Source: Candidatus Methanoperedens sp. BLZ2 (lineage in GTDB: Archaea; Halobacteriota; Methanosarcinia; Methanosarcinales; Methanoperedenaceae). From it: a DNA stretch of 47,756 nt. The notes below the pieces were generated by a model. The model was not told where the DNA came from. It saw only the letters and a program-made list of their open reading frames with translations, and ran no database searches. Each line of letters opens with the position of its first letter. Within the stretch, counting starts at the first letter, position 1. Position numbers and translations under genes: made by a program. The DNA is taken from positions 1-47,756 of the forward strand of contig NZ_NTMG01000029.1 of NCBI RefSeq assembly GCF_002487355.1. Direction: 5' to 3'. Below are positions 1 through 47,756 of this stretch, piece after piece.

Positions 1-567
1 GCAAGTAGTATTGAACCTTCAGGTAGAAAAGGAATGATATCAACTATTTTATTTCAATGGTAGTTTACACATCTTATTGTATTTGTAAAAATTCTAATAG
101 TAGCCTGATACTCAAAATAATCTCTCATAAGTCTTACTTTAGTTAACACTTCACGTTCCACCAAAATTTCTCCAGTTAATGCTGAACCATCTATTACAAA
201 AATATCCAATGGTTCATTAAATTTGGAATTCCGACGAACATGGATATTCCTTGCTGCCACAGACTGTCATATCATATTGTATATTCTCTAAATCTGTGGG
301 AAGATCGGCGAATGATCTCATTCCTTTAACCAGTAACGCCGCAGCCAGTTTCACCCTATCATATACTGGCGGTCTGCCTCTGTTTGATATCTCAATAGGT
401 GAACCTAACTCACTGGCCACCTTTTCTGCCAACTCTATGCTTTTTCTGAAAGTTATCCGGACCTTATCGATTTTACCCCTGAATGGCCTTCTTGTTTTTA
501 TTGACCATGGCTGCTTTTTCTCACTCCTTGGCGAGTATCTTTCTTCTCTGACTATTTCTTGTATCAA
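1..567 (-). pseudogene. Transposase remnant (frameshifted, internal stop, cut by window edge)
   Basis: On the minus strand one frame reads a transposase-like N-terminal part from about 567 to 217 (segments GRPPVYDRVKLAAALLVKG and ENIQYDMTVCGS). The story continues in another frame from about 260 to 54 (DIFVIDGSALTGE, then LTKVRLMRDYFEYQ). That frame ends at a TGA at 52-54, yet the same frame beyond it still reads protein-like (DIIPFLPEGSILLA) to the window edge. So there is at least one frameshift near 217-260 and one internal stop. The pattern resembles DDE transposases of the IS4/IS5 type from archaea, recalled from memory and not searched. No clean ATG was found for the 5' end: the frame is open back to about 603. 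No terminal inverted repeat was identified. Confidence 0.6.
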
Positions 568-738
568 AGAATCTGTTACTTTTTCAACATAAGAGGATGG
601 GGTTTATAATTATGATTTATTGGATGGGCTCGGCTAAATGTGGGTGTGTGTAGAGTCCTGAAATTATTTCGCCAGGATTTTTCTTCGAATTACAAGTCAT
701 CAGAGCCTATGGTGAAGATGACTAACCGAAAGGTCAAT

Positions 739-966
739 TTAGGAATCGATTTTTTTTATCCAAATAAAAAGATAAAAATGATGAGGCAGATATTGTTTGT
801 TCTCAGGCTCCATTTCTTCCAGGCACAATTCCAGTACTTCTTTAAGGTTCTCTTGAAGCTCATCCAGAGTCTCTGCCTGAGTATGGGCGCCAGGAATTCC
901 CGGAGCAATAGCCACATACAAGCCAGTTTCCGGGTCTTTTTCGATATATGCTGTTAGTGTAGGCAT
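739..966 (-). CDS. HicB-family antitoxin-like protein, orphan
   Basis: A 75-residue protein whose first 55 residues match the HicB/UPF0150 fold: MPTLTAYIEKDPETGLYVAI, then PGIPGAHTQAETLDELQENL and an acidic helix LKEVLELCLEEME. HicB proteins neutralise the HicA mRNA interferase and repress their own operon. The start is supported by AGAGG about 7 bases upstream. The last 20 residues (HHFYLFIWIKKIDS) do not look like the usual HicB tail and may result from a frameshift. No HicA-like ORF is adjacent on either side, so this is a solitary or decayed half of a toxin-antitoxin pair, next to the transposase remnant. Confidence 0.65.
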   Translation of the reverse strand: MPTLTAYIEKDPETGLYVAIAPGIPGAHTQAETLDELQENLKEVLELCLEEMEPENKQYLPHHFYLFIWIKKIDS

Positions 967-1207
967 TTGAAACCTCTGTAATATAATCAGTGTTGGTTGT
1001 TTATGATATATTACATAGCTTAAGTATATACTTTTTCAGCAGCCACGCGCCGTCTGATTAGGGATGCGGCTGGAATCTGTACGCGGCGAACTGCGATAAG
1101 CGGGCTCTCCAGTCTTAGCTCAGATAAAATAATTGACTGTCAGTATCGGGAGATAGATTAGTACACTGCCGAAATATTTATGTAATAATAAACATAAATA
1201 GTAAAAT
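967..1207. other. Intergenic region with GC-richer island
   Basis: No gene recognised. A GC-richer island at about 1037-1120 sits in AT-rich surroundings. It could be a protein or RNA remnant, but no cloverleaf or known RNA motif was found. The 3' part (about 1170-1205) is very AT-rich and probably carries the promoter of the gene starting at 1208. Confidence 0.3.
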
Positions 1208-1807
1208 ATGATAACTTTAGATAATATTCTTGAAAATATAATTGCAGAAATAATAGTTTTGATATTATCATTTATAGCTGCTATATTTTTACCTAAATTA
1301 ATAAAAAAAGACAAAGATGAAAAACCTATAGTAAAGTATGATCCTCTAAGTATCGCTATATTTTTTGAATTAATTATAATTTCTAATTTAATATTAAATT
1401 TAAGTTTCTGGAAAAATTCAGATCTAACCGTATTTTTGACGTTAGTTTTGATTGTATTGGGGTATTTGATAATATATATTTATAATGAACAATGCCCTTC
1501 TTGTAAAAAATTTATCAGAGCTAAAAAAAAGATCGATGATAAAATTATTAGAAAATTTAAAAGAGAGAGGAAATATCAGCCAATGGAGATAACACTTTAT
1601 TCAAATGGAAATGTCTGGAAAAAGAAACCTATTGGAAAAGAAAAAACTCGAACTGAAAATTGGATTACAAAACAAGAATTTTATGGGTGCTGTTATTGTG
1701 GACATAAGTGGGATTCTGGACTTTTGGATGTAAATTTGGATGAGAAAACCAGACCAGAAAATAAAGTAATTCAAACAGATAAAAAAGATCCAAATCAATT
1801 CTATTGA
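1208..1807 (+). CDS. Membrane protein with split zinc ribbon, unknown function
   Basis: A 199-residue protein. Three hydrophobic stretches (about residues 8-30, 48-68 and 74-92) are probable membrane helices. The soluble C-terminal part has two paired-cysteine knuckles, CPSC near residue 96 and CCYCGHKW near residue 160, separated by a lysine-rich linker, as in a zinc ribbon split by an insertion. The region is AT-rich compared with its neighbours and stands alone in orientation next to the transposase and HicB remnants, which suggests accessory DNA. The family is not recognised. The ATG is the only plausible start after an AT-rich promoter region. A T-rich run follows the stop (1808-1830) and could end transcription. 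Confidence 0.6.
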   Translation: MITLDNILENIIAEIIVLILSFIAAIFLPKLIKKDKDEKPIVKYDPLSIAIFFELIIISNLILNLSFWKNSDLTVFLTLVLIVLGYLIIYIYNEQCPSCKKFIRAKKKIDDKIIRKFKRERKYQPMEITLYSNGNVWKKKPIGKEKTRTENWITKQEFYGCCYCGHKWDSGLLDVNLDEKTRPENKVIQTDKKDPNQFY

Positions 1808-1842
1808 TCTTTTTTCTTATCCTCTTTTTAGGGAGTATTAAA

Positions 1843-3609
1843 CTATTTCTCCACACTATAATAATACTCCCCTTCTGCCTTCTGCGTCCTGTCAAGCTGG
1901 GAATCCAACTTATTCACCCTCGGCCTCTTTGTTTCTTCATCTCGCCTGAAAGTGATCCCGATGCCTTTTAAGAACCTGTTCATGCCTTCTCGCATATCGA
2001 AAGGCCCGTGAACCTCACCCCTTTTCATGGGTTCACCCTCAAAAACAAGAAGCCTGTCGCTTAACATATCGATCATATAAATATCATGGTCAACAACCAT
2101 TGCAGTAACCTTATTATTCTCGGCAAACCGCCTGATCACTTTTGTTGCCTGCACCCTTTGCTCAACATCAAGATGCGCCGAAGGTTCATCAAGAAGATAC
2201 AGGTCTGCCTTTCGGGAAAGGCATGCTGCTATTGCCACTCTCTGGAGTTCACCCCCGCTTAGATCATCAAGTTTCTGTTTCATGAGCCGCTCAAGCTGAA
2301 GCGGTCTTGCGATCTCGGTCTGGTAATAACTTGAATCCACCTGTTTGCTGAGGGAGTGCAGGTAATCCGATACCTGGATAGGGTCTTCGGCTTTGATATA
2401 CTGGGGTTTGTAAGATACGGTAATATTCATATCCAACTTCCCGCTTGTTGGCTGGATCTCACCTGCAAGGATCTTGACGAATGTGGATTTGCCTATTCCA
2501 TTAGGCCCTACGATCCCTGTTACTTCACCTTTTCTTATCTCACCGCCCCTTGCTGTAAGTTCAAATCCTCCTTCATATTTATTGGTGAATTGTTCGAATT
2601 TCATAAGGGATGTTACTTCTTTAGTTGCCTGGGGCGCATGCACATCGAACTTTATTGCTTCGGTCCTGATACGTACATTTTCTTCACGCAGGAACCCTTT
2701 CAGATATTCATTTATCCCTATGCGCACTCCCTTCGGATGTGTTATCACACCAAAAGCGCCTGGTGTCCCGTATGCTACATGGACAACATCGGCAAGCAGA
2801 TCAAGGATAGCAAGGTCATGTTCCACGACCATTACTGCTTTATTTGCTGCAAGTTCCCTTATGATCTGTGCTGCTTTTATCCTCTGGTAAATATCAAGGT
2901 AAGGGCTTATCTCATCAATGAAATAAAAATCCGCTTCTCTTGCCACGCAGGCGGCAAGCGCAACTCTCTGGAGTTCACCGCCGCTTAATTCATCGATCTT
3001 TCGGTCTACAATATCGGAAATATCAAGTTTGGATATAAGTTCCTTGAGAACTCCTCTTTCATCTGTTTTTGATAATAATTGGGATACTTTTCCCTTGAAT
3101 TTCCTGGGGATCATGTCCACATACTGCGGTTTTTGTGACGTCTTGACCTTTCCCTGTGAAACGCCTTCAAGATAATCGTGAAGTGCAGAACCAGCATAAT
3201 ATTCCAGGATTTCTTCCCAGCTGATCTTTCCCCGTCCCAGGTTCGGCTTCAAGGTCCCTGAAAGGATGTTTATTGCAGTACTTTTTCCTATACCGTTAGG
3301 TCCAAGGATGCCTGTTACTTTCCCGATCGTCGGTCCTGGCAGGCCGTATAATGCAAACCCGTTCTTGCCATACCTGTGAGTGGCTTCTTCCAGTTTTTCC
3401 GGAAGCCCGATAATTATAATTGAACCGAATGGGCATCGGTTAACACATATCCCGCATCCTGAACATAACTCTTCCGAGATGACGGGTTTTTCATCCTCGC
3501 CAATAATTATTGTCTCATCGCCCGTCCTTACTCCAGGGCAGAACTTAATACACTGGAGCCCGCACATCTTTGGCTGGCACCTGTCACGGTCTAAAACAGC
3601 AAGTCTCAT
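1843..3609 (-). CDS. ABCE1 / RNase L inhibitor, ribosome-recycling ATPase
   Basis: A 588-residue twin-ATPase iron-sulfur protein. The N-terminal domain starts in the canonical way (MRLAVLDRDRC) and carries eight cysteines for two [4Fe-4S] clusters, including CGLQCIKFCP and CSGCGICVNRCP. Two ABC cassettes follow, each with a Walker A (GPNGIGKST) and a signature LSGGELQRVA. The family splits post-termination ribosomes with the help of aRF1. The frame extends upstream to 3624, but the ATG at 3609 matches the family start. That leaves 11 bases to the upstream membrane-protein gene on the same strand, so co-transcription with that gene and argB is likely. Nothing essential appears to be missing. 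Confidence 0.96.
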   Translation of the reverse strand: MRLAVLDRDRCQPKMCGLQCIKFCPGVRTGDETIIIGEDEKPVISEELCSGCGICVNRCPFGSIIIIGLPEKLEEATHRYGKNGFALYGLPGPTIGKVTGILGPNGIGKSTAINILSGTLKPNLGRGKISWEEILEYYAGSALHDYLEGVSQGKVKTSQKPQYVDMIPRKFKGKVSQLLSKTDERGVLKELISKLDISDIVDRKIDELSGGELQRVALAACVAREADFYFIDEISPYLDIYQRIKAAQIIRELAANKAVMVVEHDLAILDLLADVVHVAYGTPGAFGVITHPKGVRIGINEYLKGFLREENVRIRTEAIKFDVHAPQATKEVTSLMKFEQFTNKYEGGFELTARGGEIRKGEVTGIVGPNGIGKSTFVKILAGEIQPTSGKLDMNITVSYKPQYIKAEDPIQVSDYLHSLSKQVDSSYYQTEIARPLQLERLMKQKLDDLSGGELQRVAIAACLSRKADLYLLDEPSAHLDVEQRVQATKVIRRFAENNKVTAMVVDHDIYMIDMLSDRLLVFEGEPMKRGEVHGPFDMREGMNRFLKGIGITFRRDEETKRPRVNKLDSQLDRTQKAEGEYYYSVEK

Positions 3610-3620
3610 AAAACACCAGC

Positions 3621-3974
3621 TCAATTATTCAATAATAATGTCCAGAAAACCCAGAAATATATTATCGTGAATAATTCCACATACAGCCAGTCTTTTGTTT
3701 CAAATTCCTTCACCCTGACACCGATTAAAGGATATCCCAATCTCTGGATGTAATAAGAAAGAAGCAATACAAGTAAGAATACGGAAAACCATGGGATTCC
3801 AGATGCATTTCCAAATTGATATAAAAATATTACTGCAAAAATCACACTTATGAACGCTGGTGCAACTGTCTTTTTAATTCCTTCTATCAATAATCGCTTT
3901 CCTTCACCCGGGGCTATGATCCCGGCTGCTGGCTCTATTTTCGCTTTTTTCTCTTTTTTCTCTGTTTCGGTCAC
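3621..3974 (-). CDS. EMC6-like archaeal membrane protein (tentative)
   Basis: A 117-residue protein with a lysine/glutamate-rich N-terminus (residues 1-30) and three hydrophobic segments (about 36-52, 60-76 and 96-115). The ending, FETKDWLYVELFTIIYFWVF with WTLLLNN, recalls the archaeal EMC6-like family, whose eukaryotic relatives belong to the membrane-protein insertase complex. That assignment is from memory and tentative. It lies 6 bases downstream of argB and 11 bases upstream of abce1, all on the minus strand. Placement next to the ribosome-recycling factor would fit a co-translational membrane role, but this is only inference. Confidence 0.55.
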   Translation of the reverse strand: MTETEKKEKKAKIEPAAGIIAPGEGKRLLIEGIKKTVAPAFISVIFAVIFLYQFGNASGIPWFSVFLLVLLLSYYIQRLGYPLIGVRVKEFETKDWLYVELFTIIYFWVFWTLLLNN

Positions 3975-3980
3975 AATAAT

Positions 3981-4868
3981 TCACTCTTTCCTGTATATCA
4001 TGGTCCCAATCCCTTCATTTGTGAACAATTCAATGAGCAGGGAATGCGGACTTGCACCATCAATAATATGTACCTGCCTTACTCCGCCTTTTAATGCAGC
4101 AGCGCTTGACTTTACCTTTGGTATCATTCCACCGCTTATGATGTTATCAGCAATAAGTGTTTCAATATCGTCAAATGCTATTCTTGAAATACGTGTTCCC
4201 GGATCTTTCTGGTCGCGCAGGATTCCCGGGACATCCGTGAGGGAAATAAGTTTTTTCGCACCAATTGCTGATGCAATATCTCCTGCAACGGTATCTGCAT
4301 TCACGTTAAGGTCATTTCCTTTTTCATCCATGGCAATAGGTGAAATGACAGGAATATATCCTTTTCCTGCAAGTATCATAACCAGTTCAGGATTAACGAC
4401 CTCTGTTTCACCAACCCATCCCAGGTCTACATCCCTCTCCACCCCGCCCACGGTCACACGCTGAAGAGCGAGCTTCTTTGCAACCATAAGCCTTCCGTCA
4501 CTGCCTGAGAGCCCCACACCTTTTCCTCCATGCCTGCTGATAAGTGAGACAATTTTGCTGTTCACATTTCCCACAAGTACCATCCTTGCAATTTCCAGGG
4601 TTTCATCATCTGTTACCCTTAAACCGGCCACAAATTCAGGTTTTTTCCCCATGCGTTCCATCTTTTCAGTGATCTCAGGTCCGCCGCCATGCACTATTAC
4701 AGGGTGTATCCCTACATATTTCAGGAGGACAATATCCTGAATTATCTTTTCCATTATTACAGGATCAACAATAGCATGCCCACCCATCTTAATTAGCATG
4801 ATTGAGTCGTGGAACTCGCGGATATAGGGGAGGGCTTCTATGAGGATATCTTCTCGTTTGAGCATCAA
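3981..4868 (-). CDS. argB: N-acetylglutamate kinase
   Basis: A 295-residue amino-acid kinase that phosphorylates N-acetylglutamate in arginine biosynthesis. Visible are the phosphate-binding start MLIKMGGHAIVD, the VIVHGGGPEI loop, the N-acetylglutamate region with AGLRVTD, the domain motif LSGSDGRLMVAKK, and ISLTDVPGILRD followed by GGMIPKV near the C-terminus. The length matches the family. ATG at 4868 is the natural start (MMLKREDIL, with a second ATG three bases on). It is the first gene of a probable minus-strand group with the EMC6-like protein and abce1, and is divergent from the gene at 4932. Confidence 0.95.
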   Translation of the reverse strand: MMLKREDILIEALPYIREFHDSIMLIKMGGHAIVDPVIMEKIIQDIVLLKYVGIHPVIVHGGGPEITEKMERMGKKPEFVAGLRVTDDETLEIARMVLVGNVNSKIVSLISRHGGKGVGLSGSDGRLMVAKKLALQRVTVGGVERDVDLGWVGETEVVNPELVMILAGKGYIPVISPIAMDEKGNDLNVNADTVAGDIASAIGAKKLISLTDVPGILRDQKDPGTRISRIAFDDIETLIADNIISGGMIPKVKSSAAALKGGVRQVHIIDGASPHSLLIELFTNEGIGTMIYRKE

Positions 4869-4931
4869 AGGCTAAAATGGGGATACGGATATTAAAAGTT
4901 ATTCTTAACCCAAGAGAAAGGCTTAATATGA

Positions 4932-5351
4932 ATGGAATTCGACTGTAAATATAGAAATAAAGGGTGTGAATACTTGTTCAGGAGATTTCTGGAATCATAT
5001 GTCGAAGTATGCAATAATATTGTGACTGAAGCAGCTAATTCGGTACTGATGTTCGAAGCTGGGGAGCAGGCGGCATTTAATATAAAAACATTGAAAATAG
5101 AGGACATTAGCAGGGAATTCGAAAAAGAAGGTATTACTATTTCGATCCAGCGATCGGAAAAAAAAGTCATATTTCATGTAAAAGGTTTGCCTGTTATGGG
5201 AAATAAATGCAGGTATTGCGATATTTTAAGAGGATTCTTCGGAGGATTGTCAAGAAAACACATCGATACAAGGTATTATTGTAAAAAAGGTGAAGAATGT
5301 ATCATTAAGGGTGACACCGAGTGTATTTTTATTGCGGAGCTGATCGAATGA
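4932..5351 (+). CDS. V4R-like small-molecule-binding domain protein
   Basis: A 139-residue cytoplasmic protein without a signal peptide. The C-terminal half resembles the 4-vinyl-reductase/V4R domain, which binds hydrophobic ligands or metals: a late glycine-rich turn followed by CKKGEECIIKGDTECIF. Cysteines lie in CRYCD near residue 94 and at the C-terminal end. The N-terminus adds CKYRNKGC. This resembles sensor proteins of archaeal signal networks, but no DNA-binding or output domain is attached. It is followed after 25 bases by an unknown gene with its own GAGG site, so the two probably form an operon. An earlier ATG at 4928 stops after six codons. Confidence 0.5.
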   Translation: MEFDCKYRNKGCEYLFRRFLESYVEVCNNIVTEAANSVLMFEAGEQAAFNIKTLKIEDISREFEKEGITISIQRSEKKVIFHVKGLPVMGNKCRYCDILRGFFGGLSRKHIDTRYYCKKGEECIIKGDTECIFIAELIE

Positions 5352-5376
5352 ATGTAGATTATATTTAGAGGAATAA

Positions 5377-5985
5377 ATGCCAAAAGATTTGATAGTGACC
5401 CTGAATGACCTTGAATATGAGATACTCAAGAAAATGAGAGTAGTCGAAGGGGAAGACGGGGAGAAACTCAGGAATCTTTTCAGGCTTTATGTTTCAACCA
5501 TACCTGAATTAAAATCATCGGAATATGCTTTAAAGAGAGTTGAAAAAAAGGAAATAATAGATGAACATCTCAAGAACATCTGGGCTGAATATGAACATAC
5601 GGATTTTCCAACAGAACAATGGGATGAAGAAAAAGTCAATAAACTCACTTCAGAGCTTATCGAAATTAATGTCCTTTTCAAAGTTGGCGAAAAACAGTAT
5701 ATACCCTCTAATAAGTTCAGGAGCCTTTTTAAAATGCTGCTCCACGATATAACGACTGAATCAAAGGATATGGATGAATATTCCGCTGCGTGCGTTGCAA
5801 CCATCCAGTTATTAATGGAATTCGGTGTTGAAACACTGAGTAAAGAAACGGTCCGGGATGGAACGATCTTTATCAATGAGGGATGGATGTTCGTATATGC
5901 AACTGCTGTCAAGAATGCAAGGGAATTTATGAAAACCAAAAAGTTGTTTCCGGAAGCAGAGATGCCGGTTCAAACTGTGCCTTAG
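5377..5985 (+). CDS. Conserved hypothetical, acidic helical protein
   Basis: A 202-residue soluble protein that I do not recognise. It begins MPKDLIVTLNDLEYEILKKM after a GAGG ribosome site. It is mostly amphipathic helix with charged stretches and has no cysteine cluster, membrane segment or known catalytic motif. The residues around 75-115 (WDEEKVNKLTSELIEINVLF, then KYIPSNKF-like sequence) could form a winged-helix-like module, but this is a guess. It lies 25 bases after the V4R-like gene on the same strand, so a joint sensory or regulatory role is possible. Confidence 0.5.
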   Translation: MPKDLIVTLNDLEYEILKKMRVVEGEDGEKLRNLFRLYVSTIPELKSSEYALKRVEKKEIIDEHLKNIWAEYEHTDFPTEQWDEEKVNKLTSELIEINVLFKVGEKQYIPSNKFRSLFKMLLHDITTESKDMDEYSAACVATIQLLMEFGVETLSKETVRDGTIFINEGWMFVYATAVKNAREFMKTKKLFPEAEMPVQTVP

Positions 5986-6026
5986 AACCTTAGAAACACT
6001 TTTGATATATCAATTCACCGGACCTA

Positions 6027-7190
6027 TCATTTTTTCTTTTCAGTGATATCACGGACATCAATTACTATAACTATACCTTCATCAGTTTCAACCGGACTCA
6101 TGTTGATCTCAACAGGGAATTCACTTCCCGTCCTTCGCTTTGCAAAAGCACTCATATGAAGTGCCATTATTCTTGTTGAAGGATTATCAAAATACTCCGA
6201 ACAATATTTTGCATGTTTATACTTGAAACGATCAGGCAATAGCATTTCATAGGAATTTCCGATCAATTCCAAACGCGAATAGCCAAATAATTTCTCAGTA
6301 TGGGTATTAATGAGAAGTATGTTGAAATTGCGGTCAACTGCGATGATGGCATCAGGAGCCCCATCTATAAGCACCTGGAAATTCTTCTGTGCCCTTTTGC
6401 GATTGGTAATATCAAATACCATCCCTTCAATACCTGTGACCTTGCCAGTTGAATCCTCCAGTGCGTGTGCATTTATTGAAACCCATATTTTGCGTCCATC
6501 CTTGCGGTTGATTATAGCTTCAAAGTCAGAAACCGCACCATTCATCCGGATCGACCTTACAAGGTGCAGGCGCCTTCCCGGTTCTGCATAGAGCTTTCGG
6601 ACATCCGGGACACTTGCAATAAGTTCTTCTGCAGAATCATAGCCCAGAATACGCACGCATGCCTTGTTTGCTGAAAGTATGCGTCCATCAATTGTTGTCT
6701 GGAATATTCCTTCAGCAGCATTCTCAAAAATTCCCCTGTATTTTGCCTCACTTACCCGAAGAGCTTCTTCCATTCTTTTGTGTTCTGTTATATCGCGGAC
6801 TGTACTCAAAACAATAATCCCGCTTTCTGTTTCAAGATATCCGAGCGCTATGTCAACCGGGAACTCTGTTCCATCCTTCCTCAAACCATAGAGTCCAAGT
6901 TCAACTCCCATAAGTCGTCTACGGGGTTTTGCTATAAAATTTTTCAGGTGTTCATCATGACGCTTCCTGAAGCGCTCCGGAATCAGGATATCAACCGATC
7001 TATTGATGAGCTCATTTTCAGCATATCCGAATATTTTCTCTGCCTGCGCATTTGCCTGTAAAATTATCCCTTCATTGTTAACGATGATAATGGCATCAGG
7101 AGAAAAATTGAATATACTCTTGAACAACACTTCCGGTTTAATTATTTTTTCAGTAAATATATTTTCTTTTGTCTTGCTTTCATCTTTCAT
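6027..7190 (-). CDS. Triple-PAS sensor protein without output domain
   Basis: A 387-residue protein built of three PAS domains: about 18-140 (FNFSPDAIIIVNNEGIILQA, ending STVRDITEHK), about 144-262 (FENAAEGIFQTTIDGRILSA, ending MVFDITNRKR) and about 272-386 (IDGAPDAIIAVDRNFNILLI, ending IDVRDITEKKK). It ends right after the third domain, with no histidine kinase, GGDEF or HTH domain. It may signal by binding a separate partner. There is no membrane helix, so it is cytoplasmic. The 3' end (6001-6027) shows no split-off kinase part. PAS domains in archaea sense redox state, light or ligands; which applies here cannot be told. Confidence 0.85.
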   Translation of the reverse strand: MKDESKTKENIFTEKIIKPEVLFKSIFNFSPDAIIIVNNEGIILQANAQAEKIFGYAENELINRSVDILIPERFRKRHDEHLKNFIAKPRRRLMGVELGLYGLRKDGTEFPVDIALGYLETESGIIVLSTVRDITEHKRMEEALRVSEAKYRGIFENAAEGIFQTTIDGRILSANKACVRILGYDSAEELIASVPDVRKLYAEPGRRLHLVRSIRMNGAVSDFEAIINRKDGRKIWVSINAHALEDSTGKVTGIEGMVFDITNRKRAQKNFQVLIDGAPDAIIAVDRNFNILLINTHTEKLFGYSRLELIGNSYEMLLPDRFKYKHAKYCSEYFDNPSTRIMALHMSAFAKRRTGSEFPVEINMSPVETDEGIVIVIDVRDITEKKK

Positions 7191-7360
7191 GATTCCTCCC
7201 TGAAGAGACTTTTATAATCTTCTCTCTGAACATTTACAATATCATTTATTATCTGCTTGTTGATAAAACCATCAGATACTGATATTATCGAATACTTTCA
7301 CTCTGCTCTTGGGTCGTGAATATATATTGATCTGCCCATCTTCCGACCGAGGTGAATAAT

Positions 7361-7486
7361 ATGGATTTGTTCTGGAGCGGCCTGGCAAGGCGTGCATCTG
7401 AATATACAAGGGTTGAAAGGAGAAGCCAGTTCAGTGGAATACATGAAATTGCCTTTCAAAGCGCAGAAATGGAAAATCAGGAATAA
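7361..7486 (+). CDS. Possible 41-residue small protein
   Basis: A short frame beginning MDLFWSGLARRASEYTRVER and ending MENQE. It is supported by a GAGGTGA ribosome site at 7349-7355, 5 bases before the ATG. It sits alone in the 450-base gap between the PAS gene and the TPR gene. No family is recognised, and a remnant of a longer gene is equally possible. The rest of the gap is AT-rich (especially 7500-7640) and holds nothing else I can name. Confidence 0.3.
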   Translation: MDLFWSGLARRASEYTRVERRSQFSGIHEIAFQSAEMENQE

Positions 7487-7695
7487 AAATACACAGGGGT
7501 TTCCTTTATTTTCCATTATTTTGATTTTTATCAAAAAACGGATAGTTAGCAGATTTTAGATTAGTTTTATTGCTCTTAAACGATATATTAATTTAAATAA
7601 TGGAAATTCAATTCTTGATAGATTCTACTAAATTATATAGTTAAGGACTGAAAGATATTAGAGGAAAAGCAACCGGATTTAACAACGTCGCAGGG

Positions 7696-8784
7696 GTGTA
7701 TCGGCAATGGGGGAAGTATGAGCTTGCACTGGAATACTTTCAAAAAGCCCTGGAGATAGATGAGAAATTGAAAGACATCAAAGGAAAAGCAGCAAGGCTC
7801 AACAACATCGGTGGTGTATACCAGCAATGGGGCAAGCTCCAGCAGGCACTGGAATACTTTCAAAAAGCCCTGGAGATAGATGAGAAATTGAAGGACATCA
7901 GAGGAAAAGCAACCAGGCTCAACAACATCGCAGGTGTGTACCAGGATTGGGACATGCCTGAACAGGCTCTCGAATACTTTCAAAAAGCCCTGGAGATAAA
8001 TGAGGAACTGAAGGATATCAAAGGAAAAGCAACCAGGCTTAACAACATCGGAATTGTGTACCAGCAATGGGGTAAGCCTGAGAAAGCACTGGAATACTTT
8101 TATAAAGCGCTACAGATAGACGAGGAACGAAAGGACATCAGAAGAAAAATGATAGATTTCATCAATATCGGAAGTGTGTATCAGGACTCGGACAAGCCTG
8201 AGAAAGCACTGGAATACTTTCATAAAGCGCTGGAGATAGATGAGGAACTCAAGGATATCAGAGGAAAAGCAACCAGGCTTAACAACATTGGAATTGTATA
8301 CCAGCAATGGGGCATGCCTGAGCAGGCGCTGGAATACTTTCATAAAGCACTGGAGATAGATGAGGAATTGAAGGATATCAGAGGAAAAGCAATAAGGTTT
8401 AACAACATCGGAATTGTGTACCAGCAATGGGAGAAGCTTGAAAGAGCACTGGAATACTTTCAAAAAGCACTGGAGATAGCGCAGGAGCTGAAAGATATCA
8501 GAGGAAAAGCAACAAGGCTTAACAACATCGCAGGTGTGTACCAGGACTGGGGCAAGCCTGAGCAGGCGCTGGAATACTTTCAAAAAGCGCTGGAGATAGA
8601 TGAGGAACTCAAGGACATCAGAGGAAAAGCAACCAGGCTTAACAATATCGGGATTGTGTATCGGGACTGGGGCAAACCTGGGAAAGCGCTGGAATACTTT
8701 CAGAAGTCATTAAAGCTGTTTGAAGAACTCAACGATGCTGAAAATATTGCTGGTATTATGAAAAATATCAAAAACCTGACCTGA
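7696..8784 (+). CDS. Tetratricopeptide repeat protein, probably 5'-truncated
   Basis: A 362-residue protein made almost entirely of tandem 40-residue TPR units with consensus GKATRLNNIGIVYQQWGKPE followed by a helix like ALEYFQKALEIDEELKDIR. About nine units are present, encoded by DNA repeats of exactly 120 bp that are very alike. The unit length matches the kinesin-light-chain type of TPR. The only candidate start is a GTG at 7696 inside a repeat with no ribosome site. Repeat-like coding continues upstream in frame (GLKDIRGKATGFNNVAG) to a TAA at 7642-7644, so an N-terminal part appears to have been lost. The last unit (LKLFEELNDAENIAGIMKNI) is diverged and caps the array. TPRs bind partner proteins. 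Confidence 0.75.
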   Translation: MYRQWGKYELALEYFQKALEIDEKLKDIKGKAARLNNIGGVYQQWGKLQQALEYFQKALEIDEKLKDIRGKATRLNNIAGVYQDWDMPEQALEYFQKALEINEELKDIKGKATRLNNIGIVYQQWGKPEKALEYFYKALQIDEERKDIRRKMIDFINIGSVYQDSDKPEKALEYFHKALEIDEELKDIRGKATRLNNIGIVYQQWGMPEQALEYFHKALEIDEELKDIRGKAIRFNNIGIVYQQWEKLERALEYFQKALEIAQELKDIRGKATRLNNIAGVYQDWGKPEQALEYFQKALEIDEELKDIRGKATRLNNIGIVYRDWGKPGKALEYFQKSLKLFEELNDAENIAGIMKNIKNLT

Positions 8785-8801
8785 ATTAGCAACTTATCTT
8801 C

Positions 8802-10070
8802 TCATTCGTATCCACAGATCAATTTCCCCAAAAACTTCGTGTACATCACAAGATCATCCACCCTGATATTCTCATCATCCGCATGTGCATTGCTCTCTAT
8901 CCTTCTTCCAATCCCGAAACAGCAGGCAGGCAATCCTGTAACTTTGACAGCATATGCAACATCAAGACTTCCCTGCGCCCCTGCAAGACTGACCGGCCTT
9001 CCTGCGGTAACACTCGCAATATCCTGGACTTCCTTTACCCAGGGATGGTTCATATCAGTGAGCATTGGCGCATATATCTCATCGCAGCTGTATTTGAGGT
9101 CTATTTCAGGATGTTTTAGCAAAACATTTGACATGGCACTATCGAATTCTTTGCATACATCATCAAATTTTTCTTCAGGAATAAAGCGCCTGTCACCCTT
9201 CATAGTGCTTTTATCAGGAACAATGTTCTGCTTCACTCCAGCGTTCATTAAAGTGATATTCAGGACAGGCATGAGAGTTTTTATCCCTGTTTTTTCTGAT
9301 ATCGCTAAACTTCCCGGAACTTTTGAACGCCGCTTTTCCACTTTCTCTTTAAGGAGCATTAATTCATTCATTACAGGTACTGACTTTTCTATTGCGTTAA
9401 TGCCCATGAAACTGCTGCCGCTGTGGTATGATCTCCCGAATACATCTATCTGCCAGTCCACATTCCCATTTGATGCTATTGTAATATCATCGCTATCCCC
9501 GTCCATACTCAGGAAATAATCCGCTTTGAGCTTTCCAAGATCGGCAAGATAGCACAGGCCGGAATACGGCCCCATCTCTTCATCTGTTGTCAGGGCGATG
9601 TTAAGATTATATTCTGGCGAAATATCAAGTTCTTCCATTGCGCGAAGTACTGTAAAAAGAGCAGCAGGCCCACCTTTTGAATCTGCCACGCCGCGCCCGA
9701 AGATACGCCCCTCCTTTACCGTGCATTCAAATGGCGGTACAGTCCAGTTCTCACTTGCCGGGACTACATCAAGATGAGTGTTTATCAGCAGGGTCTTTTT
9801 TGCACCCACGTTCTTTATTGCGCAAAGGTTGACCCTGTCCCCTGTAAGGTGAGTAAGTCTTGGATTCTTCTTCTCGAATAACTCGCGCGACATGAATATC
9901 TTCTCAACCTCAAAATCAAGTTCCTTAAGTTTTTGTGATGCATAATCCACGGCCTTTTCATAGTTTTCACCAGGCGGAACATGGGTCTTGAAGCGCACAA
10001 GTTCATCGAGTGTTTTTATGGTCCCCTCTGTTCCGGATTCAAGATAGTCAGGTAATGTCGCCATTTGCAT
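8802..10070 (-). CDS. M20-family metallopeptidase (ArgE/DapE/ACY1-like)
   Basis: A 422-residue di-zinc amidohydrolase. Motifs are NTHLDVVP (metal-binding His and Asp), GRGVADSKGG (bridging Asp), TDEEMG (catalytic Glu and metal Glu), a dimerisation lid containing GRSYHSG, and a late SNAHADDENI with the final metal-ligand histidine. Substrates in the family are N-acyl amino acids, succinyl-diaminopimelate or peptides; the sequence alone does not choose. The frame stays open to 10178, but the added 36 residues would overlap the divergent GTPase promoter, and the protein family starts near MQMATLPDYLESG. I therefore place the start at 10070 (10064 also possible). Confidence 0.88.
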   Translation of the reverse strand: MQMATLPDYLESGTEGTIKTLDELVRFKTHVPPGENYEKAVDYASQKLKELDFEVEKIFMSRELFEKKNPRLTHLTGDRVNLCAIKNVGAKKTLLINTHLDVVPASENWTVPPFECTVKEGRIFGRGVADSKGGPAALFTVLRAMEELDISPEYNLNIALTTDEEMGPYSGLCYLADLGKLKADYFLSMDGDSDDITIASNGNVDWQIDVFGRSYHSGSSFMGINAIEKSVPVMNELMLLKEKVEKRRSKVPGSLAISEKTGIKTLMPVLNITLMNAGVKQNIVPDKSTMKGDRRFIPEEKFDDVCKEFDSAMSNVLLKHPEIDLKYSCDEIYAPMLTDMNHPWVKEVQDIASVTAGRPVSLAGAQGSLDVAYAVKVTGLPACCFGIGRRIESNAHADDENIRVDDLVMYTKFLGKLICGYE

Positions 10071-10126
10071 CGAAAAGGTTTTTATTACCCAAATCCTTTT
10101 TGCCTTGTTTATAGCTATAAGACCCG

Positions 10127-11218
10127 ATGGCAATTGAAGAAGAAATAAGGGCGATCGAAGAAGAAATATCAAAAACAAAATATAATAAAGCTACCGAAGG
10201 TCATATAGGCCGTCTTAAATCCAAGGTTGCACGCCTGCGGGATGAAGTGCAAAAAAGGGCTTCTTCAAAATCCGGCGGGGAGGGTTTTTCAGTCAAGAAA
10301 TCAGGCGATGCATCAGTTGTGCTTGTGGGATTCCCTTCAGTAGGAAAAAGCACGCTCCTTAACAGTCTTACAGGAACGGAATCTGCGGTTGCAGCTTATG
10401 AATTTACCACTCTTGACGTAGTGCCCGGGGCAATGGAACATAAAGGTGCAACGATCCAGGTACTTGATGTCCCCGGACTTGTAAGAGGTGCAGCATCGGG
10501 ACGCGGGCGCGGTAAGGAAGTCATCGCCGTAATAAGGAACGCTGACCTTGCAGTGATATTGCTTGATGTTTTCCAGCTTGTGCATTATGATGTTCTTTTA
10601 CAGGAATTGTATGAAGCAGGGATACGCGTTAATTCAAGACCTCCTGATATAACAATAAAGAAAAAAGCAAGAGGTGGCGTGAATATCAGTTCCACAGTTG
10701 ATCTTGACCTTGATGAAGATACCATAAAAACAATACTCGGAGAATACAGGATCCATAATGCAAATATTCTGATACGCGAAAATATCACTATCGACCAGCT
10801 TATAGATGCTGTACTTGACAACAGGAAATACCTGCCAGGGATAGTAGTCATAAATAAGATCGATCTTGCAGACGAATATGCCCTGCGCGCATGTAAAGAA
10901 AAATTCCCGGATGCAATTCTTGTTTCAGCTGATAAGAAGGTCCATATCGAGGAACTTAAGGACAAGCTTTTTGAAAACCTCGGATTTATAAGGATCTTTA
11001 TGAAGCCGCAGGGCAAGGCTGCTGATATGGAGGAAGCCATGATCATAAGATATGGCGCCACGATCGGCGATGTATGCGATAAGCTTCACCGTGATTTCAG
11101 GAAACGATTCAGGTATGCACAGATATGGGGTACATCAGCAAAGCATGAAGGACAGCGAGCAGGGCTTGACCATATCATGGATGACAATGATATCCTGACG
11201 CTTGTTATGAGAAGGTGA
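10127..11218 (+). CDS. DRG-family (Obg/TGS) GTP-binding protein
   Basis: A 363-residue translation-associated GTPase of the archaeal DRG/Rbg type. An N-terminal helical region (1-55) is followed by the G domain: G1 GFPSVGKST at about 69-77, the G2 region around FTTLD, G3 DVPGLVRGA, G4 NKID and a G5-like SADK. The HTH-like insert typical of DRG interrupts the G domain, and the TGS domain closes the protein (from about 285, with the ending DNDILTLVMRR). It starts a plus-strand group with the Nudix and TFS genes. A TATA-like element (TTTATAGCTATAA, about 10108-10120) lies so close to the ATG that the transcript may be nearly leaderless. Confidence 0.95.
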   Translation: MAIEEEIRAIEEEISKTKYNKATEGHIGRLKSKVARLRDEVQKRASSKSGGEGFSVKKSGDASVVLVGFPSVGKSTLLNSLTGTESAVAAYEFTTLDVVPGAMEHKGATIQVLDVPGLVRGAASGRGRGKEVIAVIRNADLAVILLDVFQLVHYDVLLQELYEAGIRVNSRPPDITIKKKARGGVNISSTVDLDLDEDTIKTILGEYRIHNANILIRENITIDQLIDAVLDNRKYLPGIVVINKIDLADEYALRACKEKFPDAILVSADKKVHIEELKDKLFENLGFIRIFMKPQGKAADMEEAMIIRYGATIGDVCDKLHRDFRKRFRYAQIWGTSAKHEGQRAGLDHIMDDNDILTLVMRR

Positions 11219-11247
11219 AGCAGACACTTGAAAAGGACTTAACCGCA

Positions 11248-11685
11248 ATGAATACGGATAATAATAGATTTGTTCCTAAAACACCATTTCTGACTGCGGA
11301 TGCGCTGATAATATACGAAGGAAAACTTGTCCTCATTAAGCGCATGAACCCGCCGTTTGAGAATCAGTTTGCACTTCCGGGTGGATTTGTCGAGATCGGG
11401 GAAACTGTGGAAGCAGCAACTGTTCGTGAAGCAAAAGAAGAAACCGGACTTGATATAGAACTTGTCAGGCTTCTTGGTGTATATTCTGACCCTTCGCGCG
11501 ATCCGAGGGGGCATACTGTAACTGTGTGTTATCTTGCAAGAGGTTTCGGAAAGCTTAAAGCTGGTTCGGATGCTAAAGATATAAGGCTCTTTGGATTTAA
11601 TGAAATACCCAAACTGGCATTTGATCATAATAAGATAATAGAAAACGCGAAGAGTGATATTGATGGAATTTTGTCCCAGGTGTAA
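11248..11685 (+). CDS. Nudix hydrolase (ADP-ribose pyrophosphatase-like)
   Basis: A 145-residue Nudix enzyme. The Nudix box is complete: GGFVEIGETVEAATVREAKE followed by ETGLDI. It cleaves nucleoside diphosphates linked to another group; archaeal relatives of this size often act on ADP-ribose, and the substrate here is inferred. The frame can begin at a GTG (11215) overlapping the stop of the GTPase gene, but the ATG at 11248 gives the usual family start (MNTDNNRFVPKTPFLTADAL). The 3' end overlaps the start of the TFS gene by 23 bases, so the three genes are almost certainly co-transcribed. Confidence 0.88.
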   Translation: MNTDNNRFVPKTPFLTADALIIYEGKLVLIKRMNPPFENQFALPGGFVEIGETVEAATVREAKEETGLDIELVRLLGVYSDPSRDPRGHTVTVCYLARGFGKLKAGSDAKDIRLFGFNEIPKLAFDHNKIIENAKSDIDGILSQV

Positions 11686-11965
11686 AAGTATGATGATGCC
11701 CGCCAAGAATGTTTTTAAGTGCAGGAAATGCGGGTTTGAAAAGGATATCAAGGAAAGTTTTGTTTCAACGACAGAAAGAAAGGAACGGGAAGTTACTGTT
11801 CTTGAAGGAAGGGAAATGGGAATGCCCACAATACGGGCAAAGTGCGAGGATTGCGGGAATGATACTGCATACTGGTGGCTAAGACAGCTCCGTTCGGCTG
11901 ATGAAAGCGAGGTCAGGTTCTTCAGATGCACAAAATGCGGGAAGACGTGGCGGGAGTATAATTAA
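11663..11965 (+). CDS. Transcription factor S (TFIIS/Rpb12.2-like)
   Basis: A 100-residue archaeal transcript-cleavage factor. The N-terminal zinc ribbon is MEFCPRCKSMMMP with CRKCG. The C-terminal ribbon is CEDCGNDTAYWWLRQLRSAD followed by CTKCGKTWREY, and it carries the acidic hairpin (ADE) that enters the RNA polymerase pore and restarts backtracked polymerase. A start three codons earlier (11654) is possible, but the ATG at 11663 matches the family N-terminus. It lies at the end of the GTPase-Nudix-TFS group. Confidence 0.95.
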   Translation: MEFCPRCKSMMMPAKNVFKCRKCGFEKDIKESFVSTTERKEREVTVLEGREMGMPTIRAKCEDCGNDTAYWWLRQLRSADESEVRFFRCTKCGKTWREYN

Positions 11966-12032
11966 GGCAATATGATTAAAATGGTTAAAATCTGAATAAA
12001 TCTTATTACCAATCCGGCCAATTCAACCCCTC

Positions 12033-12557
12033 ATGAAGCAAAAACTCACAGTTGACCTTGAGAAAGACCTGAAACTTCCCGGAAATGTCTGGAGATTCGG
12101 GGACGATATTGACACAGATGCAGTTATTCCAGGCAAATACCTCACTATCAATAAGCCGGATGAACTTGCCAGACATGCTTTTGAAGGCGTGCGTCCCGAA
12201 TTTGCGCGGGGTGTTAAAGCCGGGGATATCATTGTTGCAGGTTTCAATTTCGGATGCGGCTCATCGCGGGAACATGCGCCGCTTGCACTAAAAGGCGCCA
12301 GGGTCAAATGTATTATCGCAAAATCATTTGCACGAATATTTTTCAGGAATGCGATCAATATCGGGTTACCGCTTCTTGAGTGCCCTGACACTGATAAGAT
12401 CGAAGAGAGCGACCACATTGAGGTTGATTTCGGATCAGGGTTGATCACCAATGTGACTAAAAATGAAACATACCAGGCAACACCGCTTCCTGATTTCGTG
12501 CGCGGCATAGTTGATGCGGGCGGTCTTATCGGGTATGCGCAGAAAATGATTGAGTAA
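12033..12557 (+). CDS. leuD: 3-isopropylmalate/homoaconitate dehydratase small subunit
   Basis: A 174-residue swivel-domain subunit of the aconitase family. Visible are the RFGDDIDTDAVIPGKYL start motif, the GFNFGCGSSREHAPLALKG active-site loop and AKSFARIFFRNAINIGLPL. It pairs with a large [4Fe-4S] subunit that is not in this window. The substrate-choosing loop after GKYL reads TINKP; in family members this loop separates leucine-pathway enzymes from homoaconitases and I cannot decide from it. It stands alone, about 68 bases after TFS, with AT-rich sequence ahead of the ATG. Confidence 0.9.
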   Translation: MKQKLTVDLEKDLKLPGNVWRFGDDIDTDAVIPGKYLTINKPDELARHAFEGVRPEFARGVKAGDIIVAGFNFGCGSSREHAPLALKGARVKCIIAKSFARIFFRNAINIGLPLLECPDTDKIEESDHIEVDFGSGLITNVTKNETYQATPLPDFVRGIVDAGGLIGYAQKMIE

Positions 12558-12604
12558 AAATAAAACCGCAAAGCTTTATTTCATCAAAAATTGTTATTCG
12601 TGTT

Positions 12605-13000
12605 ATGTTTATCAGGGATTTAAACGAGTGTGAAGAATTCAGGGCCGGGGATAATTCAATCCTTCGCGAACTTTTACATCCTGACAAGGCAGAAATCGCA
12701 ATCAATTATAGTCTTGCCCATGCTATCATAAAGCCAGGCCAGACATCTTTACCTCATAAATTAAAGACTACCGAAGTATATTACATTCTTGAGGGGGAAG
12801 GTTTGATGCACATCAATGGGAAAAAACAAAGAGTCCATCAGGGTCATGCGATCTATATCCCGCCAAATTCCCTGCAATTCATTCAAAATATCGGTAAAAA
12901 TGATTTGATTTTCCTGTGCATAGTAGATCCTGCCTGGAAGAAAGAAGATGAAACATTACCGGATGCAAAGAAAAATAAAGATAGCAGACGAACTTTTTAA
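12605..13000 (+). CDS. Cupin-domain protein
   Basis: A 131-residue single-domain cupin. The barrel motif is present: SLPHKLKTTEVYYILEGEG, then GHAIYIPPNSLQFIQN. A usual first metal histidine pair appears as one histidine plus a lysine (PHKLKTTEVYY), so metal binding may be partial or altered. Such small cupins bind metals or sugars, or serve as isomerase-like or regulatory proteins. No neighbour explains a role. It follows leuD by 47 bases and may share its transcript. Confidence 0.75.
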   Translation: MFIRDLNECEEFRAGDNSILRELLHPDKAEIAINYSLAHAIIKPGQTSLPHKLKTTEVYYILEGEGLMHINGKKQRVHQGHAIYIPPNSLQFIQNIGKNDLIFLCIVDPAWKKEDETLPDAKKNKDSRRTF

Positions 13001-13141
13001 TGATAAAGTCCTGAATTTTTGAGCCCTAAAAAACCATTATATAGTAATAACTTCATCATCTCAATATTGCAGTTTCATGATTATTATTGGTATCAATAAA
13101 CTTGAGAGAAAATTGAGTAGGTGGAAAAATGGTGAGGAAAA

Positions 13142-13936
13142 ATGAAAGCAAACGGATTATTGAGCCTTATAGCATTTTCTGAAAAAAGGAGGGAAATTCT
13201 TTCATTTGTACAAAAAAAGCCAAAAACATTACATGAAATCAAAGACCATTTTGAAGTAACTTCCCCTGAAATAATTCCTCAAATAAAAAAACTGGAAAAG
13301 AATTATCTGATTTGTCAGAAAGATAGGAAATACGTCCTGACCGACGTTGGAGAAATAGTGAATAACTCGCTTGATCAACTGGTCAAAACTCTGGATACAT
13401 TTGAAAAGGACATGGAATTCTGGAATTCACATAACATCAAAGGAATCCCATGGGAGTTCCGCATACGATTATGTGAACTTGGAGAATTCAAGATTTTCAA
13501 GAGTACCCAGACTGAAATGTTCAAACCACATGAAGAGTATGTTAAAAATCTGTTAAATTCAAAATTTATGTTTGGAGTCTCTCCTGTACTACACCCGGAT
13601 TATCCCAAACATATCAAAATGCTTAAAGATAAAGGCATACCTATTTCAATTATAATAACCAGAGACGTTCTGGAGAAGCTTAAAGAAAATCATATGCCGG
13701 AGCTGGAAAATAGTCTAAAATATGAAATAATGCAGTTACAGATATGTGATGATAATGTTGAAATTGCCTTCACAGTAACCGATAATTTTTTATCTATGAG
13801 ACTTTTCTTAAAGGACAATACGTATGACTTTTATAAGAATATCATAAGTACTGAAAAATCCGCTCTGGAATGGGGAATGGACCTCTTCAGATACTATGAA
13901 AAGCGTTCAAGGAAAATTAAATTACAAGACTTCTGA
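13142..13936 (+). CDS. HTH transcriptional regulator with FilR1 (DUF1724) domain
   Basis: A 264-residue regulator. The N-terminal winged helix-turn-helix (about 1-75: SEKRREILSFVQKKPKTLHE, then KKLEKNYLICQKDRKYVLTD) is followed by the methanogen-type FilR1 ligand domain (about 125-255: NLLNSKFMFGVSPVLHPDYP, then ISIIITRDVLEKL and SMRLFLKDN). It is preceded by a TATA-like CATTATATAG at 13035-13044 and a GTGAGG ribosome site. Its last 20 bases overlap the end of the convergent UbiA gene. Relatives control cell-form and adhesion genes in Methanothrix; here it could control the isoprenoid cluster downstream, but this is inference from position. Confidence 0.85.
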   Translation: MKANGLLSLIAFSEKRREILSFVQKKPKTLHEIKDHFEVTSPEIIPQIKKLEKNYLICQKDRKYVLTDVGEIVNNSLDQLVKTLDTFEKDMEFWNSHNIKGIPWEFRIRLCELGEFKIFKSTQTEMFKPHEEYVKNLLNSKFMFGVSPVLHPDYPKHIKMLKDKGIPISIIITRDVLEKLKENHMPELENSLKYEIMQLQICDDNVEIAFTVTDNFLSMRLFLKDNTYDFYKNIISTEKSALEWGMDLFRYYEKRSRKIKLQDF

Positions 13937-14744
13937 ATATAAGCATATGTGCCCATTCTCCATGAACTACTATGCCTCTGAAGATTGTTTTTTTGGAGTT
14001 GGCATATAATAATATATATATTATTCCACCGATCCAGCTATAAAATAGAATAAACAGTTCGAATTTGATCAGGCCAAAAATAGCAAGAACGATCAAAACT
14101 ATATGAAAAGATGACTGGATTAAATGGAGTAACAGTTTTGCCTTTAATTCTCCAAAATATACAGGAATTGTTTTCAAACCTGCCCGGGAATCTCCTTTTA
14201 TATCTTTGAAATCGAATATTACAGTATTTATAAAACTTTTTATGAAAAATAAAATAAATATCAAAAACAAACTCAAATTATCAGCAGGGTAGATCAGGAA
14301 AATAATTGTGAGAGCCCATGTAAATGCAACAAAAAAATTTTTAATTCCCCTGCCTTTTTTTAGTTTAATTGAAAAATCCCCTATCTTAAATCCTTTAGTA
14401 TACATGAATCCCATAATAATAGGGAACAAAGCTATCAGCGGAAAAATCCGATTTTGTATCAGAATCAAAATAGCGCACAGAAGACAGATACATAATAAAA
14501 AATAAGGAAAAAACTTGTTTGCATTGCTCTCTTCGGTGCGGTTGATTTCATCCTCTGCGCAATTGATGGTTCTATCCAGCGTATAGGTTGAATAGACTAT
14601 TAAAATCATAACAAGGGGTATGGAAATATTTACATTTTTTCCTGAAAGCAGGAAAGCCACATATACCCTTAAACCCCCTGAAATCGCTACTACTAGAGAA
14701 GCTGTTAGTAAATTGATTGTTGCACTTAATGCCACCACAATCAT
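13917..14744 (-). CDS. UbiA-family prenyltransferase
   Basis: A 275-residue membrane protein with about seven or eight hydrophobic helices. The second prenyl-diphosphate/Mg motif is clear: DFKDIKGDSRAG followed by LKTIPVYFG. The first aspartate-rich motif is weaker (YSTYTLDRTINCAEDE, near residues 52-66), with Asn61 where a second Asp is common in related enzymes, although Glu64 and Asp65 follow. The family moves polyprenyl groups onto aromatic rings (quinone, heme and chlorophyll pathways) or glycerol phosphate. It is divergent from the polyprenyl-synthase operon starting about 190 bases away, which suggests that it uses that operon's product. Confidence 0.88.
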   Translation of the reverse strand: MIVVALSATINLLTASLVVAISGGLRVYVAFLLSGKNVNISIPLVMILIVYSTYTLDRTINCAEDEINRTEESNANKFFPYFLLCICLLCAILILIQNRIFPLIALFPIIMGFMYTKGFKIGDFSIKLKKGRGIKNFFVAFTWALTIIFLIYPADNLSLFLIFILFFIKSFINTVIFDFKDIKGDSRAGLKTIPVYFGELKAKLLLHLIQSSFHIVLIVLAIFGLIKFELFILFYSWIGGIIYILLYANSKKTIFRGIVVHGEWAHMLIFRSLVI

Positions 14745-14931
14745 AATTATAATATGTTAAATATTAGTTCGGTCTTGCAACATTATACGAATGAACTATT
14801 GTTATAGAATTGATATAATATAATATAAGATTACTAATATATACTTCAACTAAAATGATGAGTATTACTTGCATAATTATGTGCATGTAAATGGAGCACA
14901 TTTTACAAGTAAAAACAAAAAAGGAGTTGGA
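14745..14931. promoter_or_regulatory. Divergent promoter region, UbiA versus isoprenoid operon
   Basis: About 187 AT-rich bases separate UbiA (minus) from the small ORF at the head of the operon (plus). The run TATAATATAAGATTACTAAT with following TATATAC (about 14817-14843) is a credible archaeal TATA region for one or both directions. AAAGGAG at 14920-14926 is a strong ribosome site with only the small ORF downstream. No clear operator palindrome was found. Confidence 0.45.
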
Positions 14932-14937
14932 TTGGTT

Positions 14938-15039
14938 GTGGAGCAAATTGAAAAGACGCTATTATTAGATATCCAGATAACAGTGTTAACTTTAGCAGTA
15001 CGAGCAGGATGTTATGGACAAAATGAGGTAATTTTATGA
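14938..15039 (+). CDS. Candidate 33-residue small ORF heading the isoprenoid operon
   Basis: A short frame with a strong AAAGGAG ribosome site (14920-14926). It reads MEQIEKTLLLDIQITVLTLA then VRAGCYGQNEVIL from a GTG at 14938, or 35 residues from a TTG at 14932, which has the better 5-base spacing. Its TGA (15037-15039) overlaps the ATG of the polyprenyl-synthase gene (15036) in an ATGA junction, the classical sign of translational coupling. The peptide is hydrophobic in the middle with one cysteine (Cys25) near the end. It may be a leader peptide, a small membrane protein or a precursor peptide. It could also be chance, since the frame is short and lacks an ATG. Confidence 0.4.
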   Translation: MEQIEKTLLLDIQITVLTLAVRAGCYGQNEVIL

Positions 15040-15899
15040 TTGAAGCCCTCATAAACCAGTGTCCAGGCATCTCTGACTTACATTTTAAAAAAGATGATTT
15101 AATAATAAAAGCTCTATACCGGAGAGTTAAAATGGTGAATGAATCGATACCAAGATTTCTTTCCATAACTCCTCCGGATGAAATGTATCTTGCTATGCAC
15201 CATCTTATGGATGCCGATAGAAAAAGGTTCTGTCCCTCAACATTGTTAGTGGCAGCAGAAGCCGTAGGGGGGGAACCTGAAGATGTAATCCCTGCTGCTC
15301 TGGCTATAGAATTGATTCATAATGTCTGTCTGATCCATAATGACATCATGGACAATGCCGACATGCGGAAGGGATATCTCACTGTTAATAAAATTTGGGG
15401 TGCATCTGATGGGATTCTCGCAGGGGATGCCCTGTATTCAAAAGCTTTTGAAATTCTTTCATATGCAAAAAGCGGACCATCACAGATCATCGAAAGTATG
15501 CAAATACTATCCAGGACCTATATGGATCTGTGTGAGGGGCAATGGATGGATATCGATTTTCAAAAAAGAAATGATGTGACAGAGAGTGAATATTTACAGA
15601 TGGCGGAGAAAAAAACCGCTGTTCTTTTTGCGGCTGGATTAAAAATAGGTGCTGTATTATCAAATGCAAGCAGGGAAGAAGCGCAGGCATTATGGGACTT
15701 TGGCTGTCTCGCAGGTGTTGGTTTCCAGATATATGATGATATCAAAATATTGAAGGAAACAGGCTCAATTGATCATGCCCTGAACGTGGCTTCCAGTTTT
15801 ATAGATGCTGGTAAATCCGCATTGAAAATACTGCCGGATTCTGAAGCGAAAAAGATACTTATCGGTTTTGCAGATTATATGGTTGAGCAAAAATATTAG
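15036..15899 (+). CDS. Polyprenyl diphosphate synthase homologue with altered aspartate motifs
   Basis: A 287-residue all-helical isoprenyl-diphosphate-synthase family protein, slightly short for the family (about 320). The first aspartate-rich region reads HNDIMDNADMRKG (residues 101-113), so the first Asp of DDxxD is Asn102. The second reads FQIYDDIKI (230-238), keeping two Asp but with Ile238 in place of the third acidic residue. Other family parts are intact: AGDALYSKAFEIL and the Lys before TAVLFAAG. Active enzymes join IPP to an allylic diphosphate with Mg bound by these Asp. Activity here may be altered, or the protein may work with a second subunit. GAGGTAA precedes the ATG, and the start overlaps the small ORF. 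Next to a reductase and UbiA, a membrane-anchor tail is the likely product. Confidence 0.9.
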   Translation: MIEALINQCPGISDLHFKKDDLIIKALYRRVKMVNESIPRFLSITPPDEMYLAMHHLMDADRKRFCPSTLLVAAEAVGGEPEDVIPAALAIELIHNVCLIHNDIMDNADMRKGYLTVNKIWGASDGILAGDALYSKAFEILSYAKSGPSQIIESMQILSRTYMDLCEGQWMDIDFQKRNDVTESEYLQMAEKKTAVLFAAGLKIGAVLSNASREEAQALWDFGCLAGVGFQIYDDIKILKETGSIDHALNVASSFIDAGKSALKILPDSEAKKILIGFADYMVEQKY

Positions 15900-15912
15900 A
15901 GGTGATAAAAAA

Positions 15913-17136
15913 ATGAAATATGATACAATTGTGGTAGGGGCTGGTCCTGCGGGAAGTTTTACAGCTTTGAAATTGGCAGAACAGGGTCTTAATGTTCTGC
16001 TTATCGATAAGCAGAGCAGGGACAGGTATAAACCCTGCGGAGGTGGAATGTGCACACGATGCCTGAAATTGGTCGGAGAGCCACCCGACGAAGTTACTGA
16101 GAGAAAGGTTACAAAAGAAACACTTTATACAAAGAACAAGAGCTTTTCAGTTTCGTGTTCTGAATCAATTGGGAAAAAAGGTATAGTAGTATATCGGAAT
16201 AAATTTGATTCGTGGTTAATTGACAGGGCAGAAGCAAAAGGTGTTGAGATCTTAGAAAAGAGCAAAGTAGATTCTATTAAAATAAATGGCAAAGTGACAG
16301 TAAAGTTAGAGGGAGGAAAGGAATTTGAATCTAATCTTCTTGTCGGTGCCTGGGGAGCTTCTTCTTATCTTCATAAGTTTATTAATGTTGCTCCACCAAA
16401 ATATTATACATCTATTTCTCAGGAGTTAAAACTGCCACCAGGTCTGGTTGAAGAGAGATTTAATGAACCTGAGATTTTCTGGGATGGGAATATTACTACC
16501 AATGGCTATTTCTGGATTTTTCCAAGAAAAGAAGGGGTTAATATTGGTTATATGGAACAAACAACAAAAGCGAAAGGAATTAAAGAAAAATTCATTAAAA
16601 TAATTCAAAATCATCCAATAATATCTCAAAAATTAAAAGGATCAGAAGAAATGAAGATAAATGGTAGATCTTTGTTTGGACACCGGATTGCAGAGAATTA
16701 TCTGGATAGGTTTCATGGGGATCATTTTGTGCTCGTAGGAGAAGCAGGTGGCCTGATTAATTCCCTGACAGGAGAAGGTATTTACTATGCATTGAAGTCA
16801 GCAGAGTTAGCAGCATCTATCATTAGTGAAGGGGAATATTCCGAGAAAAGCCTGGGGCGCTATACAGAACTTTGTTATTCTGAATTGATAGATAATGACC
16901 TGAAATATTCTGCCAAAATGGCAAAAATGATGTTTGGTCACAAACCGCAATTTCACGACCGCATCATGGATGCCATGCTGGAATTGACCGAGGAAAATGG
17001 TGAGATAAAAAAAATAATGGAAAGTATGTTTTCCAGCGTTGAGTACGGCCAGATTTATAATCCTCTGATGTCGAAAAAAGGGCTCTTGATTCGCAAACTG
17101 GGCCTGCTTGGCGTAATGAAAATGATATCGAGGTAG
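15913..17136 (+). CDS. Geranylgeranyl-reductase-family FAD oxidoreductase
   Basis: A 407-residue flavoprotein of the geranylgeranyl reductase/PHBH type. FAD-binding motifs are VVGAGPAGSF at about 7-16, the KPCGGGMC segment near 50 that forms part of the active site in archaeal relatives, and VGEAGGLINSLTGEGIYYAL near 285-305. Such enzymes saturate double bonds in polyprenyl chains of lipids or quinones using reduced ferredoxin or F420. The ATG at 15913 has a GAGGTGAT ribosome site; an earlier in-frame ATG at 15868 lies inside the polyprenyl-synthase gene and is unlikely. The gene directly downstream encodes a ferredoxin-like fusion that could donate its electrons. Confidence 0.9.
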   Translation: MKYDTIVVGAGPAGSFTALKLAEQGLNVLLIDKQSRDRYKPCGGGMCTRCLKLVGEPPDEVTERKVTKETLYTKNKSFSVSCSESIGKKGIVVYRNKFDSWLIDRAEAKGVEILEKSKVDSIKINGKVTVKLEGGKEFESNLLVGAWGASSYLHKFINVAPPKYYTSISQELKLPPGLVEERFNEPEIFWDGNITTNGYFWIFPRKEGVNIGYMEQTTKAKGIKEKFIKIIQNHPIISQKLKGSEEMKINGRSLFGHRIAENYLDRFHGDHFVLVGEAGGLINSLTGEGIYYALKSAELAASIISEGEYSEKSLGRYTELCYSELIDNDLKYSAKMAKMMFGHKPQFHDRIMDAMLELTEENGEIKKIMESMFSSVEYGQIYNPLMSKKGLLIRKLGLLGVMKMISR

Positions 17137-17151
17137 GAAGGATAGATAGTT

Positions 17152-18378
17152 ATGGTAGGAATTGTAATGTGTCAGTGTCGGGGAAGAGGGTTTTTCAATC
17201 AGGCAGACTTTGGTAAGCTCAGTACATATATAAGGGAGAATCATGATGTCAAATACATAAGTGAGCATCCTTATCTATGCAGCCCAACACTTGGCTTACC
17301 TTTTTTGAATTCTTTACTAAAAAATGACAAGATTGTAACACTCGCTTGTTACCAGAGATCGCAAAAATGGCTTTTTAAGTCATGTGAGGGAGAGCTGGTC
17401 CATGTTAACATGAGGGATCTGGGTCTGAGTGAAGTTATTACTGAGATGAAAAATATATTGCCTTCAAAAAATGGGGAAAATACCGAAGAAATTCATGAAT
17501 GGTTTCCAGTAATTGATTATGACAGATGTACTGGATGCGGCAGCTGCTTTGACTTCTGCATTTTTGGTGTTTTTGATATCCAGGAGGATCAGGGTGGAGT
17601 AAAAGTTGCAAACCCATATAATTGCAAAGATAACTGTCCTGCATGTGCAAGAGATTGCCCGGAAGAAGCTATAATCTTTGCAAAATCTACGGAAAAATGG
17701 GTTTCTGGTGGAGAAGGAGAGGGTTCTTCAGAAGCAGCAGTATTTACAGTAAAGGATTTTGAATATCCTGGCAGAGCCAGGAAAGTATCAAACATACCTG
17801 ATCTGGATGACAGGCAAAAAATACGTGAACTTATTTACACCAATAAAGAGAGCATTGATTGCATAGATGCAACCGGAGCAAAAATACTAAACCACCTGGG
17901 CCTGCCTTCAAAGTATCTTGATTTCACTATAGCGGAGTTAAAGACCCAGATTTTGAGTGAAGACTTCAGTAAAATTCCTTATAATAAAAGAGTTTTAATA
18001 GTACCTCATTGCCTTCGCGACTCTGAAAAATGCCGGAATCACTATGAACCACTGGAAACCGGTTTACAGCTTATCTGCGAGGATTGCGGAAGTGAGAATT
18101 GTAAGATTAATCCTATTATTAAGGTTGCCAGGGAGTTGGGTTATACCATCTATATCTCAGAGGGAGCAACCGTAGTGTTAAGAATGCTCAAAGAACGAAA
18201 AGCCAATGCATTTTTCGCTGTTGCATGCCTGGATTCGTTGATGAAAGCCATTCCAATTGTAGATTCTTTGAAAATACCAAGCGGAGGTTTACCTCTGCTA
18301 AAAGGAGGATGTAAAAATACGGATATTGAGATAGATACCGTAATCAAGCGGATCAGACTGAATAAGGTGATATCATGA
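17152..18378 (+). CDS. HdrA-N-like / 2[4Fe-4S] ferredoxin / DUF116 fusion protein
   Basis: A 408-residue iron-sulfur protein with three parts. Residues 1-90 (GIVMCQCRGR, then HPYLCSPTLGLPFLNSLL, then VTLACYQRS and VHVNMRDLG) resemble the N-terminal domain of heterodisulfide reductase subunit A, with its cysteines. Residues about 118-185 hold two cluster motifs, CTGCGSCFDFC and CKDNCPACARDCP. The C-terminal 150 residues match DUF116: VPHCLRDSEKC, CEDCGSENCKI, GYTIYISEGATVV, FFAVACLDSLMKA and LLKGGCKNTDI. No membrane segment is present. It sits 15 bases after the reductase gene, with an AGGAAGG-type ribosome site, and its stop overlaps the next start (ATGA). It may pass electrons to the flavoprotein or build part of the product. 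The three-part combination is unfamiliar to me. Confidence 0.82.
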   Translation: MVGIVMCQCRGRGFFNQADFGKLSTYIRENHDVKYISEHPYLCSPTLGLPFLNSLLKNDKIVTLACYQRSQKWLFKSCEGELVHVNMRDLGLSEVITEMKNILPSKNGENTEEIHEWFPVIDYDRCTGCGSCFDFCIFGVFDIQEDQGGVKVANPYNCKDNCPACARDCPEEAIIFAKSTEKWVSGGEGEGSSEAAVFTVKDFEYPGRARKVSNIPDLDDRQKIRELIYTNKESIDCIDATGAKILNHLGLPSKYLDFTIAELKTQILSEDFSKIPYNKRVLIVPHCLRDSEKCRNHYEPLETGLQLICEDCGSENCKINPIIKVARELGYTIYISEGATVVLRMLKERKANAFFAVACLDSLMKAIPIVDSLKIPSGGLPLLKGGCKNTDIEIDTVIKRIRLNKVIS

Positions 18379-19301
18379 ATAGCTTATGCATAGCTACGGT
18401 TAAAGAACTATCACCGGAGCTTCAGGAGGAATTGGATGGCACAGGAAACTTATTTAGCAAACTCCAGCAAAAAGATGGTGGATTTGTAGGAAGGTTGGGC
18501 GAAACTACTTCGGACCTATATTATTCATTCTTTGCAATTGAAACATTCAAAATGATTGAAAAAGAAAAAATGTTAGATCATAGTGGCCTTAAAGATTTTT
18601 TATTTTCATGTTATAATAAAAATGGTGGTTTTGGATATAGAAAGGACGCATATCCTGATATGATTCATACTTTCTGCGGAATCGGAACATCCATAGCAAC
18701 TGGTAACTTCGATGAACTTGATAGAGAAAAAATCAGTGAATTTATCCTGTCTTTACAATCCGCAGAGGGAGGTTTCCTGAAAGATGGAAAATCAAGCCAA
18801 CCCACTGCATACTCGACATTTTATGGGATTTTCTCTTTGAACCTGCTAGATAAGTCTGATTTACTGGATAAAGAATTTCTCAATAAAACCTCTGAATTTT
18901 TGATCAACCTGAAAACACCGGAAGGAGGTTTTAAAGCATCGTATAAATCTTTGCAACCAAATCTTGTTGAGACGGCATCGGCATTGTTTACATTATATTT
19001 ACTGGATTATTTAAATCGTATTGATGAAAAACAAGTTAAAGATTTTGTATTAAATTGCCAGTCAAACGCAGGTTTCAAAAATCATTTAAGATCTAAAGTA
19101 ACTGACCTGGCGTCATTTTTTTGTGCGGTTAATTCTCTCACACTGCTGGAATCTTTAAATACAATTTCTGCAAACAAAGTTACAGATAGTATTCTCAATT
19201 TCAAGACTCCCTGGGGTGGATTTGGCAATATGGGCTCTCCGGATATTGAATATACATATTATGCTATCTATACCATGATTCTTCTTTCAAGAGAGAGGTG
19301 A
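18375..19301 (+). CDS. Protein-prenyltransferase-beta-like alpha/alpha toroid protein
   Basis: A 308-residue cytoplasmic repeat protein. Six turns have the prenyltransferase/squalene-oxidase repeat sign: LQQKDGGF, CYNKNGGFG, LQSAEGGF, LKTPEGGF, CQSNAGF and FKTPWGGFG. Two stretches resemble the zinc site of protein prenyltransferase beta subunits: SDLYYSFFAIE (Asp47, with Tyr49 where Cys is a zinc ligand) and DMIHTFCGIG (His98). Their 51-residue spacing is close to that in Rab geranylgeranyl transferase. So two of three zinc ligands may be kept, and catalysis is uncertain. No alpha subunit is nearby. The start overlaps the previous stop (ATGA), and the stop overlaps the next ATG by one base. 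It could bind or attach a prenyl chain. Confidence 0.8.
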   Translation: MNSLCIATVKELSPELQEELDGTGNLFSKLQQKDGGFVGRLGETTSDLYYSFFAIETFKMIEKEKMLDHSGLKDFLFSCYNKNGGFGYRKDAYPDMIHTFCGIGTSIATGNFDELDREKISEFILSLQSAEGGFLKDGKSSQPTAYSTFYGIFSLNLLDKSDLLDKEFLNKTSEFLINLKTPEGGFKASYKSLQPNLVETASALFTLYLLDYLNRIDEKQVKDFVLNCQSNAGFKNHLRSKVTDLASFFCAVNSLTLLESLNTISANKVTDSILNFKTPWGGFGNMGSPDIEYTYYAIYTMILLSRER

Positions 19302-19591
19302 TGAAAATTAGAGAAATATATGTTAGATTTTTTGGAATAATTTCCTCTGAGACAGGTCATAAGGAAATTAAAATTAGCACGGATGCAAAAAATATCGGTG
19401 AACTGATTGTTGAAGTTTGTAATAAGTATGATAACTTAAAAAAGAGGCTATTGTCTTCAGAAGATTCAGTCCTCAACAGGCATGTCAGATGTTATGTGAA
19501 TGGAATGGATATTCGACTTATCAGAGAATACAAGACCAGGTTAATGGATGGAGACAAAATATTATTTTTGGTTTCATTCCAGGGAGGTTAA
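19301..19591 (+). CDS. MoaD/ThiS-like ubiquitin-fold protein with C-terminal Gly-Gly
   Basis: A 96-residue beta-grasp protein: MKIREIYVRFFGIISSETGH at the start, a central helix (NIGELIVEVCNKYDNLKKRL), the VNGMDI turn, and the closing LMDGDKILFLVSFQGG. The last two residues are Gly-Gly, the feature of sulfur carriers (MoaD, ThiS, CysO) and of archaeal SAMPs, which are adenylated and made into thiocarboxylates or joined to lysines. No E1-like activating enzyme or JAMM protease is in the window. The ATG at 19301 has a GAGAGGTG site; the GTG at 19298 is an alternative. It is followed 3 bases later by the pseudo-threonine-synthase gene, a pairing that recalls CysO and its PLP-dependent cysteine synthase. 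Confidence 0.85.
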   Translation: MKIREIYVRFFGIISSETGHKEIKISTDAKNIGELIVEVCNKYDNLKKRLLSSEDSVLNRHVRCYVNGMDIRLIREYKTRLMDGDKILFLVSFQGG

Positions 19592-19594
19592 AAA

Positions 19595-20917
19595 ATGGGA
19601 ATATTAAAATGCAGGGATTGTGGAACTTTGTATCCTGAGGCTATGATAACATCCTGTAGTGAGTGTTATGGCCCTGTTGATACATGCATAGAAGACATTG
19701 ATAGGAGCATCAAAAGCAAGATAGAGAGCCGTTATCCAAGCATGTGGCGGTATCTGGAGTTCCTGCCGGTCAATGATAAAAGAGCTATGGATCTAAACGA
19801 TGGATGGACTCCTTTGCTCAGAAGTAATACACTTGGAGAGGTCACAGGCATAAAAAATCTTCATTTAAAATTCGAAGGTACTAATCCAACGCAATCTTAT
19901 GAAGACCGTTCCGTAAGTATCTCCATAAATAAAGCGATTGAATTTAATAGTACTGCAATAGGATGCGCTTCGACACATTATATTGCGGATTCCGTAGCAG
20001 CGCATGCAGCAAGAACCGGACTAAAATCTTATATCTTTGTTCCGGATAATACACATCCTGAAATAATATCTCCTTTATTATCGTATGGAGCGCAAGTATT
20101 GAAAGTTTATAAACAAGAAGGAGATATAGACTGCCAATGCCATGGGAATGATCCGGCTACATGTACGCTGGTAACAAGGATCGCTGAAATACCAGAATTA
20201 AGTTTGCCGATTGTTGACCTGGATTTGCGCAGTTATTTCAATTCCGGTTATAAGACTTTGAGCTATGAGATAGCAGAGCAACTTGGATGGATATCACCAG
20301 ATAACATTGTGATACCGGAAGGCTCCGGCTCTCTCACTTATAATATGTATTTAGGTTTTAAGGAACTGTACGAATCAGGACTGATAGAAGACTTACCTGA
20401 ATTTTTTATAGTTCAATCCAGCGGTTGTGCTCCAATTGTGGATGCTTTGATCCATAAAAAAGAAATACCAACCCCATTAAGGAATCCTGTGACCCTGTGC
20501 GAAAATCTTCGGGTTGGTGATCCGGCCGATGGTCTTTATGCCCTCAGGGCAATTAAATACGGTGGGTATGGTATTGCAGTTGAGGATAAAGAAGGAATAG
20601 AATATGCGGAATTGATCGCAAAGAAAGAAGGAATATTACCGGATTATAGCGGAGGATTGGCGGTTGCCGGACTGGTCAGGCTTTGCGAGGCTGGCAAAAT
20701 AAGCCCGGCTGACAGCACGGTTGTTGTACTGCCGGCTTCAGGTATTAAAAAAAGAGATAACTATCAGTTATCTCCTGCTTTACAGGTACCGAGGATTTCA
20801 TCAAATATCGCAGATTTACAATCATATTTAGAAACTGAAAAGAAAAATATGGTACGAACGGCAATATTTAAGAAAGCGGGGGAAGCTGCCGAGCCACCCG
20901 CTCTTTTAAGAATATAA
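19595..20917 (+). CDS. Threonine-synthase-fold protein lacking the PLP lysine
   Basis: A 440-residue member of the fold-II PLP family, closest in look to archaeal threonine synthases. An N-terminal zinc ribbon (CRDCG and CSEC) and the usual domain order are kept. The conserved segment NPTGSFKDR, whose Lys binds PLP, reads NPTQSYEDR here: Glu103 replaces the Lys (codon gaa, clear in the DNA). The phosphate or substrate loop, normally STGNTAAS, reads STHYIADS, and the PLP phosphate loop is altered to PEGSGSLTYN. The frame is otherwise intact and well conserved, so this is not a decaying gene. It is likely a protein with a new, non-PLP function, perhaps binding the Gly-Gly protein encoded 3 bases upstream. 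True threonine synthase must lie elsewhere. Confidence 0.85.
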   Translation: MGILKCRDCGTLYPEAMITSCSECYGPVDTCIEDIDRSIKSKIESRYPSMWRYLEFLPVNDKRAMDLNDGWTPLLRSNTLGEVTGIKNLHLKFEGTNPTQSYEDRSVSISINKAIEFNSTAIGCASTHYIADSVAAHAARTGLKSYIFVPDNTHPEIISPLLSYGAQVLKVYKQEGDIDCQCHGNDPATCTLVTRIAEIPELSLPIVDLDLRSYFNSGYKTLSYEIAEQLGWISPDNIVIPEGSGSLTYNMYLGFKELYESGLIEDLPEFFIVQSSGCAPIVDALIHKKEIPTPLRNPVTLCENLRVGDPADGLYALRAIKYGGYGIAVEDKEGIEYAELIAKKEGILPDYSGGLAVAGLVRLCEAGKISPADSTVVVLPASGIKKRDNYQLSPALQVPRISSNIADLQSYLETEKKNMVRTAIFKKAGEAAEPPALLRI

Positions 20918-20958
20918 AACATAAAAATAAATAAGAAAAATAAAAAGGAGAGATAAAA

Positions 20959-22062
20959 ATGGAAAAAATAGTAAAACTTGGAATAGTAGGTGGTTTCCTT
21001 GGTGCAGGTAAGACCAGCACTATAATAGAAATAGGTAAAAAACTGGTAACCGATTACGGCAAGCGTGTAGCAATAATCACGAATGACCAGGGAGAAGAAC
21101 TGGTGGATACCAAAATAGTCAAGGATTACGGCTTTGAGGTTGGTGAAGTTCTTGGTGGATGTTTCTGCTGTAAGTTCCCTGATTTTATGGCATCATCTGA
21201 GGATATTCTCAAAAAAACCAATCCTGACATAATTCTTGCAGAACCAGTCGGGAGCTGCACGGATATCCCGGCAACGCTGCATATGCCGATAAGAAAATTT
21301 TATAAAAATACTTTTAAAATAGCGCCGCATATCGTACTTGTGGATGCCCGGCGCATACTAAATATGTCTTCTGAGATGGATCTGGTATCGCCCGACACAT
21401 CCACAGGATATCTATTCTCGCATCAGATACAGGAAGCTGAGGTTCTGGCAGTCAACAAAATAGATCTTGTGTCCCCTGATCAAATAGATCAGATAAAAGA
21501 AGTATTAAAGAAACTCAACAGCAGAGCGGAAATAATGTTAATCTCAGCTGCGAACGGAACAGGGATGGATGCGCTGGCCGGGAAAATATTGAATGACGAG
21601 TATAAAAGTTATTATTATCCGCATGTTGACTACAAAGTTTACGGCAGCGCTGAGGCAGAAATGGGATGGTTAAACGGGGTATGGAAAGTAGATAGCAAGC
21701 AGGATTTCAAAGTCAAGGAATTCATCAGGGATATTCTGATAACTGCAGCGACAGATATAAAACAAAAAAATGGGGATATAGGTCATGTTAAGATATATTT
21801 CTCAAACAAGAAAAATTTTACAAAAGCCAGCTTTGTTTCATTTGGTCAGGATGTGTGCTTCACGGGTTTAATTCCAGATAAAACAGGATCAGGAGAAATG
21901 GCAATAAATGCTCGCGTTGCAATAGGTCACAAAGAGCTGAAACAATCTATTTTAGATTCGCTGGAAATAGTTTCCTCAAAATATGATACGGAACTTAATA
22001 CACTGAAAATAGAAAGTTTCAGTCCACCGCAACCCGAACCACATCATCGGATTCTGGGATGA
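20959..22062 (+). CDS. CobW/COG0523-type G3E GTPase (metallochaperone-like)
   Basis: A 367-residue P-loop GTPase of the G3E group. Motifs: Walker A GGFLGAGKTS at residues 11-20, the metal-binding GGCFCCKF (CxCC) near 66-72, EPVGSCTD, and the guanine motif NKID. COG0523 members insert or deliver Zn, Co or Fe to client proteins. The ribosome site AAGGAGAGATAAAA precedes the ATG, after a 41-base gap. The C-terminal 120 residues (WKVDSKQDF, GHVKIYFSNK, INARVAIGH) are conserved-looking but unassigned, and the tail PHHRILG is histidine-rich. Within this operon, a client could be the zinc-ribbon pseudo-synthase or the toroid. The stop overlaps the aquaporin start (ATGA). Confidence 0.88.
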   Translation: MEKIVKLGIVGGFLGAGKTSTIIEIGKKLVTDYGKRVAIITNDQGEELVDTKIVKDYGFEVGEVLGGCFCCKFPDFMASSEDILKKTNPDIILAEPVGSCTDIPATLHMPIRKFYKNTFKIAPHIVLVDARRILNMSSEMDLVSPDTSTGYLFSHQIQEAEVLAVNKIDLVSPDQIDQIKEVLKKLNSRAEIMLISAANGTGMDALAGKILNDEYKSYYYPHVDYKVYGSAEAEMGWLNGVWKVDSKQDFKVKEFIRDILITAATDIKQKNGDIGHVKIYFSNKKNFTKASFVSFGQDVCFTGLIPDKTGSGEMAINARVAIGHKELKQSILDSLEIVSSKYDTELNTLKIESFSPPQPEPHHRILG

Positions 22063-22724
22063 CCATGTTCAGGAAAATCGCGGCAGAATTTATCGGAACA
22101 TTTGCTCTTGTGTTTGCCGGAACAGGAGCTATAATTGACGATTCATTAACCGGGAAAATCGGGCAAATTGGCATAGCCATGTCTTTTGGATTAGTAGTAG
22201 CTGTTATGATATATTCCCTGGGACATATATCGAAAGCCCATTTTAATCCTGCTGTGACTATTGGGTTTGCTTCAGTCGGGAAATTTGAAAAAAAACATGT
22301 TCTTCCTTATATTGCTGCTCAAATTGGAGGTGCAATTCTTGCAAGCGCTTTACTTTTTATGATATTCGGTAATATCGGGAACCTTGGCGCTACCCTGCCC
22401 AGAGGTTCATGGATGCAGTCGTTTATTTTAGAAGTTGTAATGACCTTTTTCCTGATGCTGGTGATAATATCAGTCGCTACGGATTCTAGGGTTAAACCTG
22501 AAATATCAGGTATTGCAATAGGTGGAGTCGTAGCCCTTGATGCACTTTTCGGGGGTGCAATCTCCGGTGCGTCAATGAATCCGGCCAGATCTTTAGGACC
22601 AGCGATAATTGGTGGAATATTCGATAATCAATGGATATATTTGATAGCCCCGGTCATAGGTTCTCTAATCGCTGTCGTGATTTATGAGTATATTCGAACT
22701 GAAAAAAAAATTGCAGGTGGTTAA
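22059..22724 (+). CDS. MIP-family aquaporin/glyceroporin
   Basis: A 221-residue six-helix channel with both signature loops, HFNPAVTIG and SMNPARSLGP. The Arg after the second NPA forms the selectivity filter. The N-terminus is MTMFRKIAAEFIGTFALVFA (a second ATG two codons in). These channels pass water, glycerol or other small neutral solutes; some family members pass arsenous acid, which deserves mention because ArsA-like and ArsD-like genes follow 2 kb later. The substrate cannot be read from the sequence. The start overlaps the GTPase stop, and the stop is one base before the next ATG, so it belongs to the same transcript. Confidence 0.93.
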   Translation: MTMFRKIAAEFIGTFALVFAGTGAIIDDSLTGKIGQIGIAMSFGLVVAVMIYSLGHISKAHFNPAVTIGFASVGKFEKKHVLPYIAAQIGGAILASALLFMIFGNIGNLGATLPRGSWMQSFILEVVMTFFLMLVIISVATDSRVKPEISGIAIGGVVALDALFGGAISGASMNPARSLGPAIIGGIFDNQWIYLIAPVIGSLIAVVIYEYIRTEKKIAGG

Positions 22725-22725
22725 A

Positions 22726-23928
22726 ATGCCAAAAGAGAAAATAACAAATAATAAACGAACAGTATTTAGAAAATCAGTAAACTGCTGGGCAATGTTGATC
22801 CTTCTACTGGGATTTTCTGCATCTATGGCTGCCGGGATGCCAGAAACCCCTGCTTCGCAGGCGTCATCGGGCATGCAATTGCTGCACGACAAGATGGCAG
22901 AGAAGGCAGAGAAATGGCACAGCGGCAACTATTGTTTATCTGGAGACGTGGATACAGCAATAGAGAAAGCTGTATCCTTTTTAAAAGAAGGTCAATTACC
23001 ATCAGGCGAGTTTCCAACATACGTTTCATTGAGCCCTGATATGGCTGACAAAATATATTTACCACAGGTTTTTAGCTCGGCAATTGTTCTTCATTCGCTC
23101 AGCTTTGTAGAATCCGATCCAGAAGTCAATGAAATGAGAAATAAAACGGTAGTATATATACTGGCTAATAAAGAAGAACCGGGTGTCTGGAGATTCTATG
23201 GAAAATATTCCAGTATGCCGCCTGATCTGGATGATGCATCAGTAGTTTTTGCCTCCTTAAAAGAAACCGGAATACCTGTTGAAGAAAGCGGCTTAGAGTA
23301 TGCACTTAACTACAAAAATCAAGAAGGTTTATTTTATACATGGATGAACGAAGAGAAATGGATGAATGAATCAGACCCTTTTTATTTGTTATATAAAAAC
23401 AATGATGTAGATCCTGTAGTTAATGCAAATATGCTGTATGCTCTCTCTCTTGCAGGTGAGCAGGCGCCAGAAGTAAGCGACTATCTGAATAGTTATATAC
23501 AAAATAATTCCTTCACCGAAGCCACAATGTATTACCACATTCCATATATCCAGCTTTATACGTTCTCAAGGGCATATGCGGATGGGCAGGCAGAGGACTT
23601 AAAACCTTCAATGCCAGTAATAAAAAACTATCTTTTGAGTACTCAAAAACCGGATGGAAGCTGGGGGGATGAAATAAACACAAGTATGGCTGCTATTTCA
23701 CTAATGAATTCAGGATATAAAGGTAAAGCATTAGATAGGGCTATAACACATATATTGGATACCCAGAGAAGTGATGGGAGCTGGCCGGAGATTGGCGTCC
23801 AGTCATTAACATTTTATTATGGTTCAGAAGAGTTTACTACAGCTTTCTCGTTAGAAGCATTAAGCAAATATAATGAACTGCATAATAGAAAATGGCAAAA
23901 AACGATGAGAACATTATTGAATAACTGA
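22726..23928 (+). CDS. Exported prenyltransferase/squalene-cyclase-like toroid with DxDD motif
   Basis: A 400-residue protein. Residues 12-37 form a signal peptide or anchor (basic KRTVFRK, then WAMLILLLGF and SASMAAG), so the rest lies outside the membrane. It contains alpha/alpha-barrel repeats: LPSGEFPTYV, TQKPDGSWGDE and TQRSDGSWPEI. Residues 164-172 read MPPDLDDAS, a match to the DxDD acid motif of class II terpene cyclases such as squalene-hopene cyclase (Asp167-Leu-Asp169-Asp170). It is smaller than true cyclases (about 630 residues), so cyclase activity is not assured; a polyprenyl-binding role outside the membrane is also possible. The frame extends upstream to 22684, but the ATG at 22726 with GCAGGTGG ahead is the better start. 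It is the last gene of the first operon. Confidence 0.8.
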   Translation: MPKEKITNNKRTVFRKSVNCWAMLILLLGFSASMAAGMPETPASQASSGMQLLHDKMAEKAEKWHSGNYCLSGDVDTAIEKAVSFLKEGQLPSGEFPTYVSLSPDMADKIYLPQVFSSAIVLHSLSFVESDPEVNEMRNKTVVYILANKEEPGVWRFYGKYSSMPPDLDDASVVFASLKETGIPVEESGLEYALNYKNQEGLFYTWMNEEKWMNESDPFYLLYKNNDVDPVVNANMLYALSLAGEQAPEVSDYLNSYIQNNSFTEATMYYHIPYIQLYTFSRAYADGQAEDLKPSMPVIKNYLLSTQKPDGSWGDEINTSMAAISLMNSGYKGKALDRAITHILDTQRSDGSWPEIGVQSLTFYYGSEEFTTAFSLEALSKYNELHNRKWQKTMRTLLNN

Positions 23929-23944
23929 AATATCTTATATTTGT

Positions 23945-24580
23945 TTAACTTTTTTTTCCAATTAAATTCCGGATAACCTGATTCTCAGCCTTATGCAGGT
24001 GTTCAAGAAGAGTTGTCTTATGAATTCCAATCTTTCTGGCAAGCTGGTCCGCATTAATTTTCCTGGGATGATCAAAGTAACCGTTATCGTATGCGTGCAG
24101 CAATATTTCTTTTTGCTTCTTAGTAAGTTTGCTGAAGGCATTTAAGTCCAGCGGATCATATTTTTGTACCGATAATATTTCAAATCCCCACCCAAATTCT
24201 TTGGCGATTTTAAGTATATTATTCAATTCTTCAGATGAGCCTATAATCCCAAATTGACATATAGTCCCATCAAAAATAATCGGATATTCCAGTTTAAGAT
24301 CAAATTGTCCTAAAAACCTGGAGATCTCATCAGAGAAATTTCCTTTTGTCAGGCATGTATATTTTTTGTCTTCATTCCCTATTATGATCAAATCGGTGAT
24401 ATAATCGCTCTTTATACTTTCTATACTCATTCCATCTTTGAGCGTAATATTACAGACCTCTGTGTGAGTGGTAGGCGTAAAGTTGAAGATCGAAAGAACT
24501 TCAAGGCGATCGATCATGCTGGTTAAAGGAACACAGCATTGGAATATACTCCCGGACACACTCACGGTCATTTTTCTCAT
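23945..24580 (-). CDS. Bat-type HTH (HTH_10) transcriptional regulator
   Basis: A 211-residue archaeal regulator of the bacterioopsin-activator type. The C-terminal HTH is typical: LTKKQKEILLHAYDNGYFDH, then RKINADQLARKIGIHKTTLL and EHLHKAENQVIRNLIG. The N-terminal 140 residues (VSVSGSIFQCCVPLTSMIDR) form a sensing domain with a Cys-Cys pair. It is divergent from the ArsA-like gene and convergent with the first operon, with 16 bases between stop codons. It is thus placed to control the second operon and perhaps both. A start at 24571 (MTVSVSG) is possible. The signal sensed is unknown. Confidence 0.85.
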   Translation of the reverse strand: MRKMTVSVSGSIFQCCVPLTSMIDRLEVLSIFNFTPTTHTEVCNITLKDGMSIESIKSDYITDLIIIGNEDKKYTCLTKGNFSDEISRFLGQFDLKLEYPIIFDGTICQFGIIGSSEELNNILKIAKEFGWGFEILSVQKYDPLDLNAFSKLTKKQKEILLHAYDNGYFDHPRKINADQLARKIGIHKTTLLEHLHKAENQVIRNLIGKKS

Positions 24581-24665
24581 AATCTTAGTTTGTCAACCGG
24601 TCTTATATATACTCCTACATGTATGGGTAAAAACCTATCTTTCTTTGCTGCTTGATAGCAGTATC
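24581..24665. promoter_or_regulatory. Intergenic promoter region between Bat regulator and ArsA-like operon
   Basis: 85 bases lie between the divergent regulator and the ATPase gene. CTTATATATACTCC (24601-24614) is a good TATA element for the plus-strand operon, followed by TCCTACATGTATGG with the palindrome ACATGT. The ArsA-like start has no strong ribosome site, so the transcript may be short-leadered. The regulator probably binds here. Confidence 0.5.
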
Positions 24666-25574
24666 ATGACAATGCAAGATTTGATCAATAACAAGAAGTT
24701 CCTTTTCTTTGGTGGAAAAGGCGGCGTAGGAAAGACAACAATGGCATCATCGACCGCGGTCTGGCTGGCGGATCAGGGTTACGATACGTTGGTCGTGGCT
24801 ACAGACCCTACAGTGAGTCTATCGGCGATCTTTGAACAACAGATCGGGGAAACTGAAGTAACAAGGATAAAAGAGGTCAAGAATCTCTGTGGACTCAATA
24901 TAAATCCCAAGAAAGCATCCGGTGTTTTCCAGGCAAGGTTGAATCACATGGTAGACGAGCTCACAGGCATGTTTGGAAAGGAAGTAATGAGCACACCCTG
25001 CGCAGAAGAGATGGCAGCTTTTGATCAATTTGTAAGCTATCTGAATTCAGACGAACATGATATTATAGTATTTGATACCGCTCCAACAGGTCATACACTA
25101 AGGGAGCTGTCAATGCCTTTTGATTGGGCGAATTATATTTCCAGGCAGCTTCAAAATAGATTGGTGCTGGGCAAATTATTGAATATCAAAGTGGGGGGAG
25201 ATACACTGGATAATTTAAACATAGAACAAAAAAGATATGAAAATGCAATAAAAATACTGGCAGATACAAAAACAACTTTATTTACATTAGTATTGCTGGC
25301 TGAAAACCTCCCCATTGAAGAAACTGCAAGAGCGATCGAGAATTTGAGCCAGTTAAAAATAAATGTTCCGGCTTTAATAATAAACGAAATAATCCCCACC
25401 GAGGTGCTAAAAGGAAATTGGTTTTTAGAAAAACGAAGATCAACGCAGGACAGATACCTGGATATCATAGGTAAAAGATTTAAAGATTTATACAAAAAAG
25501 AAGTGCCTCTCTTTGAAACCGATATTACGGGAATAGAAAATATGAGAAAAATTGGAAAAATTCTGTATGGGTGA
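24666..25574 (+). CDS. ArsA/Get3-like ATPase
   Basis: A 302-residue P-loop ATPase. Deviant Walker A GGKGGVGKTT (residues 16-25), DPTVSLSAIF at switch I and FDTAPTGHTLREL at switch II mark the ArsA/Get3 family. Members deliver arsenite to an ArsB pump or insert tail-anchored membrane proteins. The CxxC zinc-dimer motif of Get3 was not found, and the arsenite cysteines are not clear, so the cargo is open. The frame runs upstream to 24468 inside the divergent regulator; ATG at 24666 (or 24672) is the sensible start. The stop overlaps the next start by 8 bases, and the next protein is ArsD-like, the known ArsA partner. Confidence 0.88.
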   Translation: MTMQDLINNKKFLFFGGKGGVGKTTMASSTAVWLADQGYDTLVVATDPTVSLSAIFEQQIGETEVTRIKEVKNLCGLNINPKKASGVFQARLNHMVDELTGMFGKEVMSTPCAEEMAAFDQFVSYLNSDEHDIIVFDTAPTGHTLRELSMPFDWANYISRQLQNRLVLGKLLNIKVGGDTLDNLNIEQKRYENAIKILADTKTTLFTLVLLAENLPIEETARAIENLSQLKINVPALIINEIIPTEVLKGNWFLEKRRSTQDRYLDIIGKRFKDLYKKEVPLFETDITGIENMRKIGKILYG

Positions 25575-25905
25575 TATTGTGGAACATACAATTATACTAT
25601 TTCAGATACCGGGCTGCTGTGCACTGACCAGAGGGCTTGCTAACAGGAATTACTCCAGGATATTAAAAAAGATATGCAAAGATGCCGGTATTGCGTTCAA
25701 TGATGTTGATCCGATGACAGTACAGGATATTCTGATGAAATTAGTGCAGGAACAGCGACCGGATGTATGGCAAAAAGTGGAACAAAACGGTTTGTCTGTA
25801 ATAATGGATTCATTTCCTGTTGTTGTCATGGACGGGAAAATTATCTCATTGGGTAAATTTAATGAGGACGACATAAGAAAACAAATATTCAGTGTGGCTA
25901 AATGA
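25567..25905 (+). CDS. ArsD-like thioredoxin-fold protein
   Basis: A 112-residue protein whose plan resembles the arsenite chaperone ArsD: a beta strand running into a vicinal cysteine pair (IILFQIPGCCALTRG), and a closing strand-turn-strand-helix DSFPVVVMDGKIISLGKFNE like LPLLLLDGE in ArsD. The third metal-binding cysteine of ArsD is missing. ArsD hands arsenite to ArsA, and here the gene overlaps the ArsA-like gene by 8 bases. A general thioredoxin-fold carrier is an alternative. GTG at 25579 is another possible start. The stop overlaps the next start. Confidence 0.7.
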   Translation: MGDIVEHTIILFQIPGCCALTRGLANRNYSRILKKICKDAGIAFNDVDPMTVQDILMKLVQEQRPDVWQKVEQNGLSVIMDSFPVVVMDGKIISLGKFNEDDIRKQIFSVAK

Positions 25906-26855
25906 TGAGTGAAGATATGGGGAAAATCAATTCAGGGAAACAATCCAATCGAGTACGAAAACAGTGGAGTTTTATGGTTAAATATATAATGATGATTCTT
26001 GCTATTTCTGTGATAATTATGTCAGTAGCAAATGCCTCAGAAGGTTCCGTAGAAAAAGTGAAATTTTCTACTGAAGACAACTCGACATCTATTTTTTCAA
26101 AAGTCTATGTAGACGGCTTCGGTGTAAATTCCAATGGTTTCAAGCTAATTTTACGGACGTATGAGAGGCGTATGGAAACCAGCTATCAGCCTTTTCTTGC
26201 TGATATAGAATATATTTTGATTGAAGACGGAAAACAGGTTTATTCTAAGAAGGTTGAACAGATTTCATTATCTTCCGGGGTAGAAGGAGTTATTGTACTC
26301 GAACATCATGGAAATGTGGCACTGGAAGATGGCAAAAATTATGATGGGCTGGCAAAAGTGTACCTGTACCGCGAAGGAGTTCCTGAATATTACCTGACAG
26401 CACGCTCGAACTTTATAGCCTCGAATGATGCTGAAATAACCGAAGTTTATGGGGACAGCATAGGTGCAAGTGCTACTATTAAAAGCAAGTCCATGGTTCC
26501 TCTGGATGCTAAAATCGTTTTTTCTCTAAAAAAAGGCAGCACGATTGTGGAAACCAGGGAAATCGATGCTCCCCCTATTATGTCAAACGATAAGGAAAAA
26601 ACCGTAAACATCCTGTGGACTAATAATCTGGATGAGGGCACTTATATGGTTTCAGTAATATTAAGTGCAAGAGATCTTACTGTTAACTACGATAAGATCT
26701 TTAATGTTGACAATAAGGCGGTTCCCAGAGCCCTTGAGACGATAAATCAATCAGGTTCATCAGGCAGCAGTGATTACAGTGTTCCGGGCTTTACAATAAT
26801 TTTGCCAATTCTTGCAATAGCCGCTCTTGTTTTAATAAATAATAGGAGGAACTAA
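25902..26855 (+). CDS. Exported PGF-CTERM surface protein
   Basis: A 317-residue exported protein. A signal sequence follows a basic start (RVRKQWSFMVKYIMMILAIS, cleavage likely near ANA-SEG). The ectodomain is beta-rich (KVYVDGFGVNSNGFKLILRT, TYMVSVILSARDL). The tail is a Ser/Gly linker (SGSSGSSDYS), then VPGFTIILPILAIAALVLI and NNRRN. That PGF motif, helix and basic end form the archaeosortase A sorting signal, after which the protein is cut and lipid-anchored by prenyl groups. It is the substrate-binding or surface partner of the two permeases immediately downstream. The ATG at 25905 is an alternative start. Confidence 0.85.
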   Translation: MMSEDMGKINSGKQSNRVRKQWSFMVKYIMMILAISVIIMSVANASEGSVEKVKFSTEDNSTSIFSKVYVDGFGVNSNGFKLILRTYERRMETSYQPFLADIEYILIEDGKQVYSKKVEQISLSSGVEGVIVLEHHGNVALEDGKNYDGLAKVYLYREGVPEYYLTARSNFIASNDAEITEVYGDSIGASATIKSKSMVPLDAKIVFSLKKGSTIVETREIDAPPIMSNDKEKTVNILWTNNLDEGTYMVSVILSARDLTVNYDKIFNVDNKAVPRALETINQSGSSGSSDYSVPGFTIILPILAIAALVLINNRRN

Positions 26856-26857
26856 GA

Positions 26858-28033
26858 GTGTCTGTTGATCTGCGCTCTGCTTTTTTCTATTCAAGAAAAG
26901 ACATTTTCAAAAACATAAAGATCTTCATAATTATTACCTTATCGATTATTTTAGCGACTGCGAATATCATTGTTATCAATGGACTTATTGATGGAATGAT
27001 CGAAGATTTAGTCGATAACACTGTTGAATCTTCAGTAGGTCATTTAAATATTTACCCTGATAATAATGAAAGATTTATAGAAGGTATAGGGATAAAGGAA
27101 CAGAGACTGGCTACATTAAAGGAAGTGGAAGCATATTCTCCAAGGATTTCGGCAACCGGTGTTCTATCTAATAAGGAGCTGTCAGTATCCAGTACAATAC
27201 TGGCTCTGGATCCCGATAAGGAACGAAAGACAACAAAACTTCTTGAAAAACTTGTCAGGGGTGCTGCTGTAAATCCTAATGATAAGAATGCCATCCTCGT
27301 CTCCTCCCGCCTTGCTGAGGATTTAAAATTGGATGTCGGAGATGAAGCCACGCTGGCATTTGAAAATGGAATAATTAAGGTATATAATGTTAAAGGAATT
27401 ATTCGCACCGGTAACCTGGATTTCGATAGCTCCACCGTTATTATGCCCATGGATGAAGCCTACAGGCAGCTTGCTATTGATAATATGGCTTCTATTATCC
27501 TGGTTAAGCTTTCAGATAAGAGCATGTCAGAAATATACAAGCCGATGATTATGCAGAATCTGGATGTGAATAATATAAGAACATGGGAAGAAGAGACAGA
27601 ATTCGTGTCAAATTTCGCTAATTCATGGCGGAGTATTTCAAGTATAATATCAGGAGTGGGTTTAATCGCCGCAGCGATTTCGGTTGGAATTGTAATATAT
27701 ATAAATATAATTCATAAAAAAAGACAAATCGGTATAATGAAAGCCATAGGAACGAGTAATGCCTTCATCTTCACAGTATTTTTAATGGAAGCTGCAATTT
27801 TTGGAGTAATAGGTGTTTTTATCGGGGATTCTGTCGGATATCTTGCGATCAAGTACTTTGAAGCAAACCCTTTCTTAGATGCGATATCGCAGACCTGGAT
27901 AAGTGCAAGGTTCGAACCTCAACTGTTCTATATTGCAACAATTTTTTCTTTTGGAGTAACGATACTGGCAGGAGTATATCCAGCTATTAAAGCAAGCAGG
28001 GTGGAAATTATTAAAGCCATATGGGGTACATAA
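26858..28033 (+). CDS. FtsX/MacB-type ABC permease, first copy
   Basis: A 391-residue permease. One N-terminal helix (about 20-42) is followed by a large extracellular MacB-like domain (VESSVGHLNIYPDNNERFIE onward) and three C-terminal helices in the FtsX domain (about 262-285, 310-340 and 355-378, with KKRQIGIMKAIGTSNAFI between). Such permeases move lipoproteins, peptides or lipids from the outer face of the membrane. The start is GTG at 26858, supported by TAGGAGGA at 26843-26850. It is paralogous to the next gene, with the same order of motifs. Confidence 0.9.
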   Translation: MSVDLRSAFFYSRKDIFKNIKIFIIITLSIILATANIIVINGLIDGMIEDLVDNTVESSVGHLNIYPDNNERFIEGIGIKEQRLATLKEVEAYSPRISATGVLSNKELSVSSTILALDPDKERKTTKLLEKLVRGAAVNPNDKNAILVSSRLAEDLKLDVGDEATLAFENGIIKVYNVKGIIRTGNLDFDSSTVIMPMDEAYRQLAIDNMASIILVKLSDKSMSEIYKPMIMQNLDVNNIRTWEEETEFVSNFANSWRSISSIISGVGLIAAAISVGIVIYINIIHKKRQIGIMKAIGTSNAFIFTVFLMEAAIFGVIGVFIGDSVGYLAIKYFEANPFLDAISQTWISARFEPQLFYIATIFSFGVTILAGVYPAIKASRVEIIKAIWGT

Positions 28034-28034
28034 G

Positions 28035-29192
28035 ATGTCCTCAGTATTCTTCTATGCACGAAAAGATGCAAAGAAAAATTGGAAAATGTTCGTTTTTGTA
28101 ATAATGGCAATTGCCATTTCTACTGCAAATATTATTATCATAAATGGTTTTATGGATGGCTTGACTGATGGTTTCTTAGAAAAAACCATGGACACTTCTT
28201 CCGGACATATTAATATCTATCCAAATGAGCAGGATAAATATATAGAAGGGCTGGGCATAAAGGAAAAAAAACTTGATGGCCTGGATGGAGTGGTTGCTTA
28301 TTCTCCAAGAATCACGGCAGGTGGAACTTTACATTATAAGGAAAAATTCAAAACTATAAAAATTTTAGCCTTAGATCCCTCGAAAGAAAACGAAGTTACG
28401 ATCCTGTTAAGTAAGATTGATTCGGGTAAAACACTTGCAGCTAATGACCGGGACGGAATTTTGATATCATACCGGCTGGCAGATGATTTAAAGGTAAAAA
28501 TCGGTGATGAAGCGACCATAGTATTCGAAAACGGAAAAATCAGAGTCTTCAAAATCAGAGGGATACTACATACAGGCCTGGCAATGGATACAAACACGAT
28601 AATAATAAATTTTGAAGATGCATCAGAACAGCTCAACCTGTTTAATAAAGCATCTATTATTCTTGTCAAATTGCAGGATGGAACTCTTTCAGGGCAATAT
28701 AAAAACAAAATATCCGGGGAACTTGGCATCCAAAAAATCAAAGAATGGGAACAAGAGATCGAATCCGTACTGAGTTCATTTAAAACATTCAGGGATATCA
28801 GTAATTTTATGAATGCAATTGGATTATTTACAGGAGCAGTATCCGTAGGTATAGTACTTTATATAAATATATTACATAGAAGAAGGCAGATAGGTATATT
28901 GAAAGCAATTGGAATGAAGGACTCGCAGGTATTGTTTGTATATATTCTCCAGGCAGTGTTTCTCGGAATAATAGGTATCCTGATCGGAGATGCACTGGGA
29001 TATGCAGGTACTAAATATCTGGAAGCACATCCTTTTCCTGACCCGACACTTGGTTCTTTAGGTCCAAGATTTCATTTATCTCTCATCTATGATGCCTCGC
29101 TTGTAACAATGCTTATTATAATCCTTGCAGCAGCAATTCCTGCACTTATGGCAAGCAGAACGAACATCATAAAAGCAATATGGGGCGAATAA
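28035..29192 (+). CDS. FtsX/MacB-type ABC permease, second copy
   Basis: A 385-residue paralogue of the preceding permease, with MDTSSGHINIYPNEQDKYIE and RRRQIGILKAIGMKDSQVLF at matching positions. The shared plan (one N-terminal helix, extracellular domain, three C-terminal helices) suggests a LolCE-like heterodimer that arose by tandem duplication. It starts one base after the stop of the first copy and is followed one base later by the ATPase gene. Substrate is unknown; the adjacent surface protein and the prenyl genes upstream suggest a lipidated or isoprenoid-bearing cargo. Confidence 0.9.
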   Translation: MSSVFFYARKDAKKNWKMFVFVIMAIAISTANIIIINGFMDGLTDGFLEKTMDTSSGHINIYPNEQDKYIEGLGIKEKKLDGLDGVVAYSPRITAGGTLHYKEKFKTIKILALDPSKENEVTILLSKIDSGKTLAANDRDGILISYRLADDLKVKIGDEATIVFENGKIRVFKIRGILHTGLAMDTNTIIINFEDASEQLNLFNKASIILVKLQDGTLSGQYKNKISGELGIQKIKEWEQEIESVLSSFKTFRDISNFMNAIGLFTGAVSVGIVLYINILHRRRQIGILKAIGMKDSQVLFVYILQAVFLGIIGILIGDALGYAGTKYLEAHPFPDPTLGSLGPRFHLSLIYDASLVTMLIIILAAAIPALMASRTNIIKAIWGE

Positions 29193-29193
29193 A

Positions 29194-29859
29194 ATGGAAA
29201 TAATTAAAACTAGTAATCTTAAAAAGAGCTATATGCTTGGCAATGTCGAGGTTAAAGCGCTTAATGGCGTGGATACTTCTATAGAACAGGGTGAATTTGT
29301 TGCCATTATGGGCCCGTCAGGCTGCGGCAAGTCAACTTTTCTCAATTTGACTGGCATGCTTGACACCCCGACTTCCGGTGAAATATACCTGGAGGGTAAG
29401 GATGTGACAAATATGAATAGCAATATGAGGGCAGAGTACAGACTGAAATATATGGGTTTCGTTTTTCAGTTCTTCAATCTCTTTAATGAGCTTACGGTCA
29501 TGGAAAATGTAATGTTCCCTATGATGCTGAATAAGCGGTCAAATTATAAGGAACGGGCAAAGGAGCTGCTCAACCTTGTGGGTCTTGGTGATAGATTGAA
29601 CCACCTCCCATCTGAATTATCAGGCGGGCAGCAGCAGCGCGTCACAATTGCAAGAAGTCTTGCCAATGACCCGAAAATTCTCCTTGCTGATGAACCCACA
29701 GGTAACCTGGATACAGCGTCTTCTATAGAGATCATCGAACTTTTCAGGAAATTGAACCAGGAGCAAGGCCAGACGATCGTAATGGTAACGCACAGTCCTG
29801 AGATCGGCGGGATGACAGACAGGATTATACACTTCAGGGATGGGACAATTGAGCATTAA
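29194..29859 (+). CDS. ABC transporter ATPase, LolD/MacB type
   Basis: A 221-residue ATPase completing the transporter. Motifs: Walker A GPSGCGKST, Q-loop FVFQFFNLF, signature LSGGQQQRV, Walker B LLADEPTGNLD and switch TVMVTHSPE-like VMVTHSPE. The FNLFNELTVMENV segment is usual for MacB/LolD ATPases, which drive mechanical export. It is the last gene of the second operon and ends 6 bases before the convergent aldehyde oxidoreductase gene. Confidence 0.94.
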   Translation: MEIIKTSNLKKSYMLGNVEVKALNGVDTSIEQGEFVAIMGPSGCGKSTFLNLTGMLDTPTSGEIYLEGKDVTNMNSNMRAEYRLKYMGFVFQFFNLFNELTVMENVMFPMMLNKRSNYKERAKELLNLVGLGDRLNHLPSELSGGQQQRVTIARSLANDPKILLADEPTGNLDTASSIEIIELFRKLNQEQGQTIVMVTHSPEIGGMTDRIIHFRDGTIEH

Positions 29860-29865
29860 CTTAAC

Positions 29866-31572
29866 TTATATTATCCCCAATTCCCTCAACTTCCTTTCAG
29901 TCGGCGCCCCGGACTCATCCCAGCCCCTTTGCAGGCAATATTCATCAAGACTTTTGTCAAACTCATTCCTATCGATCCCACCATTCTCGAAAAACCTTTC
30001 AGGCAAAGTATCATCCTTTCTTGAAAAACCAGCTTTATTATTGAACAGTCTTTCAAGATTCCATACCCTTTCGCCGCATTTCAGGTACTCCTCAATTGAA
30101 TAATCCACACCAGTAGCTGCACTTAATAGTTCTGCGAATATCTCTTTCGGAACTGAAAATGATGCGAATTTACACAGCACAAGCGAATCAATAGAGGCAG
30201 TTTCATCCTGCTCTATTTTCACAAGCTGTGCTTTTCCGGAAAATGTTAAGCGATCAACCTTTTTTGGTTTGCCAAGAACCTCCGGTCCTGCCATATAAGC
30301 CCTCATGTGACATCCGCCGCGATTTGAAGTTGCATACGCAAGAGCCATGCCCATAAGACCCCGCGGGTCATAACCCGGAAGCTCAAGGCCCTTGCATTGC
30401 ATGGAAACATCTTTTCCCCTGGAATTTGAGAGAGCTTTTGAACCGTTCCCAAGCTCCTTTCCCACCCCGGCATTATCACCTATTTTTTTCACTAATTCAG
30501 TGAATTCTTTTACATCCTCACCCATTATCTCAGCATAAGCAGCAATTGTCGAGCCTGCTGATATGGTATCGATCCCGTAATCGTTGCACATGCGATTTAC
30601 CTTGATTATCGATCCTATATCCGAATTATTGTTATCAGGCCCGAATGACCATAAAGTTTCATATTCAGGCACCTCATAACCTTCGAATGCCCCGCTTTTT
30701 ATTATGTGCTTGCAGGCAATGGTGCAATTATAACAGGCATGGCCTTTAATATCATAATTTTCTTTGATGAATTCACCTGATACCATGGAAGCATTGTTGA
30801 ATTCGTTTTTCCTGAAATTCCCTGCTGGCAGGATTTTCTGGTAATTCATAAGGTTTAGGAGTGCTGATGTTCCATAAGTCGAAAGACCGCTGGATCCTTT
30901 TTTTATTAGATTTGAAGCCTCTTTGCACCCTTTTTCAAATCTTTCCTCATCTGCAATTACGGTTTTTCGTGTTCCTTTTACAACGATCGCCTTCAGTTTT
31001 TTTGAACCCATGACCGCACCAAGTCCGCCCCGCCCGCATGCGTGGAAATAATCATTCATAACATTTGCAATGGGAACAAGCCTCTCACCTGCGCGCCCTA
31101 TGCATGCCACGTGTCCTTTTCCTGAAAGCTGGTCAGTGCATTGCCGGACATTTTTTCCCCAGAGATCATTTGCATTGTTTATCCGGATGTCATCGTCCTG
31201 TATGGAAATATAAACCGGCTCATCAGCCGCGCCTTTTATAATGAGGGCATCGACACTGGCGAATTTCAATTCCTTACCAAAAAACCCGCCGCTGCTTGAA
31301 TCAAATATAGTGCCTGTAAGAGGTGATTTTGAAACCATGACATGCCTGCCCGACAGAGGCGCCCGGGTCCCTGTGAGCGGGCCTGTCGTGAAAATAAGGA
31401 TATTTTCAGGCGATAGCGGATCAATATCCGCTGTCACCAGGTCATAATATAGCTTTACACCAAGACCTCTTCCGCCGATATAAGAACGTAATTCATTCAA
31501 ATCGCTGTTATTTTCTATAATCTTCCCGTCGGTTAAATCGATTATTACGTTTTTTCCCGTCCAGCCATGCAT
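29866..31572 (-). CDS. Aldehyde ferredoxin oxidoreductase (tungstopterin)
   Basis: A 568-residue enzyme of the tungsten AOR family that oxidises aldehydes to acids and reduces ferredoxin. The N-terminal domain MHGWTGKNVIIDLTDGKII, IGGRGLGVKL and SGRHVMVSKSPLTG binds the paired pterin cofactor. The [4Fe-4S] ligands are CYNCTIAC near residue 286 and the late Cys in LVLCKFASF near 483. CGRGGLGAVMGSKKLKAI and ATSNRGGCHMRAY are also typical. It is slightly shorter than the usual 600-620 residues. It stands alone; the actual aldehyde is unknown. Confidence 0.94.
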   Translation of the reverse strand: MHGWTGKNVIIDLTDGKIIENNSDLNELRSYIGGRGLGVKLYYDLVTADIDPLSPENILIFTTGPLTGTRAPLSGRHVMVSKSPLTGTIFDSSSGGFFGKELKFASVDALIIKGAADEPVYISIQDDDIRINNANDLWGKNVRQCTDQLSGKGHVACIGRAGERLVPIANVMNDYFHACGRGGLGAVMGSKKLKAIVVKGTRKTVIADEERFEKGCKEASNLIKKGSSGLSTYGTSALLNLMNYQKILPAGNFRKNEFNNASMVSGEFIKENYDIKGHACYNCTIACKHIIKSGAFEGYEVPEYETLWSFGPDNNNSDIGSIIKVNRMCNDYGIDTISAGSTIAAYAEIMGEDVKEFTELVKKIGDNAGVGKELGNGSKALSNSRGKDVSMQCKGLELPGYDPRGLMGMALAYATSNRGGCHMRAYMAGPEVLGKPKKVDRLTFSGKAQLVKIEQDETASIDSLVLCKFASFSVPKEIFAELLSAATGVDYSIEEYLKCGERVWNLERLFNNKAGFSRKDDTLPERFFENGGIDRNEFDKSLDEYCLQRGWDESGAPTERKLRELGII

Positions 31573-31896
31573 GGGAACCAGAATGACGGTTTCTGATAAT
31601 AAAGATATGTCAATGGATTAATAAAATAACTTGGGTTTATCAGATGACTATCAAGGTAATTTCTTAAAGATAATTTCTTTTTATCAAATACCCACCACAC
31701 CCCAACCCGCTTATTCATCACGATACCACCGAGTTTTCTTCATGGTTGCTAAGCTTATATGATTTTACCCAACTTTTGCCCCAGCCGTCTTGAATAATTC
31801 ATTTTATTTGAAATTATTTCAAATGTGACAATGTCAAAATAATTCTATCGCAATATTAGTAATTCTTAAATATCTACCAATGTATTTGAATTAATA
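31573..31896. promoter_or_regulatory. Intergenic region with two adjacent palindromes
   Basis: The gap between the divergent AOR and deoxyhypusine synthase genes is about 380 bases, mostly AT-rich, with no ORF. It holds a perfect 19-base palindrome at 31806-31824 (ATTTGAAAT, one base, ATTTCAAAT) and, directly after it, an 11-base one at 31826-31836 (TGACA, one base, TGTCA). These are likely operators or transcript ends. A C-rich stretch at about 31690-31710 is unexplained. Confidence 0.45.
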
Positions 31897-31947
31897 CTAA
31901 TATATAGCACGACAGGGAATGCTAATATATAGCCGCGACAGGGAATG
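31897..31947 (+). repeat. Tandem duplication of a TATA-containing block before the DHS gene
   Basis: Two back-to-back copies, 31897-31921 (25 bases) and 31922-31947 (26 bases), differ only around GCACGACA versus GCCGCGACA. Each begins CTAATATATAGC, a good archaeal TATA box, and ends GACAGGGAATG. The gene starts 8 bases after the second copy. If both boxes work, the transcript starts about 26 bases apart, one with and one almost without a leader. Confidence 0.75.
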
Positions 31948-31954
31948 ACTGAAA

Positions 31955-33088
31955 ATGGATCAGAATAAACATAATTACTGGGAAGGAAAAACCATCTCGC
32001 CAATCGCTCTTGATGAAAAAATGACGATAACGCAGCTTGTTGATGACGTATTCGACGGCATGGGATATAATTCAAAGCGATTGGCAGAAGCGTGCCACCT
32101 TTTCAAGTCCATGCTGGATGAGAACTCAACTGTGTGCTTAACACTTGCGGGTGCAATGACCCCGGTTGGAATGGGCGGGGGTATTATTAAAATGATTGAG
32201 AAGGGGTTTGTGGACTGGATCGTCACAACAGGCGCAAACACATATCATGATCTTCATTTTGCATATAAACTTCCTGTGCACCAGGGAGATCAATGCGCTG
32301 ACGATAATGATCTTGCCGAGCATGATGTTGTGCGCATCTATGATGTTTATATTGATATGCAAAGAACTCTTATTGCCCAGGATAAGATCATCCAGACGCT
32401 TACAAGTAAAGCTGTTGAAGATAATAAGTTCCCTGAAAAATTTTCAACCGCATATTATTATAAAACACTTGGCGAAGGCGTATTGGAGACTGCAAAGAAC
32501 CCGGAGAGATCATTTATCGCGTCTGCTTCAAAAAATAAAGTTCCTGTTTTCGTTCCCGGTTTCGCTGATTCATCTATAGGCATGGGAACCAGCTACTTAC
32601 CTATCCTTGCAAATGAAAAATCCGGTTCATTTGACCTGGATCCAAAGGATTTCGTAGATCCGAGCCCCACAATGGATGTCCTTGAAAGTGCTGCTATCGT
32701 GCATGACAGCATGATACATAATATTCCCCGCGGGGTCCTTGAAGTGGGAGGCGGCGTTCCAAAGAATTTCCTGCAGCAGACAGGCCCAATGATCTCCCAG
32801 ATCATCGGGATGGAATGTCCTGGCGAGAATTATGTCATCCAGGTAACTGTTGACCGCCCGGACACAGGCGGGCTTTCAGGAGCCACCATAAATGAAGGCA
32901 AATCATGGGGTAAAATACCGAAGGCTGGAGAAGGAAATGTGATCCCCTATCTTGATGCGACTGTGGGTGTCCCCATAATCTTTGCGTATGCTCTTGAGAA
33001 CTGCAAACCCAGAAAACACAAGAAGCTTGGTGAGAGGCTGCCTGAGATTACGAGAGAATTGATAAAAGCGGCAAGGCTGAATGTTTAA
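31955..33088 (+). CDS. dhs: Deoxyhypusine synthase family protein
   Basis: A 377-residue NAD-dependent enzyme that moves the aminobutyl group of spermidine (or agmatine/homospermidine in some archaea) to a lysine of aIF5A. The family is clear from TLAGAMTPVGMGGGIIKMIE, TTGANTYHDLHF, VPGFADSSIGMGTS, EVGGGVPKNFLQQ and, near the end, NEGKSWGKI with the catalytic Lys. A few archaeal homologues have other alkylation roles; because the active-site motif is intact I favour hypusine formation. It is transcribed alone from the duplicated promoter block and its end overlaps the convergent ABC ATPase by 4 bases. Confidence 0.92.
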   Translation: MDQNKHNYWEGKTISPIALDEKMTITQLVDDVFDGMGYNSKRLAEACHLFKSMLDENSTVCLTLAGAMTPVGMGGGIIKMIEKGFVDWIVTTGANTYHDLHFAYKLPVHQGDQCADDNDLAEHDVVRIYDVYIDMQRTLIAQDKIIQTLTSKAVEDNKFPEKFSTAYYYKTLGEGVLETAKNPERSFIASASKNKVPVFVPGFADSSIGMGTSYLPILANEKSGSFDLDPKDFVDPSPTMDVLESAAIVHDSMIHNIPRGVLEVGGGVPKNFLQQTGPMISQIIGMECPGENYVIQVTVDRPDTGGLSGATINEGKSWGKIPKAGEGNVIPYLDATVGVPIIFAYALENCKPRKHKKLGERLPEITRELIKAARLNV

Positions 33089-33882
33089 CTTTTCATTTTC
33101 ATTATCATCGGCCACAAACGACCTGATCTGTCATGCAATTCGATCGGCACTTCAAAAGTCTCACTGAGGACTGCATTTGTAAGGACATTTTCTCTTTTAC
33201 CTTTTGCTATCATCCTGCCATTTCGCAAAGTCAGCGCATGGGTAATTGAGGGAATGATCTCCTCTATATGATGTGTGATGTAAATTAGAGTCGGTCCTCC
33301 TTCTGTCGTGCACATTTCCTGTACGGCATCCAGTAACTCTTCCCTTGCCTTAAGGTCAAGTCCTGCACAGGGCTCATCAAGGACAAGTAATTCCGGTTCA
33401 GGCATCAGTGCCCTTGCAAGAAGGGTTTTTTGCTTCTCGCCGTCCGAAAGTGTATTATATTTGCGGCCTGCCATATCAGACATTCCCAGTGAATCAAGTA
33501 AATAAGCCGCATGTTCCTGATCTTTTGAATCCGGTTTTTCATACAGGCCAATACTTGCAAATCTACCTGAAAGTACAATATCTCTTACCGTTTCCCAGTT
33601 ATGGATCATATCCCGTATCTCGGAACTGCATTCTCCTATCTTTAAGCGGAGTTCACGCAGATCAGCAGAACCAAATTTTTTACCCAGAACCCGGGCTTTT
33701 CCTTCCGATGGCTGATGATAACCATTGATTATACTTATAAGGCTTGTTTTACCCGAACCGTTTTGTCCGATTATCACCCAGTGCTGTCCCGGCTCTATAC
33801 GCAATGATATATTTTGCAGGATCGCTATTCCATTCCTGATGAACGATACGTTGTCCAGGCGGACAATTGGATATAAGGGCAT
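33085..33882 (-). CDS. Stand-alone ABC ATPase (ModF/YlmA-like)
   Basis: A 265-residue ABC ATPase: Walker A GQNGSGKTS, a Q-loop region GECSSEIRDMI, signature LSDGEKQKTLLARAL, Walker B LLVLDEPCAGLD and switch ITHHIEEI. The sequence PQHW-like GQHWVIIG near the start and HHIEEI match the YlmA/ModF type, which are lone ATPases without a permease gene. Signature LSDGE replaces LSGGQ. No permease is adjacent. Function is unknown in archaea. Confidence 0.85.
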   Translation of the reverse strand: MPLYPIVRLDNVSFIRNGIAILQNISLRIEPGQHWVIIGQNGSGKTSLISIINGYHQPSEGKARVLGKKFGSADLRELRLKIGECSSEIRDMIHNWETVRDIVLSGRFASIGLYEKPDSKDQEHAAYLLDSLGMSDMAGRKYNTLSDGEKQKTLLARALMPEPELLVLDEPCAGLDLKAREELLDAVQEMCTTEGGPTLIYITHHIEEIIPSITHALTLRNGRMIAKGKRENVLTNAVLSETFEVPIELHDRSGRLWPMIMKMKS

Positions 33883-34042
33883 AACGGTTTCATCATCATT
33901 TTACATGACTATAATTATATGCTTTAATATATTTGATCTAATTAGTTATCAACTTTGTTACCAAAGCATTTATATTATCATAATCATCATGTATATTTAC
34001 ATAAGATAAATATTCTAAAAACGTATGTGGAAGGATAAAAAA

Positions 34043-34234
34043 ATGTTAGAGACACTTGAGGAAAGAGTAAAACTGTTAAGAACAGGTTTTACGCAAAAAC
34101 AAATAGAGGAACTGTATATTGAAGGAAATAATTTCAGACTTGTTAATACGCCTGTATTTTTCGAGTTAATTGAAATTAATGATACACAAAATAAGAAGAT
34201 GTGGAATTACGTAGAAGCAGTTGAATACGCCTGA
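34043..34234 (+). CDS. Small conserved hypothetical protein
   Basis: A 63-residue protein starting MLETLEERVKLLRTGFTQKQ, with IEELYIEGNNFRL after it. The frame is open from 34025, but AAGGAT at 34031-34036 is placed 6 bases before the ATG at 34043 and identifies that start. The first half is a charged amphipathic helix pair. I recall similar short proteins in related archaea but no function. It lies 92 bases ahead of the GMP synthase gene. A long AT-rich region (33883-34024) precedes it and likely holds promoters for this gene and the ABC ATPase. Confidence 0.6.
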   Translation: MLETLEERVKLLRTGFTQKQIEELYIEGNNFRLVNTPVFFELIEINDTQNKKMWNYVEAVEYA

Positions 34235-34326
34235 TCGATATGTCCTGAGATGGTAAATCTTTGTGATATTTCTAATTAAGAAAAAGAGTAAAACCATTTA
34301 AAGCAGTAATAATAATCTAGAGACTA

Positions 34327-35241
34327 ATGGTCAAAGTCGATAAATTCATCCATGATAGCATTGAAAAAATTAGAAAAGATATTAAAGGCCGGGCAATAAT
34401 CGCTCTTTCCGGGGGAGTTGACAGCTCTGTCTGTGCCGTACTGGCTCACAGGGCAATAGGAGATATGCTAACACCCATTTATATTGACACGGGCCTTATG
34501 CGAAAGGGTGAAACTGAAAGAATCAAAACAATATTTTCAGATATGAACCTTAAGGTCGTGGATGCAAAAGTAAATTTCCTAACAGCGCTAAAAGGGCAAA
34601 CCGATCCTGAGAAAAAAAGAAAAGCAGTGGGTGAGGCGTTTATCAGGGAATTTGAAAAGGATGCCAGGAAACTCGGAGCACGATATCTTATCCAGGGAAC
34701 AATTTATCCTGACAGGATAGAGTCCGAAGGCGGGATAAAGAGTCACCATAATGTTGGCGGCCTGCCATCTGTTATCGATTTTGAAGGTATTGTCGAACCA
34801 ATAGCAGACCTATACAAAGATGAAGTGAGGGAGGTTGCAAGAGCGCTTGGCCTTCCGAAAGAGATCTCAGACAGGATGCCATTCCCCGGACCTGGCCTTT
34901 CGGTCAGGATAATAGGAGAAGTAACCGAGGAAAAGCTGGATGTGGTAAGGGAAGCAAATGCAATAGTTGAAGAAGAACTTGTGGAGCAATTCGCACCCTG
35001 GCAGACATTTGCGGCGCTTATTGAAAAAGGGACCGGCGTTAAAGGAGATGTGAGGGTCCATGGATGGATAATCGCAGTGCGCGCTGTAAGTTCAAGGGAC
35101 GGGATGACGGCAGAGTCTATGGAATTGCCCTGGAGTGTCCTTCGAAAGATCGAGTCCAGAATTACAAGCGAGATACCCAATGTTTCAAGGGTTCTTTATG
35201 ACCTGACACCGAAGCCTCCTGCGACGATTGAATTTGAGTAA
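34327..35241 (+). CDS. guaAB: GMP synthase, ATP-pyrophosphatase subunit (GuaA subunit B)
   Basis: A 304-residue subunit that activates XMP with ATP and uses ammonia from a separate glutaminase subunit, the archaeal split form. The PP-loop [56 protein letters not shown] and [20 protein letters not shown], plus the C-terminal dimerisation part ending [12 protein letters not shown], are all present. ATG at 34327 gives the family start MVKVDKFI. The glutaminase gene is not in the window. Confidence 0.95.
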
Positions 35242-35308
35242 AATTCAATAATGACCAAACACTTCTTGCCTGGGCCGAATATCCCTGGAATCATCAGTCA
35301 AAGTTTAT

Positions 35309-35330
35309 GTATATCTAGATGTATCTAAAT
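35309..35330. promoter_or_regulatory. Candidate operator of the toxin-antitoxin pair
   Basis: Ahead of the antitoxin gene, GTATATCTAGAT is followed by a shorter copy GTATCTAAAT. The core ATCTAGAT (35313-35320) is a perfect palindrome. Ribbon-helix-helix antitoxins bind such repeats next to their own start, so this may be the self-control site. Low certainty. Confidence 0.4.
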
Positions 35331-35334
35331 GTGT

Positions 35335-35652
35335 ATGACAACAAATGCTGTACAAATAAGAATGCCAGCCGTACTACTTAAAAGTATAGACGAACTGGTA
35401 AAGCAGGGATTTTATAAAAACAAAAGCGAGGCAATTATCGATGCTGTACGTCATTTTGTGGGTTTTGGAAAGCCAAAAAGTGATATAGCGATATTCATCA
35501 GGGATGAAATGCATGGAAGACAAATAAAGCGTGATTATTCAAAAAAAGAATTCGATGCTATCTGGGAAAAAATAAGACGCGGAAAGGACTGGAAAGAGCG
35601 CTTTGGAACGGATGCCGATAGCGTCATGGAAGAACTCAGGAGAAGTCGATGA
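35335..35652 (+). CDS. Ribbon-helix-helix antitoxin (VapB/CopG-like)
   Basis: A 105-residue protein. The N-terminal ribbon-helix-helix reads TNAVQIRMPAVLLKSIDELV, then GFYKNKSEAIIDAVRHFV. The basic C-terminal half (RDYSKKEFDAIWEKIRRGKD) would wrap the toxin. ATG at 35329 (two codons earlier) is an alternative start. The stop overlaps the toxin start by 4 bases (ATGA), as usual for VapBC operons. It binds DNA upstream and inhibits the PIN toxin. Confidence 0.85.
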   Translation: MTTNAVQIRMPAVLLKSIDELVKQGFYKNKSEAIIDAVRHFVGFGKPKSDIAIFIRDEMHGRQIKRDYSKKEFDAIWEKIRRGKDWKERFGTDADSVMEELRRSR

Positions 35653-36089
35653 TATTCATCGATACGGATATCTTTGTAATTGAAAGGTTATTTCCAAACG
35701 ATGAAAGATATATAATCACAAATGAGTTTCTAAACAACGATTTAGCGGATAAATGCACTTCAATTTTCAATTTATTTGAACTTCTTGGTATAGCATCTTT
35801 TAATCTGAATATAGCTGAATTGAAAAAATTGCTTAAAGGATTTTCTGAAGTTTACGATATAAAGATCCTCTTTCCTGAAACTTCATACGAATCTCCAGAT
35901 GCCTTTATAGAGCAGTTATTCCATAATGTATTTGAAAAAATATCCCTGAAAATGAGTTTTTCTGATGCCTTGATACTTAGCGTCGCAGAAGAGAATTATT
36001 GCTCTAAATTTGTGACGTGGAATGTTAAACACTTTAAAGGTCGCACTGATATTCCAGTAAAAACACCAGCAGAGATGTTAAAACCATAA
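35649..36089 (+). CDS. PIN-domain ribonuclease toxin (VapC-like)
   Basis: A 146-residue PIN protein with the acidic residues of the active site: MIFIDTDIFVIERL (first Asp), SIFNLFELLG (Glu), FSDALILSVAEEN (Asp), and the closing FVTWNVKHFKGR. VapC toxins cut tRNA or rRNA when their antitoxin is lost. The family form here is slightly longer than typical (about 130). It is coupled to the antitoxin by ATGA and is followed 4 bases later by the archaeosine enzyme gene, perhaps on the same transcript. Confidence 0.88.
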   Translation: MIFIDTDIFVIERLFPNDERYIITNEFLNNDLADKCTSIFNLFELLGIASFNLNIAELKKLLKGFSEVYDIKILFPETSYESPDAFIEQLFHNVFEKISLKMSFSDALILSVAEENYCSKFVTWNVKHFKGRTDIPVKTPAEMLKP

Positions 36090-36093
36090 AATT

Positions 36094-37119
36094 ATGTCAC
36101 TTACAACAGTTATACGAAATATCCGCACAAAGCAAAAGATCAAATTCAATCCCCCTGACAGGCCTACCGCTGTCTGGACAGGGAAAGACCTGCTTGATGG
36201 AAAGCCTGTAACCGCATTAACCATTATTTTCCAGACTTCAGGCTGCCGCTGGAACAACTGCACCATGTGCGGGTATGTTTATGACAGCGCGCGCTTGCCC
36301 CCCTCGCATGAAGATCTTATGAAGCAATTCGAGCATGCAATGGCGCGCTGCAAGGACGAAGAATTCATCCTGAAGATATTCACTTCTGGCAGTTTTCTTG
36401 ACGATAGCGAGATCGGACCCTCAACGCGTATCGAGATGCTTTCACGGTTAAGAGAAAATGACCGGGTAAAAAAAGTGATCGCAGAGACAAGACCGGAATA
36501 CGTGACTGATGAGAAATTATCCGAAGTAAGAGAAGCTCTTGGCAAGAGGTTTGAAGTGGCAATTGGTCTTGAAACCAGTAATGACATGATCAGAAAGGAC
36601 TGCATCAATAAAGGTTTTTCATTTTCTGATTTTACAGGGGCAAGCGAGGTTGCAAGAAGGAATAACGTAACCGTAAAAGCGTATCTTATGCAAAAACCAC
36701 CCTTTCTTTCAGAAGGGATTGCCATGAATGACATGATCAATTCCATTAATGACGCGGCGCCCTTTGCCCGGACAATATCCATGAACCTGTGCAATGTCCA
36801 GAAAGGAACACTTGTGGATGAAATGTTCGAGCGCGGTGATTACAGGCCGCCGTGGTTATGGAGCGCTGTTGAAGCGCTCAAGGTGGGAAAGGAATTGGCT
36901 CCTGGAACTGTCATAATGTCAGACCCGGTGGGCGCCGGTTCAATGCGCGGCCCCCATAATTGCGGGAAATGCGATGATGATGTGGCTGAAGCAATAAGGA
37001 TTTTCTCGGTGACGCAGGATACTGCGGTTTTTAAGAATCTTGATTGTGATTGCAAAGAGTTATGGAAAAAAGTGGTTGAACTTGAGGATTTCACATTCGG
37101 GGCGCCGCTTGTGAAATAG
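36094..37119 (+). CDS. raSEA: Archaeosine-synthesis radical SAM enzyme (RaSEA)
   Basis: A 341-residue radical SAM enzyme. The cluster motif is CRWNNCTMCGY (Cys-x5-Cys-x2-Cys), preceded by ALTIIFQTSG and followed by IKIFTSGSFLDDSE-like LKIFTSGSFLDD. Later parts ETRPEYVTDEKL, AIGLETSND, GFSFSDFTGA and LMQKPPFLSEG match the RaSEA family, which with ArcS makes archaeosine at position 15 of archaeal tRNA. A late CGKCDDD and DCDCKELW add cysteines that may bind zinc. It begins 4 bases after the PIN toxin gene. Confidence 0.9.
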   Translation: MSLTTVIRNIRTKQKIKFNPPDRPTAVWTGKDLLDGKPVTALTIIFQTSGCRWNNCTMCGYVYDSARLPPSHEDLMKQFEHAMARCKDEEFILKIFTSGSFLDDSEIGPSTRIEMLSRLRENDRVKKVIAETRPEYVTDEKLSEVREALGKRFEVAIGLETSNDMIRKDCINKGFSFSDFTGASEVARRNNVTVKAYLMQKPPFLSEGIAMNDMINSINDAAPFARTISMNLCNVQKGTLVDEMFERGDYRPPWLWSAVEALKVGKELAPGTVIMSDPVGAGSMRGPHNCGKCDDDVAEAIRIFSVTQDTAVFKNLDCDCKELWKKVVELEDFTFGAPLVK

Positions 37120-37163
37120 ATCGGATTATTTTTTATTGAGTAACGATTTTACGATTTAAACCT

Positions 37164-38021
37164 TTACGTAAAATCATCCATAAGCCCGCTTATATCGATA
37201 TTATCGATAAGCTGCTTCACAAGCGGTGTATCCTTTATCTGCGGCAGCTCATCCTCGTATGTTGGAGACAAAACTTCATAAAATATCCCGATGGGTATAT
37301 GCTCGCCCCATTCCTGTGACTTCGTAAAAGCCTTGATTTTATCTGTCGTATCATGTCCGGCAGCCTGGAGATCATAGACCCGCTGCTTGTACCAGTCGTA
37401 AGTATTGACATTGTTGAAGCTCACACAGGGCTGGAATACATCCACGAAAGACAGACCCCTGTGCTTGACAGCAGCAACGATGGTTTTCTGGAGATGTTTG
37501 ACATCGCCCCCAAAACTTCGCGCAACAAAAGTCGCCCCGGCGGAAATAGCAAGAGCTATCGGGTTAACAGGTACTTCAATTACGCCTGAAGGTGTAGATT
37601 TCGTTCTCACTCCCTTTTCACTTGTTGGTGAGGTCTGCCCTGTGGTAAGGCCATATATCATATTATTGTGGACGATATATGTCATATCGATATTCCTTCG
37701 CATTGTATGGATAAAATGACACATGCCAATCCCGTATCCATCGCCGTCTCCTCCCACTGTGAACACTGTCAATCCATTGTTTGAAAGCTTCACTGCTGTC
37801 GCCACAGGCAATGCCCTTCCATGTATCCCGTGAAGACCGTATGTTCGTATCCAGTGAGGTACTTTTCCCGAGCAGCCTATACCAGAGATCATTGCTACGT
37901 TTTCCGGCTCTATGTTGAGTTCAACAATAGCCCCTTTTAGCGCAATTAATATCCCAAAATTACCGCATCCCGGACACCAGTTGGGCCTGTCAATAACGTT
38001 CAGGTCAGTCATTTTAACCAT
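37164..38021 (-). CDS. korB: 2-oxoacid:ferredoxin oxidoreductase, beta subunit
   Basis: A 285-residue thiamine-diphosphate subunit. CPGCGNFGIL near residue 16 starts the [4Fe-4S]/TPP region, and the TPP motif reads GGDGDGYGIGMCHFIHTMRR, then NNMIYGLTTGQTSPTS. It decarboxylates 2-oxoacids (2-oxoglutarate in the KorB type, from its look) and makes acyl-CoA with ferredoxin. ATG at 38021 overlaps the alpha gene stop by 8 bases; ATG at 38012 (MTDLNVID) is equally plausible. Partner of the alpha subunit directly upstream. The delta ferredoxin subunit is not in the window. Confidence 0.93.
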   Translation of the reverse strand: MVKMTDLNVIDRPNWCPGCGNFGILIALKGAIVELNIEPENVAMISGIGCSGKVPHWIRTYGLHGIHGRALPVATAVKLSNNGLTVFTVGGDGDGYGIGMCHFIHTMRRNIDMTYIVHNNMIYGLTTGQTSPTSEKGVRTKSTPSGVIEVPVNPIALAISAGATFVARSFGGDVKHLQKTIVAAVKHRGLSFVDVFQPCVSFNNVNTYDWYKQRVYDLQAAGHDTTDKIKAFTKSQEWGEHIPIGIFYEVLSPTYEDELPQIKDTPLVKQLIDNIDISGLMDDFT

Positions 38022-39783
38022 GTGTTACCACCTCTTTTATTGCAGTAAATATTTCTTCAGGATAAAAAGGCCGCCCGTCATATTTCAGGACCCTTTTATC
38101 CACATCTTTACCCGTTTTCTCTTTGATAATATCAGCAAGTTGTCCTGAGAAATTGTTTTCCACTACCGCTGTCTTTTTTGCCGATCCTAAAACCTCTGCA
38201 ACTTTTTCAGACGGGAACGGATTTAAATATACTATCTGGAGAAAATTCACTTTGATGCCTTCCTTTTCAAGCAGGATCATAGCCTCTTTTATCGGGCCTT
38301 TTGTGGAACCTGCTGCAATTATCGTGATGTCCGCATCTGCATTTGCGTCTGTATCCTGTGATCCGACCAATTCGGGTTGTTTTAGTTCTTTTGCAAGAGT
38401 ATCCATTTTTCGTGCTCTTTTTTGCATCATTTTTATCCTGACATCAATGTCTTCGCTGATGCTTCCTTCTTCGTCATGTTCATCACTTGAAGCTGTGTAT
38501 ATTCCCTTTTTCATACCGGGAATTGTTCTCGGGGAGATACCATTTTCCGTATATTTATATCTCTTAAAAAAAGTGGTATCCAAAGATGCGGCCAGATCAG
38601 CCGGGTCGGCATAACTTCCGCGGTCAATAGTTACTTTTTTTGGATCAAACTTATCTGTTGACTTATGGTTCTCTGCAAGGTTCTTATCGCTTAAAACAAT
38701 TACAGGGGTCTGGTACTTTTCTGCTATGTTGAATGCAACTTGCGTCAAATAGAAACTTTCCTCGATATCCCCGGGAACAAGTACGGGGCGCGGGAAATCA
38801 CCCTGAGAAGCATTCAGCGCGAATTTCAGATCGCCCTGCTCGGACCATGTGGGCAATCCAGTGCTTGGTCCAGGGCGCATTGAGAGGATTATTACTACTG
38901 GAACTTCAAGCATTCCTGCAAGCCCGTATCCTTCGGTCATGAGACAGAAACCTCCGCCTGATGTACCGGTCATTGCCCTTACACCCGTAAAGCCAGCACC
39001 TATTGCCATGTTAATTGCAGATATCTCATCTTCTGTGTGCTTGACAACGATATTGAACCTTCGCTCCTGGGCTGCCATGAAATGCAAAATAGAAGATGCA
39101 GGAGTCATAGGATATGCAGCGTAGAACTTGCATCCTGCATTTATAGCGCCCATGCATATTGCATCATTGCCCGTAAGGACCATACGCCCCGGTTTTCCTG
39201 TCTTTTCAAGCTTGTATTCAAAATCGTTCTTGAAATTATTCTTGATATAATCATAACCCGCTTTTGCTGCTCTCGTATTTTCATCGATTATCTTATCACC
39301 TTTTCTTTTGAAGTTATCCTTTATAACTTCCCCAACAATTCCAAAATCATAATCTATAAGTGCTATAGATGCCCCCAGGGCAACATTATTTTTCATTATC
39401 CCCTGTACCCCAATCTCCTTGATTATATTATTAAACGGGATCGGATAAAGCCTGATATTATCATTTATTTCCTTCGGTTCTATGACTTCAGAGCTATCAT
39501 AAATAATTCCCGCACCGTTTACAAGCTCACCTTTATGCAATAATATCGTTTCTTTATTCAGGGCAATTAGTATATTTACTCCTTTTACCTGGGAAAATAT
39601 CTCCCGGTCTTCGACTCTCACCTGCAAGTTATTATGTCCGCCCTTTATAAGTGAAGGATATTCACTGATATCATACACATGAAGACCGCCGCGAGAGCAT
39701 GATTGTGAAAATATCATACCTGTAGCCATAATTCCTTCTCCTGCTTTTCCGCCTATTTTCCATGTTAATCTGTTTATTGCCAT
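38014..39783 (-). CDS. korA: 2-oxoacid:ferredoxin oxidoreductase, fused gamma-alpha subunit
   Basis: A 589-residue fusion. Residues 1-190 are the gamma domain (IGGKAGEGIMATG, SEYPSLIKGGHNN). Residues from about 200 are the alpha domain (GNDAICMGAINAGCKFYAAY, then TEDEISAINMAIGAGFTGVR, then RPGPSTGLPTWSEQGDL). The C-terminal third (VGSQDTDANADADITIIAAG, then LQIVYLNPFPSEKVAEVL) completes the transketolase-like part. Gamma-alpha fusions are normal for this archaeal group. It starts at the ATG at 39783 and is followed by the beta gene with overlap. A link to 2-oxoglutarate or another 2-oxoacid is by family only. Confidence 0.93.
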   Translation of the reverse strand: MAINRLTWKIGGKAGEGIMATGMIFSQSCSRGGLHVYDISEYPSLIKGGHNNLQVRVEDREIFSQVKGVNILIALNKETILLHKGELVNGAGIIYDSSEVIEPKEINDNIRLYPIPFNNIIKEIGVQGIMKNNVALGASIALIDYDFGIVGEVIKDNFKRKGDKIIDENTRAAKAGYDYIKNNFKNDFEYKLEKTGKPGRMVLTGNDAICMGAINAGCKFYAAYPMTPASSILHFMAAQERRFNIVVKHTEDEISAINMAIGAGFTGVRAMTGTSGGGFCLMTEGYGLAGMLEVPVVIILSMRPGPSTGLPTWSEQGDLKFALNASQGDFPRPVLVPGDIEESFYLTQVAFNIAEKYQTPVIVLSDKNLAENHKSTDKFDPKKVTIDRGSYADPADLAASLDTTFFKRYKYTENGISPRTIPGMKKGIYTASSDEHDEEGSISEDIDVRIKMMQKRARKMDTLAKELKQPELVGSQDTDANADADITIIAAGSTKGPIKEAMILLEKEGIKVNFLQIVYLNPFPSEKVAEVLGSAKKTAVVENNFSGQLADIIKEKTGKDVDKRVLKYDGRPFYPEEIFTAIKEVVTHG

Positions 39784-40180
39784 AGTATCACTTCACCCCA
39801 AGTACGATTGTCAAATGTTATCCTGATTTTCGTAGCAATCGTACCAACGGCTCCAAATAAAACATGTATTCAATAAGCAATATAGTTTGCTTTTATTGGT
39901 TTTTGGCGCTTAAATTTCAGGTTTCAAAAGGTTGTCCAGGATTCTACCCTTTATGGGAGCATAAAAAATGTATCGTATGTAGAAGCCATGGTGTATCCCT
40001 TACAATGGCGGGGCCTATATATAGCAGTTCTCAGGAGTATACGTGTGTTATTTTCATTATATTCTGGGCATGGTCATCGAAAACATGGATAGTAATACAT
40101 ACCAAATAATTCAATAATAAATGGCTCCATCCCTTCATCAAATTGGCTTCGTATATATTATATTGCTAACGCCGGCAATG
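39784..40180. other. Intergenic region with TATA-like element
   Basis: About 400 bases between the Kor genes and the 155-residue membrane protein gene. Open frames here (39864-40109 plus) do not look like protein. GGGCCTATATATAGCAG (about 40012-40028) contains a TATA box with no gene start following in a useful way. Nothing else was recognised. Confidence 0.35.
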
Positions 40181-40648
40181 TCATACTGCCGGAAGATTTT
40201 TTTTCCATGTCTGGCAGAATTCTTCATATACCGGGCGGAAAAATCGCTTGACAAGTATTACAGCTACCACAGCGGCAATGGCAGGAGCCAATCCCAGATT
40301 TGTCACTAGAAGCGCAGATAGGGCTGCTGCTATAGTCGCTTCATCGTTGGTACTGAAAGCCTTTATCAGATCATTTCTGTCTCTCGTATCTTCTGTCTCA
40401 GAGTCACAGATGAGCTTGTATGCCTCCAATTCCAGGCGGTTGAATAGTCGCTGCCCGAACTCCATCACATCTTCCTTAAGCCCCATTTGTGCCTTGTCAT
40501 AGGTGACCTGAGGTTCGAACGAACTGCCCTTTGTTGGGTCCTGCGCTATGGCTTTTGCGCGCATCCCGAGTTTTTCGTATAGCTGTTTCTCATCGGATTT
40601 CAACAATTTCTGAACTGCCGGCTCGGCTTGTTTTGTTAGATCTGCCAT
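40181..40648 (-). CDS. Small protein with C-terminal membrane hairpin, partner of CHAT gene
   Basis: A 155-residue protein. A soluble, charged N-terminal part (residues 1-100: MADLTKQAEPAVQKLLKSDE onward) precedes a hydrophobic stretch at about 104-134 (TIAAALSALLVTNLGLAPAI, then AAVVAVILV) that could form one or two membrane passes, followed by a basic end KRFFRPVYEEF. I do not recognise the family. It lies 52 bases downstream of the CHAT-protease gene on the same strand, so it may be the protease's partner or target. The hydrophobic part with small residues could insert into the membrane. Confidence 0.6.
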   Translation of the reverse strand: MADLTKQAEPAVQKLLKSDEKQLYEKLGMRAKAIAQDPTKGSSFEPQVTYDKAQMGLKEDVMEFGQRLFNRLELEAYKLICDSETEDTRDRNDLIKAFSTNDEATIAAALSALLVTNLGLAPAIAAVVAVILVKRFFRPVYEEFCQTWKKNLPAV

Positions 40649-40700
40649 AATTTACCCCAGAAACAACTAATACTGCCCTCAATTTATAGTTTTCCATACG

Positions 40701-43217
40701 TCAAAATCTTGGCGGCTCAAAGCGCACGGTCGCCGGGCCGAATAGCGTATATGCCAGACCGAGAGGGTTATTGAGTTCCATGAAATGTCGCCGGGCGTTC
40801 AGCAAAACGCTGCCAGCCTGTCCCCCGGCGAGAAAGTCCCCCAGAAATTTTTCTGCAAACGGATGTGCAAATTCTACAGTCATAGGACATTCCGTCCCTA
40901 TTACGCCACTAGCGCCGCTCGTAAGGAAAAAATGAATAAAGCTGTCCGACAAAGAGGGAGTTACCTGTGCGGATTCGCACATGTTCAATATAACGAAAGG
41001 ATGGGACTGGAAATGGAGATCTTTAATCTTGTAAAGCTCTTCAAGATACAGCTTTCCATTGGATAGCTCGATCCAGGAACTATCCGGTTCGAATTTTTTT
41101 TTCTTTATGCTTTCATACAATAGTCTGTAGGTCTCAAGCAAGGGTGAGTTCTCATCCAGACTCTCATACCGCCTGATAAATAAATCAAGGTTCAATCCGC
41201 CACCGATGTCAGCCCGGCGGTGCCGGGTATAGCCATGAGTGTAGAAGTAGAGAATATGAGCATCGCATTTGCTCAATAGCTTTATACAATCATCTGCGTC
41301 TGTGATGGGAGGAGTGACTTCAAGGCTACCTGCGCTTCTTGCCTTTAAGTTTTCCAAAAACGATATTTCTTTGTCTGCATTCCTGAAGGCTTCCCACAAC
41401 ATGAACCCGAGCTTGAGCCTGTCTGCAATCTTAACAGGCTCATCTGTCCCTTTATTTCTGTTGGGCAACTGCTGTTCAATGCAATATCTGAGTCCCCAGA
41501 ATCCCTCAAGATCCGGGAGTTCATAATCCTTACGCGATATATCTCTGTCATAGAGCAATGCCCATGGGAACACAAAGCTTGCAGCATTCTGATGAAGGGA
41601 AATTTGAACGATCCCTCCCTGCCTGACAGTATGGTTTTTTAACCACTCACCTATCCTGTATATTGAGGTGTCCTTTTCAAGCATGAACAGTTTTGTCCAG
41701 AGCGTTTGACCTGCTCTGGCAAGCATGCGAACGCTCGCAATGAAATCATCCTTTTCCCCTTTCAGTCCCGAGGTAAAAGTATTACTCATCGCAATGTCGT
41801 ACCAGATATTTCGGATGTTTAACAGGAGGTCTTCCAGGTCTGGTGCCGGGAGGTAAGCCGTAGCTGTTAAAACCATTTTTTGATCCGGGGATTTGAAGAA
41901 GGCAAAGGTGAATGAAAAGCTCTCTCCCTTTTTGTTTATGTCAATATGCAAATCCCTGGGCATGATCTTATCAAAGTCCCGGTAATCAAGCTCCCGTCTT
42001 TCCTGTTCAAGCCAAAAAGGTTCTTCCAACCCCAATCGTGGCCGGATTGGATCATCAAACCCGCCAACGACTTCGGCATATATCATAACAACCTCGATGA
42101 GATTGAATTCATAATAAAGGCGGATTCTGATCTGGGTTAAGTCGTCCTTACTGTTAGACTCCTTTAATGGTGTGACATGGAAAATGGCATTCTCTATGGA
42201 GTCACCGTGAGGCGGGAGAATCAGTGTCTGGGTTGGATCTTTAATCGTAATGTAATCTTCGTGTTCCGTTGTTGCTGTTACCATGAGAGTTACATTTTGC
42301 TCCTGTCCGGGTTCCTGAATAGGAGCCCTTTTATCCCCTTTAAAAGGGATACCTTTTATCTTGGTCCGCACCGCTACTTTCAGTTGATATTCCTGCCCTG
42401 TTTGCAGCGTGTGCCCCTTCAGTACTTCCTGGCCCTGTTTGCTTCCTTCAGCGTAAATAAAGGTAAAATCGGCGTATCGCGGCGAAGGTTCGACGAGAGA
42501 AACCTCGCTGATTGGTTTGCGCATGTCTATCTTTCTATCGACAGGCACATCTATCCGATCCATGCCAAGATCACTCTTTTTGGATTCCCACTCTTTTACG
42601 TACTTTGTTTCCATTGATTTCTTGAATCTTGGCCTGGTTACTGATGCACGTACTCCGGGTTTTTTCTGCTCTAACTTTGGCGGTTCCACTTCTGGCAGGT
42701 CTAATTGTGGTTCCACATATACTCCCCGCTCTGACGGTTTGGCTCTTTTTAAGGCGGGCTTTCTGGCCATAGCTTGTAATGGAAAGAGAGTTCGGATATT
42801 TTCTGAAATCAAACTCTGTATATCCTCAGGGATTTTATCGAAATAGGTTGATACAATCTGTTCAATACGGGATACGAACTTATCATTTTTAGAAAATTTT
42901 AGCAATAATTCATTTCTTAAATTTTCGGGCAACTTGTCGAAGTATGCATCTAAAATATTAATCACAAAAATAACCGCTTCCTCTTTTTCCGAGAGCCTGA
43001 GCAACACATCATTTCTTACATCTTTAGAAATCATGTTGAATTTAATGAGGAGAATACGCCCCAAAGTCCCGGCAACCTCATTCTTTTCAGAGAGCCTGAG
43101 CAGCAGCTCATCTCTTTTGTTCTCAGGAATATTATCAAAATTATCCTCTAAATTCCGGCCTTCTTCCCTGATATCCTCAGATGTTTCAGAAGAAATGCCA
43201 ATATCTTTTCCACCCAT
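40701..43217 (-). CDS. CHAT-domain caspase-like protease
   Basis: An 838-residue protein. Residues about 20-145 hold three helical repeats of about 37 residues (NIPENKRDELLLRLSEKNE, MISKDVRNDVLLRLSEKEE, KLPENLRNELLLKFSKNDK). A basic, proline-rich linker (150-230) and a beta-rich region (245-390) follow. The CHAT protease fold is C-terminal: the dyad is His661 in ILYFYTHGYTRH and Cys747 in VILNMCESAQ, then SGASGVIGTECPMTVEFAHP and ARRHFMELNNPLGLAYTLFG. It is cytoplasmic. The ribosome site AGGTGA precedes the ATG at 43217. CHAT enzymes often cut a neighbour in defence or cell-death systems; the next gene encodes a small membrane protein. Confidence 0.85.
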   Translation of the reverse strand: MGGKDIGISSETSEDIREEGRNLEDNFDNIPENKRDELLLRLSEKNEVAGTLGRILLIKFNMISKDVRNDVLLRLSEKEEAVIFVINILDAYFDKLPENLRNELLLKFSKNDKFVSRIEQIVSTYFDKIPEDIQSLISENIRTLFPLQAMARKPALKRAKPSERGVYVEPQLDLPEVEPPKLEQKKPGVRASVTRPRFKKSMETKYVKEWESKKSDLGMDRIDVPVDRKIDMRKPISEVSLVEPSPRYADFTFIYAEGSKQGQEVLKGHTLQTGQEYQLKVAVRTKIKGIPFKGDKRAPIQEPGQEQNVTLMVTATTEHEDYITIKDPTQTLILPPHGDSIENAIFHVTPLKESNSKDDLTQIRIRLYYEFNLIEVVMIYAEVVGGFDDPIRPRLGLEEPFWLEQERRELDYRDFDKIMPRDLHIDINKKGESFSFTFAFFKSPDQKMVLTATAYLPAPDLEDLLLNIRNIWYDIAMSNTFTSGLKGEKDDFIASVRMLARAGQTLWTKLFMLEKDTSIYRIGEWLKNHTVRQGGIVQISLHQNAASFVFPWALLYDRDISRKDYELPDLEGFWGLRYCIEQQLPNRNKGTDEPVKIADRLKLGFMLWEAFRNADKEISFLENLKARSAGSLEVTPPITDADDCIKLLSKCDAHILYFYTHGYTRHRRADIGGGLNLDLFIRRYESLDENSPLLETYRLLYESIKKKKFEPDSSWIELSNGKLYLEELYKIKDLHFQSHPFVILNMCESAQVTPSLSDSFIHFFLTSGASGVIGTECPMTVEFAHPFAEKFLGDFLAGGQAGSVLLNARRHFMELNNPLGLAYTLFGPATVRFEPPRF

Positions 43218-43245
43218 TGTTTCACCTACCAGTGTTTATTAAAAT

Positions 43246-43297
43246 TTGAATCAATCATATATTAAACTACCTTGAATCAATCATATATTAAACTACC
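43246..43297 (-). repeat. Perfect 26 bp tandem duplication, promoter of CHAT gene
   Basis: Two identical copies, 43246-43271 and 43272-43297, each starting TTGAATCAATCATATATTAA on the plus strand. Read on the minus strand each holds TTTAATATATGATT, a TATA-like box facing the CHAT gene, whose ATG is 29 bases away. The duplication gives the gene two core promoters in series. Perfect identity suggests that it is recent. Confidence 0.8.
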
Positions 43298-43350
43298 GGT
43301 AAGCAGGAGGAAGGTGTTAACTAAGTTAACAGCCCCGCCTCCTAAAACAT

Positions 43351-43929
43351 TTACTTCCAGATCTTTCCATTATAACTATTTGTCACAGGGCACCCCATGC
43401 AGCGGTTCGATATATGATGATTACAGTCTTTGCAGTTGCATCCGTTACCGCATGGAGGTGTATCGCTGAACTCAAAATTCATTTTTATTGGCATTACAAA
43501 GTCTTTCATCGCTGCTATAACGATACTGACCTCAGCAGCCCTGACCAGAGGATTGCTCCTGAGGTGGCCGTCAACTATCGCTTCCAGGGTGGCGATATCC
43601 TCGCCAACGAAGAAAAGACATAAGTTGTGTTTTCCTGAAACGATAAGGCCGTTTAAGAAATATGGGCAATCCTTAAAAATATCAAGAACAGACGAAGTGT
43701 TATTTGCTATTACATCTACCTTTGCCATATACAGGTTCACTTCTTTCAGGTTCATTCCTACGATATGTGAAAGAGCGCCCTTTTGTTTTAATTTGTGAAT
43801 CCTTGCGCTAACGGAGGGCTGGGATATCTTGAGTTTTTCTGCCATTTCGCTCTGGGACATTTCAGGATATTTTTCAAGAAGAGATAATATTTCCCGGTCT
43901 CTTTTGTCAAGGTCAAGGAATTCTTTCAT
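43351..43929 (-). CDS. Lrp/AsnC-type regulator with cysteine-rich C-terminal tail
   Basis: A 192-residue regulator. An AsnC winged HTH (1-62: LDKRDREILSLLEKYPEMSQ, then AEKLKISQPSVSARIHKLKQ) is followed by an alpha/beta domain of the Lrp type and a tail at about 158-182 with many cysteines and two histidines: CGNGCNCKDCNHHISNRC followed by MGCP. This may bind an iron-sulfur cluster, zinc or copper, and make the regulator sense redox or metal. It is divergent from a ferredoxin gene 125 bases away, which it may control. Confidence 0.85.
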   Translation of the reverse strand: MKEFLDLDKRDREILSLLEKYPEMSQSEMAEKLKISQPSVSARIHKLKQKGALSHIVGMNLKEVNLYMAKVDVIANNTSSVLDIFKDCPYFLNGLIVSGKHNLCLFFVGEDIATLEAIVDGHLRSNPLVRAAEVSIVIAAMKDFVMPIKMNFEFSDTPPCGNGCNCKDCNHHISNRCMGCPVTNSYNGKIWK

Positions 43930-44054
43930 TAGTTCTCATATTTACATAGAATATTATATAGTTTTCTATAATTTACTATAAAATACCTCTATATTCTTAT
44001 TATTTATAACCAAAATCCTTATAAGTTATAAAATCGTTTATTATATGATAATAT
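43930..44054. promoter_or_regulatory. Divergent control region between Lrp-type regulator and ferredoxin
   Basis: 125 bases, very AT-rich. ATAGAA (43946-43951) and TTCTAT (43964-43969) form an inverted repeat with a 12-base gap, and CTATAATTTACTATAAAAT continues the pattern. TATATGATAATATATG just before the ferredoxin ATG holds its TATA box. The likely operator of the regulator is here. Confidence 0.4.
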
Positions 44055-44771
44055 ATGAATAGAGATATTGTATTTATAGATGAAGAAAAGTGTAACGGCT
44101 GTGGTATGTGTATTCCCAATTGTGCCGAAGGAGCAATAAAGCTGATCAATGGAAAAGCAAAACTGGTCGATGACAGGTTTTGCGATGGTCTCGGTGCTTG
44201 CCTGGGGCACTGCCCGCAGGGTGCGATCACTATAACAAAAAGGAACGCACCCGAATTTGATGAAGAAGCAGTAAAAAAACACCTTCTGGCCGAACCTGGA
44301 ATCTTTGAGAAAAAAACTGAAAAGAATATCCCATGCGGCTGTCCGGGAAGTATGGCAATGGATTTGAGAAGCGAGAAAAAGGCTCCTGTAGTCCGGGGAC
44401 GGCAAAATGCAGAACTGAGACAGTGGCCTGTGCAGCTTATGCTTGTTTCACCCGATGCATCGTATTTTAAGGACGCTGACCTGCTCATAGCTGCTGACTG
44501 CGTACCTTTCGCATATCCCAATTTTCATTCGGATTTCCTCAAAGGAAAATCGTTAATAATCGGATGTCCAAAGCTTGATGATGCACAATATTATGTAGAA
44601 AAGCTGACAGAGCTTATCAAGAAAAACAATATTAAAAGTATTACACTTGTTAATATGGAAGTTCCCTGCTGTTTCGGGCTCCAGCGAATTGTTGAGGAAG
44701 CTGTAGGTAAGTCAGGGAAGATCATGCCTATCAGACAGACAGTGATAACGATACGGGGAGAAAAGCAGTGA
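44055..44771 (+). CDS. Ferredoxin-domain iron-sulfur protein
   Basis: A 238-residue protein. The N-terminal 60 residues are a 2[4Fe-4S]-type ferredoxin: CNGCGMCIPNCAEGAI is a full set of four Cys, and the second, CDGLGACLGHCPQGAI, has Gly48 where a Cys is usual and so has three of four. The rest (VQLMLVSPDASYFKDADLLI, ADCVPFAYPNFHSDFL, IIGCPKLDDAQYYVEKLTEL, NMEVPCCFGLQRIVEEAV) is a conserved domain often seen in anaerobes with a Cys pair. A second cysteine set (PCGCPGS near residue 94) joins the two. Its role is unknown but redox-linked. It is divergent from the Cys-rich Lrp-type regulator. Confidence 0.85.
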   Translation: MNRDIVFIDEEKCNGCGMCIPNCAEGAIKLINGKAKLVDDRFCDGLGACLGHCPQGAITITKRNAPEFDEEAVKKHLLAEPGIFEKKTEKNIPCGCPGSMAMDLRSEKKAPVVRGRQNAELRQWPVQLMLVSPDASYFKDADLLIAADCVPFAYPNFHSDFLKGKSLIIGCPKLDDAQYYVEKLTELIKKNNIKSITLVNMEVPCCFGLQRIVEEAVGKSGKIMPIRQTVITIRGEKQ

Positions 44772-44854
44772 AAGTTTTTATTTTATAGTTGACCACTTAT
44801 AAAAATTGTTGCCTGTGTCACCATATATATACTACCATCACCAAGTCAGGAACC

Positions 44855-46735
44855 ATGCCCCATTATCTTGGAGAACTACTGCTATACTGGTGTCCTTCCT
44901 GCAATCTTCCGGTACTCGGAAAAACCTGCGCTTGCGGCCTGTCCACAAAAAAAATTGAAGTAACACCCCCGGGTGACATCAGGCCAGCTTTTCCATACGA
45001 TATAAATCTCATCAACAGCACAACAGAGAAACAATTCGGCCTCAAACTCATCCCCGAAGGCCATCTTGTAGTCCTGAACAAGGCCCCTTATGAAGACAGG
45101 ATGGATGAAGTGATTTTTGACGGCGCGATCATGGGTTCTATCCGATTCGAACTTGAAAAAATGGACTGGGTATTCATTCCAAGGCTTGAGGGAGCAAGGC
45201 GTCTTGTGAATGGGACAAAATGCATAGTTATCGATAAAGGCGCTGTTAATTTTATTATGAAAGGTGCATCTGTGCTTGCGCCCGGTGTTAACGAGGCCAA
45301 TCCCGGTATTGTGGAGGAAGATGAGGTAATTATCCTGACGCCTGAACATGAAGTGATAGCTACGGGCAGGGCAAGGATGAGCGCCCAAAGGATGCTCACT
45401 CATGAAAAGGGCATGGCTGTAAAAACACGATGGCACGATAAACCGCGTGCTCTGGAACAACAGCAACCCACAGAACAGGCAAAAACCTGGGATGATGCAG
45501 TGCAGGCAAATATCCATATTCTTCGAACACGTGAAGAAAAAGCTCATAGTTTTATAAAAAATGTGGTTGAAACCCAGAAAAGACCTGTGACTGTTTCATA
45601 TTCAGGCGGGAAAGACAGTCTTGTCACGCTGCTTCTTGTGCGTGACACCTCAACGGAATTTGATATCCTGTTTGCTGATACGGGTCTGGAGTTCACTGAA
45701 ACCGTAGAAAATGTCAAACAAACAGCAAAGGAGCTTTCTTTACCATTGAAAATCCATTCATCAGGTGATTCATTCTGGCAGTCCATAGATAATTTCGGGC
45801 CTCCGACTGTGGAAGCAAGATGGTGCTGCAAAGTCTGCAAGCTCGGGGCGATCACACAGGTCATAGAACAAAACTATGAGAACGGTTGCCTCACATTTAT
45901 CGGTCAGCGAAAATATGAAAGCCAGATAAGGGCCAACAGCGAGCATATCTGGAAAAACCCCTCTGTTGGAAACCAGATCGGTGCCACCCCGATCCAGAAC
46001 TGGACTGCGCTTCATGTATGGCTGTACCTTTTCTGGAAAAAAGCAAAATACAATCCGTTGTATGAAGAGGGATTTGACAGGATCGGATGCTGGCTTTGCC
46101 CTTCGGCAAGCATGGCTGATTTTTCAAGATTGTCCCAGATCCATCCTGAATTGAGTGAAAAGCTTGAAAAATACCTTAAAAGTTATGCTTCCCGTAACGG
46201 ACTGTCCGATGAATGGGTAAAATACGGCTTCTGGCGATGGCAGGCACTCCCTAAATCAATAGGTATGATCGCGCAAAAGCTGGGAATAAACATTGTACCG
46301 AAAAATGAAAAGAAACCCGCCCAATTCACATTGACTGCTGGATACCGCCCATGCAAAGCAGGAGGCATCACGGCAGAAGGAAGTTTTGGGACTCCTTTGA
46401 ATCTTTCACTTATTGAAGAATCAGGTTTCATGACCCTGATAGGTGAAACAAATTCAATTGACGGCGTGATACTTGTTTCGCAAAATGAGAATAATGTCCA
46501 TGTATATGCAAGCGGGACAGTGGTTGCAAGAGGCGGGAATGAGGATGAAGCCAGGGAATTAGTACAACTTGCGCAAATATCAATAAGGCGGGCAGTATTA
46601 TGCACCGGGTGCGGCGTATGTGTGGGCAAGTGTGCGGTGCGGGCGGTAAGCGTCAACGGGACTGCAAGAATAAGTGAGAAGTGCACCCGTTGCGGGAAAT
46701 GCACATGGTCATGTCCTGTGGTGAAGTTCAGGTAA
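44855..46735 (+). CDS. PAPS-reductase-like multidomain protein with PUA and ferredoxin parts
   Basis: A 626-residue archaeal protein of the COG0175 type. An N-terminal zinc ribbon (CPSCNLPVLGKTCACG) is followed by a PUA-like domain (GAVNFIMKGASVLAPGVNEA onward), the adenine-hydrolase PP-loop TVSYSGGKDSLVTLLLVRDT, a CCKVCKLG cysteine set and the sulfonucleotide-reductase part ending near 470, then a C-terminal ferredoxin with CTGCGVCVGKCAVRAVSV and CTRCGKCTWSCPV. The frame is open from 44789, but AGGAACC before the ATG at 44855 and the start of the zinc ribbon favour it. The family probably thiolates or reduces a sulfur substrate or RNA; exact substrate unknown. Confidence 0.88.
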   Translation: MPHYLGELLLYWCPSCNLPVLGKTCACGLSTKKIEVTPPGDIRPAFPYDINLINSTTEKQFGLKLIPEGHLVVLNKAPYEDRMDEVIFDGAIMGSIRFELEKMDWVFIPRLEGARRLVNGTKCIVIDKGAVNFIMKGASVLAPGVNEANPGIVEEDEVIILTPEHEVIATGRARMSAQRMLTHEKGMAVKTRWHDKPRALEQQQPTEQAKTWDDAVQANIHILRTREEKAHSFIKNVVETQKRPVTVSYSGGKDSLVTLLLVRDTSTEFDILFADTGLEFTETVENVKQTAKELSLPLKIHSSGDSFWQSIDNFGPPTVEARWCCKVCKLGAITQVIEQNYENGCLTFIGQRKYESQIRANSEHIWKNPSVGNQIGATPIQNWTALHVWLYLFWKKAKYNPLYEEGFDRIGCWLCPSASMADFSRLSQIHPELSEKLEKYLKSYASRNGLSDEWVKYGFWRWQALPKSIGMIAQKLGINIVPKNEKKPAQFTLTAGYRPCKAGGITAEGSFGTPLNLSLIEESGFMTLIGETNSIDGVILVSQNENNVHVYASGTVVARGGNEDEARELVQLAQISIRRAVLCTGCGVCVGKCAVRAVSVNGTARISEKCTRCGKCTWSCPVVKFR

Positions 46736-46763
46736 TATTTGCAGTTATTTTATCGTAATATTT

Positions 46764-47687
46764 TCATTTTCCATCAAGCAGCGTCAATGACCTTATCCAT
46801 TCCCCTTTAGGTTCCCTCGTTGTCCCCACGATAAGCCGTTTCACATTTCCCACGATCTCAACCATGCCGCGCGCTTCAATTCGCTCGCCCACTAACGCTT
46901 GCCCTGCATAGGTATGTGTATATGACAGCACATAACTAATTTCAGGATGGTCAATTTTATAGATCGCAGGGCTGTCGAATGCAAAGTCAGCATTTGTGAC
47001 TGTCGCTTCAATGGTCTTATTGCCAGCATCGGTTCCGCGTAAACATGGCTCTATATCCTTCCAGTCACGAACATAAAGCAGGTCAAAATACGTTCCTCCC
47101 ACCATTCCCCTGTTACCTTTCCTGATCTCATGGAGCAGGAATTCATCAAACGAGATATCAGGCCTGCGCTTCTTATAAATATCCTGCCACATATCATCAC
47201 TGATTTCTGTGATAGGGTTTTTCTTTTGTTTTTCCCGCCGGATAATATCACGCGCAGTGAACCATGAGCTTCCATAAACGATAAAATCAATGTCCGATGA
47301 TCCTATTTCAAGACCGGGAAGAAGAGACCCGGTAACACCCATATTTTCAAGAGGCACATGTTTTTCAAGCGATTTTACAATTGCCTTTACTTTTTCGTTC
47401 TTCTCTGTTATCTGCGGCAGTCTTTTATCAGGTGCAAGTATCTCTTTGACCGAATCCCATGGCACGATATGCACATCGCTCACCCATTCCGGGCGGGCTT
47501 TCCTCATGAATATGAATGCATCATCAAAATCCATTTTGCGATATTTTTTCCCGGTTCCCCTTGTGCCCTGTGGGTCAGGAACATATCTCAGGATCGAGCG
47601 AATCCCGTCTTCATGGCAGTAATCTGCGACTGCAAATATCCAGTCGTCTTTTGTTACGATAAAATCACGAAGTCGTGTACGGAGCAT
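46764..47687 (-). CDS. Archaeal predicted nucleotidyltransferase
   Basis: A 307-residue protein. Pol-beta-type nucleotidyltransferase motifs are MGVTGSLLPGLEIGSSDIDF (Gly-Ser then Asp-x-Asp), with the third Asp probably in GTYFDLLYV. The N-terminal half (MLRTRLRDFIVTKDDWIFAV) and the C-terminal third (GERIEARGMVEIVGNVKRLI) are conserved parts of unknown function, the last one OB-like. I recall this family in archaeal genomes but not its substrate. The start ATG is 10 bases from the hairpin at 47698, which may mark an insertion-sequence end. Confidence 0.8.
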   Translation of the reverse strand: MLRTRLRDFIVTKDDWIFAVADYCHEDGIRSILRYVPDPQGTRGTGKKYRKMDFDDAFIFMRKARPEWVSDVHIVPWDSVKEILAPDKRLPQITEKNEKVKAIVKSLEKHVPLENMGVTGSLLPGLEIGSSDIDFIVYGSSWFTARDIIRREKQKKNPITEISDDMWQDIYKKRRPDISFDEFLLHEIRKGNRGMVGGTYFDLLYVRDWKDIEPCLRGTDAGNKTIEATVTNADFAFDSPAIYKIDHPEISYVLSYTHTYAGQALVGERIEARGMVEIVGNVKRLIVGTTREPKGEWIRSLTLLDGK

Positions 47688-47690
47688 CGG

Positions 47691-47756
47691 TCAATTACCC
47701 CCGGTTGAAACCGGGGGCTTGTAACTATGCTTCATCTCAATTCCTGTTATGGCTTT
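47691..47756 (-). mobile_element. Possible IS200/IS605 right end with hairpin, cut by window edge
   Basis: At 47698-47717 CCCCCGGTT, GA, AACCGGGGG forms a 9-bp GC stem with a 2-base loop. On the minus strand, a frame reads KAITGIEMKHSYKPPVSTGG then a stop, and the hairpin sits at its end. This is the plan of the right end of IS200/IS605 elements, where the transposon hairpin overlaps the end of tnpB. Only 66 bases are visible, so a plain terminator or REP-like hairpin is equally possible. Confidence 0.35.

Follow-up and report, generated by a model that had tools for sequence, protein, structure and literature searches.

An apparent diverged copy of a threonine synthase/CysO module in which a Gly-Gly sulfur-carrier-like protein is paired with a PLP-less partner

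Gene arrangement in the window

The window (the whole stretch of DNA analyzed) was the complete contig C4, 47,756 bases long, of the 3.74-Mb genome G000. The genes and motifs considered here are all located on the forward strand:

15036..15899, +: polyprenyl synthetase, its catalytic motifs damaged in G000 and G045
15916..17136, +: geranylgeranyl-reductase-family flavoprotein of the same operon, with no counterpart detected in the G066 contig
17152..18378, +: P0006, a 4Fe-4S and DUF116 protein of the same operon (Pfam)
18375..19301, +: P0007, prenyltransferase-type alpha-alpha toroid protein; its stop overlaps the start of P0001
19301..19591, +: P0001, CysO/MoaD-like beta-grasp protein, 96 aa from the ATG, C-terminus VSFQGG
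19581..19588, +: AGGGAGGT, the Gly-Gly codons of P0001 that are also the Shine-Dalgarno of P0002; identical in G045 and in G066
19595..20917, +: P0002, PLP-less threonine-synthase-fold protein (pseudo-TS), 440 aa, 3 bases after P0001
19610..19666, +: zinc-ribbon cysteines C6, C9, C21 and C24 of P0002, retained according to the alignment
19895..19909, +: SYEDR, the former PLP-lysine motif (E103); SFKDR in lysine-type relatives
19970..19984, +: STHYI, with H128 and Y129 replacing the G-N of STGN in the alignment with relatives
20132..20164, +: insert CQCHGNDPATC of P0002 (C180, C182, H183, C190), a possible metal or persulfide site
20959..22062, +: P0005, CobW-family GTPase with a GCFCC motif
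22059..22724, +: aquaporin-family channel of the same operon (gene listing)

The carrier protein and its Gly-Gly terminus

The P0001 reading frame, for which a GTG at 19298 would be an alternative start adding one residue, ended in LVSFQGG followed by TAA. Its product matched Pfam ThiS PF02597 (36.1 bits, 9.8e-9, cut-off 22.5), i.e. a ThiS-family beta-grasp domain was present, and the profile alignment ran through the terminal GG. The top PDB matches were CysO of M. tuberculosis (3dwg_C, 6.7e-6) and 4n6e_B, while the AlphaFold model, built from an alignment with one relative, had a pLDDT of 54.2. The initial annotation had described a MoaD/ThiS-like protein ending exactly in Gly-Gly-stop, separated by 3 bases from a threonine-synthase-fold gene; both statements were confirmed (P0001 ends at 19591 and the ATG of P0002 is at 19595), and it was right to compare the pair with CysO and its PLP enzyme, which has the same class of fold. 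The scores against curated models remained below their cut-offs: 12.5 of 66.15 bits for moaD, 40.8 of 60 bits (2.5e-10) for SAMP1 and 48.1 of 49.5 bits for moaD_arch.

The terminal GG by itself is weak evidence because its codons double as a Shine-Dalgarno sequence, the 3' end of P0001 reading GGA-GGT-TAA. Only two of the 45 window genes listed encode a C-terminal GG, P0001 and the aquaporin, and the latter gene also ends in a Shine-Dalgarno-like AGGTGG right before an ATG. The GG of P0001 is homologous, since it is aligned both to the end of the ThiS profile and to the GG of relatives with the reversed gene order, the CysO-type proteins, which end in GG though their threonine synthase (TS) gene lies upstream.

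The partner protein: lost PLP site, kept parts and a new insert

P0002 matched PALP of Pfam (6.7e-50) and its closest structures in PDB were threonine synthases (2zsj, 1.5e-41); judged from sequence only, it combines the threonine synthase fold with a zinc ribbon. It nevertheless stayed below all TS model cut-offs (TIGR00260 thrC, 160.2 vs 167.1 bits; NF006050, 201.7 vs 303). Identity as a cysteate synthase was rejected, the score against TIGR03844 being 50.2 bits at a cut-off of 324.9. The AlphaFold model from an alignment with two relatives had a pLDDT of 39.4.

The residues were compared between three pseudo-TS and 42 lysine-type relatives with an ORF in their loci, drawn from 52 genomes; the PLP-binding roles are those established for fold type II. 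The position of the PLP lysine was occupied by Glu in all three pseudo-TS (SFKDR changed to SYEDR) and by Lys in 42/42 relatives. Other PLP contacts were altered in the three as well, with DYSGG for EPAGG and PASGI for TGNGL (TG(N/H)G); the changes centred on the cofactor in P0002 were K103E, G128H, N129Y, E350D, P351Y, T380P and G381A. By these substitutions P0002 is a predicted pseudoenzyme that has lost PLP chemistry. Much of the TS shell was retained: 109 of the 223 columns invariant among the 42 relatives were unchanged in P0002, and so was the phosphate loop S244-G245-L247, given which the protein may hold a non-covalent phosphate ligand. The cysteine columns of the insert were missing in all 42 lysine-type relatives and invariant, as was H183, in the three pseudo-TS. 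This Cys-x-Cys-His...Cys arrangement is a possible metal or persulfide site; it may instead have a structural role.

A lysine-bearing pair in the same genome and elsewhere

Contig C47 of the same genome carries a lysine-bearing TS, P0003 (41% identical to P0002), followed by P0004, a protein of 91 aa ending in PAVSGG. The gene order is reversed, TS-CysO on C47 against carrier-pseudo-TS in the window. Another, ordinary TS is encoded on contig C36 (thrC 373 bits, cut-off 167), and P0003 therefore need not make threonine. Within the order, P0003-type TS was found in 52 of 185 genomes, in 47 of them with a CysO-type gene directly downstream on the same strand (14–81 bases between the hit edges); the five without it were G001, G002, G003, G060 and G073, the TS hits in the last two being partial. 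The reverse case, a CysO-type gene without a P0003-type TS at the threshold used, was met in 10 genomes, and the co-occurrence of the two types gave p = 3e-28 in Fisher's exact test, uncorrected for relatedness. Three genomes outside the order also had the lysine-bearing pair, as did the actinomycete Nonomuraea, with an SFKDR TS and a carrier ending in PAVAGG. All but one of the complete CysO-type ORFs (42 of 43) had the PAVSGG tail, and residues beyond the GG were seen in the carriers of G041 and, outside the order, of G373.

The earlier reading thus stood with regard to the carrier-like protein, the pairing and the loss of the PLP lysine; it was incomplete in having missed the lysine-bearing pair, which is in the same genome and widespread, and for the same two reasons the pairing is taken as ancestral and the window copy as derived. 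Its statement that the sulfur or conjugate has to go elsewhere is an inference. The lysine-bearing pair is easily misnamed threonine synthase, even though the genome has the ordinary TS of C36 as well.

Distribution and selection of the window pair

The distribution was followed in the 185 genomes of the order, including 30 of one genus. Close orthologues of P0001, P0002 and the CobW protein P0005 occurred in exactly the same three genomes and in none else of the order at high identity, and the three genes were contiguous in all of them. The dN/dS values among the three genomes were 0.126–0.137 for the pseudo-TS, 0.115–0.145 for the CysO-like and 0.067–0.095 for the CobW gene, and none of these genes had an internal stop. 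Since the changes in P0002 are conserved in three genomes under purifying selection, they represent neither a sequencing error nor decay.

A search in the phylum with the pseudo-TS alignment (E <= 1e-85) gave hits in 4 of 392 genomes; one was the genome of the window, and the others had lysine-bearing TS genes, each of which was followed by a CysO-type gene. Three loci related to P0002 were obtained from genome contigs, with L038, the same contig as that of G066, as the only close one. On plasmids, 133 records matched P0002, all below 60% identity (the best five of the 133 were listed and the best one was examined). Relatives of P0002 or P0005 were not found in viral contigs.

Descent of the pair

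The tree placed P0002 inside the clade of TS with CysO, apart from the C36, C28 and L039 types (support 100/99), on a very long branch (5.63) that had no exact place within the clade. The CysO tree gave no definite place for P0001; its best-scoring relatives among the loci were of the CysO type and not the MoaD-like protein of contig C3, and its likeness to the CysO-type protein of the same genome was weak (26%, 9e-4). From this the window pair looks like a diverged copy of an old TS/CysO module whose synthase half is now a putative pseudoenzyme.

The carrier tail was VSFQGG in all three window-type carriers vs PAVSGG in the CysO type, and in CysM/CysO it is the carrier tail that enters the active site. 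The joint change of tail and pocket fits a retained docking, but it could also represent drift after the loss of the original partner.

Neighboring genes and the syntenic locus

A counterpart of P0007 was not found in the G066 contig. Two further genomes, G042 and G067, had relatives of the DUF116/4Fe-4S protein P0006 (about 40–43%) and a right flank orthologous to that of the window (HTH protein 84–85%, ArsA-type protein 83%, toroid protein 60%); upstream there were genes for an aquaporin and a DGC-domain protein. Between their DUF116 and toroid genes lies a gene for a GcvH-like protein (PF01597, 5.7e-22), which replaces the toroid-CysO-pseudoTS-CobW block. The syntenic locus thereby holds either the CysO-like pair or a carrier of lipoyl type, which supports a carrier function, though not necessarily one concerned with sulfur. 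The GcvH-like protein was without the cysteines that, in the part of the source covered, are typical of most LbpA proteins of sulfur oxidation (PMC6067878), and a reading of the G042/G067 locus in terms of lipoyl sulfur oxidation is weak. The HdrA-like look of the N-terminus of the DUF116 protein was not significant (1.7 bits).

An ORF resembling a multihaem cytochrome was observed in G042; together with the kinship to the 30 genomes of one genus in the order, it suggests that the window comes from a Methanoperedens-type archaeon. An ArsA-type ATPase, an aquaporin and a CC protein are encoded near the window pair, and arsenic handling was considered; the CC protein had no match in Pfam, NCBIfam or PDB.

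In G000, two ThiF-family E1-like proteins (contigs C14 and C49) and two JAB-domain proteins are encoded (over cut-off), and contig C3 has a separate MoaD-like gene (43.7 bits) directly before a gene that we named moeA-like from our own reading of its translation.

Proposed function and alternatives

In CysM, the sulfur of CysO-COSH is added to an aminoacrylate and Mec+ releases the cysteine, according to the part of the source covered (PMC3227635). Such a step, which puts sulfur onto a PLP aminoacrylate, cannot be expected of P0002 with its predicted loss of the cofactor site. Our preferred model, tentative and plausible rather than probable, is that P0002 serves as a PLP-free docking and sulfur hand-off partner that arose from a diverged TS/CysO module. 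Modules of the ordinary kind encode a TS-fold PLP enzyme next to a CysO-like carrier. P0001 would be activated at its Gly-Gly by one of the two E1-like proteins and loaded with sulfur, presumably as a thiocarboxylate, after which its tail would dock in the remodelled former active site of P0002. Instead of the addition to aminoacrylate on PLP, P0002 would hold the sulfur and hand it on, possibly via the new Cys-x-Cys-His...Cys site or directly to one of the metal/redox proteins encoded in the operon. The receiver would be the metal/redox partner next door, with the 4Fe-4S/DUF116 protein and the CobW GTPase as candidates, both the partner and the direction of flow being conjectural. The model in its full detail is rather doubtful: a TS turned into a PLP-free platform that kept the tail docking and exchanged the cofactor centre for a Cys/His site, feeding a metal/redox centre together with CobW and the 4Fe-4S/DUF116 protein, with a lipoyl carrier as the equivalent in two relatives.

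It is unlikely that P0002, or the P0001-P0002 pair, acts as a regulatory decoy which binds the canonical TS or its carrier and tunes the pathway without handling sulfur. The canonical pair is indeed in the same genome, there is a described case of a fold-type-II pseudoenzyme that works on a partner enzyme (PMC12727527, from the part covered) and much of the TS shell is retained; at 41% identity to the canonical TS, however, a mixed oligomer is unlikely, and P0002 has a diverged carrier of its own in a different operon. The retained phosphate loop would also suit a new PLP-free enzyme, with a phosphorylated substrate bound in this loop, catalysis by E103 or its neighbors and the thiocarboxylate of the carrier as nucleophile. 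A prenyl phosphate would then be suggested by two genes upstream in the operon, those for the polyprenyl synthetase and the geranylgeranyl-reductase-like protein, but the synthetase motifs are damaged in G000 and G045 and the reductase is missing from the G066 contig, so that we regard such an enzyme as quite unlikely.

The remaining explanations concern mostly P0001. A role as a ubiquitin-like modifier of the SAMP type, with P0002 as its target or adaptor, draws on the SAMP1 match and on the E1-like and JAB proteins of the genome, yet the score is under the SAMP1 cut-off and the constant pairing of carrier and TS genes better fits sulfur transfer to a partner, which makes such a role improbable. 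That P0001 is the small subunit of molybdopterin synthase, located there by chance, is very improbable despite the ThiS/MoaD fold and an aldehyde ferredoxin oxidoreductase gene 9 kb away: the moaD score is far under the cut-off, another MoaD-like gene precedes the moeA-like gene and P0001 is confined to 3 of 185 genomes. Action only in molybdopterin synthesis, named initially, together with a lack of interaction, as what would refute the proposed pairing, is unlikely on the same scores and the same separate gene. The probability of an artefact or a decaying pseudogene is negligible; the catalytic lysine is gone and the branch is long, but identical changes are present in three separate genomes, and decay of P0002 was ruled out by the dN/dS of 0.12–0.14 and the lack of internal stops.

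Comparison with known systems

In open-licence PMC we found neither a paper on a pair of the P0001-P0002 type nor one on a pseudoenzyme of this fold paired with a sulfur carrier. Two Methanoperedens papers contain "threonine synthase": PMC4683180 has it solely in the title of a reference, which deals with the evolution of cysteate synthase from threonine synthase; PMC6286981 has the term in one passage, and its main text has no whole-word homocysteine, cysteine synthase or MoaD. As a derived copy, the window pair belongs to an already known kind of module, and its predicted PLP-less synthase half and altered carrier tail make it a variant. Few descriptions exist of pseudoenzymes with this fold. 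Should the carrier still dock, the pair would uncouple docking from the PLP chemistry of sulfur-carrier systems, and the presence of both a working and a PLP-less version in a single genome would provide a ready natural control.

The window pair resembles threonine synthase (TIGR00260 thrC; the C47 pair) in fold, zinc ribbon and the pairing with a Gly-Gly beta-grasp protein, and the lysine-bearing TS of the C47 type are the nearest relatives of P0002 by tree; it differs in the missing PLP lysine, the scores under cut-off, the reversed gene order and the Cys insert. With the CysO/CysM system of M. tuberculosis, whose CysO is the nearest solved structure to P0001, it has in common a carrier gene adjacent to one for a fold-type-II protein; P0002, in contrast, is TS-like and not CysM-like, is not a PLP-competent partner and could form no PLP aminoacrylate. 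The carrier fold is also common to P0001 and the CysO-like protein of 4n6e, which we take to be BexX/CysO of Amycolatopsis and whose partner is presumably a thiosugar synthase of another fold. The SAMP1/archaeal MoaD family shares the beta-grasp and the C-terminal Gly-Gly, with P0001 under both curated cut-offs. LbpA of Hdr-like sulfur oxidation (PMC6067878, part of the text) has its likeness in the GcvH-like carrier that two relatives encode in the syntenic locus and that differs from it by the cysteines mentioned above. Finally, the TSB-like pseudoenzyme of eudicots (PMC12727527, in the part covered) is, comparably to P0002, a paralogue of a fold-type-II PLP enzyme that lost catalysis and works via a partner; unlike P0002, it derives from TrpB, activates TSA and is without a sulfur carrier.

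Distribution and C-terminal endings of the CysO-type carriers

The pair formed by a lysine-bearing threonine synthase (TS) and a CysO-type protein was widespread, its two genes being adjacent in 47 of 52 genomes, including BLZ2 itself, and an actinomycete likewise carried it. In two genomes, G041 (loci L033 and L074) and G373 (L100), the CysO-type proteins had extra residues beyond Gly-Gly (endings GGNFRG and GGSL), so that their tails would have to be trimmed before sulfur loading. The aquaporin gene of the window also ended in Gly-Gly codons; since these double as a Shine-Dalgarno-like string ahead of the next ATG, a terminal Gly-Gly by itself is an unsafe sign and should be read with caution. 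Together with the nearby aquaporin, the ArsA/GET3-type ATPase and the small CC-motif protein, the latter without a family or PDB match, are reminiscent of metalloid handling.

Contig C47 (locus L041), 35454-37032: lysine-bearing TS and CysO-type pair of BLZ2
Window, 22059-22724: aquaporin
Window, 24657-25905: ArsA/GET3-type ATPase, then small CC-motif protein

Variation within the operon

In the relatives G042 and G067, a GcvH-like protein stood between the DUF116 gene and the toroid gene, in place of the CysO/pseudo-TS block, and a DGC-domain protein lay farther upstream.

L110, 8596-9063, minus strand: GcvH-like lipoyl-type protein, syntenic to window 18375-22062
L111, 2968-3429, plus strand: GcvH-like lipoyl-type protein, syntenic to window 18375-22062

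The DUF116/4Fe-4S protein, encoded at 17152-18378 of the window, was far more diverged in G066 than the operon genes around it: 73% and a dS of about 1.3, against about 0.4 for those neighbours. The G066 contig also lacked both flanking genes, the reductase on one side and the toroid on the other. Together these make a gene replacement possible.

The catalytic motifs of the polyprenyl synthetase were damaged in BLZ2: GGKRLRP and LIHDDIID, present in G066, corresponded to ADRKRFCP and LIHNDIMD, and a deletion followed QIYDD (287 vs 341 aa), while G045 was in an intermediate state (LIHNDIIN). dN/dS among the three was 0.14-0.24.

Window, 15036-15899: polyprenyl synthetase, BLZ2
L045, 13552-14496: orthologue, G045
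L046, 4385-5410: orthologue, G066

Follow-up and report, generated by a model that had tools for sequence, protein, structure and literature searches.

In T. thermophilus threonine synthase, K61 forms the Schiff base with PLP, N87 contacts O3' and T317 contacts the ring nitrogen. The mycobacterial CysM-CysO system pairs a PLP-dependent fold-type II protein, the thiocarboxylate-dependent cysteine synthase CysM, with a ThiS/MoaD-like carrier encoded with it. The substrates of CysM are O-phosphoserine and the carrier CysO (PMC12910592). In plants, the TSB-like protein, a descendant of tryptophan synthase beta, is a fold-type II pseudoenzyme that binds and activates its partner, TSA (PMC12727527). 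A cysH-thrC fusion in Thermoplasmata provides a loose link to sulfur (PMC11237513). Nothing relevant on an archaeal ThrC-MoaD pair or on a Methanoperedens ThrC paralog was found in the literature searched.

We analyzed a stretch of 47,756 nucleotides (here called the window) from Candidatus Methanoperedens sp. BLZ2, whose genome (G000) contains methyl-CoM reductase. The window harbors a gene for a threonine-synthase-like protein without the PLP lysine, which we named ThrCx (Table 1). Its reading frame is uninterrupted and without frameshift. The Pfam search matched PALP (PF00291, 170 bits) as the sole domain and thus no DNA-binding domain. The best NCBIfam models were threonine synthases, every one scoring below its curated cut-off (thrC TIGR00260, 160.2 vs. 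167.1 bits), and PRK models likewise stayed under theirs. Structure prediction, proposed in a preliminary description of the locus, yielded a threonine-synthase fold: the AlphaFold2 model, computed from a 25-sequence alignment, had a pLDDT of 78.9 and a pTM of 0.83; its low-confidence parts were residues 182-184 (within the insert described below), residues 295-308, and the C-terminus. The first 21 Foldseek matches of this model were all threonine synthases (best 2ZSJ, E 1.6e-24, target TM 0.81); the overall rmsd was large (12-13 A), so the match serves fold assignment only. Judged by sequence and predicted structure, ThrCx is a fold-type II, threonine-synthase-like protein. Its best matches in both sequence and fold are to threonine synthase (ThrC; 2ZSJ, 1UIM, 2D1F), which has the PLP lysine.

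Table 1. Features of the ThrCx locus, in window coordinates (G021 and G023, the other two genomes with ThrCx)
Feature	Position	Strand	Basis
Prenyl diphosphate synthase, degraded: 54-aa internal deletion, NDIMD for DDIID	15036..15899	+	
Geranylgeranyl-reductase-family flavoprotein, missing in G023	15913..17136	+	
Dicluster ferredoxin-DUF116 fusion, in operon of all three species	17152..18378	+	
Prenyltransferase alpha-alpha toroid protein, in G000 and G021, missing in G023	18375..19301	+	
MoaD/ThiS-family ubiquitin-like sulfur-carrier homolog, C-terminus ...SFQGG	19298..19591	+	PF02597, 36 bits
ThrCx, Lys-less threonine-synthase-like protein, 440 aa	19595..20917	+	ORF, PALP domain, N-terminal C4 zinc-ribbon-like motif
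NPTQSYEDR, residues 97-105, Glu103 in place of Schiff-base Lys	19883..19909	+	Alignment
STHYIADS, residues 126-133, His128-Tyr129 for Gly-Asn	19970..19993	+	Alignment
Insert CQCHGNDPATC, residues 180-190, possible metal or sulfur site	20132..20164	+	Alignment
GSGSL, residues 243-247, phosphate-loop equivalent, kept	20321..20335	+	Alignment
PASG, residues 380-383, in place of TG(N/H)G pyridine-N contact loop	20732..20743	+	Alignment
CobW/G3E-type P-loop GTPase	20959..22062	+	

The three cofactor anchors of the T. thermophilus enzyme, K61, N87 and T317, align with Glu103, Tyr129 and Pro380 of ThrCx. As a reference, we used 22 Lys-containing homologs, comprising 20 proteins of the sister type (C47, see below), the canonical ThrC of the genome, and the third paralog. 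The Lys, Asn and Thr anchors are invariant in 22/22, 22/22 and 21/22 of them, whereas E/Y/P occupy these sites in all three ThrCx orthologs. The preliminary description had reported the exchange of the lysine for Glu103 and the change of STGNTAAS to STHYIADS. Both were borne out in three species, against F/K at positions 102/103 and G/N at positions 128/129 in 22/22 homologs. Its third claim, a changed third PLP loop, goes too far if the phosphate loop is meant; the loop that changed is TG(N/H)G, now PASG. The phosphate loop is not lost, because GSGSL follows the pattern of the Lys-containing paralogs ([A/G]SGAL); the corresponding loop in solved ThrC structures is GNAGN. Across the 22 homologs, 58 columns are invariant, of which ThrCx keeps 44 and changes 14; the changed columns include F102, K103, G128 and N129, and several are PLP-pocket positions. 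The insert CQCHGNDPATC is identical in 3/3 ThrCx orthologs and missing from all 22 Lys-containing homologs. With C180, C182, H183 and C190, this Cys-rich loop is a candidate for accepting sulfur or a metal, metal binding being a guess.

Orthologs of ThrCx were found in G021 (96% identical) and G023 (locus L034, 89%), all with E103, Y129, P380 and the insert. Neither the 60 relatives nor the 393 phylum genomes yielded a further ortholog, and a genome-collection scan, which depends on exact peptide words, returned L034 as the sole close relative. The set therefore spans three species of one genus. No stop codons interrupt the gene in any of them, dN/dS is 0.115-0.123 (NG86), and the G000 and G023 genes differ by 92 synonymous and 48 non-synonymous codon changes. 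ThrCx is maintained by selection, in agreement with the earlier claim that the protein is kept and is not a decaying synthase; this rests on the dN/dS of ~0.12 and the substitution pattern, not on operon position. A decaying pseudogene was rejected on the same dN/dS and on identical pockets in three species. Sequencing error as the source of the PLP-site changes is ruled out by identical residues in independent assemblies. A mobile-element origin was also rejected: ThrCx has no relative in IMG/VR, and the plasmid matches all lie below 60% identity (best-ranked 35%).

The gene run comprises genes for a prenyl diphosphate synthase, a geranylgeranyl-reductase-family protein, a ferredoxin-DUF116 protein, a prenyltransferase-toroid protein, MoaD, ThrCx, a CobW GTPase and an aquaporin. 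Synthase, DUF116, MoaD, ThrCx, CobW and aquaporin form the core common to the three species, G023 being without the reductase and toroid genes. In all three, a MoaD gene with a GG tail is located immediately upstream of ThrCx; in the window, its stop codon is 3 bp ahead of the ThrCx start. An intact gene in an operon, as first described, was thus confirmed. Taking this intactness as proof of function fails, however, because the prenyl diphosphate synthase that opens this gene run is degraded, so operon position alone is no proof of function. The synthase has internal deletions and altered Asp motifs in G000 and G021 (in G000, an Asp of the first metal motif is gone) and is intact in G023. A sigma-70-type promoter scan, a model unsuited to archaea, detected sites no more commonly than in shuffled sequences.

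Close relatives of the CobW GTPase (92-96%) were found, among 60 relatives, only in the two other ThrCx-bearing genomes. A 43% relative of the DUF116 protein occurs in G005 and G009. There (L072, 343-3429, and L071, 9097-12169, respectively), the ferredoxin-DUF116 gene adjoins genes for a GcvH-like lipoyl-domain protein, an aquaporin and a DGC-domain protein, which stand in the place of MoaD, ThrCx and CobW. This is a second DUF116 context that includes a small carrier protein.

Several other features were noted in and around the window. Distant CobW GTPase relatives in other families of the order (L054, L058 and L059) are encoded, as judged by eye, directly 3' of a RamA-like (corrinoid activation) protein. 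Positions 22059-25905, a block conserved in relatives, contain genes for the aquaporin, a secreted toroid protein, an HTH_10 regulator, an ArsA/GET3 ATPase and a small Cys-Cys protein, ArsD-like as judged by eye. At 40181-43217, a C-terminal stretch looks CHAT-protease-like (YFYTHG...LNMCESA) and adjoins a small protein, possibly a caspase-like system. The gene at 44789-46735 reads as a fusion of PUA-like, PAPS-reductase-like and dicluster ferredoxin regions.

The source genome encodes three other ThrC-like paralogs (C36, C47 and C28), each with the PLP lysine. C36 is the canonical ThrC (373 bits to TIGR00260). In a maximum-likelihood tree, ThrCx was sister to the C47 type with 97/98 support; its stem branch is long (1.18), and the placement could reflect long-branch attraction. 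On this sister position to a MoaD-paired type, descent by recent copying from canonical ThrC was rejected. In the C47 type, a MoaD/ThiS-family gene whose product ends in AVSGG is located directly downstream in 31/31 loci (L002, L007-L033 and L040-L042) from several archaeal families, and no MoaD gene was found at the canonical ThrC (C36) and C28 loci. The C47-type protein passes NCBIfam thrC TIGR00260. It shares with ThrCx the fold, an N-terminal CxxC...CxxC motif, the phosphate loop and the adjoining MoaD gene. In contrast to ThrCx, it has the Lys, Asn and Thr anchors, its MoaD gene lies downstream instead of upstream, and it has no Cys-rich insert. MoaD and ThrCx may or may not have duplicated together (support 84/57); the MoaD order is reversed relative to the parent pair. 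The description of ThrCx as a threonine-synthase homolog thus stands for fold and PALP domain, but the relevant parent is the MoaD-paired paralog and not canonical threonine synthase.

The best reading of these comparisons is that ThrCx may derive, with loss of the lysine, from a ThrC-like/MoaD pair resembling mycobacterial CysM-CysO. Both ThrCx and CysM are of fold type II and have a ThiS/MoaD-like carrier encoded with them; unlike CysM, ThrCx is without the PLP-binding lysine. Among the annotated genes of the ThrCx operon, no Mec+-like or E1-like gene was seen.

The Lys-less condition is not unique to ThrCx, which the preliminary description had missed. Searching 393 phylum genomes with the pattern NPTxS[FY](non-Lys)DR revealed two further true Lys-less ThrC-like groups in archaea, a lower bound, as the pattern is blind to replacements whose codon starts with A. 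In the first group (L091-L093), a PALP domain with NPTGSFEDR is fused to a PadR-like winged helix (PadR domain in L091). Its genes are divergent from pdxS-pdxT in 3/3 genomes with enough flank (L091, 5973-8630; L092, 5649-8244; L093, 4084-6655), suggesting a candidate regulator of PLP biosynthesis, a possible fold-type II counterpart to the bacterial MocR/PdxR idea. These proteins share the Lys-to-Glu exchange and the GSGS loop with ThrCx but differ in the HTH fusion, a separate tree branch and no MoaD. The second group is haloarchaeal (L079-L085) and has Leu or Val for the PLP lysine (NPTGTFLDR or NPTGSYVDR). By eye and not by family search, an FAD-oxidoreductase-like and a DtxR-like gene flank it in L095 and L096. 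A single Lys loss shared by ThrCx and either group was weakly rejected (AU p 0.042 and 0.029, with long branches). To judge from the sequences, the losses in ThrCx and the other two groups were probably separate events.

In ThrCx, catalytic residues are lost, the fold is conserved, and selection is purifying. We consider it likely that ThrCx descends from a MoaD-paired archaeal ThrC-like PLP enzyme and is now a conserved pseudoenzyme. It would then perform no PLP aminoacrylate or aldimine chemistry and, instead of making threonine, would have the role of a binding or adaptor subunit. It would still dock its MoaD partner, with the thiocarboxylate tail entering the former active site in the manner of CysM-CysO, and would possibly bind a phosphorylated ligand via the retained phosphate loop. 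This adaptor mechanism, taken on its own, is tentative. The plant TSB-like protein would be comparable as a non-catalytic fold-type II paralog kept for partner binding; while its partner is TSA, the partner candidates of ThrCx are MoaD and the C47 paralog. The new Cys-rich loop might accept sulfur or metal, with the CobW GTPase and the DUF116-ferredoxin protein serving it. A more doubtful reading is that ThrCx, in its clade-specific operon with CobW GTPase and ferredoxin-DUF116 protein, has become a PLP-free sulfur-relay subunit: the pocket that once bound PLP would receive thiocarboxylated MoaD, and sulfur would pass from it to the Cys-rich loop. The preliminary description had concluded that selection keeps a protein with a new activity. 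The selection is supported; the new activity fits the evidence no better than a binding or regulatory role without catalysis.

Two rivals remain alongside the pseudoenzyme reading, both of them unlikely and to the same degree. One is an active enzyme with new PLP-independent chemistry, in which Glu103 would act as acid/base, a metal would sit on the Cys-rich loop, and the substrate would be phosphorylated or thiocarboxylated. It could account for a pocket fixed to particular new residues (E, H, Y and P) and not scattered, for the conserved new CxCH...C insert, and for the adjoining CobW GTPase, which could supply the metal. However, fixed new residues are also expected if the protein serves for binding, and the three species are too close to have had much time for scatter. 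We know of no homolog with such PLP-independent chemistry. The other rival is a regulatory subunit of the Lys-containing C47 paralog, forming a hetero-oligomer or sensing a ligand in the style of TSB-like or PDX1.2. The catalytic paralog is present in the same genome, the plant TSB-like protein is a fold-type II precedent, and the winged-helix-fused proteins by pdxST suggest that a ThrC domain without the lysine can serve as a sensor. Against this, ThrCx is ~39% identical to the C47 paralog, at which mixed dimers are not obvious, it has its own MoaD and operon, and it carries no DNA-binding domain.

Continued PLP binding by ThrCx, either non-covalent or via another lysine, is quite improbable. 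The phosphate loop is retained and conserved lysines such as Lys113 and Lys385 are present, but the Asn and Thr contacts are gone along with the Schiff-base lysine. Moreover, the Lys-containing enzymes conserve Lys113 and Lys385 just as well, so these two are not compensatory. A decaying duplicate heading for loss, to which the degraded prenyl diphosphate synthase next to it and the narrow distribution of ThrCx might point, is hardly credible given the low dN/dS, the absence of stops in three species, and the identical pocket residues and insert.

Genomes label such proteins threonine synthase, and ThrCx is implausible as one by the usual PLP mechanism. The interest of ThrCx lies in pointing to the ThrC-like/MoaD pair and to the recurrent loss of the lysine among ThrC-like proteins of archaea. 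The former, widespread in archaea and little noticed, is a putative pair of ThrC-like enzyme and MoaD carrier. The latter suggests repeated reuse, in archaea, of the fold-type II PLP scaffold without covalently bound PLP.
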